64,000 nt of DNA, from NCBI GenBank assembly GCA_039000515.1, contig JBCFYV010000100.1, positions 54,993,433-55,057,432 of the forward strand. Direction: 5' to 3'. Below the pieces are notes generated by a model. The model did no database searches. It was not told the DNA's origin and saw only the letters and a program-made list of their open reading frames with translations. Shown here piece by piece: positions 1 through 64,000 of this stretch (its first letter is position 1; every line of letters begins with the position of its first letter). The translations under genes and the position numbers were made by a program. The DNA is from Timema cristinae. Taxonomy: Eukaryota; Arthropoda; Insecta; Phasmatodea; Timematidae.

Positions 1-146
1 TACCGAACCATTATATAACTTGATATTCATGTAACACACATAAATACAGTAAAGTTTAATTGATAAATTATTCACATTAAAACATTACCAATATTAAATA
101 AAGTATAAAATAAAAATGTATACTGTACACTAGAGTGTATTATAAT

Positions 147-916
147 TCATTCACGAGCTAAGTTTAACTGGATGACAGTTCGAAATTTACTAGAAGTAAT
201 CCCTAATATATCACTACGCCAACAGCTGACATCTATCACTTTGGATCACTGTAATGAAACAGATGGAAATATATTAATGTGATAGTTAACCACAGTAATT
301 TAGGCCAATATTATTTATATATTTATTTGAGAACGGACACAAAGTTTATTTATCATATTATTCCAATTTAAAAAAATATTCACACCACTTTCACAAAAAT
401 TTCTAATGAACATAGCTTCAAAATGGTGACTGATGAATTTAAACCATATTATTGAACATAACGGTAAACAAGTTTTTTACAATGATGCAGACACACAGTT
501 GATGAAAATATTTTATTCAGTTAAATATTTCAAAATAAGATAAAATGCTCATAAAATAATTTATTGTACGAAAAAAAAATTAAAACAATTTTCTATTTTC
601 CAAGTAAATATGATGCCTGTATTAAAAGGTATTGATGTGTGCACTATATAAACAAAATCAGTAACGTTCCAAAACGAAAAATAAGTACTTTTAATTATGT
701 TTAAAATATTGTTTCGAGTTGGATAAAAATAAACTATTTAAAAAAAAAATAGTATGAGAAAACTAAGTTTACATTATTTTAAATGTAATATATAACAGGT
801 AATTAAAGATCTTTACATTTATAACAAAACAGTGATCTTTTACAAGGGTTGGCAACCCAAAACCTAGAAATATGATTTTCGAACTGTCATCCTGGTAAAA
901 ACCTATCGTGAACGGA
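147..916. repeat. Non-autonomous inverted-repeat element, copy A
   Basis: This 770-base block recurs almost unchanged at 16071-16843 in the same orientation. Both ends carry an imperfect inverted repeat: the left end reads TTCACGA and then GGATGACAGTTCGAAA, and the complement of the right end reads the same two motifs. It has no long open frame. The structure fits a non-autonomous DNA transposon, but I could not fix a target-site duplication, so the superfamily is unassigned. Confidence 0.6.
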
Positions 917-1965
917 TTTTACTTACTATTCTCCATTCTTGTTGCAATTATTACATGATGATGATGATGATGATATGATAGCACAATGACCACGATGAGG
1001 AAATGAAGTGAGGTTATGGTGTAAGCATTGTGACTTATAGACAATTTTTTTACTTAATTAAATATAAATAAAATTGAGCAGCAGTAAACTGCAGATAACT
1101 GATACCGAATCAGAGGATTTGGGGCCCCTACTGTACAGAAATAAAACATATCCTAAACATCCAGACTAATATTAAAGAAAATAACTTAAAATACTTTAGA
1201 TTCAAAGATTATATTACTCTATATCTTACCCAAAGGACGATGAATAGCAAGAGGTGTCTTAACACCCGTGCGCAGATCCATTAAACACAATTTCAAAATA
1301 GTAACAAAAATTATCCAGAAAACAAAAGATGAATAAAACCACACAATTGCCAAGACTAAAATTAATGTATTATGAAAATGCCAAAAATTAGCACAGAATC
1401 AAGAAAATGACATCTTGCTAGGATACATAATTTACACTTCAAGAGAAAATGTGAGGATGATTAATAAAAATGCCTACTTTAGAGGAGTCATGTTTAATTA
1501 TCCAGTATTAGTATGAAAAGTCAAAGCATGCAAACACTATTTAATAAATACATTGACAAATATTTATTTGCTACATATTATATTAGTAATGTTGATATAG
1601 TCAAGATCTTATCGTTTTAATTTGTCTTTACTAAATTTTCCAAACAATTTTGGACGATAAAAGAAAAAAAATTGCAGATAAAATTATTTCATGAGCTGAT
1701 AAAAACTTAAAAAATCACCTAACTAAAATCATCCAAAGAAATCTGGTGAATGAAATATAGGATTCAAAATATGATATAATATGAATTACAAAAATACATT
1801 TTGTACAAATTAATGAATATGTCAAAATATATCCTTTGGAACTTTTGTTCCCCGGCATTTCATTTTAACTGCTACAAAAATCTGAGCTTAGTTTGTTAAA
1901 TTAAAAACTATTCACTACATTAGTATGGAAAGTCAAAGCAGATGAACAGCAAATGTTGAGAGAAG

Positions 1966-2005
1966 AGGGGAGGGGGGGGGGGGGGGGAGGGGTGTGGGGG
2001 GGGAG
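1966..2005 (+). repeat. G-rich low-complexity tract
   Basis: Near-continuous run of guanines broken by single A, T or TGT interruptions. It could form a G-quadruplex on the plus strand. Run length is likely to be unreliable. Confidence 0.85.
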
Positions 2006-2068
2006 AACTGACCCGTCACGGACTAAAACTGTTGCCAATATTATACCTATATGATATCAGCAATGTCC

Positions 2069-2245
2069 GACACCTTAGCTCAGCCAGTAATGTGTCTGTC
2101 TACTAAGCTAAGGGTCCCAGGTTCAATTCTGTCATGGTGAAAAATGTGTCAGTTCTCTAAATTAGTTTTTAAGTTGTGTGCCGATATTGTCAGTCGGTTT
2201 AGAAAATACACGTTAAATACCTTGAATAAATGAAGATAAATGAAA
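2069..2245 (+). repeat. tRNA-headed SINE (family 3), degenerate
   Basis: The head reads CACCTTAGCTCAG...GGTAA like a tRNA A box, followed by a B-box-like GGTTCAATTC near 2130. The same head occurs at 52192 (+) and near 36228 (-). Confidence 0.6.
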
Positions 2246-2776
2246 ATGCTATCAGCAAAAGTCTTACAACTTAGCTTGGTCTCAATCTTTCTGTGAGTCT
2301 CGGGTTAAATTACCTGTGGGGTTGGACATTTGTAATAGTAAAATTGTGTTGATTCCCTTGTACAAAATAGGGTATATGTATATGTGTGTGTAGCTTCAAA
2401 ATGTCAAAGGTTGAATCTCCTTTACTTCAACTTAGATTCAAACTGATATAATCATTTTTAGAATCAACTATTAAACAGTATTTTAACACAAACAGGTGAT
2501 TAAGTGATAGTTATAACTTGGACAAAAATAAATCAAAATCTATGGTGTTCGCTTGAAATTAGGCACTACCAACAAAGCGGCCACCGTCTGTTGGCGAAGA
2601 TAATGCCAACTTATACAGAAAGAGGATGTCATGTGGTCAGCGCAACAAAACCTAATCCTAAGGTCATTAATTTCACTATTCTGAGGCGGGCACTTTACTC
2701 CATAGACCACCGAGGTCAACTCCAATTTGTACCTATAGTTTAATAAAAAAAACAACGCTTCAAGTGACCAAATTAT

Positions 2777-3000
2777 CTAAGGCGTCACTTTCGTATTGAA
2801 CTGACCGGCCGATTATGGGGAGATCAGGGTTCGATTCCTGGTTGGGTATATCGAAGTTGTATTTTTCCTGAATGGTTTCACCCTCTCCAAATGCGGGTAG
2901 TTTACTTCTAAAATATTTCCTTCCCCATTCCTACCTCCTTAGAGTAGATATATATATGTTTATAACCTGAACAGGTGGTAAGACGCGGCGATAAAAAAAT
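2777..3000 (+). repeat. tRNA-headed SINE (family 2)
   Basis: The head has a B-box-like GGTTCGATTCC near 2827. It is followed by a body with 'aatgcgggta' and a tail 'aacaggtggtaagacgcggc', the layout shared by all family 2 copies in the window. Confidence 0.7.
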
Positions 3001-3716
3001 ACCTCAAAATTTTCGTATATGAAATTGAAGAAATACTAAAACTCAACTCAAATTATAATTTTCGAATTCTCACACACCCTTGATAACAAATCCTTCCTAA
3101 ATAAAACGATATAAAAATAGGTGTTGTTCAAATTTATTTTAAAGCAAAGCCTTTCAAGAGTAATGATGAGCAACTTAGAAGTTCATCCTAAATAGGAGAA
3201 TTCAAGCGCAAACCAATACAGTAGGCTACAAATACAAATTCTATTCAATCATCAACAAATAAACTAATAATTTACAGAATTGCACGAGCAATTCATTAAA
3301 AACTACCCTTAATCTAATAATAATAAAAAAAGAGGCTTTGTTCAAACATCTAAAAAAAAAAAAAAAAAGAGAGATTAGAGTTTATTTAATACAAACATTA
3401 CATTTTAAATACTTAAGGGTATGTAAAGTCCACATTCTCAATTTGAAGCAAAATCAAATAGAATATAAGAAATATTCTAAAAGCCAAATCAAAGTTCAAA
3501 TATTAACAAAAGAATGAAAAAGAAACAAAGCCAACATTAAAATGTTAATGTTGGGAGAAAAATAAAATATTGTTACATAACTATATAACTTTAGGTTATC
3601 ATTTACAATTTCTTTTTTTGCAAAATATGATTAACATATTTCACATTTAGTTGATAAATGTAGTTACTATCACAAAATTAATTTAAATAAAGTAAAAAGC
3701 ACCAAACGGTTGTATT

Positions 3717-3918
3717 CAATTAAACATTGAAAGGAGGATATAAGGGCAAGACTTACACACTTACCAGAAAACTGTAGGCCTTATTGTTTAAACTTAAAAA
3801 CCCATAATGGGACTGATTTGTCCTAATAAATTTCATAATTATGTTTTGTTATGAATTGTGAACTTTGAGACCTACAGTTTTCTGGACGCGCTTCTATCCT
3901 CTTTTCAATGTTTAAAAT
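3717..3918. repeat. Short foldback element with inverted arms
   Basis: The left arm (TTAAACATTGAAAGGAGGAT, then CCAGAAAACTGTAGGCC) is matched by the complement of the right arm (near 3865-3918). The arms flank a spacer of about 80 bases. No coding capacity. It looks like a miniature inverted-repeat element of about 200 bases. Confidence 0.7.
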
Positions 3919-4253
3919 ATAATTTAAATATTTTAGATTTTTGTCATATAAACATTAATTTTAGATGTACTTATCCGCCCAAAATGATGAAAATTAAACT
4001 TAAATAAGCATTATAACTTTAAATATTTTTAATGGCGAAGATTCGTAAATGTCGACTGTAAATTTATTTTCGAATATAAGTCAACATTGGCAAATATTCA
4101 AAGTGAAATTAAAGTTTTAGAAGAGTCACAAACCCCTATAAACAATAAACTAAGTGTAATAACATATTTCCTACAACCACCCCTTTGGATTGAAATTAAA
4201 ATAAAGAACAATAAGAAGATTTTAAATTGTCAATTTTAACCTAATTCTACTGA

Positions 4254-7200
4254 TTAAGGCAATGAGATTTTTTCAAAATGAGAAATGAGTTCGACTTCTG
4301 GCCTGATGGTGGTAAAATCGTTGACACCTTTCTCGGTGACAGAAGTCCCGGTGACATCAAGAAAACGCAAACTGTCAAGCTTGGCAATCTGTATCAACGT
4401 ATTGTCTGTGATGGAAGTGTAATGACGCAACACCAGAGTGTGAAGTCTAGGGTAGATCACCTCCAGAATGTTACCCCCTTCCTGTTCCTCCCCCTGCCCA
4501 TCAAGGTCCCTGTCACGGACGTTCCCCAGATCGATATTGTCCCTTATAGTCTTGGGAGCGAGCAGGGATATGATACTTATATCTGTGATAGCATACTGCG
4601 AGTATGAACGCATGTGATGTTCGAAATACTCAACGTTGTTGCAATTGAACATGCGGTCGTTGGGCCGCTGGGGGTTCTGCAGTTCTGGGGGTATCTCCCC
4701 GTCTTCGTTGGTCATCCGGTGACTGCAATACGGGTGGTGATGCAACTGCACAACACCATTGCGGATGCTGTTGAGGTCTATGACGATGACGCAGCTGCCG
4801 TCCACTATGTCGGGATCCGTGCTAGAGCCTAGCCCCGAGGGCCCCGCACCGTCCTCCACGACACTGCGCCAGATACGCGTCCGGGTGCCAAAACAAACCG
4901 GGATCCTCGGATCTGGGTGGCGATGCTCCTCGGGGCATTCAAGGTACAAGTGTGTCAGAGACGCAGTGTGATGGAAACAACTTATCTCTGGACCTCCCAC
5001 GACGGTGTTCCGCAGGTCCAAAACCTGACAAAAAATACAATACTGAGCTTTTTGGGGAATTGTAGAGTATGACCTACTTTATATTATCACCCGCGCTCAT
5101 GAACATTGAGCCTGCTGTGTGTGGCACTAGAGGTGCTGGTCATGTGGGCGGGACCACAGTTCAACTCTAATTCATTTTATACAGTCATCTACCTTAGGTC
5201 AGTCACTAACTAATTGAGTTCAAGTCAGTCGAACAAGTCAGTGCGTACTTGCAAGTCAAACCAAACATTTCTATCAGACAATTGTTCTTTTGGGGATCAG
5301 TTGTAATCGTAAAGGAAACCTGTAAACTTGTTTTTGTTTAACAAAGGATTTCAGTCACCAATTAATAAACGTCCAATAACTTGGCATCAAATATTGTTTT
5401 TTTATTAACCAGTGGTTATAACCAAAATTAGTATGCTTCCAGTAACCAAGTGGTTAAAATGTGTAATGAACAGAAAAAACAAGAAGATGATTAAAAGAAA
5501 CCAACGAAAGTATAAGGTTACGTGCGGTTTCAGAATGCTGATTTTCAAACTATGTGTCATTCAGAAACCAATCTATCATATAAAACTTAAAGGACCACCC
5601 ATCGTTTGGGAAAATGAGTCGAAGTCTGATTAGGTGAAGATCTGGCATGTCCATCAAATATTTCTTTTTAAATAATTAGCTATGTATGACTATGGCAGAA
5701 CCTGGATACCTCAGTGGAAGAGCGCTGTTACGCTCAGATGTCTCGGAGAGCGAGGGTTACAACATTGATGATCCTAAGTGGTGCTGATGGATCTTACGGC
5801 CTTACAGTAATATATCTGATGACCTTACAGTAATGGATCTTACGGGATTATAGTGACTGCTCTTACAACCTAATAATAATGGATCTTACAGGTTTACAAG
5901 ATACACACAGCTCACAACATTTTATAAATCCATTAATTCACTCTGAACTTTATTTCTGTAATTGGATATCTTGATAATAAATTACTAGTGTTCATAAAGA
6001 TCAATTTTGGTTGATCAATATTTTCTAATGGTGTGTGAAGCTTCAAAAAAGTTGAAGTCGAAGGTCAAATCTCCTTAGGCTTCGACATCTATAATAACCT
6101 TCGCGTATTCAAAAAATTTCGACGGAAGGATAAAACTTCATAAATTAACAAACAATTTAATTTTATTTTACTCAATATTTGAAAATTTTAAAACCGTTAC
6201 AAAACAGAATTTTAACACATACTAGTAATTTAACTAACACAACGTAAGCATGGATCAAAAACGGGTAAGTTAATATTATATTCATTATCGCCAACATCAC
6301 TTTGTAAAAAATAAAAATATCTATAATGAAATAACACCATGGTCACTGGTATGAAGCAGAGAAAGCACTTTAGTCGTGCTATCATCGAGCGCGCGTCTAT
6401 TGTTTAATCCTTAATATTCTATCTCTTCGGAATTATATGTGACAAATTACAAGTGTATTTTGACACAGAAGTTTTTCATAGCTTCTTCGCATTTCCTTTA
6501 TTATTCAAAATGGCTGATATGGAAAGTAGAAAACAAAAGCGGAATTTAATTTATAGTTATTATCAGAGAAATGCAGATAAAAAGACATGCATACGTAAAG
6601 TTTGCAAAATAATATTATAAACTCTACGATGTAAGTAAAAATTAAAACTTAATCAAGGATCAAATAGCCAAAGCTATTTATTCATGCTTTTTAGTGAGGA
6701 TTACTCCATCTAGATATCATATTCTGAAAATTGAAAAATGACACCTGGACACTGGAATCAAATCCAAATCGAGCAAAGATTCCGGGTTTGATTCCCGTGA
6801 CCATGTGGCATTAGTCAATTTTCAGAATAAAACTTAATTGACAAGTTACTAAGCTTATCAGTAAGCCTGTGTGCATTAGTTATTAATATAGTCCTTAGGT
6901 AAAAAAAATAAGGAAATTTTCCTGGCCCTTGTTATTGACAAGATCTAGAAAAATAATTAATTTATAAAATTAAAAGTGGCGTTAAGTGACAACAACAAAA
7001 ATCCTAGATAGCTTCGACTTCGAATTTTCTTCACAAGTTTCAAGATTCAGTCTGACTTCACATTGCATTTAAAAAGTGGCCTTCGCACATCCCTAAAATT
7101 TTCCTTAATTTTTTTTTCCACTAGAAAAAAAAAATACCATGGGTTTTTTTTTTAGCTTCTCAGGTGTGTGGCAAACCATGTAATTCACACAGAGTGGAAG

Positions 7201-10200
7201 TACGTAAGTGACGAGTGATCCAAAGTTCACTCGTAGAGTGATACCCCAACGCCTAATATCTACAATTTGTGAGTTAAAAAGTAGATCTAAAATCACTCAC
7301 CTCCAAAGCTTGGAAACCAAACTTGGTGGCGAGGCTGAAGTAAGGCCACGTTGTTGACAACACTGGCGATCCCGTCAAGTCTCAGCTCCTTCAACCGAGA
7401 GCACTTGCTCAGGGGCATGATGGAGTGGGCGGGGAACCAATCACAGTTGCTCAAAACGATCGTCTAGGGGGTAAGACCATTATTATTATTATTATTGACT
7501 CATGTGAGAATTTTATTCAGTGTATACCAGTAATTACAGATTAAATCATTCTTCTTCTCTCACTCGCTCACTTACTGTTATATATCTGCTCCTCTCTTCA
7601 ATTCCTTTGTCTCTCTTGGTCGCTTTTTGCCTCAAAATTTCAACCCCAACATTCTCCTTTACAAAGTGGTATATAAGTAAATATAAAATGTTTAAAGTGA
7701 AGTTTGATGTATGGAAAATAATTTAAAGTGCACAGGAATCAAAATCGAGAAAAACAAGAATCACACATCTTTAATTATTATTTATATCATGTAATTGAAT
7801 TATTTTGCTAATGACTAGCTGACTTTCAAAATTTATTCAATGAATGCTACAACAAATTAAGGTGGAAATGTACGGAACACGAGAAAGGGCCAGTGTTTTG
7901 GGGGGTTTTCACGGCAAAACTATTTTTTTGCCAAAAAAAATAATAAAATATTTCTACAGTAGAAAGATAGAGTTTAATTTTCTTCAAACGGTGATATCAA
8001 CGATTGTTGAATATCTTGTCATGAGCATGGCGGTATTAGATGACAAACTATTTTAAGGAAGAGGAAAAGTTATCTCCAACAACTGTTGATATCACTGTGT
8101 GAAGAAAATTAAACTATGTTGACAGTAGAGAATAATTTGATTTATTTTGACAAAAAAAATTTTTATATAAAAACTGCCATTTTCTCGCATCCCCTACACT
8201 CCCACCTTAAGTACTGAAGTTTGTAGGTCAAAGGTACGCTACCTCGATGTTAGGCATGTGGTCCTGAATGCCGGAGAAGAAAGAACGGGCGGGATTGAGC
8301 TGAGTGAGGACGCAACCTCGCAGGGAAAGATACTTCACCGAGGACGGGAAGTCCTTCAACGCAACCTGAGCACACAATCACAATCATCAGATGATCGCGC
8401 AAAGAAACGAGGCCATTTATTGAGATATTTTCACATAAAACATGTTATTTATTTATTAACGTCACCTCTTACTACCAGTTTGGGCTACGCGCTTATGTAA
8501 TAATTATGGGATGTGTTAAGGATGAGGAAAGTTGCATTCAGAGGAATTGTATCCACATCTGCATGGAGGGTGGAGTGGACAAATATTTAAGAAAAGCCAC
8601 CTTCATAGGACCCAAACCTCGATCTCCCTGTAATCGTCAGTCACAGTCTATTGGGAGAACGACGCTTTGGGCCGTATGGCCCCAAAGTGGGTTTTATAAA
8701 ATATGCTACTACACAATTTAACCCCTGGATTTGACTTCTCACGTAACTGGACTAGTTTAGTAGCTAAAACTTCTGTAGTATTTGGACAATTATTATAGGG
8801 CGCATTTAAAATGTGTTAAATCTCCCCCTCCTCTATAGCTCACATTCTTCTTTATACAACTATTTATATACCTCTACCCTCAATACTCTGCTCTCTTCTT
8901 TATATCTTTATTTATTTTTCCCTCTCCTCGATATATCTCTTCTTTATCCAACTAATTATCTCCCTCTCCTTTAAATATCTCACTCTTCTTTATCACTCAA
9001 TTTATCTCCCATTCCCTTCAACAAATATTATAATGTGTTTTGTTAAATAATATTTAGGTTTCTTTTATACATGTGTTACACAATAAAAAATGAAAAACAT
9101 CAATTTATTTGAAAAGTGTCCCTTGTTTTATGGATTTGCAACGGCAGGTGCCCCATCAATTATCTTGTTTTTATGTGGCAAAGTTAAAAAAAAAGAGTCT
9201 AGTATGTAAAAATAAATAGGCCTAATACTTTTTTTCTCTTCCAAATTATTTTATTTATTTTAATTTCATTCATAAATGCAAAATCGTTATCATCGTCTGA
9301 ATCACATTTTTTTTTGTCGTTTCAGGCAACCAAATAATCTAACTAGTTTTGTGAACGGACGGTAATATTAAAACTGTGGTTTGGAACATTATTTTTCCTG
9401 TGAACATTACTCATGCCACCCTTGCTCTTTCTGAGACCTGCTATAAAGAAGAGAAGTGCCCTTGAAGTGTAAGGAAGTGTTGTACAGGGCGTACTTAGTA
9501 CCCTTTGTCACATACACAGCAGAAACATGGACAGTGGATGTAAGAGAGACTAGGAGAGTGGAGGATATGGGAATGAAGTTTGTGAGGAGCAAGTTAGCTG
9601 TCACGAGGAGAAACAGGATTAGGGATGAAGTTATCCCGGAAAAAAAAGGGGGGTAGAGAGAGTACATGAGATACCGTAGTAGAGGAAGCAAGGCTGAGAG
9701 GATATGAGTATGTGATGAAGATGGAAAAGAAAAGGATGTCAAAAAATTGCTGGAAATGAAGTAAGGAGGAGAAAGACCGCAAGGGAGACCAAGCTAGTGA
9801 TGGGAGGAGCAGATAACAGAAAGTGTGCAAGTGAGAGGAGAAGAATGGTGGAAGGATTGAAGAAGATGAAGGTATTTTACTAAACTAGACCCGGCTACGG
9901 GCTGGAAACTGATTATGATGATGATGATATTGATGAGGGAAAGGGGTTCTCAGGGAGTCATTTTATCATATTTGCTCATTTGAAAAGCAATTTGGTAAAT
10001 AGTGTATAGTTCAAACTAATAGTAAGACGTGTTGTTTTAAAAAAAACTCTCATATGAGCAATTTATAACGCACATAATTCACCTAGAAAGGATATTATAG
10101 AGTCGAAGATTCAATGAAAACTTTTTCTTTTCAAAATTGTTTGGTATTAGAATTTATTTTAGAGCTCTTTACTGTTTATTGGTGGTTCAGGGCCACCATA

Positions 10201-12299
10201 CTTCAGGCCCTTAATCACCTAACTGTATGCAAGACTGTGATAATGAACACATTATGTAACAACAACAAAAATTGTTACTAGATTTAAATTTTCTATTAGG
10301 CTAGTCTATCATATTTTTATTTTCTACTTTGTTATAATTTTTTCAAAGGCTCAAATTTGAATTCAAGATTTGAAGGTAAAATGAAGATTTGGATTCGCAA
10401 AATGGAGGATTAGACCCATTTCTTTATATAACCGAAGAAATGGTATGGGGATTCTCCAAAGACGTTTTCCTATAAATTATTTAGCACCGTGTCTTACTAC
10501 CCGTTCGGGTTATACGCTTAAGTACTAATTACGCTAATGGATTAGGAATTGGGAAGGTTGAATTAAAGGAAGTGAACCCGCATTTGCGCGGAGGGAGAGT
10601 GAAAAACCATTTAGGACCCCACCACCCCCAGTTCACCCAACCGAGATCCGAACCTCGATCTCCCCGTCCTCAGCAGTCGGGCTCAACACGACAAGCAGTT
10701 AGCCAACTACGCCACAGAGGCGGGTTTTTTTCCTACAAAAAGCCGCCAAAGACTCACCTCTTGAGCAGAAAAATAACAATCCTCAAGTATTAGCGTCTCC
10801 AGCGTAAAACACTTGCTGGACAGTTCACAAAAAACTGACAGGGAAGTTTCTCGTCATGTATGTGGGCTTGACCCCGGATGGCCAGAAACGCGGCCTTGGG
10901 GCGGACCAAGGTGAGAGTTTCCTTGGTCTGAGCCATCGTGAGTCGTGTGGGCCGGCTGTCCACTCTCTCCCACAGCGTGCGGTCCCTGCACAGGTACTCG
11001 AGTCGCTTGCATGTTCTGTTGAGGGGTACACACACATAGCAGAGTGAATATAAAATGTATTTATTTAAAGTATTTTCTGAACCGACAGATTACATCAGCA
11101 CACAAGAATTTCTATAAGCTGAACGCGAAATGGAATACCAATTTTTCCGGTAAAGGTATTTTCACATACCTTCCAGGTTTCCTTCTTTTAATTTTAAGAC
11201 TGTAGGCCTAGTAACAAAAAAAAACATTGCATAATTTTTTTCATGATTTAATGTATTACACTGAGCATTTTTGGAATGGAGGGAGCCTGATATACATAAC
11301 TAGGTTGTTAGTGTTAGTGTAGGCTCACCTCTCACCTTCATCTAAACAAACCACACGACAAATGTGATAACTTATTTCAGGCCAGTAGCCTACAATTAAC
11401 GACTCCACTATTTTTCTATCATTTGACTCAAACTCCATCATAAATTGTTAAAGTATATTAATTAATAATAACAAATCTACTTCAGCAAAATGCTTCAACA
11501 CAACTTCATTCGAAGATTCTTTAGTATATTTGGATATATTTGTCAATCAAAATGACAAATATTGATCAGAAGAATAAACAAAGGTGTAAAATTAAAATGA
11601 TATAGTTATACCTACCATAATATATTATTAGAATATATTAAGTTTTATTTTGGAGTCGATAGTTTTATCAACTCCGACTCCACCCAAAATTGCTTCAGAC
11701 TCCCCAGCCCTGAGGCCTGCATTAAAGAAAATGACCAATTGCCTTAATCAAACATTTTATTTGAGGTTGAACCATTGTTAAAATAAAGTCAAGTACCGTT
11801 ACGCTAGTTCTTGACTAATTTCACTTGGGTGTCGGCAAATATATACTATGATAGCACATTCAAATACAATAAAGAAACTAGGACAGTACAATTATAGTTT
11901 TCTTTCCCCCAACACTCCTCTTCAATTCAAAATGTTAGTTAGGTCTAAACATTGAATCATGAATTATATAATCGTTCAGACTTTATCGGTATAGGCCTGG
12001 AGGTAAACCGTTTTAAAAAACATTTTTGGTAATCATCTAGGGGAATGTATAGTACTTGCCACGGACTAAAAAAATGAATCTGCAAGCTACATAAACAAAC
12101 AACTGGAGACAAATTAAAAATAACCTTACTTTCTTAAGTTCAAAATGTCTGCTGTATTCAAGTATTTCAGTGTGTGAAGCAAAACATCATCTGAAAAGTC
12201 TAATAAACCACCTTCTACTCGAGAGGTGGTATTTTCGTTTAGCAGTGAAGAACTTTCTTCATATTCCGATTTTAAACGTTTCAACTTTTGTTTGTCCAT
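4254..12299 (-). CDS. F-box/leucine-rich-repeat protein, 5 exons, two frame breaks
   Basis: Probable substrate-recognition subunit of an SCF ubiquitin ligase (role inferred from the F-box plus LRR layout). Exons on the minus strand: 12299-12130, 11015-10758, 8365-8243, 7463-7301, 5024-4254, all with GT-AG borders. Exon 1 runs from the first ATG into an F-box ([20 protein letters not shown], then RKTCKRL across the junction). Exons 2-5 carry LRR-like segments ([56 protein letters not shown]). The coding sum is about 1485 bases, near 494 residues. The layout recalls FBXL12, but the long acidic insert in the last exon (ending QGEEQEGG) makes a symbol unsafe. Two single-base breaks interrupt the frame: one base missing near 10843-10846 and one extra near 7341-7343. 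Each restores both the LRR pattern and the exon phase, so I read this as a real gene with sequence errors; a young pseudogene is the alternative. Confidence 0.82.
6655..6812. repeat. Degenerate tRNA-derived repeat (family 4)
   Basis: 'Caaatagcc.aa.ctatt...gctttttag' followed by a 'tgacacctggaca' segment recurs at 50826-50975. A B-box-like GGGTTTGATTCCCGTG is present near 6785. Related heads lie at 27640-27735. Confidence 0.45.
7857..8210. mobile_element. Foldback element with TTAA ends (family T), complete copy
   Basis: Starts TTAAGGTGG and ends CCACCTTAA. The two arms are long near-complements: each contains a 'caacaactgttgatatca'-type segment and a 'gaagaaaattaaact'-type segment in opposite sense. 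The TTAA at both ends fits piggyBac-type target choice, but no transposase is present. This copy lies in intron 3 of the F-box gene. Confidence 0.75.
9420..9945 (+). mobile_element. 3' end of a non-LTR retrotransposon (LINE), degenerate
   Basis: Translates in pieces to a reverse-transcriptase C-terminal region typical of insect LINEs: [35 protein letters not shown] and [14 protein letters not shown]. It is followed by a frame-broken tail and ends in (TGA)n-like repeats after GGGCTGGAAACTGATTATGA. Truncated at the 5' side. It sits in intron 2 of the F-box gene. Relatives are at 58066-58745, 60130-60340 and 61818-61925. Confidence 0.75.
10484..10727 (-). repeat. tRNA-headed SINE (family 2), near-full copy
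   Basis: Reading on the minus strand: a tRNA-like head (GCCTCTGTGGCGTAGTTGGC), B box GGTTCGGATCTCGG, a body with 'aaatgcgggttcac', and the shared tail ending in 'gggtagtaagacacggtgct'. Lies in intron 2 of the F-box gene, about 30 bases below exon 2. Confidence 0.8.
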
Positions 12300-13190
12300 T
12301 GTTTACAAGCACAGCTTTCACAACACAAACGATTGAAAATGGCCACACGGGTATAGGTTATAGCTAGTATCAAATAATAATGGATTATTGAATTTAAATT
12401 AATGAAAATAAACCTTTCTACATAGTAGGTAGCATATTATAAAATATGTTACGTTTAAATATTGTCTATGGTTTAAACAAAATGTTTATGTTGAAGAACT
12501 TATCCTCTGATTAAAAATACTTGTTAAATACAGTGTGTCAATCATAAATAAAAAATGTACCTTTTGTAGCAGTGGTGTTTGGTTTAAGTTTAAATTTTTT
12601 TTAATACTAAATGTCATAGATAGATAATTTAAAATAAACCCTTCTAGGTCTAACTATCTCTGTTAAAGATTACCCACCTGGGAATAATTTTAATATTATC
12701 TTATTTATAACGAAATTTAAATTGATTTTTTATTTTTAATACGAATAAGGAAGGCAGTGGATATCTTTGTCTAAAAATCACTGTATTTATAAGTAGCTTT
12801 TTGTCTTTTTCGATATACGTAAAAAAAATTTTCTTTTAATTATATTATTAAGTTTGATTTTAATCTAACTCAAATTTTGTATTTATTTTTAACCATCCGC
12901 GTGCTCAAGTCATTTTAAAACCACTTTTACATCATTAGTGTATTCAAACTATTTAACAAAAAACCATCAGCCTATCCATTTTAAAACGGATTCATGTGCA
13001 GGGTACTTGTATGTGGCCAGTAACCAGTAACTTAATTGTCAGCATTGGCCAACCACTTAATTAAATGGTTTAAATTGGTTTAATTATGGTAGTCATATTT
13101 TAAAGTATCGACTAGCTAGAATCAAATACGTCAGTTACTGTTTTTAATCAACTTCAGGATGGTAACTGTATGTAAGGGAACAGAGAAGTG

Positions 13191-13526
13191 TTATGAATAA
13201 AGAATGGTGCCAGAAATAGTATAATAAGTACTTATTCCTAGACAGTTTATTCCATTAATTTTTCCTTGGTCTGTCATTACCAACTTTTTATATTTGGCTG
13301 TGAAACCATAACCAATAAGCAGGCCTTTTCTATTAGATGGTGCATAAGTATCCCTCTTCGCCCACTGAAGTCTACTCCCCGAGACCACATTAGAGCTGCG
13401 GGCTACAGTACCCATTAGTCCTGCACGTTGGAGATTTGATGCGCAGTTAACAAGTCTACTATAAAAATCACTTAGGCCAATATCAGGCGAGAACCGAGCA
13501 GCTTGTCTGAGCTTGTAAGGAAACAC
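13191..13526 (-). other. Unrecognised 111-codon open frame
   Basis: The frame encodes a basic, serine-rich peptide (for example GLLIGYGFTAKYKK near the middle and ending SGTILYS). I do not recognise a family. It has no clear signal peptide and no flanking splice sites I would defend. It could be a fossil of a processed gene, a lineage-specific exon, or chance. Confidence 0.25.
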
Positions 13527-13625
13527 AACTGATTGTCAGCCATGCTTAATTCAAAAGAAGATATCTTGTAGAATGTAGACGATTACCGTTTAGATGAGAA
13601 ACTAAAAAGGTATGTAATTTTTGTT

Positions 13626-13870
13626 AAGTACCACGTCTTACTACCCATTCGGGTTATACGCTTCTGTACTAATTACGATAATGAGCTAGGGTTGAGGAAG
13701 GTTGAGTTTTAAGGAAGTTGGCACGCACTTGTTTTAGAGAAAGGGGAGAGTAGCGATAATTTAGGAAAAAAATACCCGACTGGTTGTCGATCCCCAATCT
13801 CCTCTTCGTTGGTAGTCCTGTCTATCGCAAGAGCGACGATTTATAGCCATTCGTCCTCCAAACGAATGTC
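13626..13870 (-). repeat. tRNA-headed SINE (family 2), degenerate
   Basis: Complement of the shared tail ('accacgtcttactacccatt') at the low end and tRNA-like head toward 13865. Body and tail match the copy at 10484-10727. Confidence 0.7.
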
Positions 13871-14084
13871 ACTTTAAATGCCTCCTGATAGGACAAGTTG
13901 GTAAAATAAGTGTCCGTTAATTAATGCGATATCTATTGTATTAGTTGACGACGTGTAATTGCGTGATAAATATAAAACAAACTTAATAAACACAGACAAT
14001 ACTAAGTACTTTATGCTTGAAATAAAAATATAAAGCTATACAGAAGATTAAACATGCTATCTATCATACTGGTTTTGAATTATC

Positions 14085-14806
14085 TAGTTCGTGTATAGGC
14101 ACTTCGGAATTGCAGCACCCCCTATTTCCACTTGATATTATCGTTAACACTTAATATAATGAGTCCTTTGTTCTTTAATTCTTTCTTTATTTTTGTCGCT
14201 GGCACTGACGTGGTGTTTGACTGTTGTGCGCATGCGCACATAGGAGGGGGCTAGGGAGGAAGGTGGGACTGCCAGGTAGAGAGAGCACTGTTGCTCTCGC
14301 AGTGCCGGCTCTGGCGTGATGGTGGAAGGAAGTGTTTTTTTTTTTATTCAGCGTGTGTTGTGCTTAAAAACCGTGTACCATATTCTTGAATGTGATAAAG
14401 TGTAGAAGAGTGTAGAATTAGATTATTATTCTGCTTCCAGATATTCTTTCTGATTCTTTTTTTTACGGTTCTTTTATTTAACATAAAGACCAAATACGCT
14501 TGCAGTAGTTTCAATGGAGAAAAATTTCCTCAATTGTCATCCAGAGATCAAGGAGAAAATTATTGAATTTTTTTTCACAAATTAAAACAAGACGAATGGA
14601 ATTCATTTTTAAATGAATAGATCAAGCTTGAACTGTAACAATTTAAGTTAAAGTAAGTAAAAAAGTTTGTTTTTTTGTTAAGATTTTATCAAGTTCTTTA
14701 ATAAATTTTTTATACATGTTTTTTTTCCTTTTACACAATTTTAAAACAAAGGCTAACAATTATCTGGAGTAGCACTTGCACTAATTTTAGCTACGAGCCG
14801 CCACTG
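14085..14806 (-). mobile_element. hAT-like non-autonomous element, end-eroded copy
   Basis: Inverted relative to 31982-32808 and clearly homologous along its length. The right end keeps the terminal repeat (complement of CAGTGGCGGCTCGTAGC); the left end has lost the first bases. TAATTATC at 14807-14814 resembles GAATTATC just left of 14085, a decayed 8-base target duplication. No transposase. Contains GTGCGCATGCGCAC near 14225. Confidence 0.75.
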
Positions 14807-15113
14807 TAATTATCTAGCCTAAATTAAATTGAAAGAGGTAGGTGAAATTTGGGGAACCAAACAATTGCTTGCGTGGAAAGAGAAAGTAAAAATTTCACTT
14901 TAGATTAAGTGGGGTGGGGGGCATTTCCAATAGATAGTCACGCAAGTTCGAACAGCAGCCTCTGCAACCAAAATATAGGTTTGTTAACAGCTATAGTCTA
15001 AACCTGCCTTTCCTTTTAAAGATATAATTCATTAAAATAGATAAAACGAAGTTATATAATATATGGATCCTATGTAACAGGAAAAAAATCTTGATTAGAA
15101 TAAATTTTTTAAT

Positions 15114-15362
15114 CACCACGTCTTACTGCCTATTAAGGGTAAACGCATATGTGATAATTACTCTAATGGGTTAGGATTAATGAAGGAAGCATTTTAGACG
15201 TAATCTACACGTATTTGCGTGGAAGGAGTGTGAGAAACCATTCAGGAAAAAATAACGCTCAGTAGACCCAAACGGGATTTGAAACCTTGATCTTCTCGTC
15301 ATTAGCACTTCAGTCCAACAGGAGAGTGACGACTTAAACCATTTGGCCACTTAGACGTGTGT
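15114..15362 (-). repeat. tRNA-headed SINE (family 2)
   Basis: Starts with the complement of the shared tail ('caccacgtcttactgcctat') and ends with a degenerate tRNA-like head near 15355. Confidence 0.7.
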
Positions 15363-15744
15363 TTTTTTTACTTTAATTAAGTGGTCAATTAACGATCTGG
15401 GTTTGACCTAGAATTATTAGTTTACGCTACACCCGCTTCGTTGGACGAATGGTTCAAGACACAGATTCCCAAATTGGGGTCCGCGAAACAAATATAGATT
15501 TTTAAGTTGTTTTATTTGTATTTCCACATTGTATGAAAAACATTCGCTTTCCATAATTCACATCTGTTTTATTTTCATTACATCTTTTTTTCTTTCATTA
15601 ATATGAAATGGGTTATGTAGAGTACTAAAAATGCGCGCGCAAGTTTTTAATTTCATCTCGTGTGATGGGGAAAAAAGGGGGGGGAAGTGTACGTGGGCTA
15701 CGAACTATTATTGGCTTATAGGGGGTCTGCGATATGGGAAAGGT

Positions 15745-16030
15745 CGGGAACCCCTGGTCTAAGGTGTCATTCTCGTAATAAACTACAACTGCTGATAACT
15801 GAGAGATCGGGGTTCAATCCCCGGTTGGGCGTACTGAGGTTTTTTCCCCCTGAATAGTTCACCATCCCCTCCTCAGCGAATGAAGGAACATTTCCTCTGA
15901 AATTTCACCTTCCTCATTCCTATCTCTTTAGTGTAATTAATGTAGACCCTTTAGCTTTCGTTCGTAGAAATTCGCGTGTGCTGATATAACAAGTAGGTTC
16001 AAAATTGGACTCCAAACACCTCAAATAAAT
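15745..16030 (+). repeat. tRNA-headed SINE (family 2), degenerate
   Basis: Head with 'ggggttcaatccccggttgg' (B box) near 15812, then the family 2 body. The tail differs, ending 'gaaaataaagg', so the 3' end may be replaced or eroded. Confidence 0.55.
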
Positions 16031-16070
16031 GAAAATAAAGGTTTAAAATGGCGTGCCACTGCAGTATAAG

Positions 16071-16843
16071 TCATTCACGAGCTAAGTTTAACTGGATGAC
16101 AGCTCGAAATGTTACTAGAAGTAATCCCTAATATATCACTACGCCAACAGCTGACATCTATCACTTTGGATCACTGTAATTAAAACAGATGGTAATATAT
16201 TAATGTGATAGTTAACCACAGTAATTTAGGCCAATATTATTTGTATATTTATTTGAGGTCGGACACAAAGATTATTTATAGTTTTATTCCCCTTAAAAAA
16301 TATTCACACCACTTTCACAAAAACTTCTAACAAACATATCTTTAAAATGGCGACTAACGAATCTAAACCATATAATTGAACATAACGGTAAACAAGTTTT
16401 TTACAATGATGCAGACACGCAGTTGATGAAAATATTTTATTCAGTTCAATATTTCAAAATACGATAAAATAATCATAAAATCATTTATTGTATGTAAAAA
16501 AATGACAACAATTTTCTCTTTTCCAAGCAAATACGATGCGTGTATTAAAATATATTGATGTGTGTACTATATTACACAAAATCAGTAACGTTCCAAAACG
16601 AAAAATAAGTACTTTTAATTATGTTTAAAATATTGTTTCGAGTTGGATAAAAAGAAATTACTAAAAAAAATGAAATGGTATGAGAAAACTTAAGTTTACG
16701 TTATTTTAAATGTAATATATAACAGGTAATTAAAGATCTTTACATTTATAACAAAACTGTGATCTTTTACAAGTGTTGGCAACCCAAAACATAGAAATAT
16801 GATTTTCGAACTGTTATCCAGGTAAAAACCTATCGTGAACGGA
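16071..16843. repeat. Non-autonomous inverted-repeat element, copy B
   Basis: Second copy of the block at 147-916, same orientation, with a few substitutions and small indels. It keeps the same inverted ends. High similarity over about 770 bases suggests recent spread or a segmental copy; the flanks differ, which favours transposition. Confidence 0.6.
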
Positions 16844-17716
16844 ATATACATAAGAAACAACTCAACACTAAACAGAGAGAGAGAGAGAGATCATACTCTT
16901 TTAGTATCGAGAGACTATGCTCGTGGAATGTGAGGCGGAAAGGGGGAATACCAATATTACCAATATTACCAATCCTCTAATTCTTTTGTCACTATCATGT
17001 CAGCTACAATTGGTGCGTTTTAGAGCGGTCATTTATTGCGGTGAAATAAAGTTGATTAAACGTGGATCATAAAAATTATGATAAGCCGCGTTATACTTCA
17101 GGGTTATGTTTGAAGATAAACAATGCTTTTAAATTAAAGGTGAAACAATCCACGATAATTATGTTCTACCATATTCACACGGTTGAATATGACTGTGTAA
17201 TACTTTACTTTAGTAATAAAAACAATTTTTATATTTTTACTGGAGTTTAATAAAATTTATTTTTTTCAAGTTTGATTTTAATATGTTTATGGGTCAAAAA
17301 TGAAAATAAAACCATTTCATGCACCAAAATGACAAAGGTTTGTCTAGCGTTAAAGTTGTACTTATTTTTTGTAACATTTTCTCTTTTCACACAAAGTAGC
17401 TGAAATTTATTTAATTTAAAATGTTGTTACTTAGTCTACTAACTTTAATAATTGTGTGATTTTAATTAGAATCTACGTTCTAACATTATTATAACAACCT
17501 ATAATTAAGACCAAACTAAACACAAGCTTGATATTGAGACAAATAACGACTTTAACTTGATTTACGAAGTGTCTTCTTTAACTGCCCTGTTCTAACAAAG
17601 CAACATATTTAAAATTTATAATAACTTGAAAGTCTAGAAAATATGTTTATTGGTTTATAACAAACCAATTATAATAAAACAAAAATACTTAAACAAGAAA
17701 ATTACGACTAAGCTTT

Positions 17717-17997
17717 GAGATTTCAATAGAAATAAAATGGCTAAGAAAATTATATGTAAAATATCTGTAATAATAATAATAATAATAATAATATAATAAA
17801 ATAATATAATACTTTATATATATTATAATATAATAATAATAATAAAATTATTACGTATTATAATATTTTAATAATAATAATAATTATTATTAAATTATTA
17901 CGTATTATAATATTTTAATATTATTATTATTAAAGATATTTTCACAAATTATTATATTTACATATAATTTTCTTAGCCATTTTGTTTCTATTGAAAT
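17717..17997. repeat. Foldback element around an AAT/ATT core
   Basis: Left arm 'atttcaatagaaataaaatg' through 'gctaagaaaattatatgtaa' is matched by its complement at 17960-17997. The centre is a run of AAT/ATT repeats, so the whole segment can form one long hairpin. Confidence 0.7.
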
Positions 17998-18001
17998 AAT
18001 A

Positions 18002-18037
<36 letters not shown>

Positions 18038-18158
18038 TATTATTATTATTATTATTATTATATCATCATCTTCGGACATAAAATTGCAAATTTCCCTGAA
18101 ATGCTTCTAGAATAATTCTTATAATTGTAACGAGTTAAACACTTTCTCTATTAGTAAG

Positions 18159-18446
18159 GGTGACCTGGCGGTCTAGGGGTAAGGTGTCGGACTTCTGTGC
18201 TGGAGGTCCGGGGTTCAATCCTCGGTCCCGGCACAGATTTTATCTGATTACCAAACCCTTCCTTCACCTCTGACAAGACTTCTTGTGAATGTGGGGAATG
18301 CCAGGCCGCCACCGTGGTTCGGTTCCCACGTTAAACTGTAGGTCCTCCATTTCATCTCACAATAACCCTACCATTACACATTAGCGTACGTGCGTATAAA
18401 CCGAACGGGTAGTAAGACACGGTGCTAATAATAATAACAATAATAT
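18159..18446 (+). repeat. tRNA-headed SINE (family 1), full-length
   Basis: Head GGTGACCTGGCGGTCTAGGG with A box GGTCTAGGGGTAAGG and B box GGGGTTCAATCCTCG. Conserved body ('cttcacctctgacaagac', 'gtggggaatgccaggc'), tail 'gaacgggtagtaagacacgg' and an AAT-repeat end. Family type copy in this window. Confidence 0.85.
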
Positions 18447-19631
18447 ATATGGAAGTCAACTCAAAACTGAAACTTATTATTTTGACTTCCACCTGAATTG
18501 TGCTACCATTTATAATATTGTGAGTTAGTAAAACAACAAGCAATAAAATGTAATTTACAGTATAAATGTGCGATACTATAGCTTGGGATAACATTTAAAT
18601 AATGATTAATTGACCGATACGAGTCAGATTATGTTATATGATGCATGTTATTTACAGTACAAACTCATAACTTTAAGTCGTAAACATTTTAATGACACTT
18701 TTCTCTCTCTCTTTTTATAATATGTTTTATAGGGATCGTTCTTCATAGTTATCAAAACTTTGCCGATTCCGTGACGTATTTAATACTCACCCAACAATGT
18801 TACCAACACACCCCGCAAAAATAAAAAATAAAGTTTTCTTTTTACAGTAAAGTGACGCATACAGTGAGCGGTGGAGTTTTTCTGTTCTTTTTTAAATCTA
18901 CTGTAATTTTATTTCAGAAAATGGATTTTCTTTTTCTTTGATAAAGTAAAAGATAAGTTTTGAAGGTTAGTTTAAAAAAATTGTATTTGTTTATTTTGTG
19001 TGGATTGAAACAAGATGTTTTTGTTTTATCAAAATTAAAATTAAAAAGGTTTTTTCTGAGAGAAATCATACTTCACAATGACGATGATTTATTGTTTGTT
19101 TAGTAAAATGGTGTTTAAATTTAATTATTATTGATTTTAATTAGGTCCTTAATTGATAATACCAATATTCCAACATATAAGAGAACCCATTTACTCTTTA
19201 AAGAACACAGCGATAGTAACAAAACAGTTTCTTGAATACAGACTAAATTTGTAGATATGTTGGTGATAAATTTGAAGGTAGATCAAATTAATAATATTAC
19301 ATGACCCAAACAACGGAACAGAACAATAATGTTGGCTGATAATAATTTTACGCCTTCTCGCAATTTCAATTAAACCTGTAAATCACTAAATAGACCTGAT
19401 TTGTGTATGATAGTCACGTATAAAGGAAGTAAAAAAATGATTGAATCGATATTTTGACTCTTACAATTTTGAAATGAAATCTTCGAAGAAATTATATTTA
19501 ATGGGAACTACTTAGTTTAAGAAATTCAAATGACATTCAGAAATATGATTTTGATTAGAGTTTATTTTTATTTCCCCCACAACATGGCGCCCGTTTGGGC
19601 TTTACGCATACATTAATTACGCTAATTGACA

Positions 19632-19832
19632 CACCTAGGTGGCCGCGTGGTCTAACGCGCTACTCTCGCAGTAGACTAGAAAATGCTGTTGACGGGGATA
19701 TCGAGGTTCGAAACTATACTGGGTGTACTGAGGGGGGGGGGGGGCTTTCCCTACACGGTTTTCCACTCTCCTTCCACGCAAATGTGGGTACATTTCCTCT
19801 AAATATAACATTACTACCTAACCTAACTTAAA
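19632..19832 (+). repeat. tRNA-headed SINE (family 2)
   Basis: Head CCTAGGTGGCCGCGTGGTCT with a B-box-like GAGGTTCGAAACT, then the family 2 body. Just before it, 19580-19628 looks like the inverted tail of another copy. Confidence 0.65.
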
Positions 19833-20097
19833 ACTACTTTAAAAATGATTGTTTAGCTTGCATAAACTATTTACCCTACATTCAGTATTTTAAAATAAAT
19901 ATTTATTTAATTTTAAATAAATTCATATAATAAACAGATACAAAAAAAAAACCAATCAATCGTGACGGGGATAGAACCCCGGTCTCTTGTTATTGCACAT
20001 ATAACAAAGTTTGGTGTGTTCTAAGATGATGACCGATTGAGTCTGTGTGAACCTCAGTGTTTGCCGCTCTTGACTGTGGCCCATTTGACCGGAGAAG

Positions 20098-23028
20098 ATG
20101 TCCCATTTGACCTCACGAGCCGCCATTAGACAGGGTCTACTTGTGTGGCTACTTGTGGCCTTGTGTTGTGCCATCCCGCACTGCCGCATGTTCAGCACAT
20201 ACCAGGTGAGTCACAACCACACGTCGACAACATTGATGGAGTGGAAATATACCATCCTGTGTGAGTCTACCACTTGTATAAAGATACCACTCTGTACAAG
20301 TTCCCACTCTGTATAAGCTACCTATACAAGTTCCCACTCTGTATAAGCTACCTGTACAAGTTCCACATCTGTATAAGCTACCTGTACAAGTTACTACTCT
20401 GTATAAGCTACCTGTACAAGTTCCCACTCTGTATAAGCTACCTGTACAAGTTACTACTCTGTATAAGCTACCTGTACAAGTTCCCACTCTGTATAAGCTA
20501 CCTGTACAAGTTCCCACTCTGTATAAGCTACCTGTACAAGTTCCCACTCTGTATAAGCTACCTGTACAAGTTCTCACTCTGTATAAGCTACCTGTACAAG
20601 TTCCCACTCTGTATAAGCTACCTGTACAAGTTCCCACTCTGTATAAGCTACCTGTACAAGTTCCCACGCTGTATAAGCTACCTGTACAAGTTCCCACTCT
20701 GTATAAGCTACCTATACAAGTTACTACTCTGTATAAGCTACCTGTACAAGTTCCCACTCTGTATAAGCTACCTGTACAAGTTCTCACTCTGTATAAGCTA
20801 CCTGTACAAGTTCCCACTCTGTATAAGCTACCTGTACAAGTTCCCACTCTGTATAAGCTACCTGTACAAGTTCCCACTCTGTATAAGCTACCTGTACAAG
20901 TTCTCACTCTGTATAAGCTACCTGTACAAGTTCCCACTCTGTATAAGCTACCTGTACAAGTTCCCACTCTGTATAAGCTACCTGTACAAGTTCCCACTCT
21001 GTATAAGCTACCTGTACAAGTTCCCACTCTGTATAAGCTACCTGTACAAGTTCCCACTCTGTATAACCTACCTGTACAAGTTACTACTCTGTATAAGCTA
21101 CCTGTACAAGTTCCCACTCTGTATAAGCTACCTGTACAAGTTCCCACTCTGTATAAGCTACCTGTACAAGTTCCCACTCTGTATAAGCCACCTATACAAG
21201 TTCCCACTCTGTATAAGCTACCTGTACAAGTTCCCACTCTGTATAAGCTACCTGTACAAGTTCCCACTCTGTATAAGCTACCTGTACAAGTTCCCACTCT
21301 GTATAAGCTACCTGTACAAGTTCCCACTCTGTATAAGCCACCTATACAAGTTCCCACTCTGTATAAGCTACCTGTACAAGTTCCCACTCTGTATAAGCTA
21401 CCTGTACAAGTTCCCACTCTGTATAAGCTACCTGTACAAGTTCCCACTCTGTATAAGCTACCTGTACAAGTTCTCACTCTGTATAAGCTACCTGTACAAG
21501 TTCCCACTCTGTATAAGCTACCTGTACAAGTTCCCACTCTGTATAAGCCACCTGTACAAGTTCCCACTCTGTATAAGCTACCTGTACAAGTTCCCACTCT
21601 GTATAAGCCACCTATACAAGTTCCCACTCTGTATAAGCTACCTGTACAAGTTCCCACTCTGTATAAGCTACCTGTACAAGTTCCCACTCTGTATAAGCTA
21701 CCTGTACAAGTTACCACTCTGTGATAAGTTACCTATACAATTTACCACTCTGTATAAGCTACCTGTACAAGTTCCCACTCTGTATAAGCTACCTGTACAA
21801 GTTACTACTCTGTGGTAAGCTACCTATACAAGTTCCCACTCTGTATAAGCTACCTGTACAAGTTACTACTCTGTATAAGCTACCTGTACAAGTTACTACT
21901 CTGTGGTAAGCTACCTATACAAGTTCCCACTCTGTATAAGCTACCTGTACAAGTTCCCACTCTGTATAAGCTACCTGTACAAGTTACTACTCTGTGGTAA
22001 GCTACCTATACAAGTTCCCACTCTGTATAAGCTACCTATACAAGTTCCCACTCTGTATAAGCTACCTGTACAAGTTACTACTCTGTGGTAAGCTACCTGT
22101 ACAAGTTCCCACTCTGTATAAGCTACCTGTACAAGTTCCCACTCTGTATAACCTACCTGTACAAGTTACTACTCTGTATAAGCTACCTGTACAAGTTCCC
22201 ACTCTGTATAAGCTACCTGTACAAGTTACTACTCTGTGGTAAGCTACCTGTACAAGTTCCCACTCTGTATAAGCTACCTGTACAAGTTACTACTCTGTAT
22301 AAGCTACCTGTACAAGTTCCCACTCTGTATAAGCTACCTGTACAAGTTACTACTCTGTATAAGCTACCTGTACAAGTTCCCACTCTGTATAAGCTACCTG
22401 TACAAGTTCCCACTCTGTATAAGCTACCTGTACAAGTTCCCACTCTGTATAAGCTACCTGTACAAGTTATCACTCTGTATAAGCTACATGTAAAAGTCCC
22501 CACGCTGTATAAGCTACATGTACAAGTTATCACTCTGTATAAGCTACCTGTAAAAGTTCCCACTCTGTATAAGCTACCTGTACAAGTTCCCACGCTGTAT
22601 AAGCTACCTGTACAAATCACCTGTGTATAAACCAATGTTGAACGTTGTTTTTACTAGGAGCACGAGATTGAAACTCCTCTACCAGTGTTGCTGATGAACC
22701 TGGCTATCCACTGCAAAGTCCCAAAAGAACATACGTGGGGTGAGAAATAGTATTTTTGGATGTGTCAGAGAGAGTCAACTACACTCCAATATTCATAGAA
22801 ATGGCCTTTTAGAAAGAAAAACAAGTGTTGTTTGACATTAGCAGGTCACATGACTTATGAATACGTGAAAGTAGATCTAGCGACTCTTATAGCTAACAGA
22901 AAAGAAAGATTATTCCTATGATAATTCATCTCAAGCCAAGCACTAAACTGAGTACTTTACAAAGCTAGAAACATTTGATTAATTGATAGATTTAAGTATA
23001 AGTTCAGAGAGTTATAGAAATTATTTAC

Positions 23029-23076
<48 letters not shown>

Positions 23077-26000
23077 CGCTTTCTCTTAGTACCAGTTAAG
23101 GTTTAACGTATAGGTGCTGGTTAAGCTATTGTTATAGTTACGAGAAAAGTGCAATTGAAAGGAAATGTACCCGCATTTATGTGGCGATAGAAATAGATAA
23201 AAATTCTCAACAACTGTTGATATCAACGTGTGAAGAAATTTAAACTCTTTTTATCTTTACTGGAGAATTATTTTATTTATTTCGACTAATAATGTTTAGC
23301 TATTAAAAAAACAAACTGTATAAACACTGTCCTTATCTCACGTCCCTTACATCCCACCTTAACGTCCCACTCGTTCGGTTCGTCAGTGAAATTATCAGGA
23401 TTCAAACTGCTCTAAGTTGTACTGGAGGTGATTTCTTACCAAACGGTTTCTCCCTTATCTCGCCACGCAAGTAAAGATACATTTCCTCTAAATCCTACCT
23501 TACCTCACAAGTGTAATTAAATACTGACAGACCGGACGGGTAGTAAGATTCAGCTTGTAGGCTATCAATCGGTTGTTATGTTCTCAATAAGACAAATGAA
23601 TGTTACGGTTCACACCTTATCACATCTTTACCTATTGGAGATAATATTTACTTCAATCTCGTAGGATGTTTGTAGGGGAAACATATTTTGTAACACCGAA
23701 AATTTCGGAAATTGCTTTTTTTCCATATATACAGGGTAAGGGTAAGAAGGTGTCGGACTTCTGTGCTGGGGGTCTGGGGTTCAATCCTCGGTCCCGGCAC
23801 AGATTTATCTGATTACCAAACCCTTCCTTCAGCTCTGACAACACATCTTGTTAATGTGGGGAATGCCAGGCCTCCACCGTGGTTCGGATTCCACGTTAAA
23901 CTGTAGGTCCTCCATTTCATCTCACAATCACCCTAACATTACACATTAGCGTAAGTGCGTATAACCCGAACGGGTAGTAAGACGTGCTAATAATAATAAT
24001 TATCAAAATTAGAAATGTCTGCTTATGTAAAGTACCCTCAAATTCATTTTAATATAAAAATGAAAACTGCCATTTTGTTTATAATGTTAAATGTTAAAGT
24101 CTAGATAAGAAAAATTATCAAAATCATTAAAACTGTATCTAAAAAAAAATTATTTTTTTCTTTTTCTTTTTGCTCTTTAGTAAACTACCCTTAATTTTAG
24201 AGTTGTAGAGCTTGTGCCAAAAAAAAACCTAAGGAGAATCTTATGAAAACCCTATATATCAAGTATCAGCCCGGTCGAATACTCCCCCCGAACCCCCCCC
24301 CCCCCCCTCTCTCTCTCTTTCTTAGGGATTGCAAAATAGTAAAAGTGGTGTAAAACCCCTCAAAACGGTATGAAAACACTGACTTCGATCTTTCGAACAC
24401 TCCAAGTGGGTAATTCTCACGGTTTTTAATCTTATATAACTAGCTTTATGATCCCCTGAGGCTAATTTCTAAAATGTTGGTTCTGTTCCAGAGTCGTTCC
24501 GCGAGGTAGTCGGCTCCCTTCTGCTAAGAAGACAACTTGGACCAGATTTCAACAAGGTACTTGAAGTTCACAGTTTGATTCCGGTAGGGAAGGAATTCGG
24601 AATAACATCTTAAGGTGGGGATTTAGAGAACGCGAGAAAAGGTAACTGTTTTTTTAATAGTTTTTATATCCGGTAAAAACCAAGAGTTAAATTTCCTTCA
24701 CACGGTGATACAACAGTTGTTGAATATCTGTCAGGGCTGTCCTGGAATTTAATGACTAGTTTATCATCTAATGCCGATATGCTCATGACAGATAATCAAC
24801 AATTGTTGATAACACCACAGGGAGAAAATTAAACTCTGGGTTTTTACTGGAGAGATATTTGATTAATTTGACCATAAATATATTTTTATATAAAAACTAT
24901 AAAAAATACTGAACTTTTCTCGCGTTCCCTGCATCCCCAGCTTGATATTAATTAACGACCCGCTTCGGTGGCCACACGGTCAAAGGCGTCACTCTCGCAA
25001 GAGACTATAGACTGCCAAAGACGGGGAGATTGTGGTTCGATCCCAGTCGGTGTACTGAGGGTGTTGTTTTTTCTTTCTTAAATGGTTTTACACTCTCTCT
25101 TCACATAAATGCGGGTACACTTTATCCTAATTCAACTGTTCTGATCCATACCCCATTAGAATAGTTATCCTATATGCTATAACCTGAACAGGTAGTAAGA
25201 CGCGGTGATAAAAAAATTAACGAAACGATTCAGATTATTTTAATAATGGTCTATTTATTTCAAAGTATTAACTTCAAGTCGTAAACATTTTAATGACAAT
25301 TTTTTTTCTTTTTTTTTTTTTTTACACTAACGATTTTATTGGGCCCGTCCACCGAAGTTACGAAGATTTTAATGGTTACAAATTTACTAGTTATGCTTTC
25401 ACGTATTCATACGTCAAGCCATGTGATCTGCAGCTGTCACTTTTGATAGCTACTATCAATACAAATAAAATAACACTAATGATATCATAAAATGTTAACA
25501 ATGTTGAAGTCGGTGACCTGGTGGTCTAGGGGTAAGGTGTCAGACTTCTATGCTGGCGACCGGGGTTCAATCCTCGGTCCCGGCACAGATTTATCTGATT
25601 TCCAAACCCTTCCTTCACCTCTGACAAGTTATCTTGTGAATGTGGGGAATGCCAGGCCTCCACCGTGGTTCGGATTCCACGTTAAACTGTAGGTCTTTCA
25701 TTTCATCTCATAATCACCCTACCATTACACATTAGCGTAAGAGCGTATAACCCGAACGGGTAGTAAGACGCGGTGCTAATAATAATAATAATAATAATAA
25801 TAACAATATTGAACACAATAAAATATCTTTGATTTTTATAAAAGTTCTTTCATACCACAATCCTATTTGTAATACAAATTAATTTAATTTGACATATAAT
25901 CATTTGACACACGTGTATCTTCCAAATGATACATGCAGGCCTACATCCCCCATTTGACGCATATGGATCTTACAAATTATGCATGCAAGTCTATATCCCC

Positions 26001-27520
26001 CATTTGACGCATGGGAATCTTCCAAACGATGCATTCAGGCCTATATCCCCCATTTGACACACGTGTATCTTCCAAATGATGCATTCAGGCATATATCCCC
26101 CATTTGACGCAGCCTCATTTTCCCCCATTTGACACACGTGTATCTTCCAAATGATGCATGCAGGCCTATATCCCCCATTTGACGCAGCCTCTTCTTCCCC
26201 CATTGACACACGTGTATCTTCCAAATAATGCATGCAGGCCTATATCCCCATTTGACGCAGCCTCATTTTCCCCCATTTGACACACGTGTATCTTCCAAAT
26301 GATGCATGCAGGCCTATATCCCCATTTGACGCAGCCTCTTCTTCCCCCATTGACACACGTGTATCTTCCAAATAATGCATGCAGGCCTATATCCCCCATT
26401 TGACGCAGCCTCATCTTCCCCCATTTGACACACGTGTATCTTCCAAATAATGCATGCAGGCCTATAGCCCCATTTGACGCCGATGCCCTTGTACCCAGTG
26501 CCTGCTGTACTGCATGATGGAGAACATGAAGATGTTCGGTCCAGACAGGACAACCCTCGACCCGGTCAGCTCCGTGCGACACGCGGGGCCCTACCTGGAG
26601 AATTACGACCAGGAGAAGATGGTCACGTGCATCGACCAAGGTACGAGCCGGAGACACACGCTTCTGGTCTGTTAAGATGGGGAGCTCTGACGGGATACGA
26701 ACCACGACCGGGTTTCCACTGTTGCCTTTACGCTACCCAGTTGACATTAGATTTGAGGACAAGTGAAGGAAGCTTTGGCTGATTCTGTTATGTGAGGAAC
26801 AGGTTACTTTCGCATATTTTGTTCCTCTTTACGTGACCATTTAAATACACTAATTTGCACCTATGATTTGTTTTTAGAAAAGTACATTTTGATTGTTACA
26901 TTTTATTCTTGATTAATTATAAAAGTGGATATGTATTATGTATGTTTATCTGTTCCTATGTCTATCTGTTTATCTGTCCCCTTTTTCCTTCTGTCTGTGT
27001 GTCCCTCTTTCCCACTGTTTGTCTCTCCCTCTGTCTGTTTGTCCCTCTTTCCCACTGTTTGTCTCTCCCTCTGTTTGTTTGTACTGTCTTATAACAAACT
27101 ACCACCTAATATAAAAGAAAGTACGTGTGATTTTGTTGTGCCAATAATTCAATTCAATTCGATTTCAGTGAATCTCATGGAGTTTAAGGAAAACGCAAGG
27201 GCTCGATGTGACAAGTCAGCGATATTCTTGACGTGCTTCAACAAGGTGAGTTGTAGGTGACCTAATGGTCTAGGGGTAAGGTGTCAGACTTCTGTGCTGG
27301 TGGCCGGGTTTCAATCCTCGGTCCCGGCACAAATTTATCTGATTTCCAAACCCTTCCTTCACCTCTGACAAGACATCTTGTGAATGTGGGGAATGCCAGG
27401 TCTCCACCGTGGTTCGGATTCCACGTTAAACTGTAGGTCCTTTATTTCATCTCACAATCACCCTACCATTACACATTAGCGTAAGTGAGTATAACCCGAA
27501 CGGGTAGTAAGACGCGGTGC

Positions 27521-27583
<63 letters not shown>

Positions 27584-27924
27584 GGTGAGTTGATTATTGA
27601 ATCATTCTAGCAGTAGGATTAATAACTGAATAAATCGAAGAAAAAATAAAATGACTTCTGGAAACGGTAATCGAACTTGGGACCTTTTAGTATAGCGCGC
27701 CAATGTTCGAGCCACTGAGCTATCCAGGAATCGTCCCATTCTCAGAGTCTTTCTTCACTCACAGTTTTAAGGCAGAGTCTGTAATGGACGTGTGAATAGC
27801 ATCTGTTACTAAGAGCTATCATCGATATCACGGCCCCCGGTGACTTGGCTGTGGCTTTATACTGCCAATAATACAAATACATTGTACGTTACAAGCTAAT
27901 AAAGATAAAAGAAAGACACACCAC

Positions 27925-27964
<40 letters not shown>

Positions 27965-30900
27965 GGGTACTATCCGTAATCATAATCACCCAAAGCTTCG
28001 CCTTTCATGTAAGGCTTAAGAGCCCGTCTCACCCCACAGATAACACTTAACTTAGGTAGGTAATACAGCTAGAACCAGACGTCTTAAGAGCCCGTCTCAC
28101 CCCACAGATAGCACCTAACTTAGGTAGGTAATACAGCTCGAACCAGACGTCTTAAGAGCCCGTCTCACCCCACAGATAACACCTAACTTAGGTAATACAG
28201 CTAGAACCAGACGTCTTAAGAGCCCGTCTCACCCCACAGATAACACCTAACTTAGGTAGGTATTACAGCTAGAACCAGACGTCTTAAGAGCCCGTCTCAC
28301 CCCACAGATAACACCTAACTTAGGTAATACAGCTAGAACCAGACGTCTTAAGAGCCCGTCTCACCCCACAGATAACACCTAACTTAGGTAGGTATTACAG
28401 CTAGAACCAGACGTCTTAAGAGCCCATCTCACCCCACAGATAACACCTAACTTAGGTAATACAGCTAGAACCAGACGTCTTAAGAGCCCGTCTCACCCCA
28501 CAGATAACACCTAACTTAGGTAATACAGCTAGAACCAGATGTCATAAGAGCCCGTCTCACCCCACATATAACACCTAACTTAGGTAGGTAATACATCTAG
28601 AATCAGACGTCTTAAGAGCCCGTCTCACTCCCCAGATAACACCTAACTTAGGTAGGTAATACAGCTAGAACCAAACGTCCTAAGAGCCCGTCTCACCTCA
28701 CAGATAACACCTAACTTAGGTAGGTAATACAGCTAGAACCAGACATCTTAAGAGCCCGTCTCACCCCACAGATAACACCTAACTTAGGTAGGTAATACAG
28801 CTAGAACCAGACGTCTTAAGAGCCCGTCTCACCCCACAGATAACACCTAACTTAGGTAGGTATTACAGCTAGAACCAGACGTCTTAAGAGCCCGTCTCAC
28901 CCCACAGATAACACCTAACTTAGGTAATACAGCTAGAACCAGACGTCTTAAGACCCCCTCTCACCCCACAGAAAACACCTAACTTAGCTAGGTAATACAG
29001 CTAGAACCAGACGTCTTAAGAGCCCGTCTCACCCCACAGATAACACCTAACTTAGGTAGGTAATACAGCTAGAACCAGACGTCTTAAGAGTCCGTCTCAC
29101 CCCACAGATAACACCTAACTTAGGTAGATAATACAGCTAGAACCAGACGTCTTAAGAGCCCTTCTCACCCCACAGAAAACACCTAACTTAGCTAGGTAAT
29201 ACAGCTAGAACCAGACGTCTTAAGAGCCCGTCTCACCCCACAGATAACACCTAACTTAGGTAGGTAATACAGCTAGAACCAGACGTCTTAAGAGCCCGTC
29301 TCACCCCACAGATAACACCTAACTTAGGTAGATAATACAGCTAGAACCAGACGTCTTAAGAGCCCGTCTCACCCCACAGATAACACCTAACTTAGGTAGG
29401 TAATACAGCTAGAACCAGACGTCTTAAGAGCCCGTCTCACCCCACAGATAACACCTAACTTAGGTAGGTAATACAGCTAGAACCAGACGTCTTAAGAGCC
29501 CGTCTCACCCCACAGATAACACCTAACTTAGGTAGATAATACAGCTAAAACCAGACGTCTTAAGAGCCCGTCTCACTCCACAGATAACACCTAACTTAGG
29601 TAGGTAATATAGCTAGAACCAGACGTCTTAAGAGCCCGTCTCACCCCACAGATAACACCTAACTTAGGTAGGTAATACAGCTAGAACCAGACGTCTTAAG
29701 AGCTCATCTCACCACACAGATAACACCTAACTTAGGTAGGTAATACAGCTAGAACCAGACGTCTTAAGAGCTCGTCTCACCACACAGATAACACCTAACT
29801 TAGATAGGTAATACAGCTAGAACCAGACGTCTTAAGAGCTCGTCTCACCACACAGATAACACCTAACTTAGGTAGGTAATACAGCTAGAACCAGACGTCT
29901 TAAGAGCTCGTCTCACCACACAGATAAACCTAACTTAGGTAGGTAATACAGCTAGAACCAGACGTCTTAAGAGCTCGTCTCACCACACAGATAACACCTA
30001 ACTTAGGTAGGTAATGCAGCTAGAACCAGACGTCTTAAGAGCCCGTCTCACCCCACAGATAACACCTCACTTAGGTAGGTAATACAGCTAGAACCAAACG
30101 TCTTAAGAGCTTGTCTCAACCAGAACAGATATTTTAGAACTGTTGGTATTACTATGTGTAGAAAATTAAACTAAACTCATCTACAGAATCACGATTTTAT
30201 TCGTTCTAGCCAAAAAGTTTTTTTTTTTACCAAGGGTGCAAATTCTGGCTCCTTTCCATTCGAATGAATGCCACAATGAGGATAATTCTTAAATCGTTCT
30301 GAGTATTGAATCGATAGATGTTTCAACTGAATGGCTGTCAGGTGACTTTGTTTGGTTTGTTGTTCCTCCAGGGAATCTTTAGATTGTCCTGGGAGCATCT
30401 ACTCGTGGAAGCTGCAGAAAGGTGTAAGAAGAAACTGGGAATACAATCCTGTAAGACTGAAACTCTCGCATAGAAACCAAAATATTAATAGTATCTAGTC
30501 TGTATATTTCACTTTCGACTGATAGTAATTATAGCTTCTCCCAACTGGACGCTAACTAGTTCTGAGATCACGATCAACTTTACGTTCACATTTTTTTTTT
30601 TATTATAATGCACGATGCACTGAACTTAATGTTGACGTGAAGTTCACTCTATGTAAGATCTGTCAAAAGGGGAAATTTCGTACGCCTTCAATCGAAGTGT
30701 ACCATTTGTCCAACCGATCATGTTGTGAACAGTGTCATCACGGTTATTTTAGTACATCACTTGTTTGCTTATGGTGTTCAGACGCCATTTTCGATTCAGC
30801 TCGTTTGTGAACTTTAAAATTTGATACAGCCGTTCGCCGAAAATAGAAAGCATAATCTGCCAAAGCAGCTCAGCAACTCAGACGATGCATTGCAACGCTA

Positions 30901-33812
30901 ACTTTCAACTAACTATCAACACATTTTATTTTCTAGTGGATAGACATTTATTTTAGATCATTCTCCTGATGGTTGTTTTCAAATTATAGCGCTCTGTCGT
31001 GGATTAATCCAATACATCGATACAAGCTTTACATCAATCGGTTATTTAAAATTGCCTCACAACGTCCAACGAAGCTGTCTGCTTGCTTCTAGCTCTACAG
31101 CGCATGCGTTGTCAAATGCATATACGCACTGATTTGAGATAGTTGGTTCTGAGATTTGATTAGCTCTCCCGTGCCGAACATCTCAGGCACAGCGGATTAA
31201 GTAGAAATGAGTTGAACTTAAGGTGGAGTGCTAGTGAGCGTGAGTTTAGGCCAGTATTTTTGCAGTTTTATAGCACAAACACATTTTGGCCAAAATATAT
31301 CAAATGTTTCTTCTTTAGAATCATAGAGTTTAGTTTTCTGCACATGCTAATCTCAACAGTTGTTGAATATCTGTCTTGAGCATAGCAGCATTTGGTGACA
31401 AACTTTTCTCTTTATTTAAATGTTTGTCACCAAATGCCGCCATGCTCATGACAGATATTCAACAACTGTTGATATTAGCATGTGCAGAAAACTAAACTCT
31501 ATGATTCTATAGAAGAAATATTTGATTTATTTTGGCCAAAAAATGTTTGTGATATAGAAACTGCAGAATTAATACACTAAACTCGCGCTCACTAGCACTC
31601 TACCTTAAGCGTAACATCTCGCGTCGATGAGGCGGGAATCTTGTGATTGGCTAAGAGCTCGTCACGTGACTACGTTTTTCTGCGAACGTGTGAATCCACA
31701 GTAAAACGTCGAGTCCTCTTGTTACACTTTATTTGGTATCTCCAGTGAAGCTTCTATTGCATTGTCTTGAAACCTCATCAGTCATAACTGCTTGAGTTGA
31801 ATTTCAGTGACAATTTTGGTCTTTTAAACAGTTCCAATTAATTGTCTGTGTTGTGCTATAGTTGTTACTATAAGTGAATCCTGATCAAACATTTAAGTTT
31901 CTTGAAAATTAATGTTAAGTTGATCATAATCCTGGCATAAGGTGAACCTTATTCAATGTTGGCTACTATTTAACATAATTACAGTGGCGGCTCGTAGCTA
32001 AAATTTGTGGGGGTGCTGCTACAGAAAATGTCTAGCCTTTGTTTTAAAATTGTGTAAAAGGGAAAAAAAATGTATAAAAATAAAATTTATTCAGGAACTT
32101 GATAAAATCTTAACAAAAAAGACGTTTTTACTTACTTTAACTTAAATTGTTAAGGTTCAAGCTTGACTATTAATTTAAAAATGAAATCCATTCTTCTTGT
32201 TTTAATTTTCGCAAAAAGTTAAATAATTTTCTCCTTGATATCTGGATGACAATTGAGGAAATTTTTCTCCATTGAAAGTACTGCAAGTGCATTTAGTCTT
32301 TCTGTTAAGTAAACGAACCGGAAAAAAAAAAATGAATCAAATAGAATAGCTGAAAGCGAAATAATAATCTAATTCTACACTCTTCTACACTTTATCACAT
32401 TCAAGAATATGGTACACGGTTTTTAAGCACAACACACGCTGAGTAAAAAAAAAAACTTCCACCATCACGGTCAGAGCCGGCACTGTGAGAGCAACAGTGC
32501 TCTCTCTACCTGGCAGTCCCACCTTCCTCCCCACCCCCTCCTCTGTGCGCATGCGCACAACAGTCAAACACAACGTCGCTGGCACTGTGAAGCGCACAGT
32601 TCCATACAAAGATTTTTGTATATTTTTCATAAACTGGGAAATGGCTACAGAAGTACTAACATTAAGCTTAAGGAATATATATTGTACTACAAAAATAATC
32701 AAAAATAATTAAAGAAAAAAGGACTCATTATATTAAATGTTATCGATAATATCAAGTGTAAATAGGGGGTGCTGCAGTTCCGCAGTGCCTATACACGAGC
32801 CACCACTGCATAATTATATTTATACTATTTGAAATATTATCATATCCACTAGTGAGATGTACGTGTATTTCACTAGCTTCTAAGAAGATCTAAGTCCCGT
32901 CTACAGAAAACTTAAGTTCTGCATCCGTTTGGTCCGTAAATTCTTAAACGTCCTTCGAACCGGAAATCGCTTTTACACAGTCCGTACCTTTAATCACGTG
33001 ACCGTGCCAACCAATGTGATAGTTGTGGACTACGTCCAATTATTAAACTCTTGGAAGTACAATTATTGTCTAGACTCTAGAGCCAGTGGCAAGCATATGT
33101 GATCTGTGAAGCAGAGGTTATAAAGCATACTAATAGGGGTGACCTGGCGGTCTAGAGGTAAGGTGTCAGACTTCTGTGCTGGAGGTCCGGGGTTCAATCC
33201 TCGGTCCCGGCACAGATTTATTTGATTACCAAACCCTTCCTTCACCTCTGACAAGACATCTTGTGAATGTGGGGAATGCCAGGCCTCTATCGTGGTTCGG
33301 ATCCCACGTTAAACTCTAGGTCCTCCATTTCCTCTCGCAATCACCCTACCATTATACATTAGCGTAAGTGCGTATAACCCAAACGGGTAGTAAGACGCGG
33401 TGCTAATAATAATAATAATAATAATAATAATATTAGAAAGGTTATATTTAGAGGAAGTGTACCAGCATTTTCAAGAAGAAAGACGGAAAGAGATGGCGGG
33501 AAACCATTTTGGAAAAACCACCCTCATTACACTCGATCGTAATTCGAATCTCGATCTCTCCGTCATCGGCGAGTCTAGTCTGCTGTGAGAGTAGCGCCTT
33601 AGACCGTGCGGCCACCGAAGCGGGTGTGGACAAAAGGTGAAGAAAATGTTGAAATCATTCTATCCTACATCTTGTATTGATCTCATTGTTTATTCTTGCG
33701 GCGTATTATTGGGACATTAATTAATGCGGGGGAAGGCGCCAGTCTCTTCATGTTTGGTTTCTCGGTGATGGAGAGAACAATGTTCGAATCTCGAATATCG
33801 CCCAGGTGTACC

Positions 33813-33854
<42 letters not shown>

Positions 33855-36800
33855 TTATATATTTCATTCTTTCTTCACCCACATGCAGGAGTATAAATTT
33901 TATTTCTAAGGGTAGCACGAAGCACGATATAAAAAAAATCAGTTCAAGATAAGTATCATATAAAAATACAAACTATCTATCTCTTTTTAGCGTTGGAGAC
34001 CGGAGTTATCGACAGCTTTGTTCATCGGAAAATACCGGATGAAGTGTTCCCAGAGGTCAGTGCGTCATCTAATCATTCCGTCACCTATTGAACCTAATCT
34101 CGTCTACATAGCCATTTAGTTCATCCGACATTTATTGTACCTACTTTGAATATGTTGGAAGCTTCTGGGTTTAATCTTTTGTATCCCTACGCTAGTAACT
34201 GCAAAATAATACCAGTGTAGAGAATAAATCGTAGAATTGTGTATTTACGATTCTGGGTTCAAACACCGACTAGGTGGGCACTTCATTATACTGTACTCTA
34301 TTAATTGTTCCCAGTTTCCTTTTGGGAAATTCGTGTGCATTATGGATGGATCTTACTAAAATAGGATTAGTTGGGGATGTAGGAAATAGGATACAATTTT
34401 AGTGTTTTTGCAGTTTTTATATTAAAACATTTTTTTGTTTGTTTTGTTTTGAATGATTCAAACATTTCTCTAATAAAAACCAAGTGTAATTTTCTTCACA
34501 TGTTGATATCAACAGTTGTTGAATATCTCCATGAGCATGGTGGTATTAGAAGAGAAACTTTTTAAATGAAGAAGAAACGACACTCTTGAGAGACATTCAA
34601 CAATTTTTGATATATTTTGGCAAAAAAAGCAAACAAGTTTTGCTAAAAAAAAACTTAAAAAGCCTTGCCCTTAATCCAAGTTTCCTACACACCCACCTTA
34701 AACTTTCTAATCCAAGATACCAGGATTGGATATCCCAACTGTTGTAAAAAAGAGAGAATGACGTGTTGTTTACGTCCTCCATCGTGAGAGTCGTCTCGTC
34801 TAATCCTGAACGCGTTGTGGTTCTCCAGTGCCTGCTCCACTGCATGATGAGAGAGCTGGGGATGACCGACAGCCTCAACGAGAGATTGTTGGACAGAGAC
34901 AGAGCTCTGGAGAGGGTGGGGTACTTCTTCGAGGAGGGGGACAAGAGGAAGATGAGGGAGTGTGTTGACCAAGGTCAGTGATAAGAGGACGAAGGAGTGT
35001 GCTGACCACAGCTTACTACCTGCTATTTATTATTATTTAGCACCACGTCTTACTACCCGTTCGGGTTATGCGCTTTAAGTACTAATTACGCTAATGGATT
35101 AGGAATTGGGAAGGTTGAATTAGAGGAAGTGAACCCGCATTTGCGTGGAGGGAGAGTGGAAAACCGTTTAGGGAAAAACCACCCCCAGTTCACCCGACCG
35201 AGATTCGAACCTCAATCTCCCCGTCCTCGGCGGTCAAGCTCAACACGACAAGCGCGTTAGCTAACTACGCCACCGAGGCGGGTTACTACCGGTTCAAGTT
35301 ATAGGTTTATGTACTAACTATGCTAATGTTATTAGGGATTATAAAGGTTATATTTATAGGAAGTGTACCTTATTTTGCGTGGAGGGAGATTGTAAAACTA
35401 TTTTTTTTAACCAACCTCAGTAGTTTCGAACCCCAATCTCCTCATCATTCACAATCCAGTCTACTGCGTGAGTAACGCCTTTGACCATGCGGCCACAAAG
35501 ACGTATGAATATGTGGAACTAGATCTAGTAGTTGTTCCTAGTTGTAAGATAAGGTTCTTCCTATGAAAATCGGACTGTACTACACGTATATTTTGTCGTA
35601 AGATACTTTTTAAGAGCTCAGTCTATCAACCTAAAAGTGTCGTCGACTGTTTTTATCTCTCTCTTTTTTTTTTTTTTTTTTTTTTTTTTCCAGCAAACGC
35701 ATTTGTATTCCACTCCAAGTTTTCACACTGCCAGAGAGCGAAACATTTTCTGACCTGCTTCAACAGGGTAGGTGGCTTTGATATATATAAAAAAAAATAC
35801 AGAAAGAAAAGAATACGACGATAATCATACTCTAAAATAAACTAACAACAGTGTCGTATCGTGGAGTGTTGCCAGGGTAAGCAGAGCTTGCTAAAACTGT
35901 ACCTGTGATGTCTTATCCCCCACTCGGACCCCATTTGACCAGGGGAGCAGAGATTATTAAAAAGATTTTTACATCCATCACTGTTTCCAGCCTTTGGCCA
36001 GTTTTTTTTATTCAAGCCATATATTACTAGGCGTGTCGTAGCTTTATATGTATTACAATACAACTAAAGACTAGGACAGGCACAACATCCAGTCCTCCGG
36101 CCGTTAATTCATCGCTCTGAAAGGGGGAAACCCATATTTAACCAATGATACATTTTCCAGCCGTGCCGGGAATTGAACCCGGGACCCTTAGCTCATTAGA
36201 CAGATACGCTACCGACTGAGTTAAGGTGTGTTTATTGTGGCACAATGGGTAGGGGTACATTTCCTACTTAGAAGACCTTAAATCCCATCTGCCACCTTTA
36301 GTGAAAAATAACCAGGGGTTTCCCCAGTTACGTACTCCCTTATCCACCCCTCCCTGAAGTCATTAACACTAGATGACGTCATCAAAAGGTTACAATCCTG
36401 CTCGTTTGATATTTTGCCTCATATATATATATTTGACATGCCTGCCATAGCTGAACGATGCGAGGTAAGCTACTTCACAAGGTGGATGAAGAGGACATCA
36501 TTGAGTAGAGAAAGTTTCTGTCCCAGTAGATATGTCTCAGCTCTCAACCTCCTTGTCATTAATGTTGTCTAGTGACCTTGAGGTTTTTTCTTTTCAAGGA
36601 CACCACGATGTACACCCTGGAGCTGATGTTGGTAGAGGCTTCCTACGACTGCCAGGGACCTACCAAGGCTGGATTAGGTGAGAGAGAGAGTAGATGAAAG
36701 ATTTCCGTGTCAACTTTTCGCAGTGATGGCTTAGTCTAACGCGCTACCCTCGCAGTGGACTAAACCACTGACGACGGGGAGATTGAGGCTCGAATCTGAA

Positions 36801-38953
36801 TCGGTTGTACTGAGGGGGGAAATTTCCTAAAGGGTTTTCCACTTTCCCTTCACGCAAACGTGGGTGCACTTTCTCTAAATATAACCTTCCTAATCCATAA
36901 GACCATGAACGTAATTAGTACATGAGCGTATAGCCGTAACGGGTAGTAAGACGTGGTGCTTATTTATATATATTGAAGTATTAACATGTTATATTTTATA
37001 TAGTAAGTAGGCTTAAATTGTATTAAAAAAGTTATTAGTATTGTGCTTAGTTTATTGATCGAAATTTGTATTAATTTTTTTTAAATGGTCCTTGTGGCTC
37101 CGGATGCAATTGGAGTTGTGACACTGTTGGGTTGCATCAATCAGGGGTTTTGCCATAAGGGGGCGAAAAAATGTTCAGGGTAGAGGCAGACCTTGTAATT
37201 AAACTGTTCTTTTAAATTTACTAAAACTATAGTATGAGGTTCAAACACGTTCGTTTTTCGATATGCAAATACAATTTTTTTTAAAATAATATTTATAAAT
37301 AATATTAGTAATCATTTCAAACTTATTAAAAATATATTCATGTACAATATCGCAATATCTTCATGAGTATGTTCAGTATTTGTACAACAGCAAGCTATTA
37401 TCTATACTTTAACCGGCATTTTGTAACTTTTAAATTGTTTAATAAAACCCCATAAAAGACGTAAATGAGCTCAATTATAGTTGATTGGGCGTTTTAAAAA
37501 TTGAATATAAATTTTTGTACAACTCACTGGAATACTGTGCCTGCAATCTCGCTTATTGACCTCGTAAAATCTTTTGATCATACACGAACGTACGCAAACC
37601 AACTGCGTAACTTACTAGAGCTGGTTACGTTTCAACTACATTTTGGTTACAGAACAATTTCCTTATTTTTGACTGACGCCGTTGTTTCTTTCAATCAGGT
37701 GAAGCGATCCTGGTCGTGCACTCCATCATCAAGAGAATCAAACCTGGCAAGAAGTTTCCCAACGTTAGTAAACTTAAAACATTTAATTGCATGTCCAATC
37801 AATCTTAGTATGCACAAATACAATAATTTTATTGGTCTTGATCTTCTAACGTATAGCTTAATAAATCTTGGCCCCCACCAAGATTTAATGTTTGTTAATT
37901 TTACAAACACTTCTAATTCCTCTTCACTTCTGTTATTGACGAGGAGCATTTAGCTGTATATAATAGTAACTTAAGCAGTAATAACGAACCGAAATAAGCA
38001 GTCATTTCAAGCAAGTTACTCCGGATTAGTTAATTAAATTAAACAAGTGCAAATGGAAGACGACTATCAAGAATTATATTCTTAATCCTGTCCACATTCT
38101 TGATTTCTTTGAACCTTGTTAACTTGAGGTAGTTTGTTTTACCATGTTTGACGATGTTGTGTTGGCAGTGCCTGCTGTATTGTATGTTCCGTGTCATCGG
38201 TATGATCCCTGACGAGGAGTATCTGTTCAATAACGAGACCAGTCAGGAGTTCGTTGGGTACTTCTATGAGCAACTAGACCGTGGAAAGATGGGCGAGTGC
38301 ATTGCGAAAGGTAACTGTTTTGGGGTTTGAGGGATAGTGAAATGTTTAAATTTGTTTAAATGTGTATAAATATATATTTTGTTTTTTGAAAGTGTGCGCG
38401 ATTGCATATTTCATCATTTATTTCTGAGTAAAATTTGAAAGATTCTGCCAACCAAAGATACAATTTGTATATAAGTATTTAAATAATAACATTTATTAAG
38501 TATTGTAGGCCTATACTAAGTTGACGGGATTACTAGGCCTAAATATATTTTAGGCACGTGGTGCCAGCTGATACATAACTTGCTTTTATAACTAATCTTT
38601 TATAATCTATTTACCTTTTCAGCAAACAGTCTGGAAGAAACTAAGTTTGTCAAGCCCAACTGTGCCAGAGCCAAAAGATTTCTAACGTGCTTCAACACAC
38701 CTCCCATTTATACCCTACAGTTGGAATCGGCGCAGAGCGAGTGAGTCACGAACTACCGTTATTTGAACGTGCTATTTCGATATTAAGATTCTTTCTTCAT
38801 ATATATTGTCATTGAATCTTATTTAAATATTTCCTTCTCTCACACAGTTTCGCGACTATTGAACCAGAGGAAAGTACAACCAACTTCGCAAGATTAGGAT
38901 CAAATACAACAAATAAAGTGGAAGTTCGGAATTACAAACTAAAAATACGATGA
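20098..38953 (+). CDS. Three-domain odorant-binding protein (PBP/GOBP x3), 14 exons
   Basis: Secreted 448-residue protein predicted to bind small hydrophobic ligands; role inferred from the family. Exons: 20098-20205, 22658-22739, 24492-24556, 26499-26640, 27169-27245, 30372-30450, 33991-34055, 34829-34973, 35694-35767, 36599-36677, 37699-37763, 38169-38310, 38623-38740, 38848-38953. All borders are GT-AG and all phases agree with no frame break. Exon 1 supplies a signal peptide ([13 protein letters not shown], residues 13-25). Three domains follow, each with all six cysteines: C55, 86, 90, 129, 146, 155; C176, 207, 211, 251, 267, 276; C297, 328, 332, 371, 388, 397. Spacing is C1-X30-C2-X3-C3-X38/39-C4-X15/16-C5-X8-C6, within the classic OBP pattern. 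CLLYC/CLLHC and LTCFN recur. A polar tail of about 50 residues ends the chain. No second signal peptide and no stop lies between domains, so one polypeptide is the natural reading; three separately transcribed genes cannot be excluded without RNA. Confidence 0.9.
20276..22620. repeat. 30-bp minisatellite, about 78 copies, in OBP intron 1
   Basis: Unit 'gtataagctacctgtacaag' plus 'ttcccactct' (30 bases). Variants are mostly 'ttccc' to 'ttact' or 'ttctc' and 'acctg' to 'accta'. Because 30 is a multiple of three, both strands stay open for more than 500 codons; these frames are artefacts of the array. Between 21721 and 22240 a 31-base variant containing 'gtggtaag' recurs every 91 bases, forming a higher-order repeat. 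The array fills nearly the whole intron. Confidence 0.95.
23030..23073. repeat. (TA)n dinucleotide run
   Basis: About 40 bases of alternating TA in OBP intron 2. Directly after it, 23076-23190 is a minus-oriented fragment of a family 2 SINE. Confidence 0.85.
23195..23362. mobile_element. Half of a family T foldback element
   Basis: Contains the right arm only: 'caacaactgttgatatcaac', 'gaagaaatttaaactctt' and the end 'atcccaccttaa'. The left arm is absent. Confidence 0.6.
23375..23560 (+). repeat. SINE family 2 remnant
   Basis: Body 'cgccacgcaagtaaagatac' and tail 'ggacgggtagtaagattcag' resemble family 2. The tRNA-like head is badly eroded. Confidence 0.5.
23734..24000 (+). repeat. SINE family 1, head slightly truncated
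   Basis: GGTAAGGGTAAGAAGGTGTC replaces the usual start. B box GGGGTTCAATCCTCG, the conserved body and the AAT-repeat tail are intact. Lies in OBP intron 2 in the sense direction. Confidence 0.8.
24288..24320. repeat. C-rich then CT-repeat tract
   Basis: Long cytosine run followed by (CT)n. It lies about 170 bases upstream of OBP exon 3 but is not its immediate polypyrimidine tract. Confidence 0.8.
24610..24947. mobile_element. Family T foldback element
   Basis: Left end TTAAGGTGGGG with 'gaacgcgagaaaagg'. Right arm carries the complement ('cttttctcgcgttccctgca'); the extreme right end is eroded. The centre holds two opposed 'acaacagttgttgaatatct'-like segments. Lies in OBP intron 3, about 50 bases past exon 3. 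Confidence 0.7.
24957..25212 (+). repeat. tRNA-headed SINE (family 2), near-full copy
   Basis: Head CCCGCTTCGGTGGCCACACG, A box-like GGTCAAAGGCG, B box GTGGTTCGATCCCAGTCGG and tail 'aggtagtaagacgcggtgat'. Good reference copy for the plus orientation. Confidence 0.8.
25509..25801 (+). repeat. SINE family 1 with target duplication, OBP intron 3
   Basis: Full head, body and AAT tail. Flanked by AACAATGTTGAA (25497-25508) and AACAATATTGAA (25802-25813), a 12-base target duplication with one mismatch. Sense to the gene. Confidence 0.85.
25905..26481. repeat. Composite ~50/75-bp minisatellite ending at OBP exon 4 acceptor
   Basis: Units of about 50 bases ('ccccatttgacacacgtgta', 'tcttccaaatgatgcatgca', 'ggcctatat') alternate further right with a 25-base insert ('catttgacgcagcctcattt'). 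Each unit carries the palindrome ACACGTGT. The array stops about 17 bases before the exon 4 boundary, so it supplies the branch-point neighbourhood of that intron. Confidence 0.9.
27254..27581 (+). repeat. SINE family 1 inserted at the OBP exon 5 splice donor
   Basis: Head GGTGACCTAATGGTCTAGGG to a long AAT tail. Flanked by the perfect 11-base repeat AAGGTGAGTTG at 27243-27253 and 27582-27592. The left copy is the end of OBP exon 5 plus its 5' splice site, so the insertion duplicated the donor. Confidence 0.9.
27640..27735 (-). repeat. tRNA-like repeat head (family 4)
   Basis: On the minus strand: 'atagctcagtggctcgaaca' (A box) and AAGTTCGATTACCG (B box). A related sequence is at 50880-50975. 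It is not a plausible functional tRNA because the acceptor-stem ends do not pair. Confidence 0.55.
27928..27964. repeat. (AAT)n microsatellite
   Basis: Uninterrupted AAT repeats, possibly the tail of an eroded SINE. Confidence 0.85.
28016..30120. repeat. ~68/64-bp satellite array, about 31 copies, OBP intron 5
   Basis: Unit about 68 bases: 'cttaagagcccgtctcaccc', 'cacagataacacctaactta', 'ggtaggtaatacagctagaa', 'ccagacgt'. A 64-base variant lacks one GTAG. Copies are very similar, with a late block near 29700-30010 changing 'cccgtctcaccccac' to 'ctcgtctcaccacac'. Each unit has a CACCCCACAG and an AG-GTAGGT motif, both splice-site-like. Confidence 0.95.
31218..31608. mobile_element. Family T foldback element, near-palindromic copy
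   Basis: Begins TTAAGGTGGAGTGCTAGTGA and ends with the complement ('tcactagcactctaccttaa'). The inner arms contain opposed 'tgtcaccaaatgc' and 'caacagttgttgaatatctg' segments, so the whole element can fold. TTAA at both ends. Lies in OBP intron 6. Confidence 0.8.
31982..32808 (+). mobile_element. hAT-like non-autonomous element with 8-bp target duplication
   Basis: Terminal inverted repeats CAGTGGCGGCTCGT and, on the complement of the right end, CAGTGGTGGCTCGT. Flanked by a perfect CATAATTA duplication at 31974-31981 and 32809-32816. Eight-base duplication and CAGTGG ends fit the hAT superfamily. No transposase; internal open frames are short. Contains TGCGCATGCGCA near 32546. Lies in OBP intron 6. 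Inverted relative at 14085-14806. Confidence 0.85.
33138..33430 (+). repeat. SINE family 1, OBP intron 6
   Basis: Head GGTGACCTGGCGGTCTAGAG, B box, body and AAT tail present. Followed immediately by a minus-oriented family 2 copy. Confidence 0.82.
33437..33632 (-). repeat. tRNA-headed SINE (family 2), tail missing
   Basis: Minus-strand head CCCGCTTCGGTGGCCGCACG with B-box-like sequence. The shared 3' tail is replaced by the end of the preceding family 1 copy, so the two meet tail to tail. Confidence 0.75.
33810..33855. repeat. (ATT)n microsatellite
   Basis: Uninterrupted ATT repeats in OBP intron 6, about 135 bases before exon 7. Confidence 0.85.
34367..34701. mobile_element. Family T foldback element, left end decayed
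   Basis: Left end TTAGTTGGGGATGTAGGAA; right end 'tttcctacacacccacctta' followed by A. Internal 'tatcaacagttgttgaatat' present. Lies in OBP intron 7. Confidence 0.65.
35036..35283 (-). repeat. tRNA-headed SINE (family 2), near-full copy
   Basis: Minus-strand head CCCGCCTCGGTGGCGTAGTT and B box GAGGTTCGAATCTCGGTCGG; tail complement 'caccacgtcttactacccgt' at the low end. Very similar to 10484-10727. Abuts a second copy. Confidence 0.82.
35285..35508 (-). repeat. tRNA-headed SINE (family 2), older neighbour copy
   Basis: Same orientation and order as the adjoining copy but more diverged. Head complement ends near 35505 ('atgcggccacaaagacg'). Confidence 0.7.
35950..36228 (-). repeat. tRNA-headed SINE (family 3)
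   Basis: Minus-strand head 'cacaccttaactcagtcggt' with B box GGGTTCAATTCCCGG. The body matches 52192-52465 (for example 'cctagtctttagttg' and 'tatggcttgaat' on the minus strand) and ends '...ggctggaaacagtgatgg'. Lies in OBP intron 9. Confidence 0.75.
36599..38740 (+). other. OBP domain 3 module (exons 10-13)
   Basis: Exons of 79, 65, 142 and 118 bases. They carry C1 (SYDCQGP), a linker exon, C2 to C4 (CLLYC, GECIAK) and C5-X8-C6 ([10 protein letters not shown]). The last exon is longer because it continues into the C-terminal tail and ends in phase 2. The linker exon is 65 bases in all three modules. Confidence 0.88.
36720..36962 (+). repeat. tRNA-headed SINE (family 2), OBP intron 10
   Basis: Head 'gtgatggcttagtctaacgc' with B-box-like GAGGCTCGAATCTG; tail 'gggtagtaagacgtggtgct'. 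Begins about 43 bases past exon 10. Confidence 0.75.
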
Positions 38954-39023
38954 GAAAAATGGATGGCAATAATGAAGTTCAAACATTCATGATGTGTAAT
39001 GTTTGTGAAGATCTTCAATTTAA

Positions 39024-39037
39024 AATAAAAAAATAAA
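39024..39037 (+). terminator. Polyadenylation signals of the OBP gene
   Basis: Two AATAAA hexamers (39024-39029 and 39032-39037), about 70-85 bases after the stop codon. Confidence 0.7.
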
Positions 39038-39214
39038 CATATTTCAATATATTTTTTTATAGTTTCAAAACTAACTTAAGTTTATTATATATTAGTTCTA
39101 ATTAGTTTTATAACTTATTGTTGTTATAATTCAAAAACTAAACATTTGTTCATAGATGTGTAAAAATATATAAAAATCAAAATGTAATATTATAACAATA
39201 ATGATTAAATGACC

Positions 39215-39220
39215 TTTATT
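39215..39220 (-). terminator. Polyadenylation signal of the RSPH14-like gene
   Basis: Minus-strand AATAAA about 135 bases past the stop. Its 3' end faces that of the OBP gene, with under 200 bases between the two candidate signals. Confidence 0.6.
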
Positions 39221-39354
39221 TTGAAGTTGAGCTGATTTAAGTTTATGAGTTGTTCGCGTTAATTTAATAATACCCTTTGCTATATAAAATGGCAGGGTAG
39301 TATGATTCATTTTCTCTCTTTATAATAATTCAAATTGATGGTACACAGTTCCAA

Positions 39355-42300
39355 TCAGGGTTTCCAGTGGACTGTATCCAACAATGTGGAAATGTGTCGC
39401 TCAAGGTCCTGGTCTTTCAACGTGCGTATTGCCTCAATGGTGGGAATATAATTTTCCAACAATTTCTTCCTTCCCTCTGGAGCTTCGGCCATATTGGTCA
39501 AGGTCTGGAAATCAAACAATAGAAACGAACCCTAGAAATTAATAGATAGCTACAATTTTATAAATAATGTTATAATAACTATTAAAAAAATAATTTTTTA
39601 TTACACATATCTGTGTAGGTATTTACTTATATTTAATCAAACGACTGTACTACTTACATTTTATATTTCACAATCAGCTATAAAAATAATGCAAATCATT
39701 GTTTTAATGGTGAATAATTTGTATACAAACTTTGAATTTCTTTAAATACCTTTTTCAAGCGATATATCTCACCTAAACAATTAGTTAGATGCCCTTATAA
39801 ATCAAGAGTAAGGAAACAACATTTGGAAAAAATTAAATTCAGCATCGATATGTACCCTTCGTTTACCCTGTAATAAAACGAGCTTACCTTGCATGGTTTC
39901 ACTACAGTGCAGCTTTTTAGAAAGGGACATAGTGTAGCTCGTCAACATAAACTTGCTACCTTATAGGATAAACGAAGGGTACAGTACATTTCCTTTGTAT
40001 TGATACATAGAAACATGCATCAAAGCCACGTTGATACCCTTATCTATGCTGCTCTTAGCAGTATCTACCGCTGCAATTCTATTGAAATGTTAAAATATCT
40101 AGAACATTAGTATTCAACCATTTTTGATCGCGTATCCCCATGTATAATTTATCTTCAAATTTGTATCCCCAAAGTTGTTGGTCTACAATGTTAGTTATAA
40201 ATATTCTATCATCTACATTTAAAATAAAACCAACGCTTCCAGATCGTATGTTCTAACGTCCGGGTCTTCTATGGCTAATCTTAAATCTGTCCCTGATTGT
40301 TCAGTGTTTATATTGAAATAGTATGTATTTTTAATTTTATGCACCCCAGAAGATGTACTCACGTAGCCCAGGTTGATTAACAATGATCTAGAAAATGCTA
40401 TGGCTTACCTTAACACAGTTGATTTGCAATTCTTTGCAGTTGAAGTCACTTGCCAACTCAAGAAGCCTGTCCATAATATTAACCTTGAGAGCTTCCTTCT
40501 TGCCCATTGTAGTAATGGTGATGAACATGAGCGCTGCGGTAGCCATTGTATGAACCTCCCTGTCCTATTTATTAATAAAATTTACAACCACATAATTACA
40601 ATGCCAAATAATATAATTATTTAACACTACTTCACATTATTGTTAATTTGGGTTACTAGGCTTGGAGTACAAAGTGAAAACTATCTTTAGAGCTACACAT
40701 ACCTCACTAAAAAGTGTCCGTTTCAATCCATGGGTCAAATTGGTTGTCACGGCTATCTTTTTGCCACTAGGATGCATAAGAAGGAGTTGTAGGCAGGAAA
40801 TTGCTCGAGCCACGACATCGGGCCTCTGTCTGTTCATGAGTACCTCCATTAACCCCATGGTTCCCTGATCGATCGCCTCTCCCACAACGTACTCAGTGGT
40901 GAGAAGGTGCTCCAAGATCATTAACTGGATTAGCTTCAAGAAAATAAGGATACTTCTTTCAACCTCGTAGAAGCCTAATACATCACCTCTCCCACAACTA
41001 CTCAGTCGTGAGGTGTTCCAAGATCAACTGGATTAGATTCAAGAAAGCAAGGATACCTCTTTCAACCTCATAGAAGCCTGATACATCACCTCTCCCACAA
41101 CTACCCAGTGGTGAGAAGGTGTTACAAGATCAACTGGATTAGCTTCAAGAAAACAAGGATACCTCGTTCAACCTCATTGAAGCCTGATATATCACGTGTC
41201 CACAAATTCTCGTTGGCGTGGGTATATCCACGGGCGTCGTTAGGATTGACGGGGACACTCACGCCACCCACCCTAATAAAATGCTCAAATAAACAATTAT
41301 TTTTATACAGAAAATTTAAAATCTATAAATTTTGGCCACTATATGCAACAGCTGTGACTAACGAACACATTTATCTCAGCCTCACAGTGTAGCTGTATCA
41401 CATGTACCCTCACGCTTTCACTAATTATTTTATTAAACTATTTGTTTCCATACAAACACCTTGTTAATCCTTATGAAGCTTTATTAATTTTATAGATTAT
41501 ATTAGTTTTAGAGGTCCTGGGTTTAACACCCAACAATTCCAGATTTTTCTGTGAAGCAGTGGATCTGGAATGGGATCCACTAAGCCTCGTGAGAACAGAT
41601 GAATAGCTACTTGAACTAAAAAAACGTAGCAGCTTAAATCTGGAAAACCGAGATTAACGGCCGTAGGGTTTTTTATGCTGACCACATGATACCACCTATA
41701 TATGGTAGTGGGTACTATCTTCGCAAAAAGATGTCGGTCAGTATAGCTCAATTGTGGGCTAACACCATGGAATTATTCCAAATACCGGTTGAACAAGTTG
41801 TGTTCTAGAAGACAGGAAAAGAGAGTGTTTGTGCCATAAGTTTGGATACTCTCTTTGTTCTTCTCGCACAAGGTTCGTAAATACAAAAAAAGAGTAATGA
41901 ATGGTATCGAATACTCACAACAATGTCATCAATCTCGTGCATCATTTTGCTCGCCAAAAGGGGAACAAAATCGCATTATTCAAGATGACGGTTCCTTTAA
42001 AAAAAAATCAAATATATTTAAGAATTTTCACAGAATAAGGTATATGACCATATCAGAGATTTGTGAATGTGTTACTCTTATCTTACAAAATTAAAGTAAA
42101 TTTAATTGAGAGGTAAATTGAAATATATACTTTTATTTTCCTCTAAGAGTCATGTTAACTTTTTTCTTTTACACTTAACGATACATTCAATAAAATATTA
42201 CCTGTAAATAAAATACCTTTCGTTAACCAGAGAGATAGCAAGATTACCGTGTATGGTTTTATTATGGTGAAACCAAGTTGGACACGTCAAGGTAAGGCCC

Positions 42301-45095
42301 CATCAACAAACATCGTATCCGCAGATCCGAAGTCTGTGGTCCGTAAGAAATCGATGCCACAGTATCAGATAGCTTTGTCTACAGAGTCCTGATCCAATCC
42401 TTTTTCCTTAGAAGTTGGTCAACTTTTAACTTTATAAAGACTAGTTTATATGGACTTTTCATCACAGTTCAATAGATATGTGTGCACGCATGGAAATAAA
42501 GGGACCAATAGCAGTGGATGGGTCCGTTGCTAATTATAAGATTGATAGTTCAAATCGAGTTATAAATATATGTATCATGATTTTACCTAACCTACATTTA
42601 AGATATAGTTCATCCTGGACGTTTTCTAAATAAAATAAAAGTTTTCTTCTATTAAACAGCTGACGATTGGTGGTTGTTTCTTGCTGTATAGTGTAGACGA
42701 TTTTATTTTCGAAATTTTCACTGGACGAAGTATCTGACTTTTTCATTGGCTAGTTCGTCATGCAGTTAGGATATGGATTGTGTAGGCGCGAATAGAATGT
42801 CTAGGGATTACGGACTATGTACCTATGGATACGGAGTCTGTAAAATGGGCTTAAGACCGCTACCTTTCAGCATAAATGAATTTGTTGGATTATCTAGAAA
42901 AATATGCAAATAAAAGTACCTTATATTTTAATTCACTTCACCTATGTTAAAAAATAAATATTAGTTTACCAATGACAATTATTCACAAATCATTAGACCA
43001 TGGTTTTTTTTCCTTTCTCACCCTGATACGTCCTGGCAATCATTTCTACAGCCTGACTCGCCTTGAGACGAACTTCGGGCTGATCATCGTGAACCAGTGA
43101 TGGCCATGTTAGTGATCACTGCTGGGTTCTTTAGTATAGCTTCTCTGCCTACCGCTTGGCTCGCTAGTGTAGTCATAATCTCCGCGCAACGTTTACGCAA
43201 GAATGCATCTTTATGGACCATCAAGTCCACAAGTCTAAAATAGTTCAGGTCAAAAGTATATTTTGTTTGCAAATTATTTGTTTGACATTTTATTATTACA
43301 ATTTACAGTATCGCATTCATAGTTGAGGGATAAAGAAATATTTATATTTCACGAGATTAAGATACGTGATTATTAATGGAACTAGAAGAATTATTATCTT
43401 GTGCTTATATTTTCCTTCAATTTACAGGAATGATCACAACAAAATTATATTAGAGAGGAGCTTGTTAAAACAAAAGCATGGCATGCAGAAACGAGAGAAA
43501 TGGGGAAATTTAGTTGTGGTGATAACAAACGTCTATCACATGACCAAACACTTCACCAGCTGGGGACAAAAACTCACGCTAAAACATACTATATAACATG
43601 TATCACCGTAACAAAAATTATTTAAATTTAAAATGTCGAGGAAGGGAATAAATGATAGTTAAATAAATAATAATAAAATTAATAAATAAACAAATACATA
43701 CTAAACACATTTTGAAATAGTGAGAAATTAAAAATAAACTTAAAAACACATGATTTAGTAACGTACCTCAAGTAGTGGATGCCTTTTCGGTCATGAATTT
43801 TCTTTGTCTAGCTTGCTTTCTTGAAATATTAACCAAATAGTTCCAATACCTACTGCTAGATCACAGCACTAGCAACTTCTGCTGTTCTTATGTATACAAA
43901 CTAATACAAAATGACTTGGAATATTAAAAACAGTCAAATACTATAGGAAACAGTGTTAGAGTGTTGTGTACAATTGTACACACAGTGATCTAAATGTAAA
44001 ATCATAATATTCACACTAAGGAAATAAAATAATTTCAGGGATTGAAATAGATTATTTCATTTAAGTGAAAAGGATATAAATCAAACTTGTAATAATTGTC
44101 CAGATTTCCTTCAAGATCAACCTCCAAATGAAACCAGATCGGACTTAAATGATCATAGTTGAGGAAACAGGTACCTGTGCATAGAATTATTTGGAAAATT
44201 TGAAATGATTTACCGAGGGATAAAGTGAAGTCGTATAGCTTCAAAGCTCTTTTCAGGATCGTGGATAAGGTCAGCTAATGAATTAATAGCTTGGCTGACA
44301 ATCAGAGGATCATCGTCGTGTAGTTCTCGCCTCTGAAAGTCAAATTTATTATCTCAAACAGAACACAAATCTTTGAAATACAAATACATTTTTTTAAATA
44401 GGCAAATATTTTTTAAACTAAAAACAATTTTTTTTTATAAAAAATTATTTAGTGATTATGGTACTCTTTACCCAATTTTTTAAGTATATATAATAATATA
44501 CATATCACTGGCCATTTCATTTAAATAAATAAATACTTGTTTGTAATAATTATTTTCTGTATTTACATACCAGAAAATTTTTGAGACAAATAAAATACAT
44601 TATTAATATTATTGTACTTTTTTTTAAGTAGTTCACCCTTAATATAAGGGATTATATCCTTTAATCACCAATATGAGAACTAAAAAAAGTATCGGTAAGA
44701 AATTCTCTGCTAGAAACTAAATTATTTCACAATATTTAAAACTCAACAATGCTCCATGCAAAGGTTCGAGCAAATGGGTGATTGATAACTATCTAAATAA
44801 CGTTGTCATAATGATATGAGCAGATTCCAGAAGTACTAGTTACTTTCCTGACTCACAATAGGAAATATTTTTTTTACTTACTTTTGATTAAATAAGGGAA
44901 TGTTGTCACAGTGAACCAAAATTGGTTACTTACTAGTTTTGGAAGTGCCCAGTGCCCAAATGCCACCTTCGCCCTTGTGACATCAACATGAGGTCCATAT
45001 ATATTAGGAATAGTTGATTGAAGTTTCAGTATAGGTGGTTCTAAGTCATAATACTTGGTATCCCGATTTATCACTAGCAATAAAATAATCACCAT
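39355..45095 (-). CDS. RSPH14: Radial spoke head 14 homologue-like armadillo protein, 7 exons, two frame breaks
   Basis: Likely axonemal radial-spoke protein (RSPH14/RTDR1 family); role inferred from the family. Minus-strand exons: ~45095-44934, 44332-44214, 43234-43022, 41994-41919, 40924-40703, 40564-40409, 39504-39355. Phases agree across every junction once two single-base breaks are allowed. Family marks: N-terminal RAKVAFGHWALPKL, DLIHDPEKSFEAIR, armadillo repeats (LVDLMVHKDAFLRKRCAEIM; DDQPEVRLKASQAVEMIA; REVHTMATAALMFI), TNMAEAPEGRKKLLENY and the C-terminal VHWKP. Total about 365 residues, near the roughly 350 of the vertebrate protein. The start is uncertain: an ATG at 45095 gives a hydrophobic beginning, and an acceptor near 45078 with an upstream exon is also possible. 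Frame breaks: one extra base near 43098-43103 and one missing base near 41964-41966. Most likely sequence errors, since domain sequence continues on both sides. Confidence 0.82.
39851..39983. mobile_element. Miniature element with TGTACCCTTCGTTTA terminal repeats
   Basis: Terminal inverted repeats TGTACCCTTCGTTTA and its complement at the right end, about 133 bases overall, with no coding capacity. It lies in the last intron of the RSPH14-like gene. Its interior resembles the repeat unit of the tandem array at 60480-60832. Confidence 0.7.
40865..41205. repeat. ~104-bp tandem copies of an RSPH14 exon start plus its splice acceptor
   Basis: The 5' part of exon 40924-40703 together with the adjoining intron is repeated about three times upstream (acceptor-like 'ctaatccag' on the minus strand near 41032 and 41136). 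Shared segments include 'atcacctctcccacaact' and 'gatcaactggatta'. The extra copies are diverged and lack the remainder of the exon. Confidence 0.8.
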
Positions 45096-45704
45096 TTAAT
45101 TTTCTACATCATTTGTCACCTAATAAAGGCTAATCTATACTATTAAAAATAATGCTGATGCCATATAACATTCATCACTATAATAGTATAGTATTCATAT
45201 TAATTTATATGAACATTATAAATATTCTAATATTTGATATAAATGTTGTTATTTTGTTTTTATTGGCAACAATGAGATATGTCTATTGATATGTAGATTA
45301 TAAACGATTTAAAATGTTTCAAATCACTTTTAATTTGTTCATTTAGCTAAAAAAAAGTTTATTATTTCTTTATTTACAACTTCTTAACTTAGTTTCAATT
45401 AAATTGAAACTATAAACTATTGTATTGCTTATGAACTGTTCAATACATAAACCTTTTGAATGGGCATAAGTTTCGGGTGCTACTACAATAGGTCTTATAT
45501 CCTATTTACATCTTAATTCCTATTACTATGAGTTATTTGAAATTATTACTTAAAGTATATTTTATATTAGTGTTTAATAGATTAGATTAACAAGGCCGTA
45601 ATTAGGAGGAGTTTGGGGGTTCAAACCCCCTTGCCCCGAAATTTTATGAACAGGATAAGATATGGCCTTACTTATGGTTCACACAATATCAAAATTAATG
45701 TACA

Positions 45705-46150
45705 AGTACAAATCAGGGGCTATGTTACCATAAAAACCAAATCAGAGAGCTTCTAGAGGTGTTTAATATTTATCATTTTTCCTAGCCTTCGGCAGTTAGA
45801 GGGCTATGTTGCCATAAAAAGCACTTTAGAGAGCTTATAGAGTTGTTTAAATATATAGATATTTCTTAGCCTCCGGCAGTCAGGGGGTTCTGTTAACATA
45901 ACAAACACTTTAGAGAGCATCTAAAGCTGTTTAGTATTTAGAATTTGTCTTAGCCTTCAGCAGTTAGGGGGCTATTTTACCATAAAAAGCACTTTAAATA
46001 GCTTCTATAGCTGGTTAATATTTAGAATTTGTCCTAGCCTCCGGCAGTTAAGGGGTTGTGTTGCCATAAAAAAAACACTTCAGATAGTTTCTAGAACTGC
46101 TTATCACTTAGAATTTTTTCTAGCCTCCGTAAACTGGGGGATGGATATAC
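45705..46150. repeat. Degenerate ~104-bp tandem repeat, about 4-5 copies
   Basis: Units share 'gggctatgttgccataaaaa', 'cactttagagagcttctaga', 'gtttaatatttagaatttg' and 'cctagcctccggcagtta'. Copies differ by many point changes, so the array is old. Confidence 0.8.
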
Positions 46151-48394
46151 CAAACCCCGCCTGAAATGGCTACGGCCTTGATTAGATAAATGGCCTATTA
46201 AGAGTCTGTCCAGGGGGAAATTAGAACATGACACGCCGGAAAATATATTTCTCTCTACGAGGTAAGCTTATTTAGTATTCGGGAAACTTACCTAATGCGA
46301 GGTTAGAGTATTGGGCTCTCCTAAGAGCGTTCTTTACACGAAGCTAGATATTTTAAAATATTTCTCTTTTTTTACCATTATTTTATTTATAACCGAACAT
46401 GTTTAGATTTTAAAAAAGGTCACGCAAGAAAAATATTGACTACTACTTAAGTATTTAAAACTAAAAGTTGATATTTTATCATTTGTTCACGCTCTGCTTG
46501 AATAGTATTAATTTCCCATTCTCTAAGTTCTTAGTACGTATAATTTGAGTGATGAAATCTATAGTTGTAAAACCATTTTTATTTTGAATTACCTTTGTTG
46601 ACCATCCTATTTAAAATTCTTGGGTTGATATCTTTTATGATATGATTAAGATAATTATTTTTTATAGCTTCCATTATATATTTGCACACGTTAAAATAAT
46701 TACCAAGCTCTTAATATTAAAAGATCTATTATAAAATTAATTATATTTAGTGTACACTGTACTCTTTGAAAGCTTTACAAAAACTATGTTCATAATAATT
46801 ATTGAATTACCAACCACTTAAAAATTAAGTTTATATTATTAAAAGTAAAATTAACTGAAGTATTGCCATAGCAATATAAATAGCTTTAGTGATTTACCAT
46901 TAAAACACATTCCCATATTGTTGTAGATTACGAAATAATTTATCATGCTGCATTTGGTAGAAGAAAGGGAGTCTTTGCCAATGTGCAATTATTGAGTGCT
47001 TTAATTCTTTCTTTATCTGTTTTCAACGTTGAAACTAAGAATGAACGACCTTTTTAAAAGTAAACATTATTATTTTTTAGATCATACACATTCAACATCC
47101 TAGCCTCACGTTATAACACTACTTTTGTTCTTTAGTTTTAATATACAACCTTATTTACGTTTATAAATATAATATGTTAATTGTATTATCATTTTTAATG
47201 TATTCATTTTAATATTGTTTACTTCAATTTGTTGTCTGTGTCACACCTATATGATTTTGGTATAATTCCATCAGAGAGCTTTTAAGCTCATGGAAACTGT
47301 TTTCTAAATAAATGAATAGAGAAAGAAAGCCCAGGACAAACTAAACAACCTTATCCAAGAATATTAATTTATTTTTAGAAAATTTAACTCCATATGAGCT
47401 ATCCTGTAGCTCTGCTGTTGTACTTTTGGGAATATAATCTTTAAATATTTGTCTTTAAGAAGATTAGCATTAGAAGAGAACAGCTTCTTTTGTTTTGAAG
47501 ATCGGAATTCAAATCCAGCCTCACGCATTAAATTCAGGAATATATTTTATACTGCCAGTTGAGATTAAGTTTCAACATTATTTAAAAGTACAAACAACTA
47601 TGGAAGTGTCTAATAATTAAGATTGAGCTCCAACTTCTTTAGTCAGCCATACAGCTGGTATGAACGATAAGGGTTAAGCTCAAGCCTTCGGGATAACGAA
47701 AACCAATCAGTTTTGGCATTGATGCTCCTTTATTCAAGTATACGAATTCGATAAATTGCTGTTGAAAGTGAACAAATAATCCCCATAATAATTTGAAGAT
47801 TATCAGCACAACAGTGGTAGTCATTGCAATTCTAATAAATTGTAATTTATTTAAAATACAATATACTAAATTACCTACTCTTAAATATACGGCCTAGCAA
47901 ATGTGTTTGCACTCGCCATTAGATAGCATTGAAAACAATTATATTAAAAACTTAAGTGCTATTTAGCAAGTTTGTAAGTGTCAATGGCCTCTATATAATG
48001 ACTGGACTGACAGCAAAAGACAGAGCTAATGTGTAAAAATTGTAATATTACCTATGAATGCATTTGAATGTACTTAAAATTATTTTATTTAAAGAAACAA
48101 GAGGGATAGGATAAGACCACACTACCACGTGGGAGAGCGTAATCTATTACTGCTCCTTCCATATGTGCAATTAAGTTAAGCTAAGGATGGGTACTACTTG
48201 TGTGTTAGGTCAGAACATATGCACTTTAGCATGCGTAATTGTTTGAAAGAAAGATAAGACTCTAAGAAAGTAGCGCGAGGCAGCTCCAAGCAAGCTGGAG
48301 AATGAAGAACGCTGGAGACCCTCTCTGTGTGGAAGTAAAAGCGAAGGAAAATACCCTCAACAGAAGTTAGGGTAAAAACCTGCAAGAGAATCAT

Positions 48395-48763
48395 GCAGGG
48401 TACATAAGAAAATACATGTGATTTTGCAGTTTTTACAACAAGACTTTTTTTGGTCAAAATAAATCAAATATTTCACCAGTAGAAACGTAGAGCTTAATTT
48501 TATTCACGTGGTGATATCAACAGTTATTGAATATCTCTCAAGAGTGTCCTGGAATTTAATTACAACTTTTTATCTTCATTTAAAAGTTTCTCATCTAATG
48601 CCATTATGCTCTAGACAGATATTAAACAACTGTTGATGTCACCATGTATTGAAAATTAAACTTTTTTTTTACTGGGGATATGCTTTATTTATGTTGGCCA
48701 AAAAGTCTTTTATAAAAACTGCAATAACACTTGCCTTTTATAGCGTCCCTATATCCCCAGTAG
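48395..48763. mobile_element. Degenerate family T foldback element
   Basis: Opposed arms include 'atatcaacagttattgaata' and 'attaaacaactgttgatgtc'. The TTAA ends are no longer visible. Confidence 0.55.
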
Positions 48764-50240
48764 CGTGGGTAGTTTACGGGAAATGTTAGGGATCTAATTA
48801 TCTATACGAGGCAATTGTCATTTGGATAAACAATTAACCATGTTTTGTGTGTTGTGTGTGTGTGTGTGTGTATGTGTTTGCTGCATGGCTGAAGGCCATG
48901 AAATTTACTATTGAAAGTGTTTGTGTGTGATTTGTTGACAGCCTCCATCCCCTAAAATGTATATTGTAGCGGTCAAAGATCTTGTGTAAATAAGGTAGCC
49001 AGCTCCTCGCCCGGTGGCGATGGACTCGACCAACAGGGCAAATCTCAGAGAACACCTTCAGCTCAGGGTCACCCTACCCGTATGCAAGATGCTCCGAAAA
49101 CACACACATCAGAGACTACTCAAATACAGGATACTCCAAAGAACTCTGACAGAACACCAGATACAGAACAGCAAGAAGAGGACCCCAGAACATGCCTACA
49201 ATCAGACCACTACAAAATTTATCCAGAAGAGCAGTAGTCAGACCCCCCAGCAACCAATAACACCATTACTGATTCAGAAGTGCGCTGCCGTCCCAACACA
49301 CCATCGTTGTTCTTGTTGATGCCTGCTCAGGTAAAGTGCCTTTGGGTCACATCGCGAGGCTCAATTTTGCTTATGGTTAGGACTTTCACCGAGTAGCTAT
49401 CCTAGACTTAGTCCGACAACACACAACCTCCCAGCCAGTAGGCCTCCGGCCATTGAGATGGAAATCTAACTGTCCCCAGCCTACTATACCATGATTGCGA
49501 AGCTTCTTGCCCACCTGGTCAGCCCGTGGCAACTTGCATAACGTCTAGAATTTAACTTTCCTCTTGCTGATCATCTTGTTGCTTTGGATAAGATTGTGTA
49601 GAGAAACAGGACATTTAACTATATCGCTTTATTTACTGTTAAGACATAAAGCGTTTATATAAAAATCATCATTTAAACGACCATATGTTTATAATTTTAT
49701 TAAGTCTTATTTTAAGCTAACAATAATGCTAATTAATACACTAGAATAGCTTACTTGAAAGACTCAATAGAACGTAAACAATATAATAAGCAACCACATA
49801 TTTTGGTTTATAAAAAGATTAATATTTATAAGTAGACAATTTTATATGTGAAACTGAAACGAAAATTATTGTATACAATAAAGCACTGTTAAATTATATA
49901 TCCTTTCTATTTTATTAGAAACTAGCGCTGTAATTCACATTATAACAACGGCAAATTTAGGAGTGACTAAGCCTGTGTAAATAAATAACGTAACTGTCCG
50001 CCACAATGCTATATTCATATTTAATAGTTGGTGTTCTTTTAATTACCACAATGGGAAGGGACGAAAGAATTTTAATTTTATTTCCCCCAAGTAGCAACAC
50101 GGAATGTCACCAGTTATATCAAAATATTAAAAATGTGCCTTTATGTGTTTTGTGATATTAAAGAATCCAGCATTGAGTTAAAACTCATAGTAAATACATT
50201 CCTAAAACAGCGTTGAACTAATTTTCGAAATAATATTTAA

Positions 50241-53200
50241 ATGGCAGAGGGTGGAGAAATACTGGAAGGGTATATTTGCCCAGTGTGTAAAGTTGATCTT
50301 CTTTCACCAGTTAAACTTAGTGAACATTTCCAAGACCAACATAATGAAGATCAGGATGTAATTAAGTCATTTAAAGGTTTGTATTAACTAGCAAAATTTT
50401 AGTAATAATTAGGTAAATCAATTAAAATCGGAGTGGTGACCTGGTGGTCTAGGGGTAAGGTGTCGGACTTCTGTGCTGGCGGCCGGGGTTCAACCCTCGG
50501 TCCCGGCACAGATTTATCTGAATTCCAAACCCTTCCTACACCTCTGACAAGACATCTTGTGATTGTGTAGAATGCCAGACCGCCACCGTGGTTCGGATTC
50601 CACGTTAAACTGTAGGTCCTTCATTTCATCTCACAATCACCCTACCATTACACATTAGGTAAGTGCGTATAACCCGAACGGGTAGTAAGACGCGGTGCTA
50701 AAAAATTTAATAATTAAAATCGGCTAAAAAGGAGGAAGTATTGTAGAAAATTATTTAGACAGGGGAATCATATAAAGCTAGTGATATCAGCAAAAGGAAG
50801 AGTTTTTACTAATATAATTAGTATCAAATAGCCAAAACTATTATTTATGCTTTTTAGAGAGGATTTCTCCATCTAAGTGTAGTCTGAAAATTTAAAAATG
50901 ACACCTGGACATATGAATCGAACCCTTGACTTAGTATGCCAATGCTCTAACCACTGAGCTATCCACGAATCATCCCGTTCCCAGGATCATTATTCACTCA
51001 TATTTTTAAGGCATAGTAAATTAAAGGTACAAGGACTGGTAGGGGCTGTCGAACATCGGATACATGACTTAAAAAATTATTTCGAACAAGAGCCTCATGA
51101 AATACTTGATAAGATTATAAAATAAAGGTCTGAAGTTTAAATCACAACTATCTTTACTGAGTCTGAAAAAAAAAACACCGAAACTTATCTGGAGTTTTAT
51201 TTAATTCATGGATGTTTTTTTTTATTGAGCAGATCTTCTGGGAAAAGCGAAAAAGAAAATATTGAAGTTGGATGAAGAGTTGTTAACTTCTGACACGGAA
51301 CAGAGTCAACCGCACAGTAACTTGTCGGCGGGCTACAGATCTTTTGACCCGGATCCACAGACTATAGGTGAACAAACGTGTTAATTACTCTTTCTGCTTC
51401 TTCACTATTTGTGAGGTTATAAATGGGGGGATGTGCTCATATATAAAGTATATAAAATTGTTTTATATTTCTTTAAGCCAAAATATACATACCTTATTCT
51501 TAAATTTATAAGTAAATTAATAGGGGAGAATCAAATTATACGTAAATAATATTGTAAAAGATTTTATTTTTTGAATAAATGGCTGAATGATCTAAGGTGT
51601 AACTCTCGTGTTAGACTGACCTGCTGACGACGACATCCCGGTCGGTCGGTCTACTGAGCATGGAGGGGACGGGTTCACACACTTCTTCCACATAAATGCG
51701 GGTATATTACCTCTAAAATGCTTCCTTTCATCCCTAACCTATTTAGAGTAATTATCATATATGAAGACGCAGTGGGGGAAAAAAACTTAACTTACTTAAG
51801 AAACGGTATCTTGGCCAGCCCTATTAAGTAAAAGTTTATTTCATTCCTCCATTTGTTCCAGGCGTCAGTCGAAGTCACACTCAATATTTCCGCGAAGTGC
51901 GGAACATCGTGTGGAAAGATATGCCGCGGAAACCAACAAACTGCTCATTCGACTGGACAAGCTTCTTTCAGACCTTCCCACTGACCCTGTCAAGAGGAAA
52001 GGTGGGACAGTTACAGTTAACTGTAAGCGCTTTATTCATCTTGGTTTTGCCTTCTTTTTTTTTTTTTTTTTTGTTGTTTTATTTTTGCATCAGATAAGTT
52101 GTTTTAAGCAGGGCTATGCAACTAGAGTTGGACTCTGAAGCAATTTTGGGGAGGGGGGGAGTCAGTAGACTCCAGCTAATTATAGCAATCTGACACCTTA
52201 GCTCAGTCGGTAGCGTGTCTACTTGAGCTAAAGGCCCCGGGTTTGATTCCCATGGCCAAACAGTTTATTATTGGTGAAATATAGGTTACCCTTTCATATG
52301 ATACGTAATGGTTGAGGACTGGTTGTTGTGCCTGTCCTAGTCTCACGTTATATTATAAGTCATATGAAGCTACGACAGACCTAGCAAGCCGGTTGTGGAA
52401 AATATATGACTTGAATAAAAACTAACCCAGGCCACAGGCTGGAAACAGTAGTGAATGTAAATTGAAAAATGTATTATAGAATATTTCATACTTTTTTTAT
52501 TATTTAGGGCCAATATTTGTAATTTTGATTGACAAATTTATTAAAATATACATTCACAATGTCAAAAAAAGCTTACTATTAAGTAATTAGTATTGGAGCA
52601 TTTTACTGCAGCCGGTGAGACAAGTTCGGGGTTTTAATCTCGTCTGGGTGTTTTGAGGGGTTTATTACACTCTTCTTAAATGATTATCTCCTCATCCATA
52701 TATCATTGGTTTAATCAATGCATGCGTGTAACCTGAACAGGTATTAAGACATAGTATTACACCTTGGTCCGGTTGGTAGTGTTGGTCTTTATTGAGAAAA
52801 AAAAAGCTCCCGGTTCGATTCTTGGCAAGGCCGAAAAATCTATCATTTGTGAAATGTCAGTTTCCTCATTCACAGTGATGAAGTAATGGAGGTTGGCGGG
52901 AGGGTTTTGTATCTGCTCTAGATTTAAGTTTATTGGTCTTAAGCTAATATAATATAAGCCTACTTACAATGTGCATATGTCAAATAATAAAAACCAAGAC
53001 GTTGTGAAAAGAAACAATTTTCATGATATTCTCTGTCCAGCTCACGAGCAGGCCGTTGTCCCCTGGATTGATGACAAAGATGTGAGACTTTGCCCGTCCT
53101 GCGCCAAGACATTCCACATGGCTCGAAGGAAACACCATTGTCGTCTGTGTGGCGCGGTCATGTGCCACGACTGTACACACTTCCTGCCTCTTGCCATAGC

Positions 53201-56200
53201 AAGTAAGAGTATTATTATTATTATTATTTGAGGTATTTAACGTGCACTTTCTGAACCGGTTGATTATATCACCGCACGAACAAGTAGGACCCGCTGGTTA
53301 GGAAGGGAGATTTCGTAAATATTTTATTAATTAGACTGGATGATTCCTTGCAGTATTTTAACATTAGAATTTAATAAAAGTAGGGATGGAAATCTTTTCT
53401 CCTTGAATCCTAAAACCCTTGAGGATATCCGAGAATCAAGGATTTATATAAAATATCAGATTAAAAATTTGAAAAATCTAATCACATATTTTTTTATTGG
53501 GTTTGTTTTTTAGAGTTATATAATTGTGTATAAAGTGATTCAGCTTTAACACAATTTTAAGAAAAATTTAACAACCAGACCCCAGACCATTGATTTAACA
53601 CTTAATTGACGAGGGAGTCAGATAATGTCTGACATCACATTACAATTAAGTATATTGGGCAGCATTTTGTGTTAACAAACCCGACTCTGTGCTCTTAAAG
53701 CAAACAAAGATCGACTCCTCTTTAATCATCAAGCTTGTTAAACACGTTCTAATAAAAGGGTTATATAGGATCTAAAATTAAAAATACTACTTAAATAGGG
53801 GTTGGGTGGGTGGTTGATATGGTTACCTAATATGGAAAGGGTTCACAAAATTGTGGCACTGTTTTAACATGATATAAATTATGAATACCTCCTAAATTTT
53901 TTTTACATCTCCGAATCTGAAATTCTTTCGAGTCCTTGAATTTTTTTAATGATTTGAGAGGTTTGAATATTTTAAGAGGCTCATCCCCACAGTAATGTAT
54001 TATATTTATTTTGATTCAAAAAAACATTTTTAGAGTATAATAACATTACTTGTTTTACTTACTTTGGACTCATCCATCATGCAGGTGCAAAGCGCCCGGT
54101 TCTGTCATTTATATGTAAATATTTTCTTTACATGTGCAGAGAAGATGACCATTCCTTCATCCCACCATGACACCCCGGGGCCCAGCCCCAATACCCCGCA
54201 GAGTCCAGTCAATCAGAGTGTCGGGCTGTTGCGGAGGTCTAACTCCAACTCAAGTCTCAACTCTGTACTGTCATTGGTCGATTCAGTCACCGGGGAGCAG
54301 CACTTTAGACTGTGTATACACTGTAAACAGGTAATAGTTGAAACTACACGTTTTGTTAAATAGGTGCTGATGGCGCCCACTAGACATCAGGAGGTGACCA
54401 TTGAGCAGTCGTAATAATCCTCAACAACCGTTTCCGGCCCGTGGTCGTTTTAGTTAAGTAAATTGCCTTCATCTTCGTATATTTTTTGAAACTATAAAAC
54501 CTAAATCGGAAGGTTTCTAATCCCATAGGGACATGTTGGTTGGTACCTTTCACCTATAATTTGACCTGAAACGTATTTTTAAATAACAAACCACGTCTTG
54601 AAACACATTTATATCTTTATGTAATGTGTCTCGGACCCTAAAGTTATCAAAGATGATTTATTATGTATTTTTGGCAAGAACTTTACCCGTACAATATTCT
54701 CAGAATTATCGACTGTCCAAGTACTAAGTGTAATGTTTCAGCTTTTGGATACCAGGGAGAAGTTGAAGGAGAGTCGGACAGCGAAGCCGATCTTGAGCCA
54801 GTTCTACGACAGGCTGCGGGCCTATCTTTCCGAAACGGATGAATTGTTGGCTCAGTATTGCAAGATGTGCAATTCTTTGAAGTAAGCATCGCGGATTAAG
54901 TTAGTGTTTGTACTAAACCTGCGTTCACGAACTGTGGTGTGCGAGTGTCATGTGTACCCCAAGGGAGTATTTGATGCACCACTAAGTTTTATTAATAGAA
55001 TGGACTGCAGATAATGGAGAGATTTGGTTTCGAATCCCAGTTGGCTGTATTGGGGACGATTTTTCTACTCTTGCTTTCTCCACACAAATGCAGGTGCATT
55101 TCCTTTAAAATTGAACCCATGCATCCCTAACACATGAGCACAATTTGTAATATATATTTGGAAGAAGTTACGAGAAAGGGAACACATAAAAGGGGAACAA
55201 AACGCAATGTGGCTCTTACGATGAAAAGAAACAGATTCACACTTTACACTGCTGCCACTGGACAAAGGGGTAATTGCTGCCTCTTGAATAAAATCTATCG
55301 TTACCGCCCAATCTCTTGACCTAGGTTTCATTCTATTGGAACTCATCAGGGAGGAGTGTGAAACGCACAACGCAACTTCCTAAAAAAAAAAAAAAAAAGT
55401 ATGATAGGACATAAGTGTAATTAATAAATTAATATATATGCATATAATCTGTATGGGTAGTAGACGCAGTGCTTATAAAAATGATCCAATACACTCCTAA
55501 TTTCGGACAATGTTTTTTCAGCTGCGGGGAATCGACATATCATCTAGAAGATGCTCAACGGCTGAGGGTTAAAGTTCTCAAGCTTGCTGAGAACATCGAC
55601 ATGTTAAGGTACATAATAGTGAGGTGCAAAGTCGAATTTAATAAATGGAATATTACCAAAACCAGATTGAATCTCTAATACTAATTTTTTTTTTTATGGT
55701 TTTAAGTTTCATAAACTATTATTTTCATACTGAATACATTTTTGTAAAAACAACTTAATGCATCAGCTATGTGCAAAATATGTGGATATAGTTTCAATAG
55801 AGAATTTTGTTAATTATATGTTTACATAACATTTAATTTTTAGTTCTGATATAAAATGATTTTTTTTTAATATTCAAACTTCAATTTGGCTTTGATTTGA
55901 TTTACTTTGAATTTAAAAAAATGGAGGTTAACATACCACTAATAATATTTTACACTTTTTTGTTTGTTTTGAAAATATTTGTAGTATCTAAGGGCTCAAA
56001 TTCAAAAACCGTTATCGTATTTTTGTGCGCAGTAATAAGATAGCCGTGTTGGGGACAAAGGATGTGGATCATCCCCCTAGAGGAAAGGCCCTCAAACTCC
56101 AGCAGACAATACGCAGTGCCACCACGACCTACCTCAAGGAGCAGCTTATAACGCTCCCAACGTTACCCACGGAACAGCAGCTGAACGTCTTGCGTGATCG

Positions 56201-57609
56201 CAGAAGGTTAACATGTTCTTCCCTGGTGGCATATGTTAAGGAACGATTCATAATTTATTTTTATTAGGGATGGGCATATTTTCCCGTTGTCCTGATGGTC
56301 ATGTGTATATTTCTCAGGCAAGAGATGACCAACAGGATCTTACAGGAGAAACGGCGGACATTGGAGGCCCAAACGAGGGTGGGCGACGTCAGGGGTAAAA
56401 GGAACTCCCAATCGCCGCAGAACTCGTCGAGCCCGCAAAGATCCTCCGCCAGTCCTCAGCGCTCTGTTCAGGTACATTTGACCAACACCCTTCCCTATTC
56501 AATTTGCATACATCTAAAAAAAAAAATCTTTTTTAGCTACATTTTTTTTCCTTTCTGGCCTAACATAAAGTGGACATTAAAACACATTTGTTTACCATGA
56601 AATGTGCAACTGTTTTCTTATATCACAACCAACAATAAGGATTAGTTTAAGAATGCACAAACGAGCGTTAAAACGTTGTATCGTCCTGGCAGGTGAACTT
56701 GGACGCAGGATGGGGTCCCGAGACTGCCCAGATGTTCGACTCTGATGATCCAATGATTCAACAGATGAACATTATTCGCAACTATATCAAGCAGGCCAGG
56801 TAACTTCATTACCTTTCCCCTCATACTTTGGTTGTATGTACTTTTAAAGATATCTATATTAGTATAAGTTTTCTTTTAGTACCGCATTTTAATACCCATT
56901 TGGGTAGCACACGTATATACCGATTACGCCAATGGCTATATTTAAAGCTATTGTACCCACATTTGCATGAGGGTTTGGAAAAACCACCCCTGTACAGCCG
57001 ATCAAGATTCAAACCTTGATCTCCCAGTTATCAGTAGTATAGTCTATAGCAAGATAGACGCCTTAGACCATGTGGCCACTGAAGTGGGTCTATTTTATTA
57101 CTCGGATATTTTTAATGTAGATTAATATTTTTTTTAAAAGCTATCAGATCCGACTCAATACAATTTCCGAACACTCTTATCTACCTGCCTAGCCCTATTT
57201 ATTTATTTTTTAATAAAGTTTAATAAAAAAACAACAATGCCATGAAAACTGTAAATGTAATTTCAATTTAAAAAAATATTTAAATAATGTCACATGAATT
57301 ATCTGATTCCTTATGTTGAAATTGTTGATCATATTCTGAGAAAAGGTTGATGAGTCTATTAAAAAAATTAGATTGGTAAAAATCGTCACTTTTAGGTTTA
57401 CGTTTTAAATCTTGGATCTATTTTTATTTGAAATTTCTAATTCATATCGAATCTTGAGGTTTTCGCACAGTTATTGTTGAAATAATATTCTTCTGTACAG
57501 GACAGCCCATAAATACGATGAGGTTAGTACCCTGGAACAAAACTTACGAGAACTCCAGGAAGAGTACCACAGACAGCAGGCGGAAACACTGGCCGACGGA
57601 GACAGCTAG
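50241..57609 (+). CDS. Rbsn-5: Rabenosyn-5 (C2H2 + FYVE finger Rab effector), 11 exons, one frame break
   Basis: Early-endosome tether that binds PI(3)P and Rab GTPases (family knowledge). Exons: 50241-50376, 51233-51367, 51862-52001, 53041-53202, 54140-54330, 54742-54881, 55522-55608, 56033-56206, 56318-56471, 56693-56799, 57501-57609; phases agree throughout. About 511 residues. Domains: N-terminal C2H2 finger (YICPVCKVDLL...HFQDQH, residues ~10-35); FYVE finger (~145-255) with WIDD, CPSCAKTF, RKHHCRLCG, a Ser/Pro-rich loop, then FRLCIHCK; helical region with GESTYHLEDAQRLRVKV; C-terminal hairpin (MIQQMNIIRNYIKQAR...LEQNLRELQEEYHRQQ) like the Rab-binding segment of mammalian rabenosyn. It lacks the long NPF-rich C-terminal half of the vertebrate protein and is close in size to the fly protein. 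Exon 3 has one missing base near 51903-51905: the frame changes between FREVR and HRVERYAAETNKLL, and adding one base also restores the phase into exon 4. Confidence 0.93.
50435..50711 (+). repeat. SINE family 1 with target duplication, rabenosyn intron 1
   Basis: Full head and body with a short A/T tail rather than AAT repeats. Flanked by AATTAAAATCGG at 50420-50431 and 50712-50723, a perfect 12-base target duplication. Confidence 0.88.
50826..50975 (-). repeat. tRNA-derived repeat (family 4)
   Basis: Minus-strand 'atagctcagtggttagagca' (A box) and GGGTTCGATTCATATG (B box); the outer part matches 6655-6750. Confidence 0.6.
51578..51777 (+). repeat. SINE family 2 remnant, rabenosyn intron 2
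   Basis: 'Atctaaggtgtaactctcgt' head followed by 'aaatgcgggtatattacctc' body. Confidence 0.6.
52192..52465 (+). repeat. tRNA-headed SINE (family 3), rabenosyn intron 3
   Basis: Head GACACCTTAGCTCAGTCGGT and B box GGGTTTGATTCCCATGG; body 'gtgcctgtcctagtctcacg' and 3' end 'ccacaggctggaaacagtag'. Confidence 0.78.
52592..52757 (+). repeat. Degenerate SINE family 2 copy
   Basis: Weak B-box-like sequence, 'gagggg' body and tail 'cctgaacaggtattaagaca'. A second weak tRNA-like head follows at 52757-52840. Confidence 0.4.
54990..55470 (+). repeat. SINE family 2 remnant interrupted by other sequence
   Basis: Starts with 'ctgcagataatggagagatt' and ends 'tctgtatgggtagtagacgc'. About 240 bases of unrelated sequence (roughly 55140-55380) separate body and tail. 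Confidence 0.4.
56880..57093 (-). repeat. tRNA-headed SINE (family 2), rabenosyn intron 10
   Basis: Minus-strand head CCCACTTCAGTGGCCACATG with B-box-like AAGGTTTGAATCTTG; tail complement near 56885-56910. Confidence 0.7.
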
Positions 57610-58001
57610 GGGTGTGCTAGTACTCGTAAATTCAAAATCGAGTCAAGTTTGAGTAGTTGTTAAAACACTATCTGATATTTTTTTTACTATTAAAAGGTTA
57701 AAAATAACTGTGTGCTGGTACCGGGAATTTTTGATTTTATCTTGAATATGTAAGTTTAATCTATTTGATAGCAAACAGAAGCTCCCATTATTTACTATGG
57801 ATACTATGTTAAATTTAGTTAAATATACAAATTTGTATAATTATAAAACTTTTTTTTTTTTTGCAAAAATTGTCTATTCCTAAGTCTATACAGTATTTAT
57901 TTATGGTTTATACATGGATTTATTGTAGTAATTCAACTTGAAATATGCTTAGTATAGCTCAAACTAGACTCGAGTGAAAAATCTATTTTCGCACAACCTT
58001 A

Positions 58002-58027
58002 AATAAAAGTTTCTAACTGTCAATAAA
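58002..58027 (+). terminator. Candidate polyadenylation signals of rabenosyn
   Basis: AATAAA at 58002-58007 and 58022-58027, about 400 bases after the stop. Confidence 0.55.
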
Positions 58028-58065
58028 GGTTATATAATACTGATCACTCACAATCTTTTATATTC

Positions 58066-58745
58066 AATTCATCATCATTATCATCATGAACTGTTACCAA
58101 CCTGTGGCCAGGTCTATTTCATAAAATGCCTTCATCCCCCTCTGTCCTTCTGTCATTCTTCCTCCTGCACTCTCTTCCACTCTCCTCCTCTCACTTGCTG
58201 CTATCTGTTTCTCCCATATCCTACTTGCCGTCTCTTCCCTCCGTACTTCATATCCATTAATCTTCTTGGAATCCTCTCCATTCACATTACATGACCATAC
58301 CATCTCAGTCTTGCTTCCTCTACTATCTCATGTACGTCAACTCTATATCTTACATCTTCATTCCTAATCCTATCTCTTCTGGTGACAGCTATAGAATGCT
58401 CCTCAAAAACTCATTCTCATGGCCTCCACTTTCCTTGTCTCTCTTTTATCCAAATTCCAAGTTTCAGCTGCATACGTTGCTACGAGTATGAAGTATGCTC
58501 TATAAAGCACTTCCTTACACTTCAAGGGCACTTCTCTTTCCCATAGTAGGTCTCTTACAGACCTGTAGGAAACCTCTCCTTGCTGACCTTGTCTCACTTT
58601 ATCTTCTCTGCTGCCCCCTTTTACCTCAACCACAATACCAAGATACTTCACACTCTTTGCCTCTTTCAAATCTACTTCATCCAGTTCTATCACCTTTCTT
58701 GGCCTTGTTCTCTGCCTTTTCATCACCATCACTTCACTTTCAATT
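58066..58745 (-). mobile_element. 3' part of a LINE, degenerate
   Basis: Minus-strand translation in pieces: [33 protein letters not shown] and AAETWNLDKRETRKVEAMRM, a reverse-transcriptase C-terminal region. The 3' end carries 'ctggccacaggttggtaaca' and ATGATGA repeats. The closest relative in the window is at 9420-9945. Confidence 0.78.
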
Positions 58746-59334
58746 CAATTATTGGTTGAAAAACAGCAAACAGTTGGCACATGTCTCTAAGCTCTATATT
58801 TTCTCTGCCACTAAATATTGATTCCATCTTACAAAAACTATATTATTTCGATGATGTTTGTTCAGTTTATAACCTCGTGAGGAAGATACCATGTGGCATC
58901 AAAATTTTCAAGTGTTTGTAAAAACATGTTTGTTTTTTAATTTCATTTGTCCTTGTTTTTCTACAATTATATAGTATTTATTTATTCATATATGGTGTAA
59001 AAATGTAATTATGAATTGATTCGTTAGGCTATTACATCTGATATTTTCTTCACATGTATAGAATTTATTAAACCGTGAGAATAAAAAAGTGTGAAGTTTA
59101 TGTGCTACTTGACAAACAATTAAAGCTGTATTATAATATTGTACTATTAATAATAAAAATATTATGATTTGTTGCAAAATTTGTTCTATATTTGTGCATA
59201 TGTAAAAAAAAGTGCAAGGTTGTTGTAAAATGTACTATAAGTGAAGGTAGACATCTTGGAAAGAAAAATTGTTTATTCTTTGATAGAGACAGATTATTTT
59301 ATCTTTCCTCTTCCCACACATCCAAGTCACATAC

Positions 59335-59475
59335 ATACAAAGAGATGGGAGGAGCAGATAACCGAAAGAGTTCAAGTGAGAGAAGAAGGATGGAAGCAAT
59401 TAAAGGAGGAATAGAGGAAGATTGAAGGAATTTTACTAAACTGACCCGACCACAAGCTTTAAACAGTTGATTATG
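59335..59475 (+). mobile_element. LINE 3'-end fragment
   Basis: 'Gatgggaggagcagataacc' to 'aaacagttgattatgag' matches the last part of the LINE at 9420-9945. Confidence 0.65.
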
Positions 59476-59561
59476 AGATACATGCAAATGTATTTAAGGA
59501 TAACTTCCTTAATACTTTTTTCATATAACATCACAAACACATTCATAATTTAACTTTTTTT

Positions 59562-59738
59562 TTTTATTATTATTAGCATCGCGTCTAACTACCCGTTCGG
59601 GTTATACGCACTTAGGCTAATGTGTAATGGTAGGGTGATTGTGAAATGAAATGAAGGACCTACAGTTTAACATGGAATCCGAACCACGGTGGAGGCCTGG
59701 CATTCCCCACATTCACAAGATATCTTGTCAGAGGTGAA
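59562..59738 (-). repeat. SINE family 1, 5'-truncated
   Basis: Minus orientation: the AAT tail complement and 'gcgtctaactacccgttcgg' begin at the low end. The body ends at 'cagaggtgaag'; the tRNA head is missing, as in a truncated insertion. Confidence 0.8.
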
Positions 59739-60129
59739 GTTTTTTTTTGTAAATATCATGAATGTGTGTTATTTTCTCTTATGAAAAGGAACAAATTTCC
59801 AAGATATCACTCTTGTTATCAAAGTACTGCACGACCCATAAGCATGGCGTTATATGCAAACCCTAGATAAAGCGAAAGGATATGAGAAATCTGTCAATAG
59901 TTGGTCACCAAGGAGTGGTCTAGACCCGACCGAACAATGAAAATACTTTTACCTGCACCGATCCTCCAAACTGGCCTAAAAGCGAGCAATTATGTGTGTG
60001 CTTACCATCCTCAACAAGCATACAAATGGCCTGCAAACATTTCTGTATGCCATCAGTTAGCAAAACAGTTTTTATACGCGCATATGCATTGATTAAGCTA
60101 ATGTGTCAGGTATAAGGAGGCTTGAATTT

Positions 60130-60340
60130 AGAGGAAGTGTCCTAGCTTCCTCTACTCTCTCATGTACCCTAACTCTTGATCCTACATCTTCATTACTAAT
60201 CCTATCTCGCATCATGACAGCTAACATTTTCTCCAAAAACTTCATTCCCATGGCCTCAACTTTCCTTGTTTCTCTTTTATCCAAAGTCCAAGTTTCTGCT
60301 ACATAGAAAACCCAACCAAGGTCAAACACTGATCTCCCCA
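60130..60340 (-). mobile_element. LINE reverse-transcriptase fragment
   Basis: Minus-strand translation gives VAETWTLDKRETRKVEAMGM and MLAVMMRDRISNEDVGSRVR, the same region as the fragments at 9420 and 58403. Confidence 0.72.
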
Positions 60341-60479
60341 TCGTCGGCAGTCCATTCTTTTGCAAGACACCTTAGGGTTAATTGGTAGTTGTTTAAATAG
60401 ATAAATTGCAGCGGCACTTTTGATGTAATCAAGTTGAGAAGCAAGTTTTGGTTACATCAACTATATGTAATCCCATATA

Positions 60480-60832
60480 GGAGTAGCAAGCTTACCTTGC
60501 TTGTTCCACTAAGGTGCAGCTTATAAGATAGTGTCATATGTAATCAGTCAAGGTAAGACTACACTTGCTTGGTTCCACTATGGTGCAGCTTATAAGATAG
60601 GATCATAATGTAATCAGTCAAGGTAAGACTGCTATGTTTCAATGGTGTAGCTTATGATAGGTCATATGTAATCCTCGTGGTAAGACTGCTACCTTGCTTA
60701 GTTCCACTAAGGTGCAGCTTATAAGATAGGTCATAGTGTAATCAGTCAAGGTAAGACTGCTACCTTGTTGGTTCCACTAGGTGTAGCTTATAAGATGTGT
60801 CATAGTGTACAAGTCAAGTAAGATTGCTATAA
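60480..60832. repeat. ~72-bp tandem repeat, about 5 copies, MITE-derived
   Basis: Units contain 'gtaatcagtcaaggtaagac', 'tgctaccttgcttggttcca', 'ctaaggtgcagcttataaga' and 'taggtcatagt'. Many small indels separate the copies. The unit resembles the interior of the miniature element at 39851-39983. Confidence 0.75.
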
Positions 60833-61317
60833 AATAATTATTTTATTACCGCATGCTACCACCTGTTCATGTTATCTATACTTAAAAATAACATGTGCAT
60901 GACTGACGTGACTGACTGATTCATCATCGCCGAGCGCAAACTATCAAGGCTACAAGCATGAAATTCGGACTGTATATTCATTTTGTTATGTAGGCACCCC
61001 TAAGAAAGGATTTTAGAAAATTCCACCCCAAAGGGGTCAAAATAGGGGATGATAATATGTATGAAAGTCCGTCATTTTGAAAGTTACATAAACAAAATTT
61101 TGTATTTCGGTTATTGACGTAAAACAAATAAATACGTGTTTCAGGAATTTTGGAAATTTTATTTAATAAGGGATGAAAAAGGGGGTGAAAGTTTGTATCG
61201 GACTTGCATTATTTTTGATCTGAGGTCAAGTTATGGTCATCAACGTAACGTAATATTTTAAATTAATCTGTAAATACATATGTATATTTTCGTATTTGTA
61301 TATAATCAACTTCCACG

Positions 61318-61555
61318 CGGGCAACAGCTATCTAGTAGCATATATAATAATTACTCTAATGGGGTAGGGATGAGGAGGAATTATTTTAGAGGTAATATGC
61401 CCGCATTTGCTTAGAAGAAGAGCACAAAACCATTTAGGAAACAAACACCCTCAGATGTGACCGGTATTAATACCCGGATCTCCCCGTCATTAGCAGGCCA
61501 GACCAACATGAGAATAACGCGTTAGGCCATTCAGCCATTGAAGCAGGTCCTTTAT
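61318..61555 (-). repeat. SINE family 2, tail altered
   Basis: Minus-strand head 'cctgcttcaatggctgaatg' with a B-box-like sequence near 61470; the body has 'aaatgcgggcatattacctc'. Confidence 0.65.
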
Positions 61556-61817
61556 CTTTAGAAAGTACTTTTACAATATAAGATTTTTTCTCTCCATTTG
61601 ACTAAAAGTAGGGGTCTGTGAGTGTAAGTTTTTTTTTTAAATTTGTTTCGAACCTCGAGCAAGATTTTCATGAAGCTCCCGAGTAGGGTTGAGTCGAATC
61701 AAGCTTAGGTTTAATAAATATATAATTTTAAAACTTATTTATGTATATAAAATAAAAAATATGCATTATTAAAAAAAATTAATAAAATAAGAGAAAAATA
61801 TTTTAAAGAAAAGTTAT

Positions 61818-61925
61818 CGTCGTTTCCATCAACTCTTCCCAGCCTGTGATTGGGTCAGTTTAGTTAAATGCACCCATCTTCCTCCATTCTTCCTCCATTA
61901 ATTGCACACTTTCTGTTAACCTGAA
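61818..61925 (-). mobile_element. LINE 3'-end fragment
   Basis: 'Cccagcctgtgattgggtca' with 'cccatcttcctccattcttc' matches the complement of the LINE 3' end at 9830-9920. Confidence 0.55.
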
Positions 61926-62079
61926 AAGAAAATTAATTTTTTCAATCACTAAAAAAAAAAACCTAGCCATAATAATTAAAAATTCAAAGGATTTATTCGG
62001 TGATATAAACCGACAAATTATTTATGATTCATTTCAATCGTATTAAGGACAGTTTTATAAATACACAAGGTTTTTTTAA

Positions 62080-62336
62080 TCACCGAATTTACTATCTGTT
62101 CGAGCTATACGCCTATGTAAGTACTTAATTAAGCTATATTGTTTTAGGGATTAGGAAGGTTATATTTATAAGAATTGTATCCAAATTTGCATGAAGGGGG
62201 AGTGGAAAACAATTTTGGAAAAACCACTTTCAGTACACCTGAACGAGAGATTCAAACCTCAATCTTTCCGTCATCAGCAGTCTAGTTTAGTGCGAGAGTA
62301 GCACGTTAGACAATGCGCGGCCACCAAGTGAGTTAT
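62080..62336 (-). repeat. SINE family 2, minus orientation
   Basis: Tail complement near 62090-62110 ('actatctgttcgagctatac') and head complement near 62315-62336 ('cgcggccaccaagtgagtt'). Confidence 0.7.
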
Positions 62337-62612
62337 ACTCGGTTGCTTACCCTGAACTTTCCAATAGCGATCTGTACAATACCACTTCAACGGTTTCTCC
62401 TCACACTCCTCATTTCACAAACCACATCCAAACAACAGAGAAACAATGAGTCATTGTCCTTACACACAATACAAGAAATATAAATAACATTTAAGAAGCT
62501 CAACCTTTCGAGAGCTTAGGTTTGGCTCCAAGGTTGAAATACGAGTACTCTTTAAGAGCTCCAGGTAAAAGAATCACTAACTGTTTGTCGACAATAATGG
62601 CGGTGAGACCTA

Positions 62613-63943
62613 TCATAGCCTGTCTGATATGTCACTGGCCTTCTCCTTGCTGTTGGCGATCCTGGAGCCAAACTGGAATGCCCTTTTCGGCAAACAAGCC
62701 GCTTTGTACAACCCTAGTTTAATCGCAGCCAAACGTAGCAGGCTCTTATCTCCCACCCCTGGTGGCAAGGACGATATAGGACAACATCTGGAACAATCGA
62801 GGAACACTGGACTATTGTGAGATACAAAATCACTACTAATATTATTTTCAATGAAAGAAAGACAAGTTAACTGTCAAATGGTTGTACATTAGAGATGGTT
62901 AAAATCCTTTTTTTATTCGAAATCCTTACTTTTATTTTTGTAAGTCCAATCTGAATTTGAATTCCCGGATCTTTAAAAATGTACAATCTTATAAAAAGTT
63001 AAAATATTAAAAATGTATTTAAAAAATATTTGTTTAGGTGCCACTGACAAATATTATTTATTTTTTGAGACCGATAAGTGGTAATTGATCAAGCTAATTT
63101 TTTTTTCCGCAGGAGAAGAATAAAATATATTTAATTTTAGAAACAAAAAACAATTTCACAGGGGAAAAAAATAACTAAAAAAAGGAATTATTGCTTGTGT
63201 GTCGACTCCCCTCCCCTTTATCACCCTGATAGTTTCCTCACCTGTGCCAGGGTGGCAGAGCCCCTACATAGCTGATGACCTCCTCGTCCAAGTACGGGAA
63301 CCTGCCCTGACGCCCGTGGTCAGACAAGATCCTGTCGTCCCGACCAAGGTTACGAGTTGAGATCCTGGCGAGGTCATGCCGCAGCTCAGCCAGTAGGGCC
63401 TGCCAACCGCGCTGACGAAGCGTAGTGCGATGTCGCATGTACCCTCCTAGCTGTTCGTCCGCACCCATACCGAGCAGAACCACCTGCTCCAAGGTCAGAA
63501 AGAGTATCACAGGCAGGGGATCTAACCGGAACCAAAAACTGAAATTAACAGTTATTTTAAAGGAACCAGAGCCGAAACCCCAAAAATAAATTGCCTAAGA
63601 ACCGGAATTATAATCGATATGTTCATATGTTTGTATCAGTTACTATTTTTTTTTTAATTGAATTTTACGCAACGTGTCAGGCATTTATTAAAAAAGAATA
63701 TGTAATATTAATTAACAATGAAATATAATCAAATAAAACTCCACCTTCAAGGCTGATATTTACCCTGGCTGGGGATATATAGCTACTATTATCTCCACTA
63801 GGAAGCACCAGTGTTCCCTCCCCGCGGCTAGCGAACCACAGGGCACAACCGAGACTGTCGTCGAGGATTGTGTTCAGAGGGTGGATCAAGTCAGAAATCC
63901 TCCGGCTGCGTTCTAGACTCAGCTCCTCTTGACTCACGTTGAT
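62613..63943 (-). CDS. ASNSD1: ASNSD1 (asparagine synthetase domain-containing 1), C-terminal exons, partial
   Basis: Three minus-strand exons: 63943-63764, 63483-63242, 62787-62613 (stop TGA at 62615-62613). Phases 0, 2 agree at both junctions and the 198-residue frame is unbroken. Sequence marks of ASNSD1: [20 protein letters not shown], then across a junction [40 protein letters not shown] with RFPYLDEEV, and a C terminus with [14 protein letters not shown] and [13 protein letters not shown]. This is the end of the asparagine-synthase C-terminal (ATP-pyrophosphatase-like) domain. The N-terminal glutamine amidotransferase-like domain and upstream exons lie beyond 64000. The enzyme role of this family is not firmly established; asparagine synthetase-like activity is inferred from homology. 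Converges on rabenosyn, 5 kb away. Confidence 0.94.
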
Positions 63944-64000
63944 CTGCAAAAATTTGCCGTTATAGTCATACATTTTTATAGTATGGTTATTACTGGTTTG

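Follow-up and report, generated by a model that had tools for sequence, protein, structure and literature searches.

A window of 64,000 nucleotides of Timema cristinae DNA was analysed, in which 14 exons were rebuilt from the DNA on the plus strand at 20098..38953. Exons were located from stop-to-stop frames and the raw sequence, and A2 was found by a constrained scan. The joined exons amount to 1347 nt, which is 448 codons and a stop. All borders of the 14 exons are AG/GT and the phases match at every join, bearing out the single 448-residue frame with exons in phase that the initial annotation had described. The layout is E1 (signal) - A1 B1 C1 D1 - A2 B2 C2 D2 - A3 B3 C3 D3 - E3. The features are given below with the database proteins in which they recur (P0001 and P0004 from T. 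bartmani, P0002 and P0003 from T. podura).

20098..20205, plus strand: exon E1, start codon and signal peptide; ends in phase 0; identical to P0003 over 36 residues
22658..22739, plus strand: exon A1, cysteine C1 of domain 1; phase 0 to 1; in P0003
24492..24556, plus strand: exon B1, 65 nt; phase 1 to 0; in P0003
26499..26640, plus strand: exon C1, cysteines C2, C3 and C4 of domain 1; phase 0 to 1; rank 1 of 417; in P0003 and P0004
27169..27245, plus strand: exon D1, cysteines C5 and C6 of domain 1; ends CFNK in phase 0; rank 1 of 1206; in P0003 and P0004
30318..30371, plus strand: in-frame ATG and hydrophobic stretch directly before A2; a separate start of domain 2, or chance from the pyrimidine tract
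30372..30450, plus strand: exon A2, cysteine C1 of domain 2; supported by Pfam masking; D1-A2 junction in P0004
33991..34055, plus strand: exon B2, 65 nt; supported by Pfam masking; in none of the four relatives
34829..34973, plus strand: exon C2; rank 1 of 415; in P0001 from residue 212 onward
35694..35767, plus strand: exon D2; ends CFNR in phase 0; rank 1 of 1206; in P0001 and P0002
36599..36677, plus strand: exon A3, cysteine C1 of domain 3; D2-A3 junction exact in P0001
37699..37763, plus strand: exon B3, 65 nt; in P0001 and P0002; weak donor, score -1.14
38169..38310, plus strand: exon C3; rank 1 of 416; in Timema relatives
38623..38740, plus strand: exon D3, cysteines C5 and C6 of domain 3; read-through leads to ...AQSE and a TGA at 38741-38743
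38848..38953, plus strand: exon E3, a doubtful tail (exon 14 of the initial annotation); absent from P0001 and P0002

Four exons, A to D, form a module that is present three times, each time with the phases 0-1-0-1-0. The A exons (82, 79 and 79 nt) lead from phase 0 to phase 1, the B exons, 65 nt in all three modules, lead from phase 1 to phase 0, and the C exons start exactly with the codon of cysteine 2 and end in phase 1. D1 and D2 both stop three residues past cysteine 6, in phase 0, where their donors, at the same point of the module, score 8.13 and 4.7; D3 extends beyond this point. These repeated intron positions are the strongest sign of a common module origin for the three domains. 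By a rough home-made score, the donors of B1 (1.15), A2 (CCT/gtaaga, 1.68) and B3 (-1.14) are weak. The introns of the gene measure 107 to 3540 bp. The first contains a tandem array of 77 copies of a 30-bp unit (20292-22615), which gives rise on either strand to long open frames of as many as 527 codons that were taken as meaningless. The intron that separates domains 1 and 2 contains a 68-bp tandem array of 31 copies (28015-30118), and a 74-bp array (26046-26480) ends 18 bases upstream of exon C1. The word CCCATTTGAC of the 74-bp array also occurs around the start codon of E1 and near 35930.

As expected for a PBP/GOBP protein, E1 encodes a signal peptide, called from hydrophobicity only (3.08 over 10 residues) with a cleavage site judged by eye; the E1 donor scores 9.04. 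Residue 29 (20182-20184 in E1) is an extra cysteine lying just past the likely cleavage site, which would leave an odd cysteine count if the protein is secreted. At the other end, the placing of the gene's end in exon 14 fits the frame but is doubtful, as P0001 and P0002 each read on past the donor of exon 13 (D3) and terminate there (...LESAQSE). Because of these two relatives, an end at residue 414 is likelier than one at residue 448, and the protein may stop there. Computed masses are about 49.1 kDa for the 448-residue form, if cleaved after residue 25, and 45.2 kDa for the 414-residue form; single-domain pieces would weigh 14-15 kDa. AATAAA hexamers lie downstream of E3 at 39024 and 39032. 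Further on, at 39355-41023 of the minus strand, there are open frames, three pieces of which had no Pfam match; we take them to resemble a helical-repeat protein of the RSPH14 kind.

The cysteine spacing in domains 1, 2 and 3 is C1-X30-C2-X3-C3-X38/39/38-C4-X16/15/16-C5-X8-C6, the same in the rebuilt frame as first reported from this DNA. All 18 module cysteines are intact, and the C2-X3-C3 and C5-X8-C6 spacings are found in all three modules. When the joined protein was compared with the PF01395 profile, it scored 58.6 bits (cut-off 22; 7.9e-16) over three stretches, in agreement with the three matches that had been predicted. It therefore has both the above-cut-off profile match and the six-cysteine pattern of the PBP/GOBP family. 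Taken singly against the same cut-off of 22 bits, module 1 scored 20.9 bits (just under), module 2 31.9 and module 3 22.4; P0003, which represents domain 1 of T. podura, scored 19.6 bits. A profile built from the three modules matched solved structures of OBP28a (9.2e-5), aphid OBP3 (0.0002) and cockroach PBP (0.08-0.1), and with two rows added these values were 1e-5, 0.0003 and 0.02. A phmmer search of the joined protein against solved structures gave no match. The structure models are weak (mean pLDDT 63.4 and 57.4), those of relatives too much so to show how the domains pack; the one of domain 1 has six helices from residue 45 on. The Timema protein may adopt the odorant-binding fold and bind small hydrophobic ligands.

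To estimate how readily such exons arise by chance, each module was scored against the other two only, over all candidate intervals of the window. All three C exons came first among 415-417 candidates, and so did both testable D exons among 1206, in each case by a wide margin; D3, being longer, lay outside the test. The A exons (ranks 7, 2 and 4 among 1075-1076) and the B exons (ranks 4, 2 and 1 among 315) did not stand out on similarity because they are too short. They are supported instead by position, phase and length, by Timema relatives (A1, B1, A2, A3, B3) and, for A2 and B2, by the Pfam profile, which is independent of the T. cristinae genome. Masking B2 lowered the PF01395 score of domain 2 from 31.9 to 21.8 bits and masking A2 lowered it to 23.7 bits, so that B2 adds 10.1 bits and A2 8.2. 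Three open, phase-compatible 65-nt intervals exist between A2 and C2, and among them only B2 carries a B-like motif. This motif is home-made from the modules themselves; it fits 2 of 38 phase-compatible plus-strand intervals of the window and 0 of 39 on the minus strand, and one of the three B exons fails it. Apart from the exons of the model and overlapping variants of them, no further A to D exon scored above 21 on either strand of the window.

The three-module profile found four database proteins among 142 candidates, all of them from Timema: two fragments each from T. bartmani and T. podura. They are 93-96% identical to the T. cristinae protein over 100-202 residues (152/158 and 157/166 residues for T. 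podura, 188/202 and 93/100 for T. bartmani). Ten of the 13 exon junctions are found in these proteins, both domain-to-domain junctions included. P0003, named partial, covers E1 to D1 and breaks off at the D1 donor with no stop codon. P0004 passes from domain 1 to domain 2 by exactly the T. cristinae junction and then continues past the A2 donor until it meets a stop, and P0001 passes from domain 2 to domain 3, again by exactly the same junction, and reaches the end of D3. P0002 makes the latter passage with 24 extra residues at the D2-A3 junction and also reaches the end of D3; in T. cristinae this piece is not open into A3, and the same words occur in another frame. Of the remaining junctions, B2-C2 occurs in no relative, while A2-B2 (in P0004) and D3-E3 (in P0001 and P0002) are replaced by read-through to a stop. 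Of the three-module gene to be looked for in related insects, both domain joins are seen in T. bartmani and the second also in T. podura, but all three domains were found in none of the four Timema proteins. The continuity A2-B2-C2 is predicted from T. cristinae DNA alone.

Among 3592 candidates of the full-length protein search none reached E 0.01. A PF01395 search across the whole genome gave no match; it gave none in any of 14 control genomes either and the exons are short, so this result is uninformative. When the genome (1.29 Gb, 7605 contigs) was searched with the protein, the best candidates scored comprised 14 rows at the present locus and one weak exon on another contig, C12 (C12:124476435, E 0.54). 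Its flanks led to exons of the same types, all on the same strand:

C12 124474771-124474835, same strand: B exon; E 0.24 in 39 kb with the window modules alone
C12 124476441-124476582, same strand: C exon; score 79
C12 124486930-124487003, same strand: first D exon; E 7e-5 in 39 kb with the window modules alone; score 51
C12 124503815-124503882, same strand: second D exon, 17 kb further on; score 38

The next-best D candidates of C12, on either strand, scored 14 and 18. The second D exon is preceded, near 124501997, by a piece resembling a C exon, with its start and end in different frames, and no A exon was recognised at the locus. When B, C and D of the first C12 module were joined, their PF01395 score was 20.2 bits, slightly below the cut-off. 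As a lead, the C12 locus may be a relative that has two modules in tandem, of which the second is degenerate.

The central claim of the initial annotation was that one gene carries all three domains, with no start or signal peptide between them. In the spliced frame there is indeed neither; the intron directly upstream of A2, however, stays open in frame from the ATG at 30318. The extension encoded there has a 10-residue mean hydrophobicity of 2.04, and extensions this hydrophobic stood before 10 of the 1084 acceptor-like sites examined: 2 among the 220 of the window, one of these being the A2 extension, and 8 among the 864 of a C12 stretch. Under a looser threshold the total was 20 of 1084. 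It is unusual, with a chance rate of about 1 in 100, though a T-rich tract favours such extensions. In the D1-A2 (3126 bp) and D2-A3 (831 bp) introns no signal-peptide-like first exon was found at any of three settings, the loosest of which admits donors as weak as the model's own; E1 passes all three, and the loosest yielded 15 chance candidates in the 45 kb of remaining window. Polyadenylation hexamers number 4 and 2 in the two introns, which is uninformative in AT-rich DNA.

These observations bear on whether the exons belong to one gene or to two or three neighbouring genes, in which domain 2, with domain 3, would start at 30318 and the cross-domain joins in the databases would be prediction artefacts. 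Odorant-binding genes are frequently clustered, the models of the relatives are fragmentary and the ATG with its hydrophobic stretch is of a kind met at only 10 of 1084 sites, all of which would suit separate genes. However, the T-rich acceptor tract reads as Phe, Leu and Val and by itself yields such extensions, no in-frame ATG precedes A3, and neither inter-domain intron has a separate signal exon. Moreover, the D1 and D2 donors (8.13 and 4.7) occupy equivalent positions in their modules, and P0003, a partial entry, stops at the D1 donor without a stop codon. We therefore regard separate genes as improbable. An assembly artefact was rejected: T. bartmani and T. podura proteins carry the same joins, and an accident of assembly is unlikely since relatives hold 10 of the 13 junctions, both domain boundaries among them. 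The phases, the Pfam matches and the joins in T. bartmani and T. podura proteins speak for a single gene with three odorant-binding domains; the joins are seen one boundary per protein, and the claim stands in part. We give a probability of about 0.72 to the reading that one gene encodes a secreted three-domain odorant-binding protein, which arose from a module duplicated twice in tandem behind a single signal-peptide exon.

Other readings concern what becomes of the gene and its product. E1 could be spliced to A1, A2 or A3, so that the gene would act as a set of cassettes giving three-, two- and one-domain carriers. E1, D1 and D2 end and A1, A2 and A3 start in phase 0, so whole-module skips would keep the frame, and the read-through ends in the models of relatives hint at variable 3′ ends; but plain duplication also leaves in-frame modules, and we consider such splicing unlikely. 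Far less credible is a secreted precursor that would be cleaved at the last, basic residue of modules 1 and 2 (CFNK-G, CFNR-D) to release three single-domain carriers. The lysine and arginine do stand exactly at the two boundaries and are kept, K in P0003 and P0004 and R in P0001 and P0002, yet they are single basic residues with no dibasic or furin-type site, and we know of no precedent for such cutting in the odorant-binding family. That the locus is decayed or chimeric and has no function is the least credible reading of all and can be given almost no weight: long repeats lie in its introns and one module of the related C12 locus looks degenerate, but the frame and the 18 module cysteines are intact and relatives keep 93-96% identity over 100-202 residues.

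Under the preferred reading, of one gene with three tandem modules, a four-exon module with phase 0 at both ends would have been duplicated twice in tandem within one gene. The signal exon would lie outside the module and be used once, and new copies would have entered without a new start or stop; they stay in frame because either end of a module is in phase 0. Identity over aligned residues is 42% between domains 2 and 3, 36% between 1 and 2 and 29% between 1 and 3, and domains 2 and 3 look like a later-formed pair. Since Timema proteins differ by 4-7%, the tripling should be much older than these species. Modules 2 and 3 differ at codon positions 1, 2 and 3 by 0.46, 0.32 and 0.61, a pattern as under selection on the protein, and it is weaker for modules 1 and 2 (0.51, 0.43, 0.57) and 1 and 3 (0.51, 0.49, 0.59). 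At both joints, 20 residues separate C6 from the C1 that follows. The first helix of an odorant-binding protein takes up about as many, so there would be hardly any linker between domains. The protein may act as a soluble carrier whose three helical pockets are separate, with the end of each domain running straight into the first helix of the next. Each pocket would be free to diverge in ligand, by analogy with AeD7, a two-domain D7 protein described as having one ligand site per domain (PMC2994686). The linked pockets could bind cooperatively or form a pseudo-trimer, as was suggested earlier.

A more far-reaching reading, which we hold less likely than not, is that the three-pocket protein predates the split of at least two, probably three, Timema species, that skippable phase-0 cassettes let it appear with one, two or three linked pockets, and that together with the C12 exons it would mark a stick-insect class of multi-domain proteins. 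A stable three-domain form could be used to ask whether linked pockets bind separately or together. It would show how in-phase exon modules let a family grow inside one gene. It also carries a warning that annotation can split such genes, as with the two fragments each for T. bartmani and T. podura.

One-domain odorant-binding proteins are the rule and are usually regarded as small, single carriers; forms with two domains have been interpreted as fused dimers. The initial annotation placed two-domain proteins in Diptera, which holds, but they also occur outside it: they are described in flies, in mosquitoes and, as a double-domain subfamily, in the wasp Nasonia (PMC3428353, PMC8067015, PMC2994686). 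No three-domain odorant-binding protein was named in the results of our literature search, a weak negative because the search was incomplete, and the three-domain form may be new relative to the known one- and two-domain proteins. Ten odorant-binding proteins of 135-158 aa are reported from another stick insect, Clitarchus hookeri (PMC4919086). With these and other classic PF01395 PBP/GOBP proteins the Timema protein shares the six cysteines, C2-X3-C3, C5-X8-C6, the signal peptide and the Pfam match; it differs in having three domains and C4-X15/16-C5, against one domain and X8-10 as reported for C. hookeri (PMC4919086). Complete six-cysteine domains in tandem are also described for the dimer OBPs of Diptera (Drosophila Obp83cd and Obp83ef; PMC3428353, PMC8067015), which belong to another insect order and have two domains, not three. 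The double-domain OBPs of Nasonia vitripennis are, like the Timema protein, made of domains of common gene structure, with splice sites in phase 0 or phase 1, and their origin is discussed as fusion or internal duplication (PMC3428353). According to the same source they have two domains, one of which has lost cysteines, whereas all three Timema domains keep six. The long D7 salivary proteins of mosquitoes likewise carry odorant-binding domains in tandem, but they are described with two domains and a role in blood feeding (PMC2994686), whereas the Timema gene has three modules.
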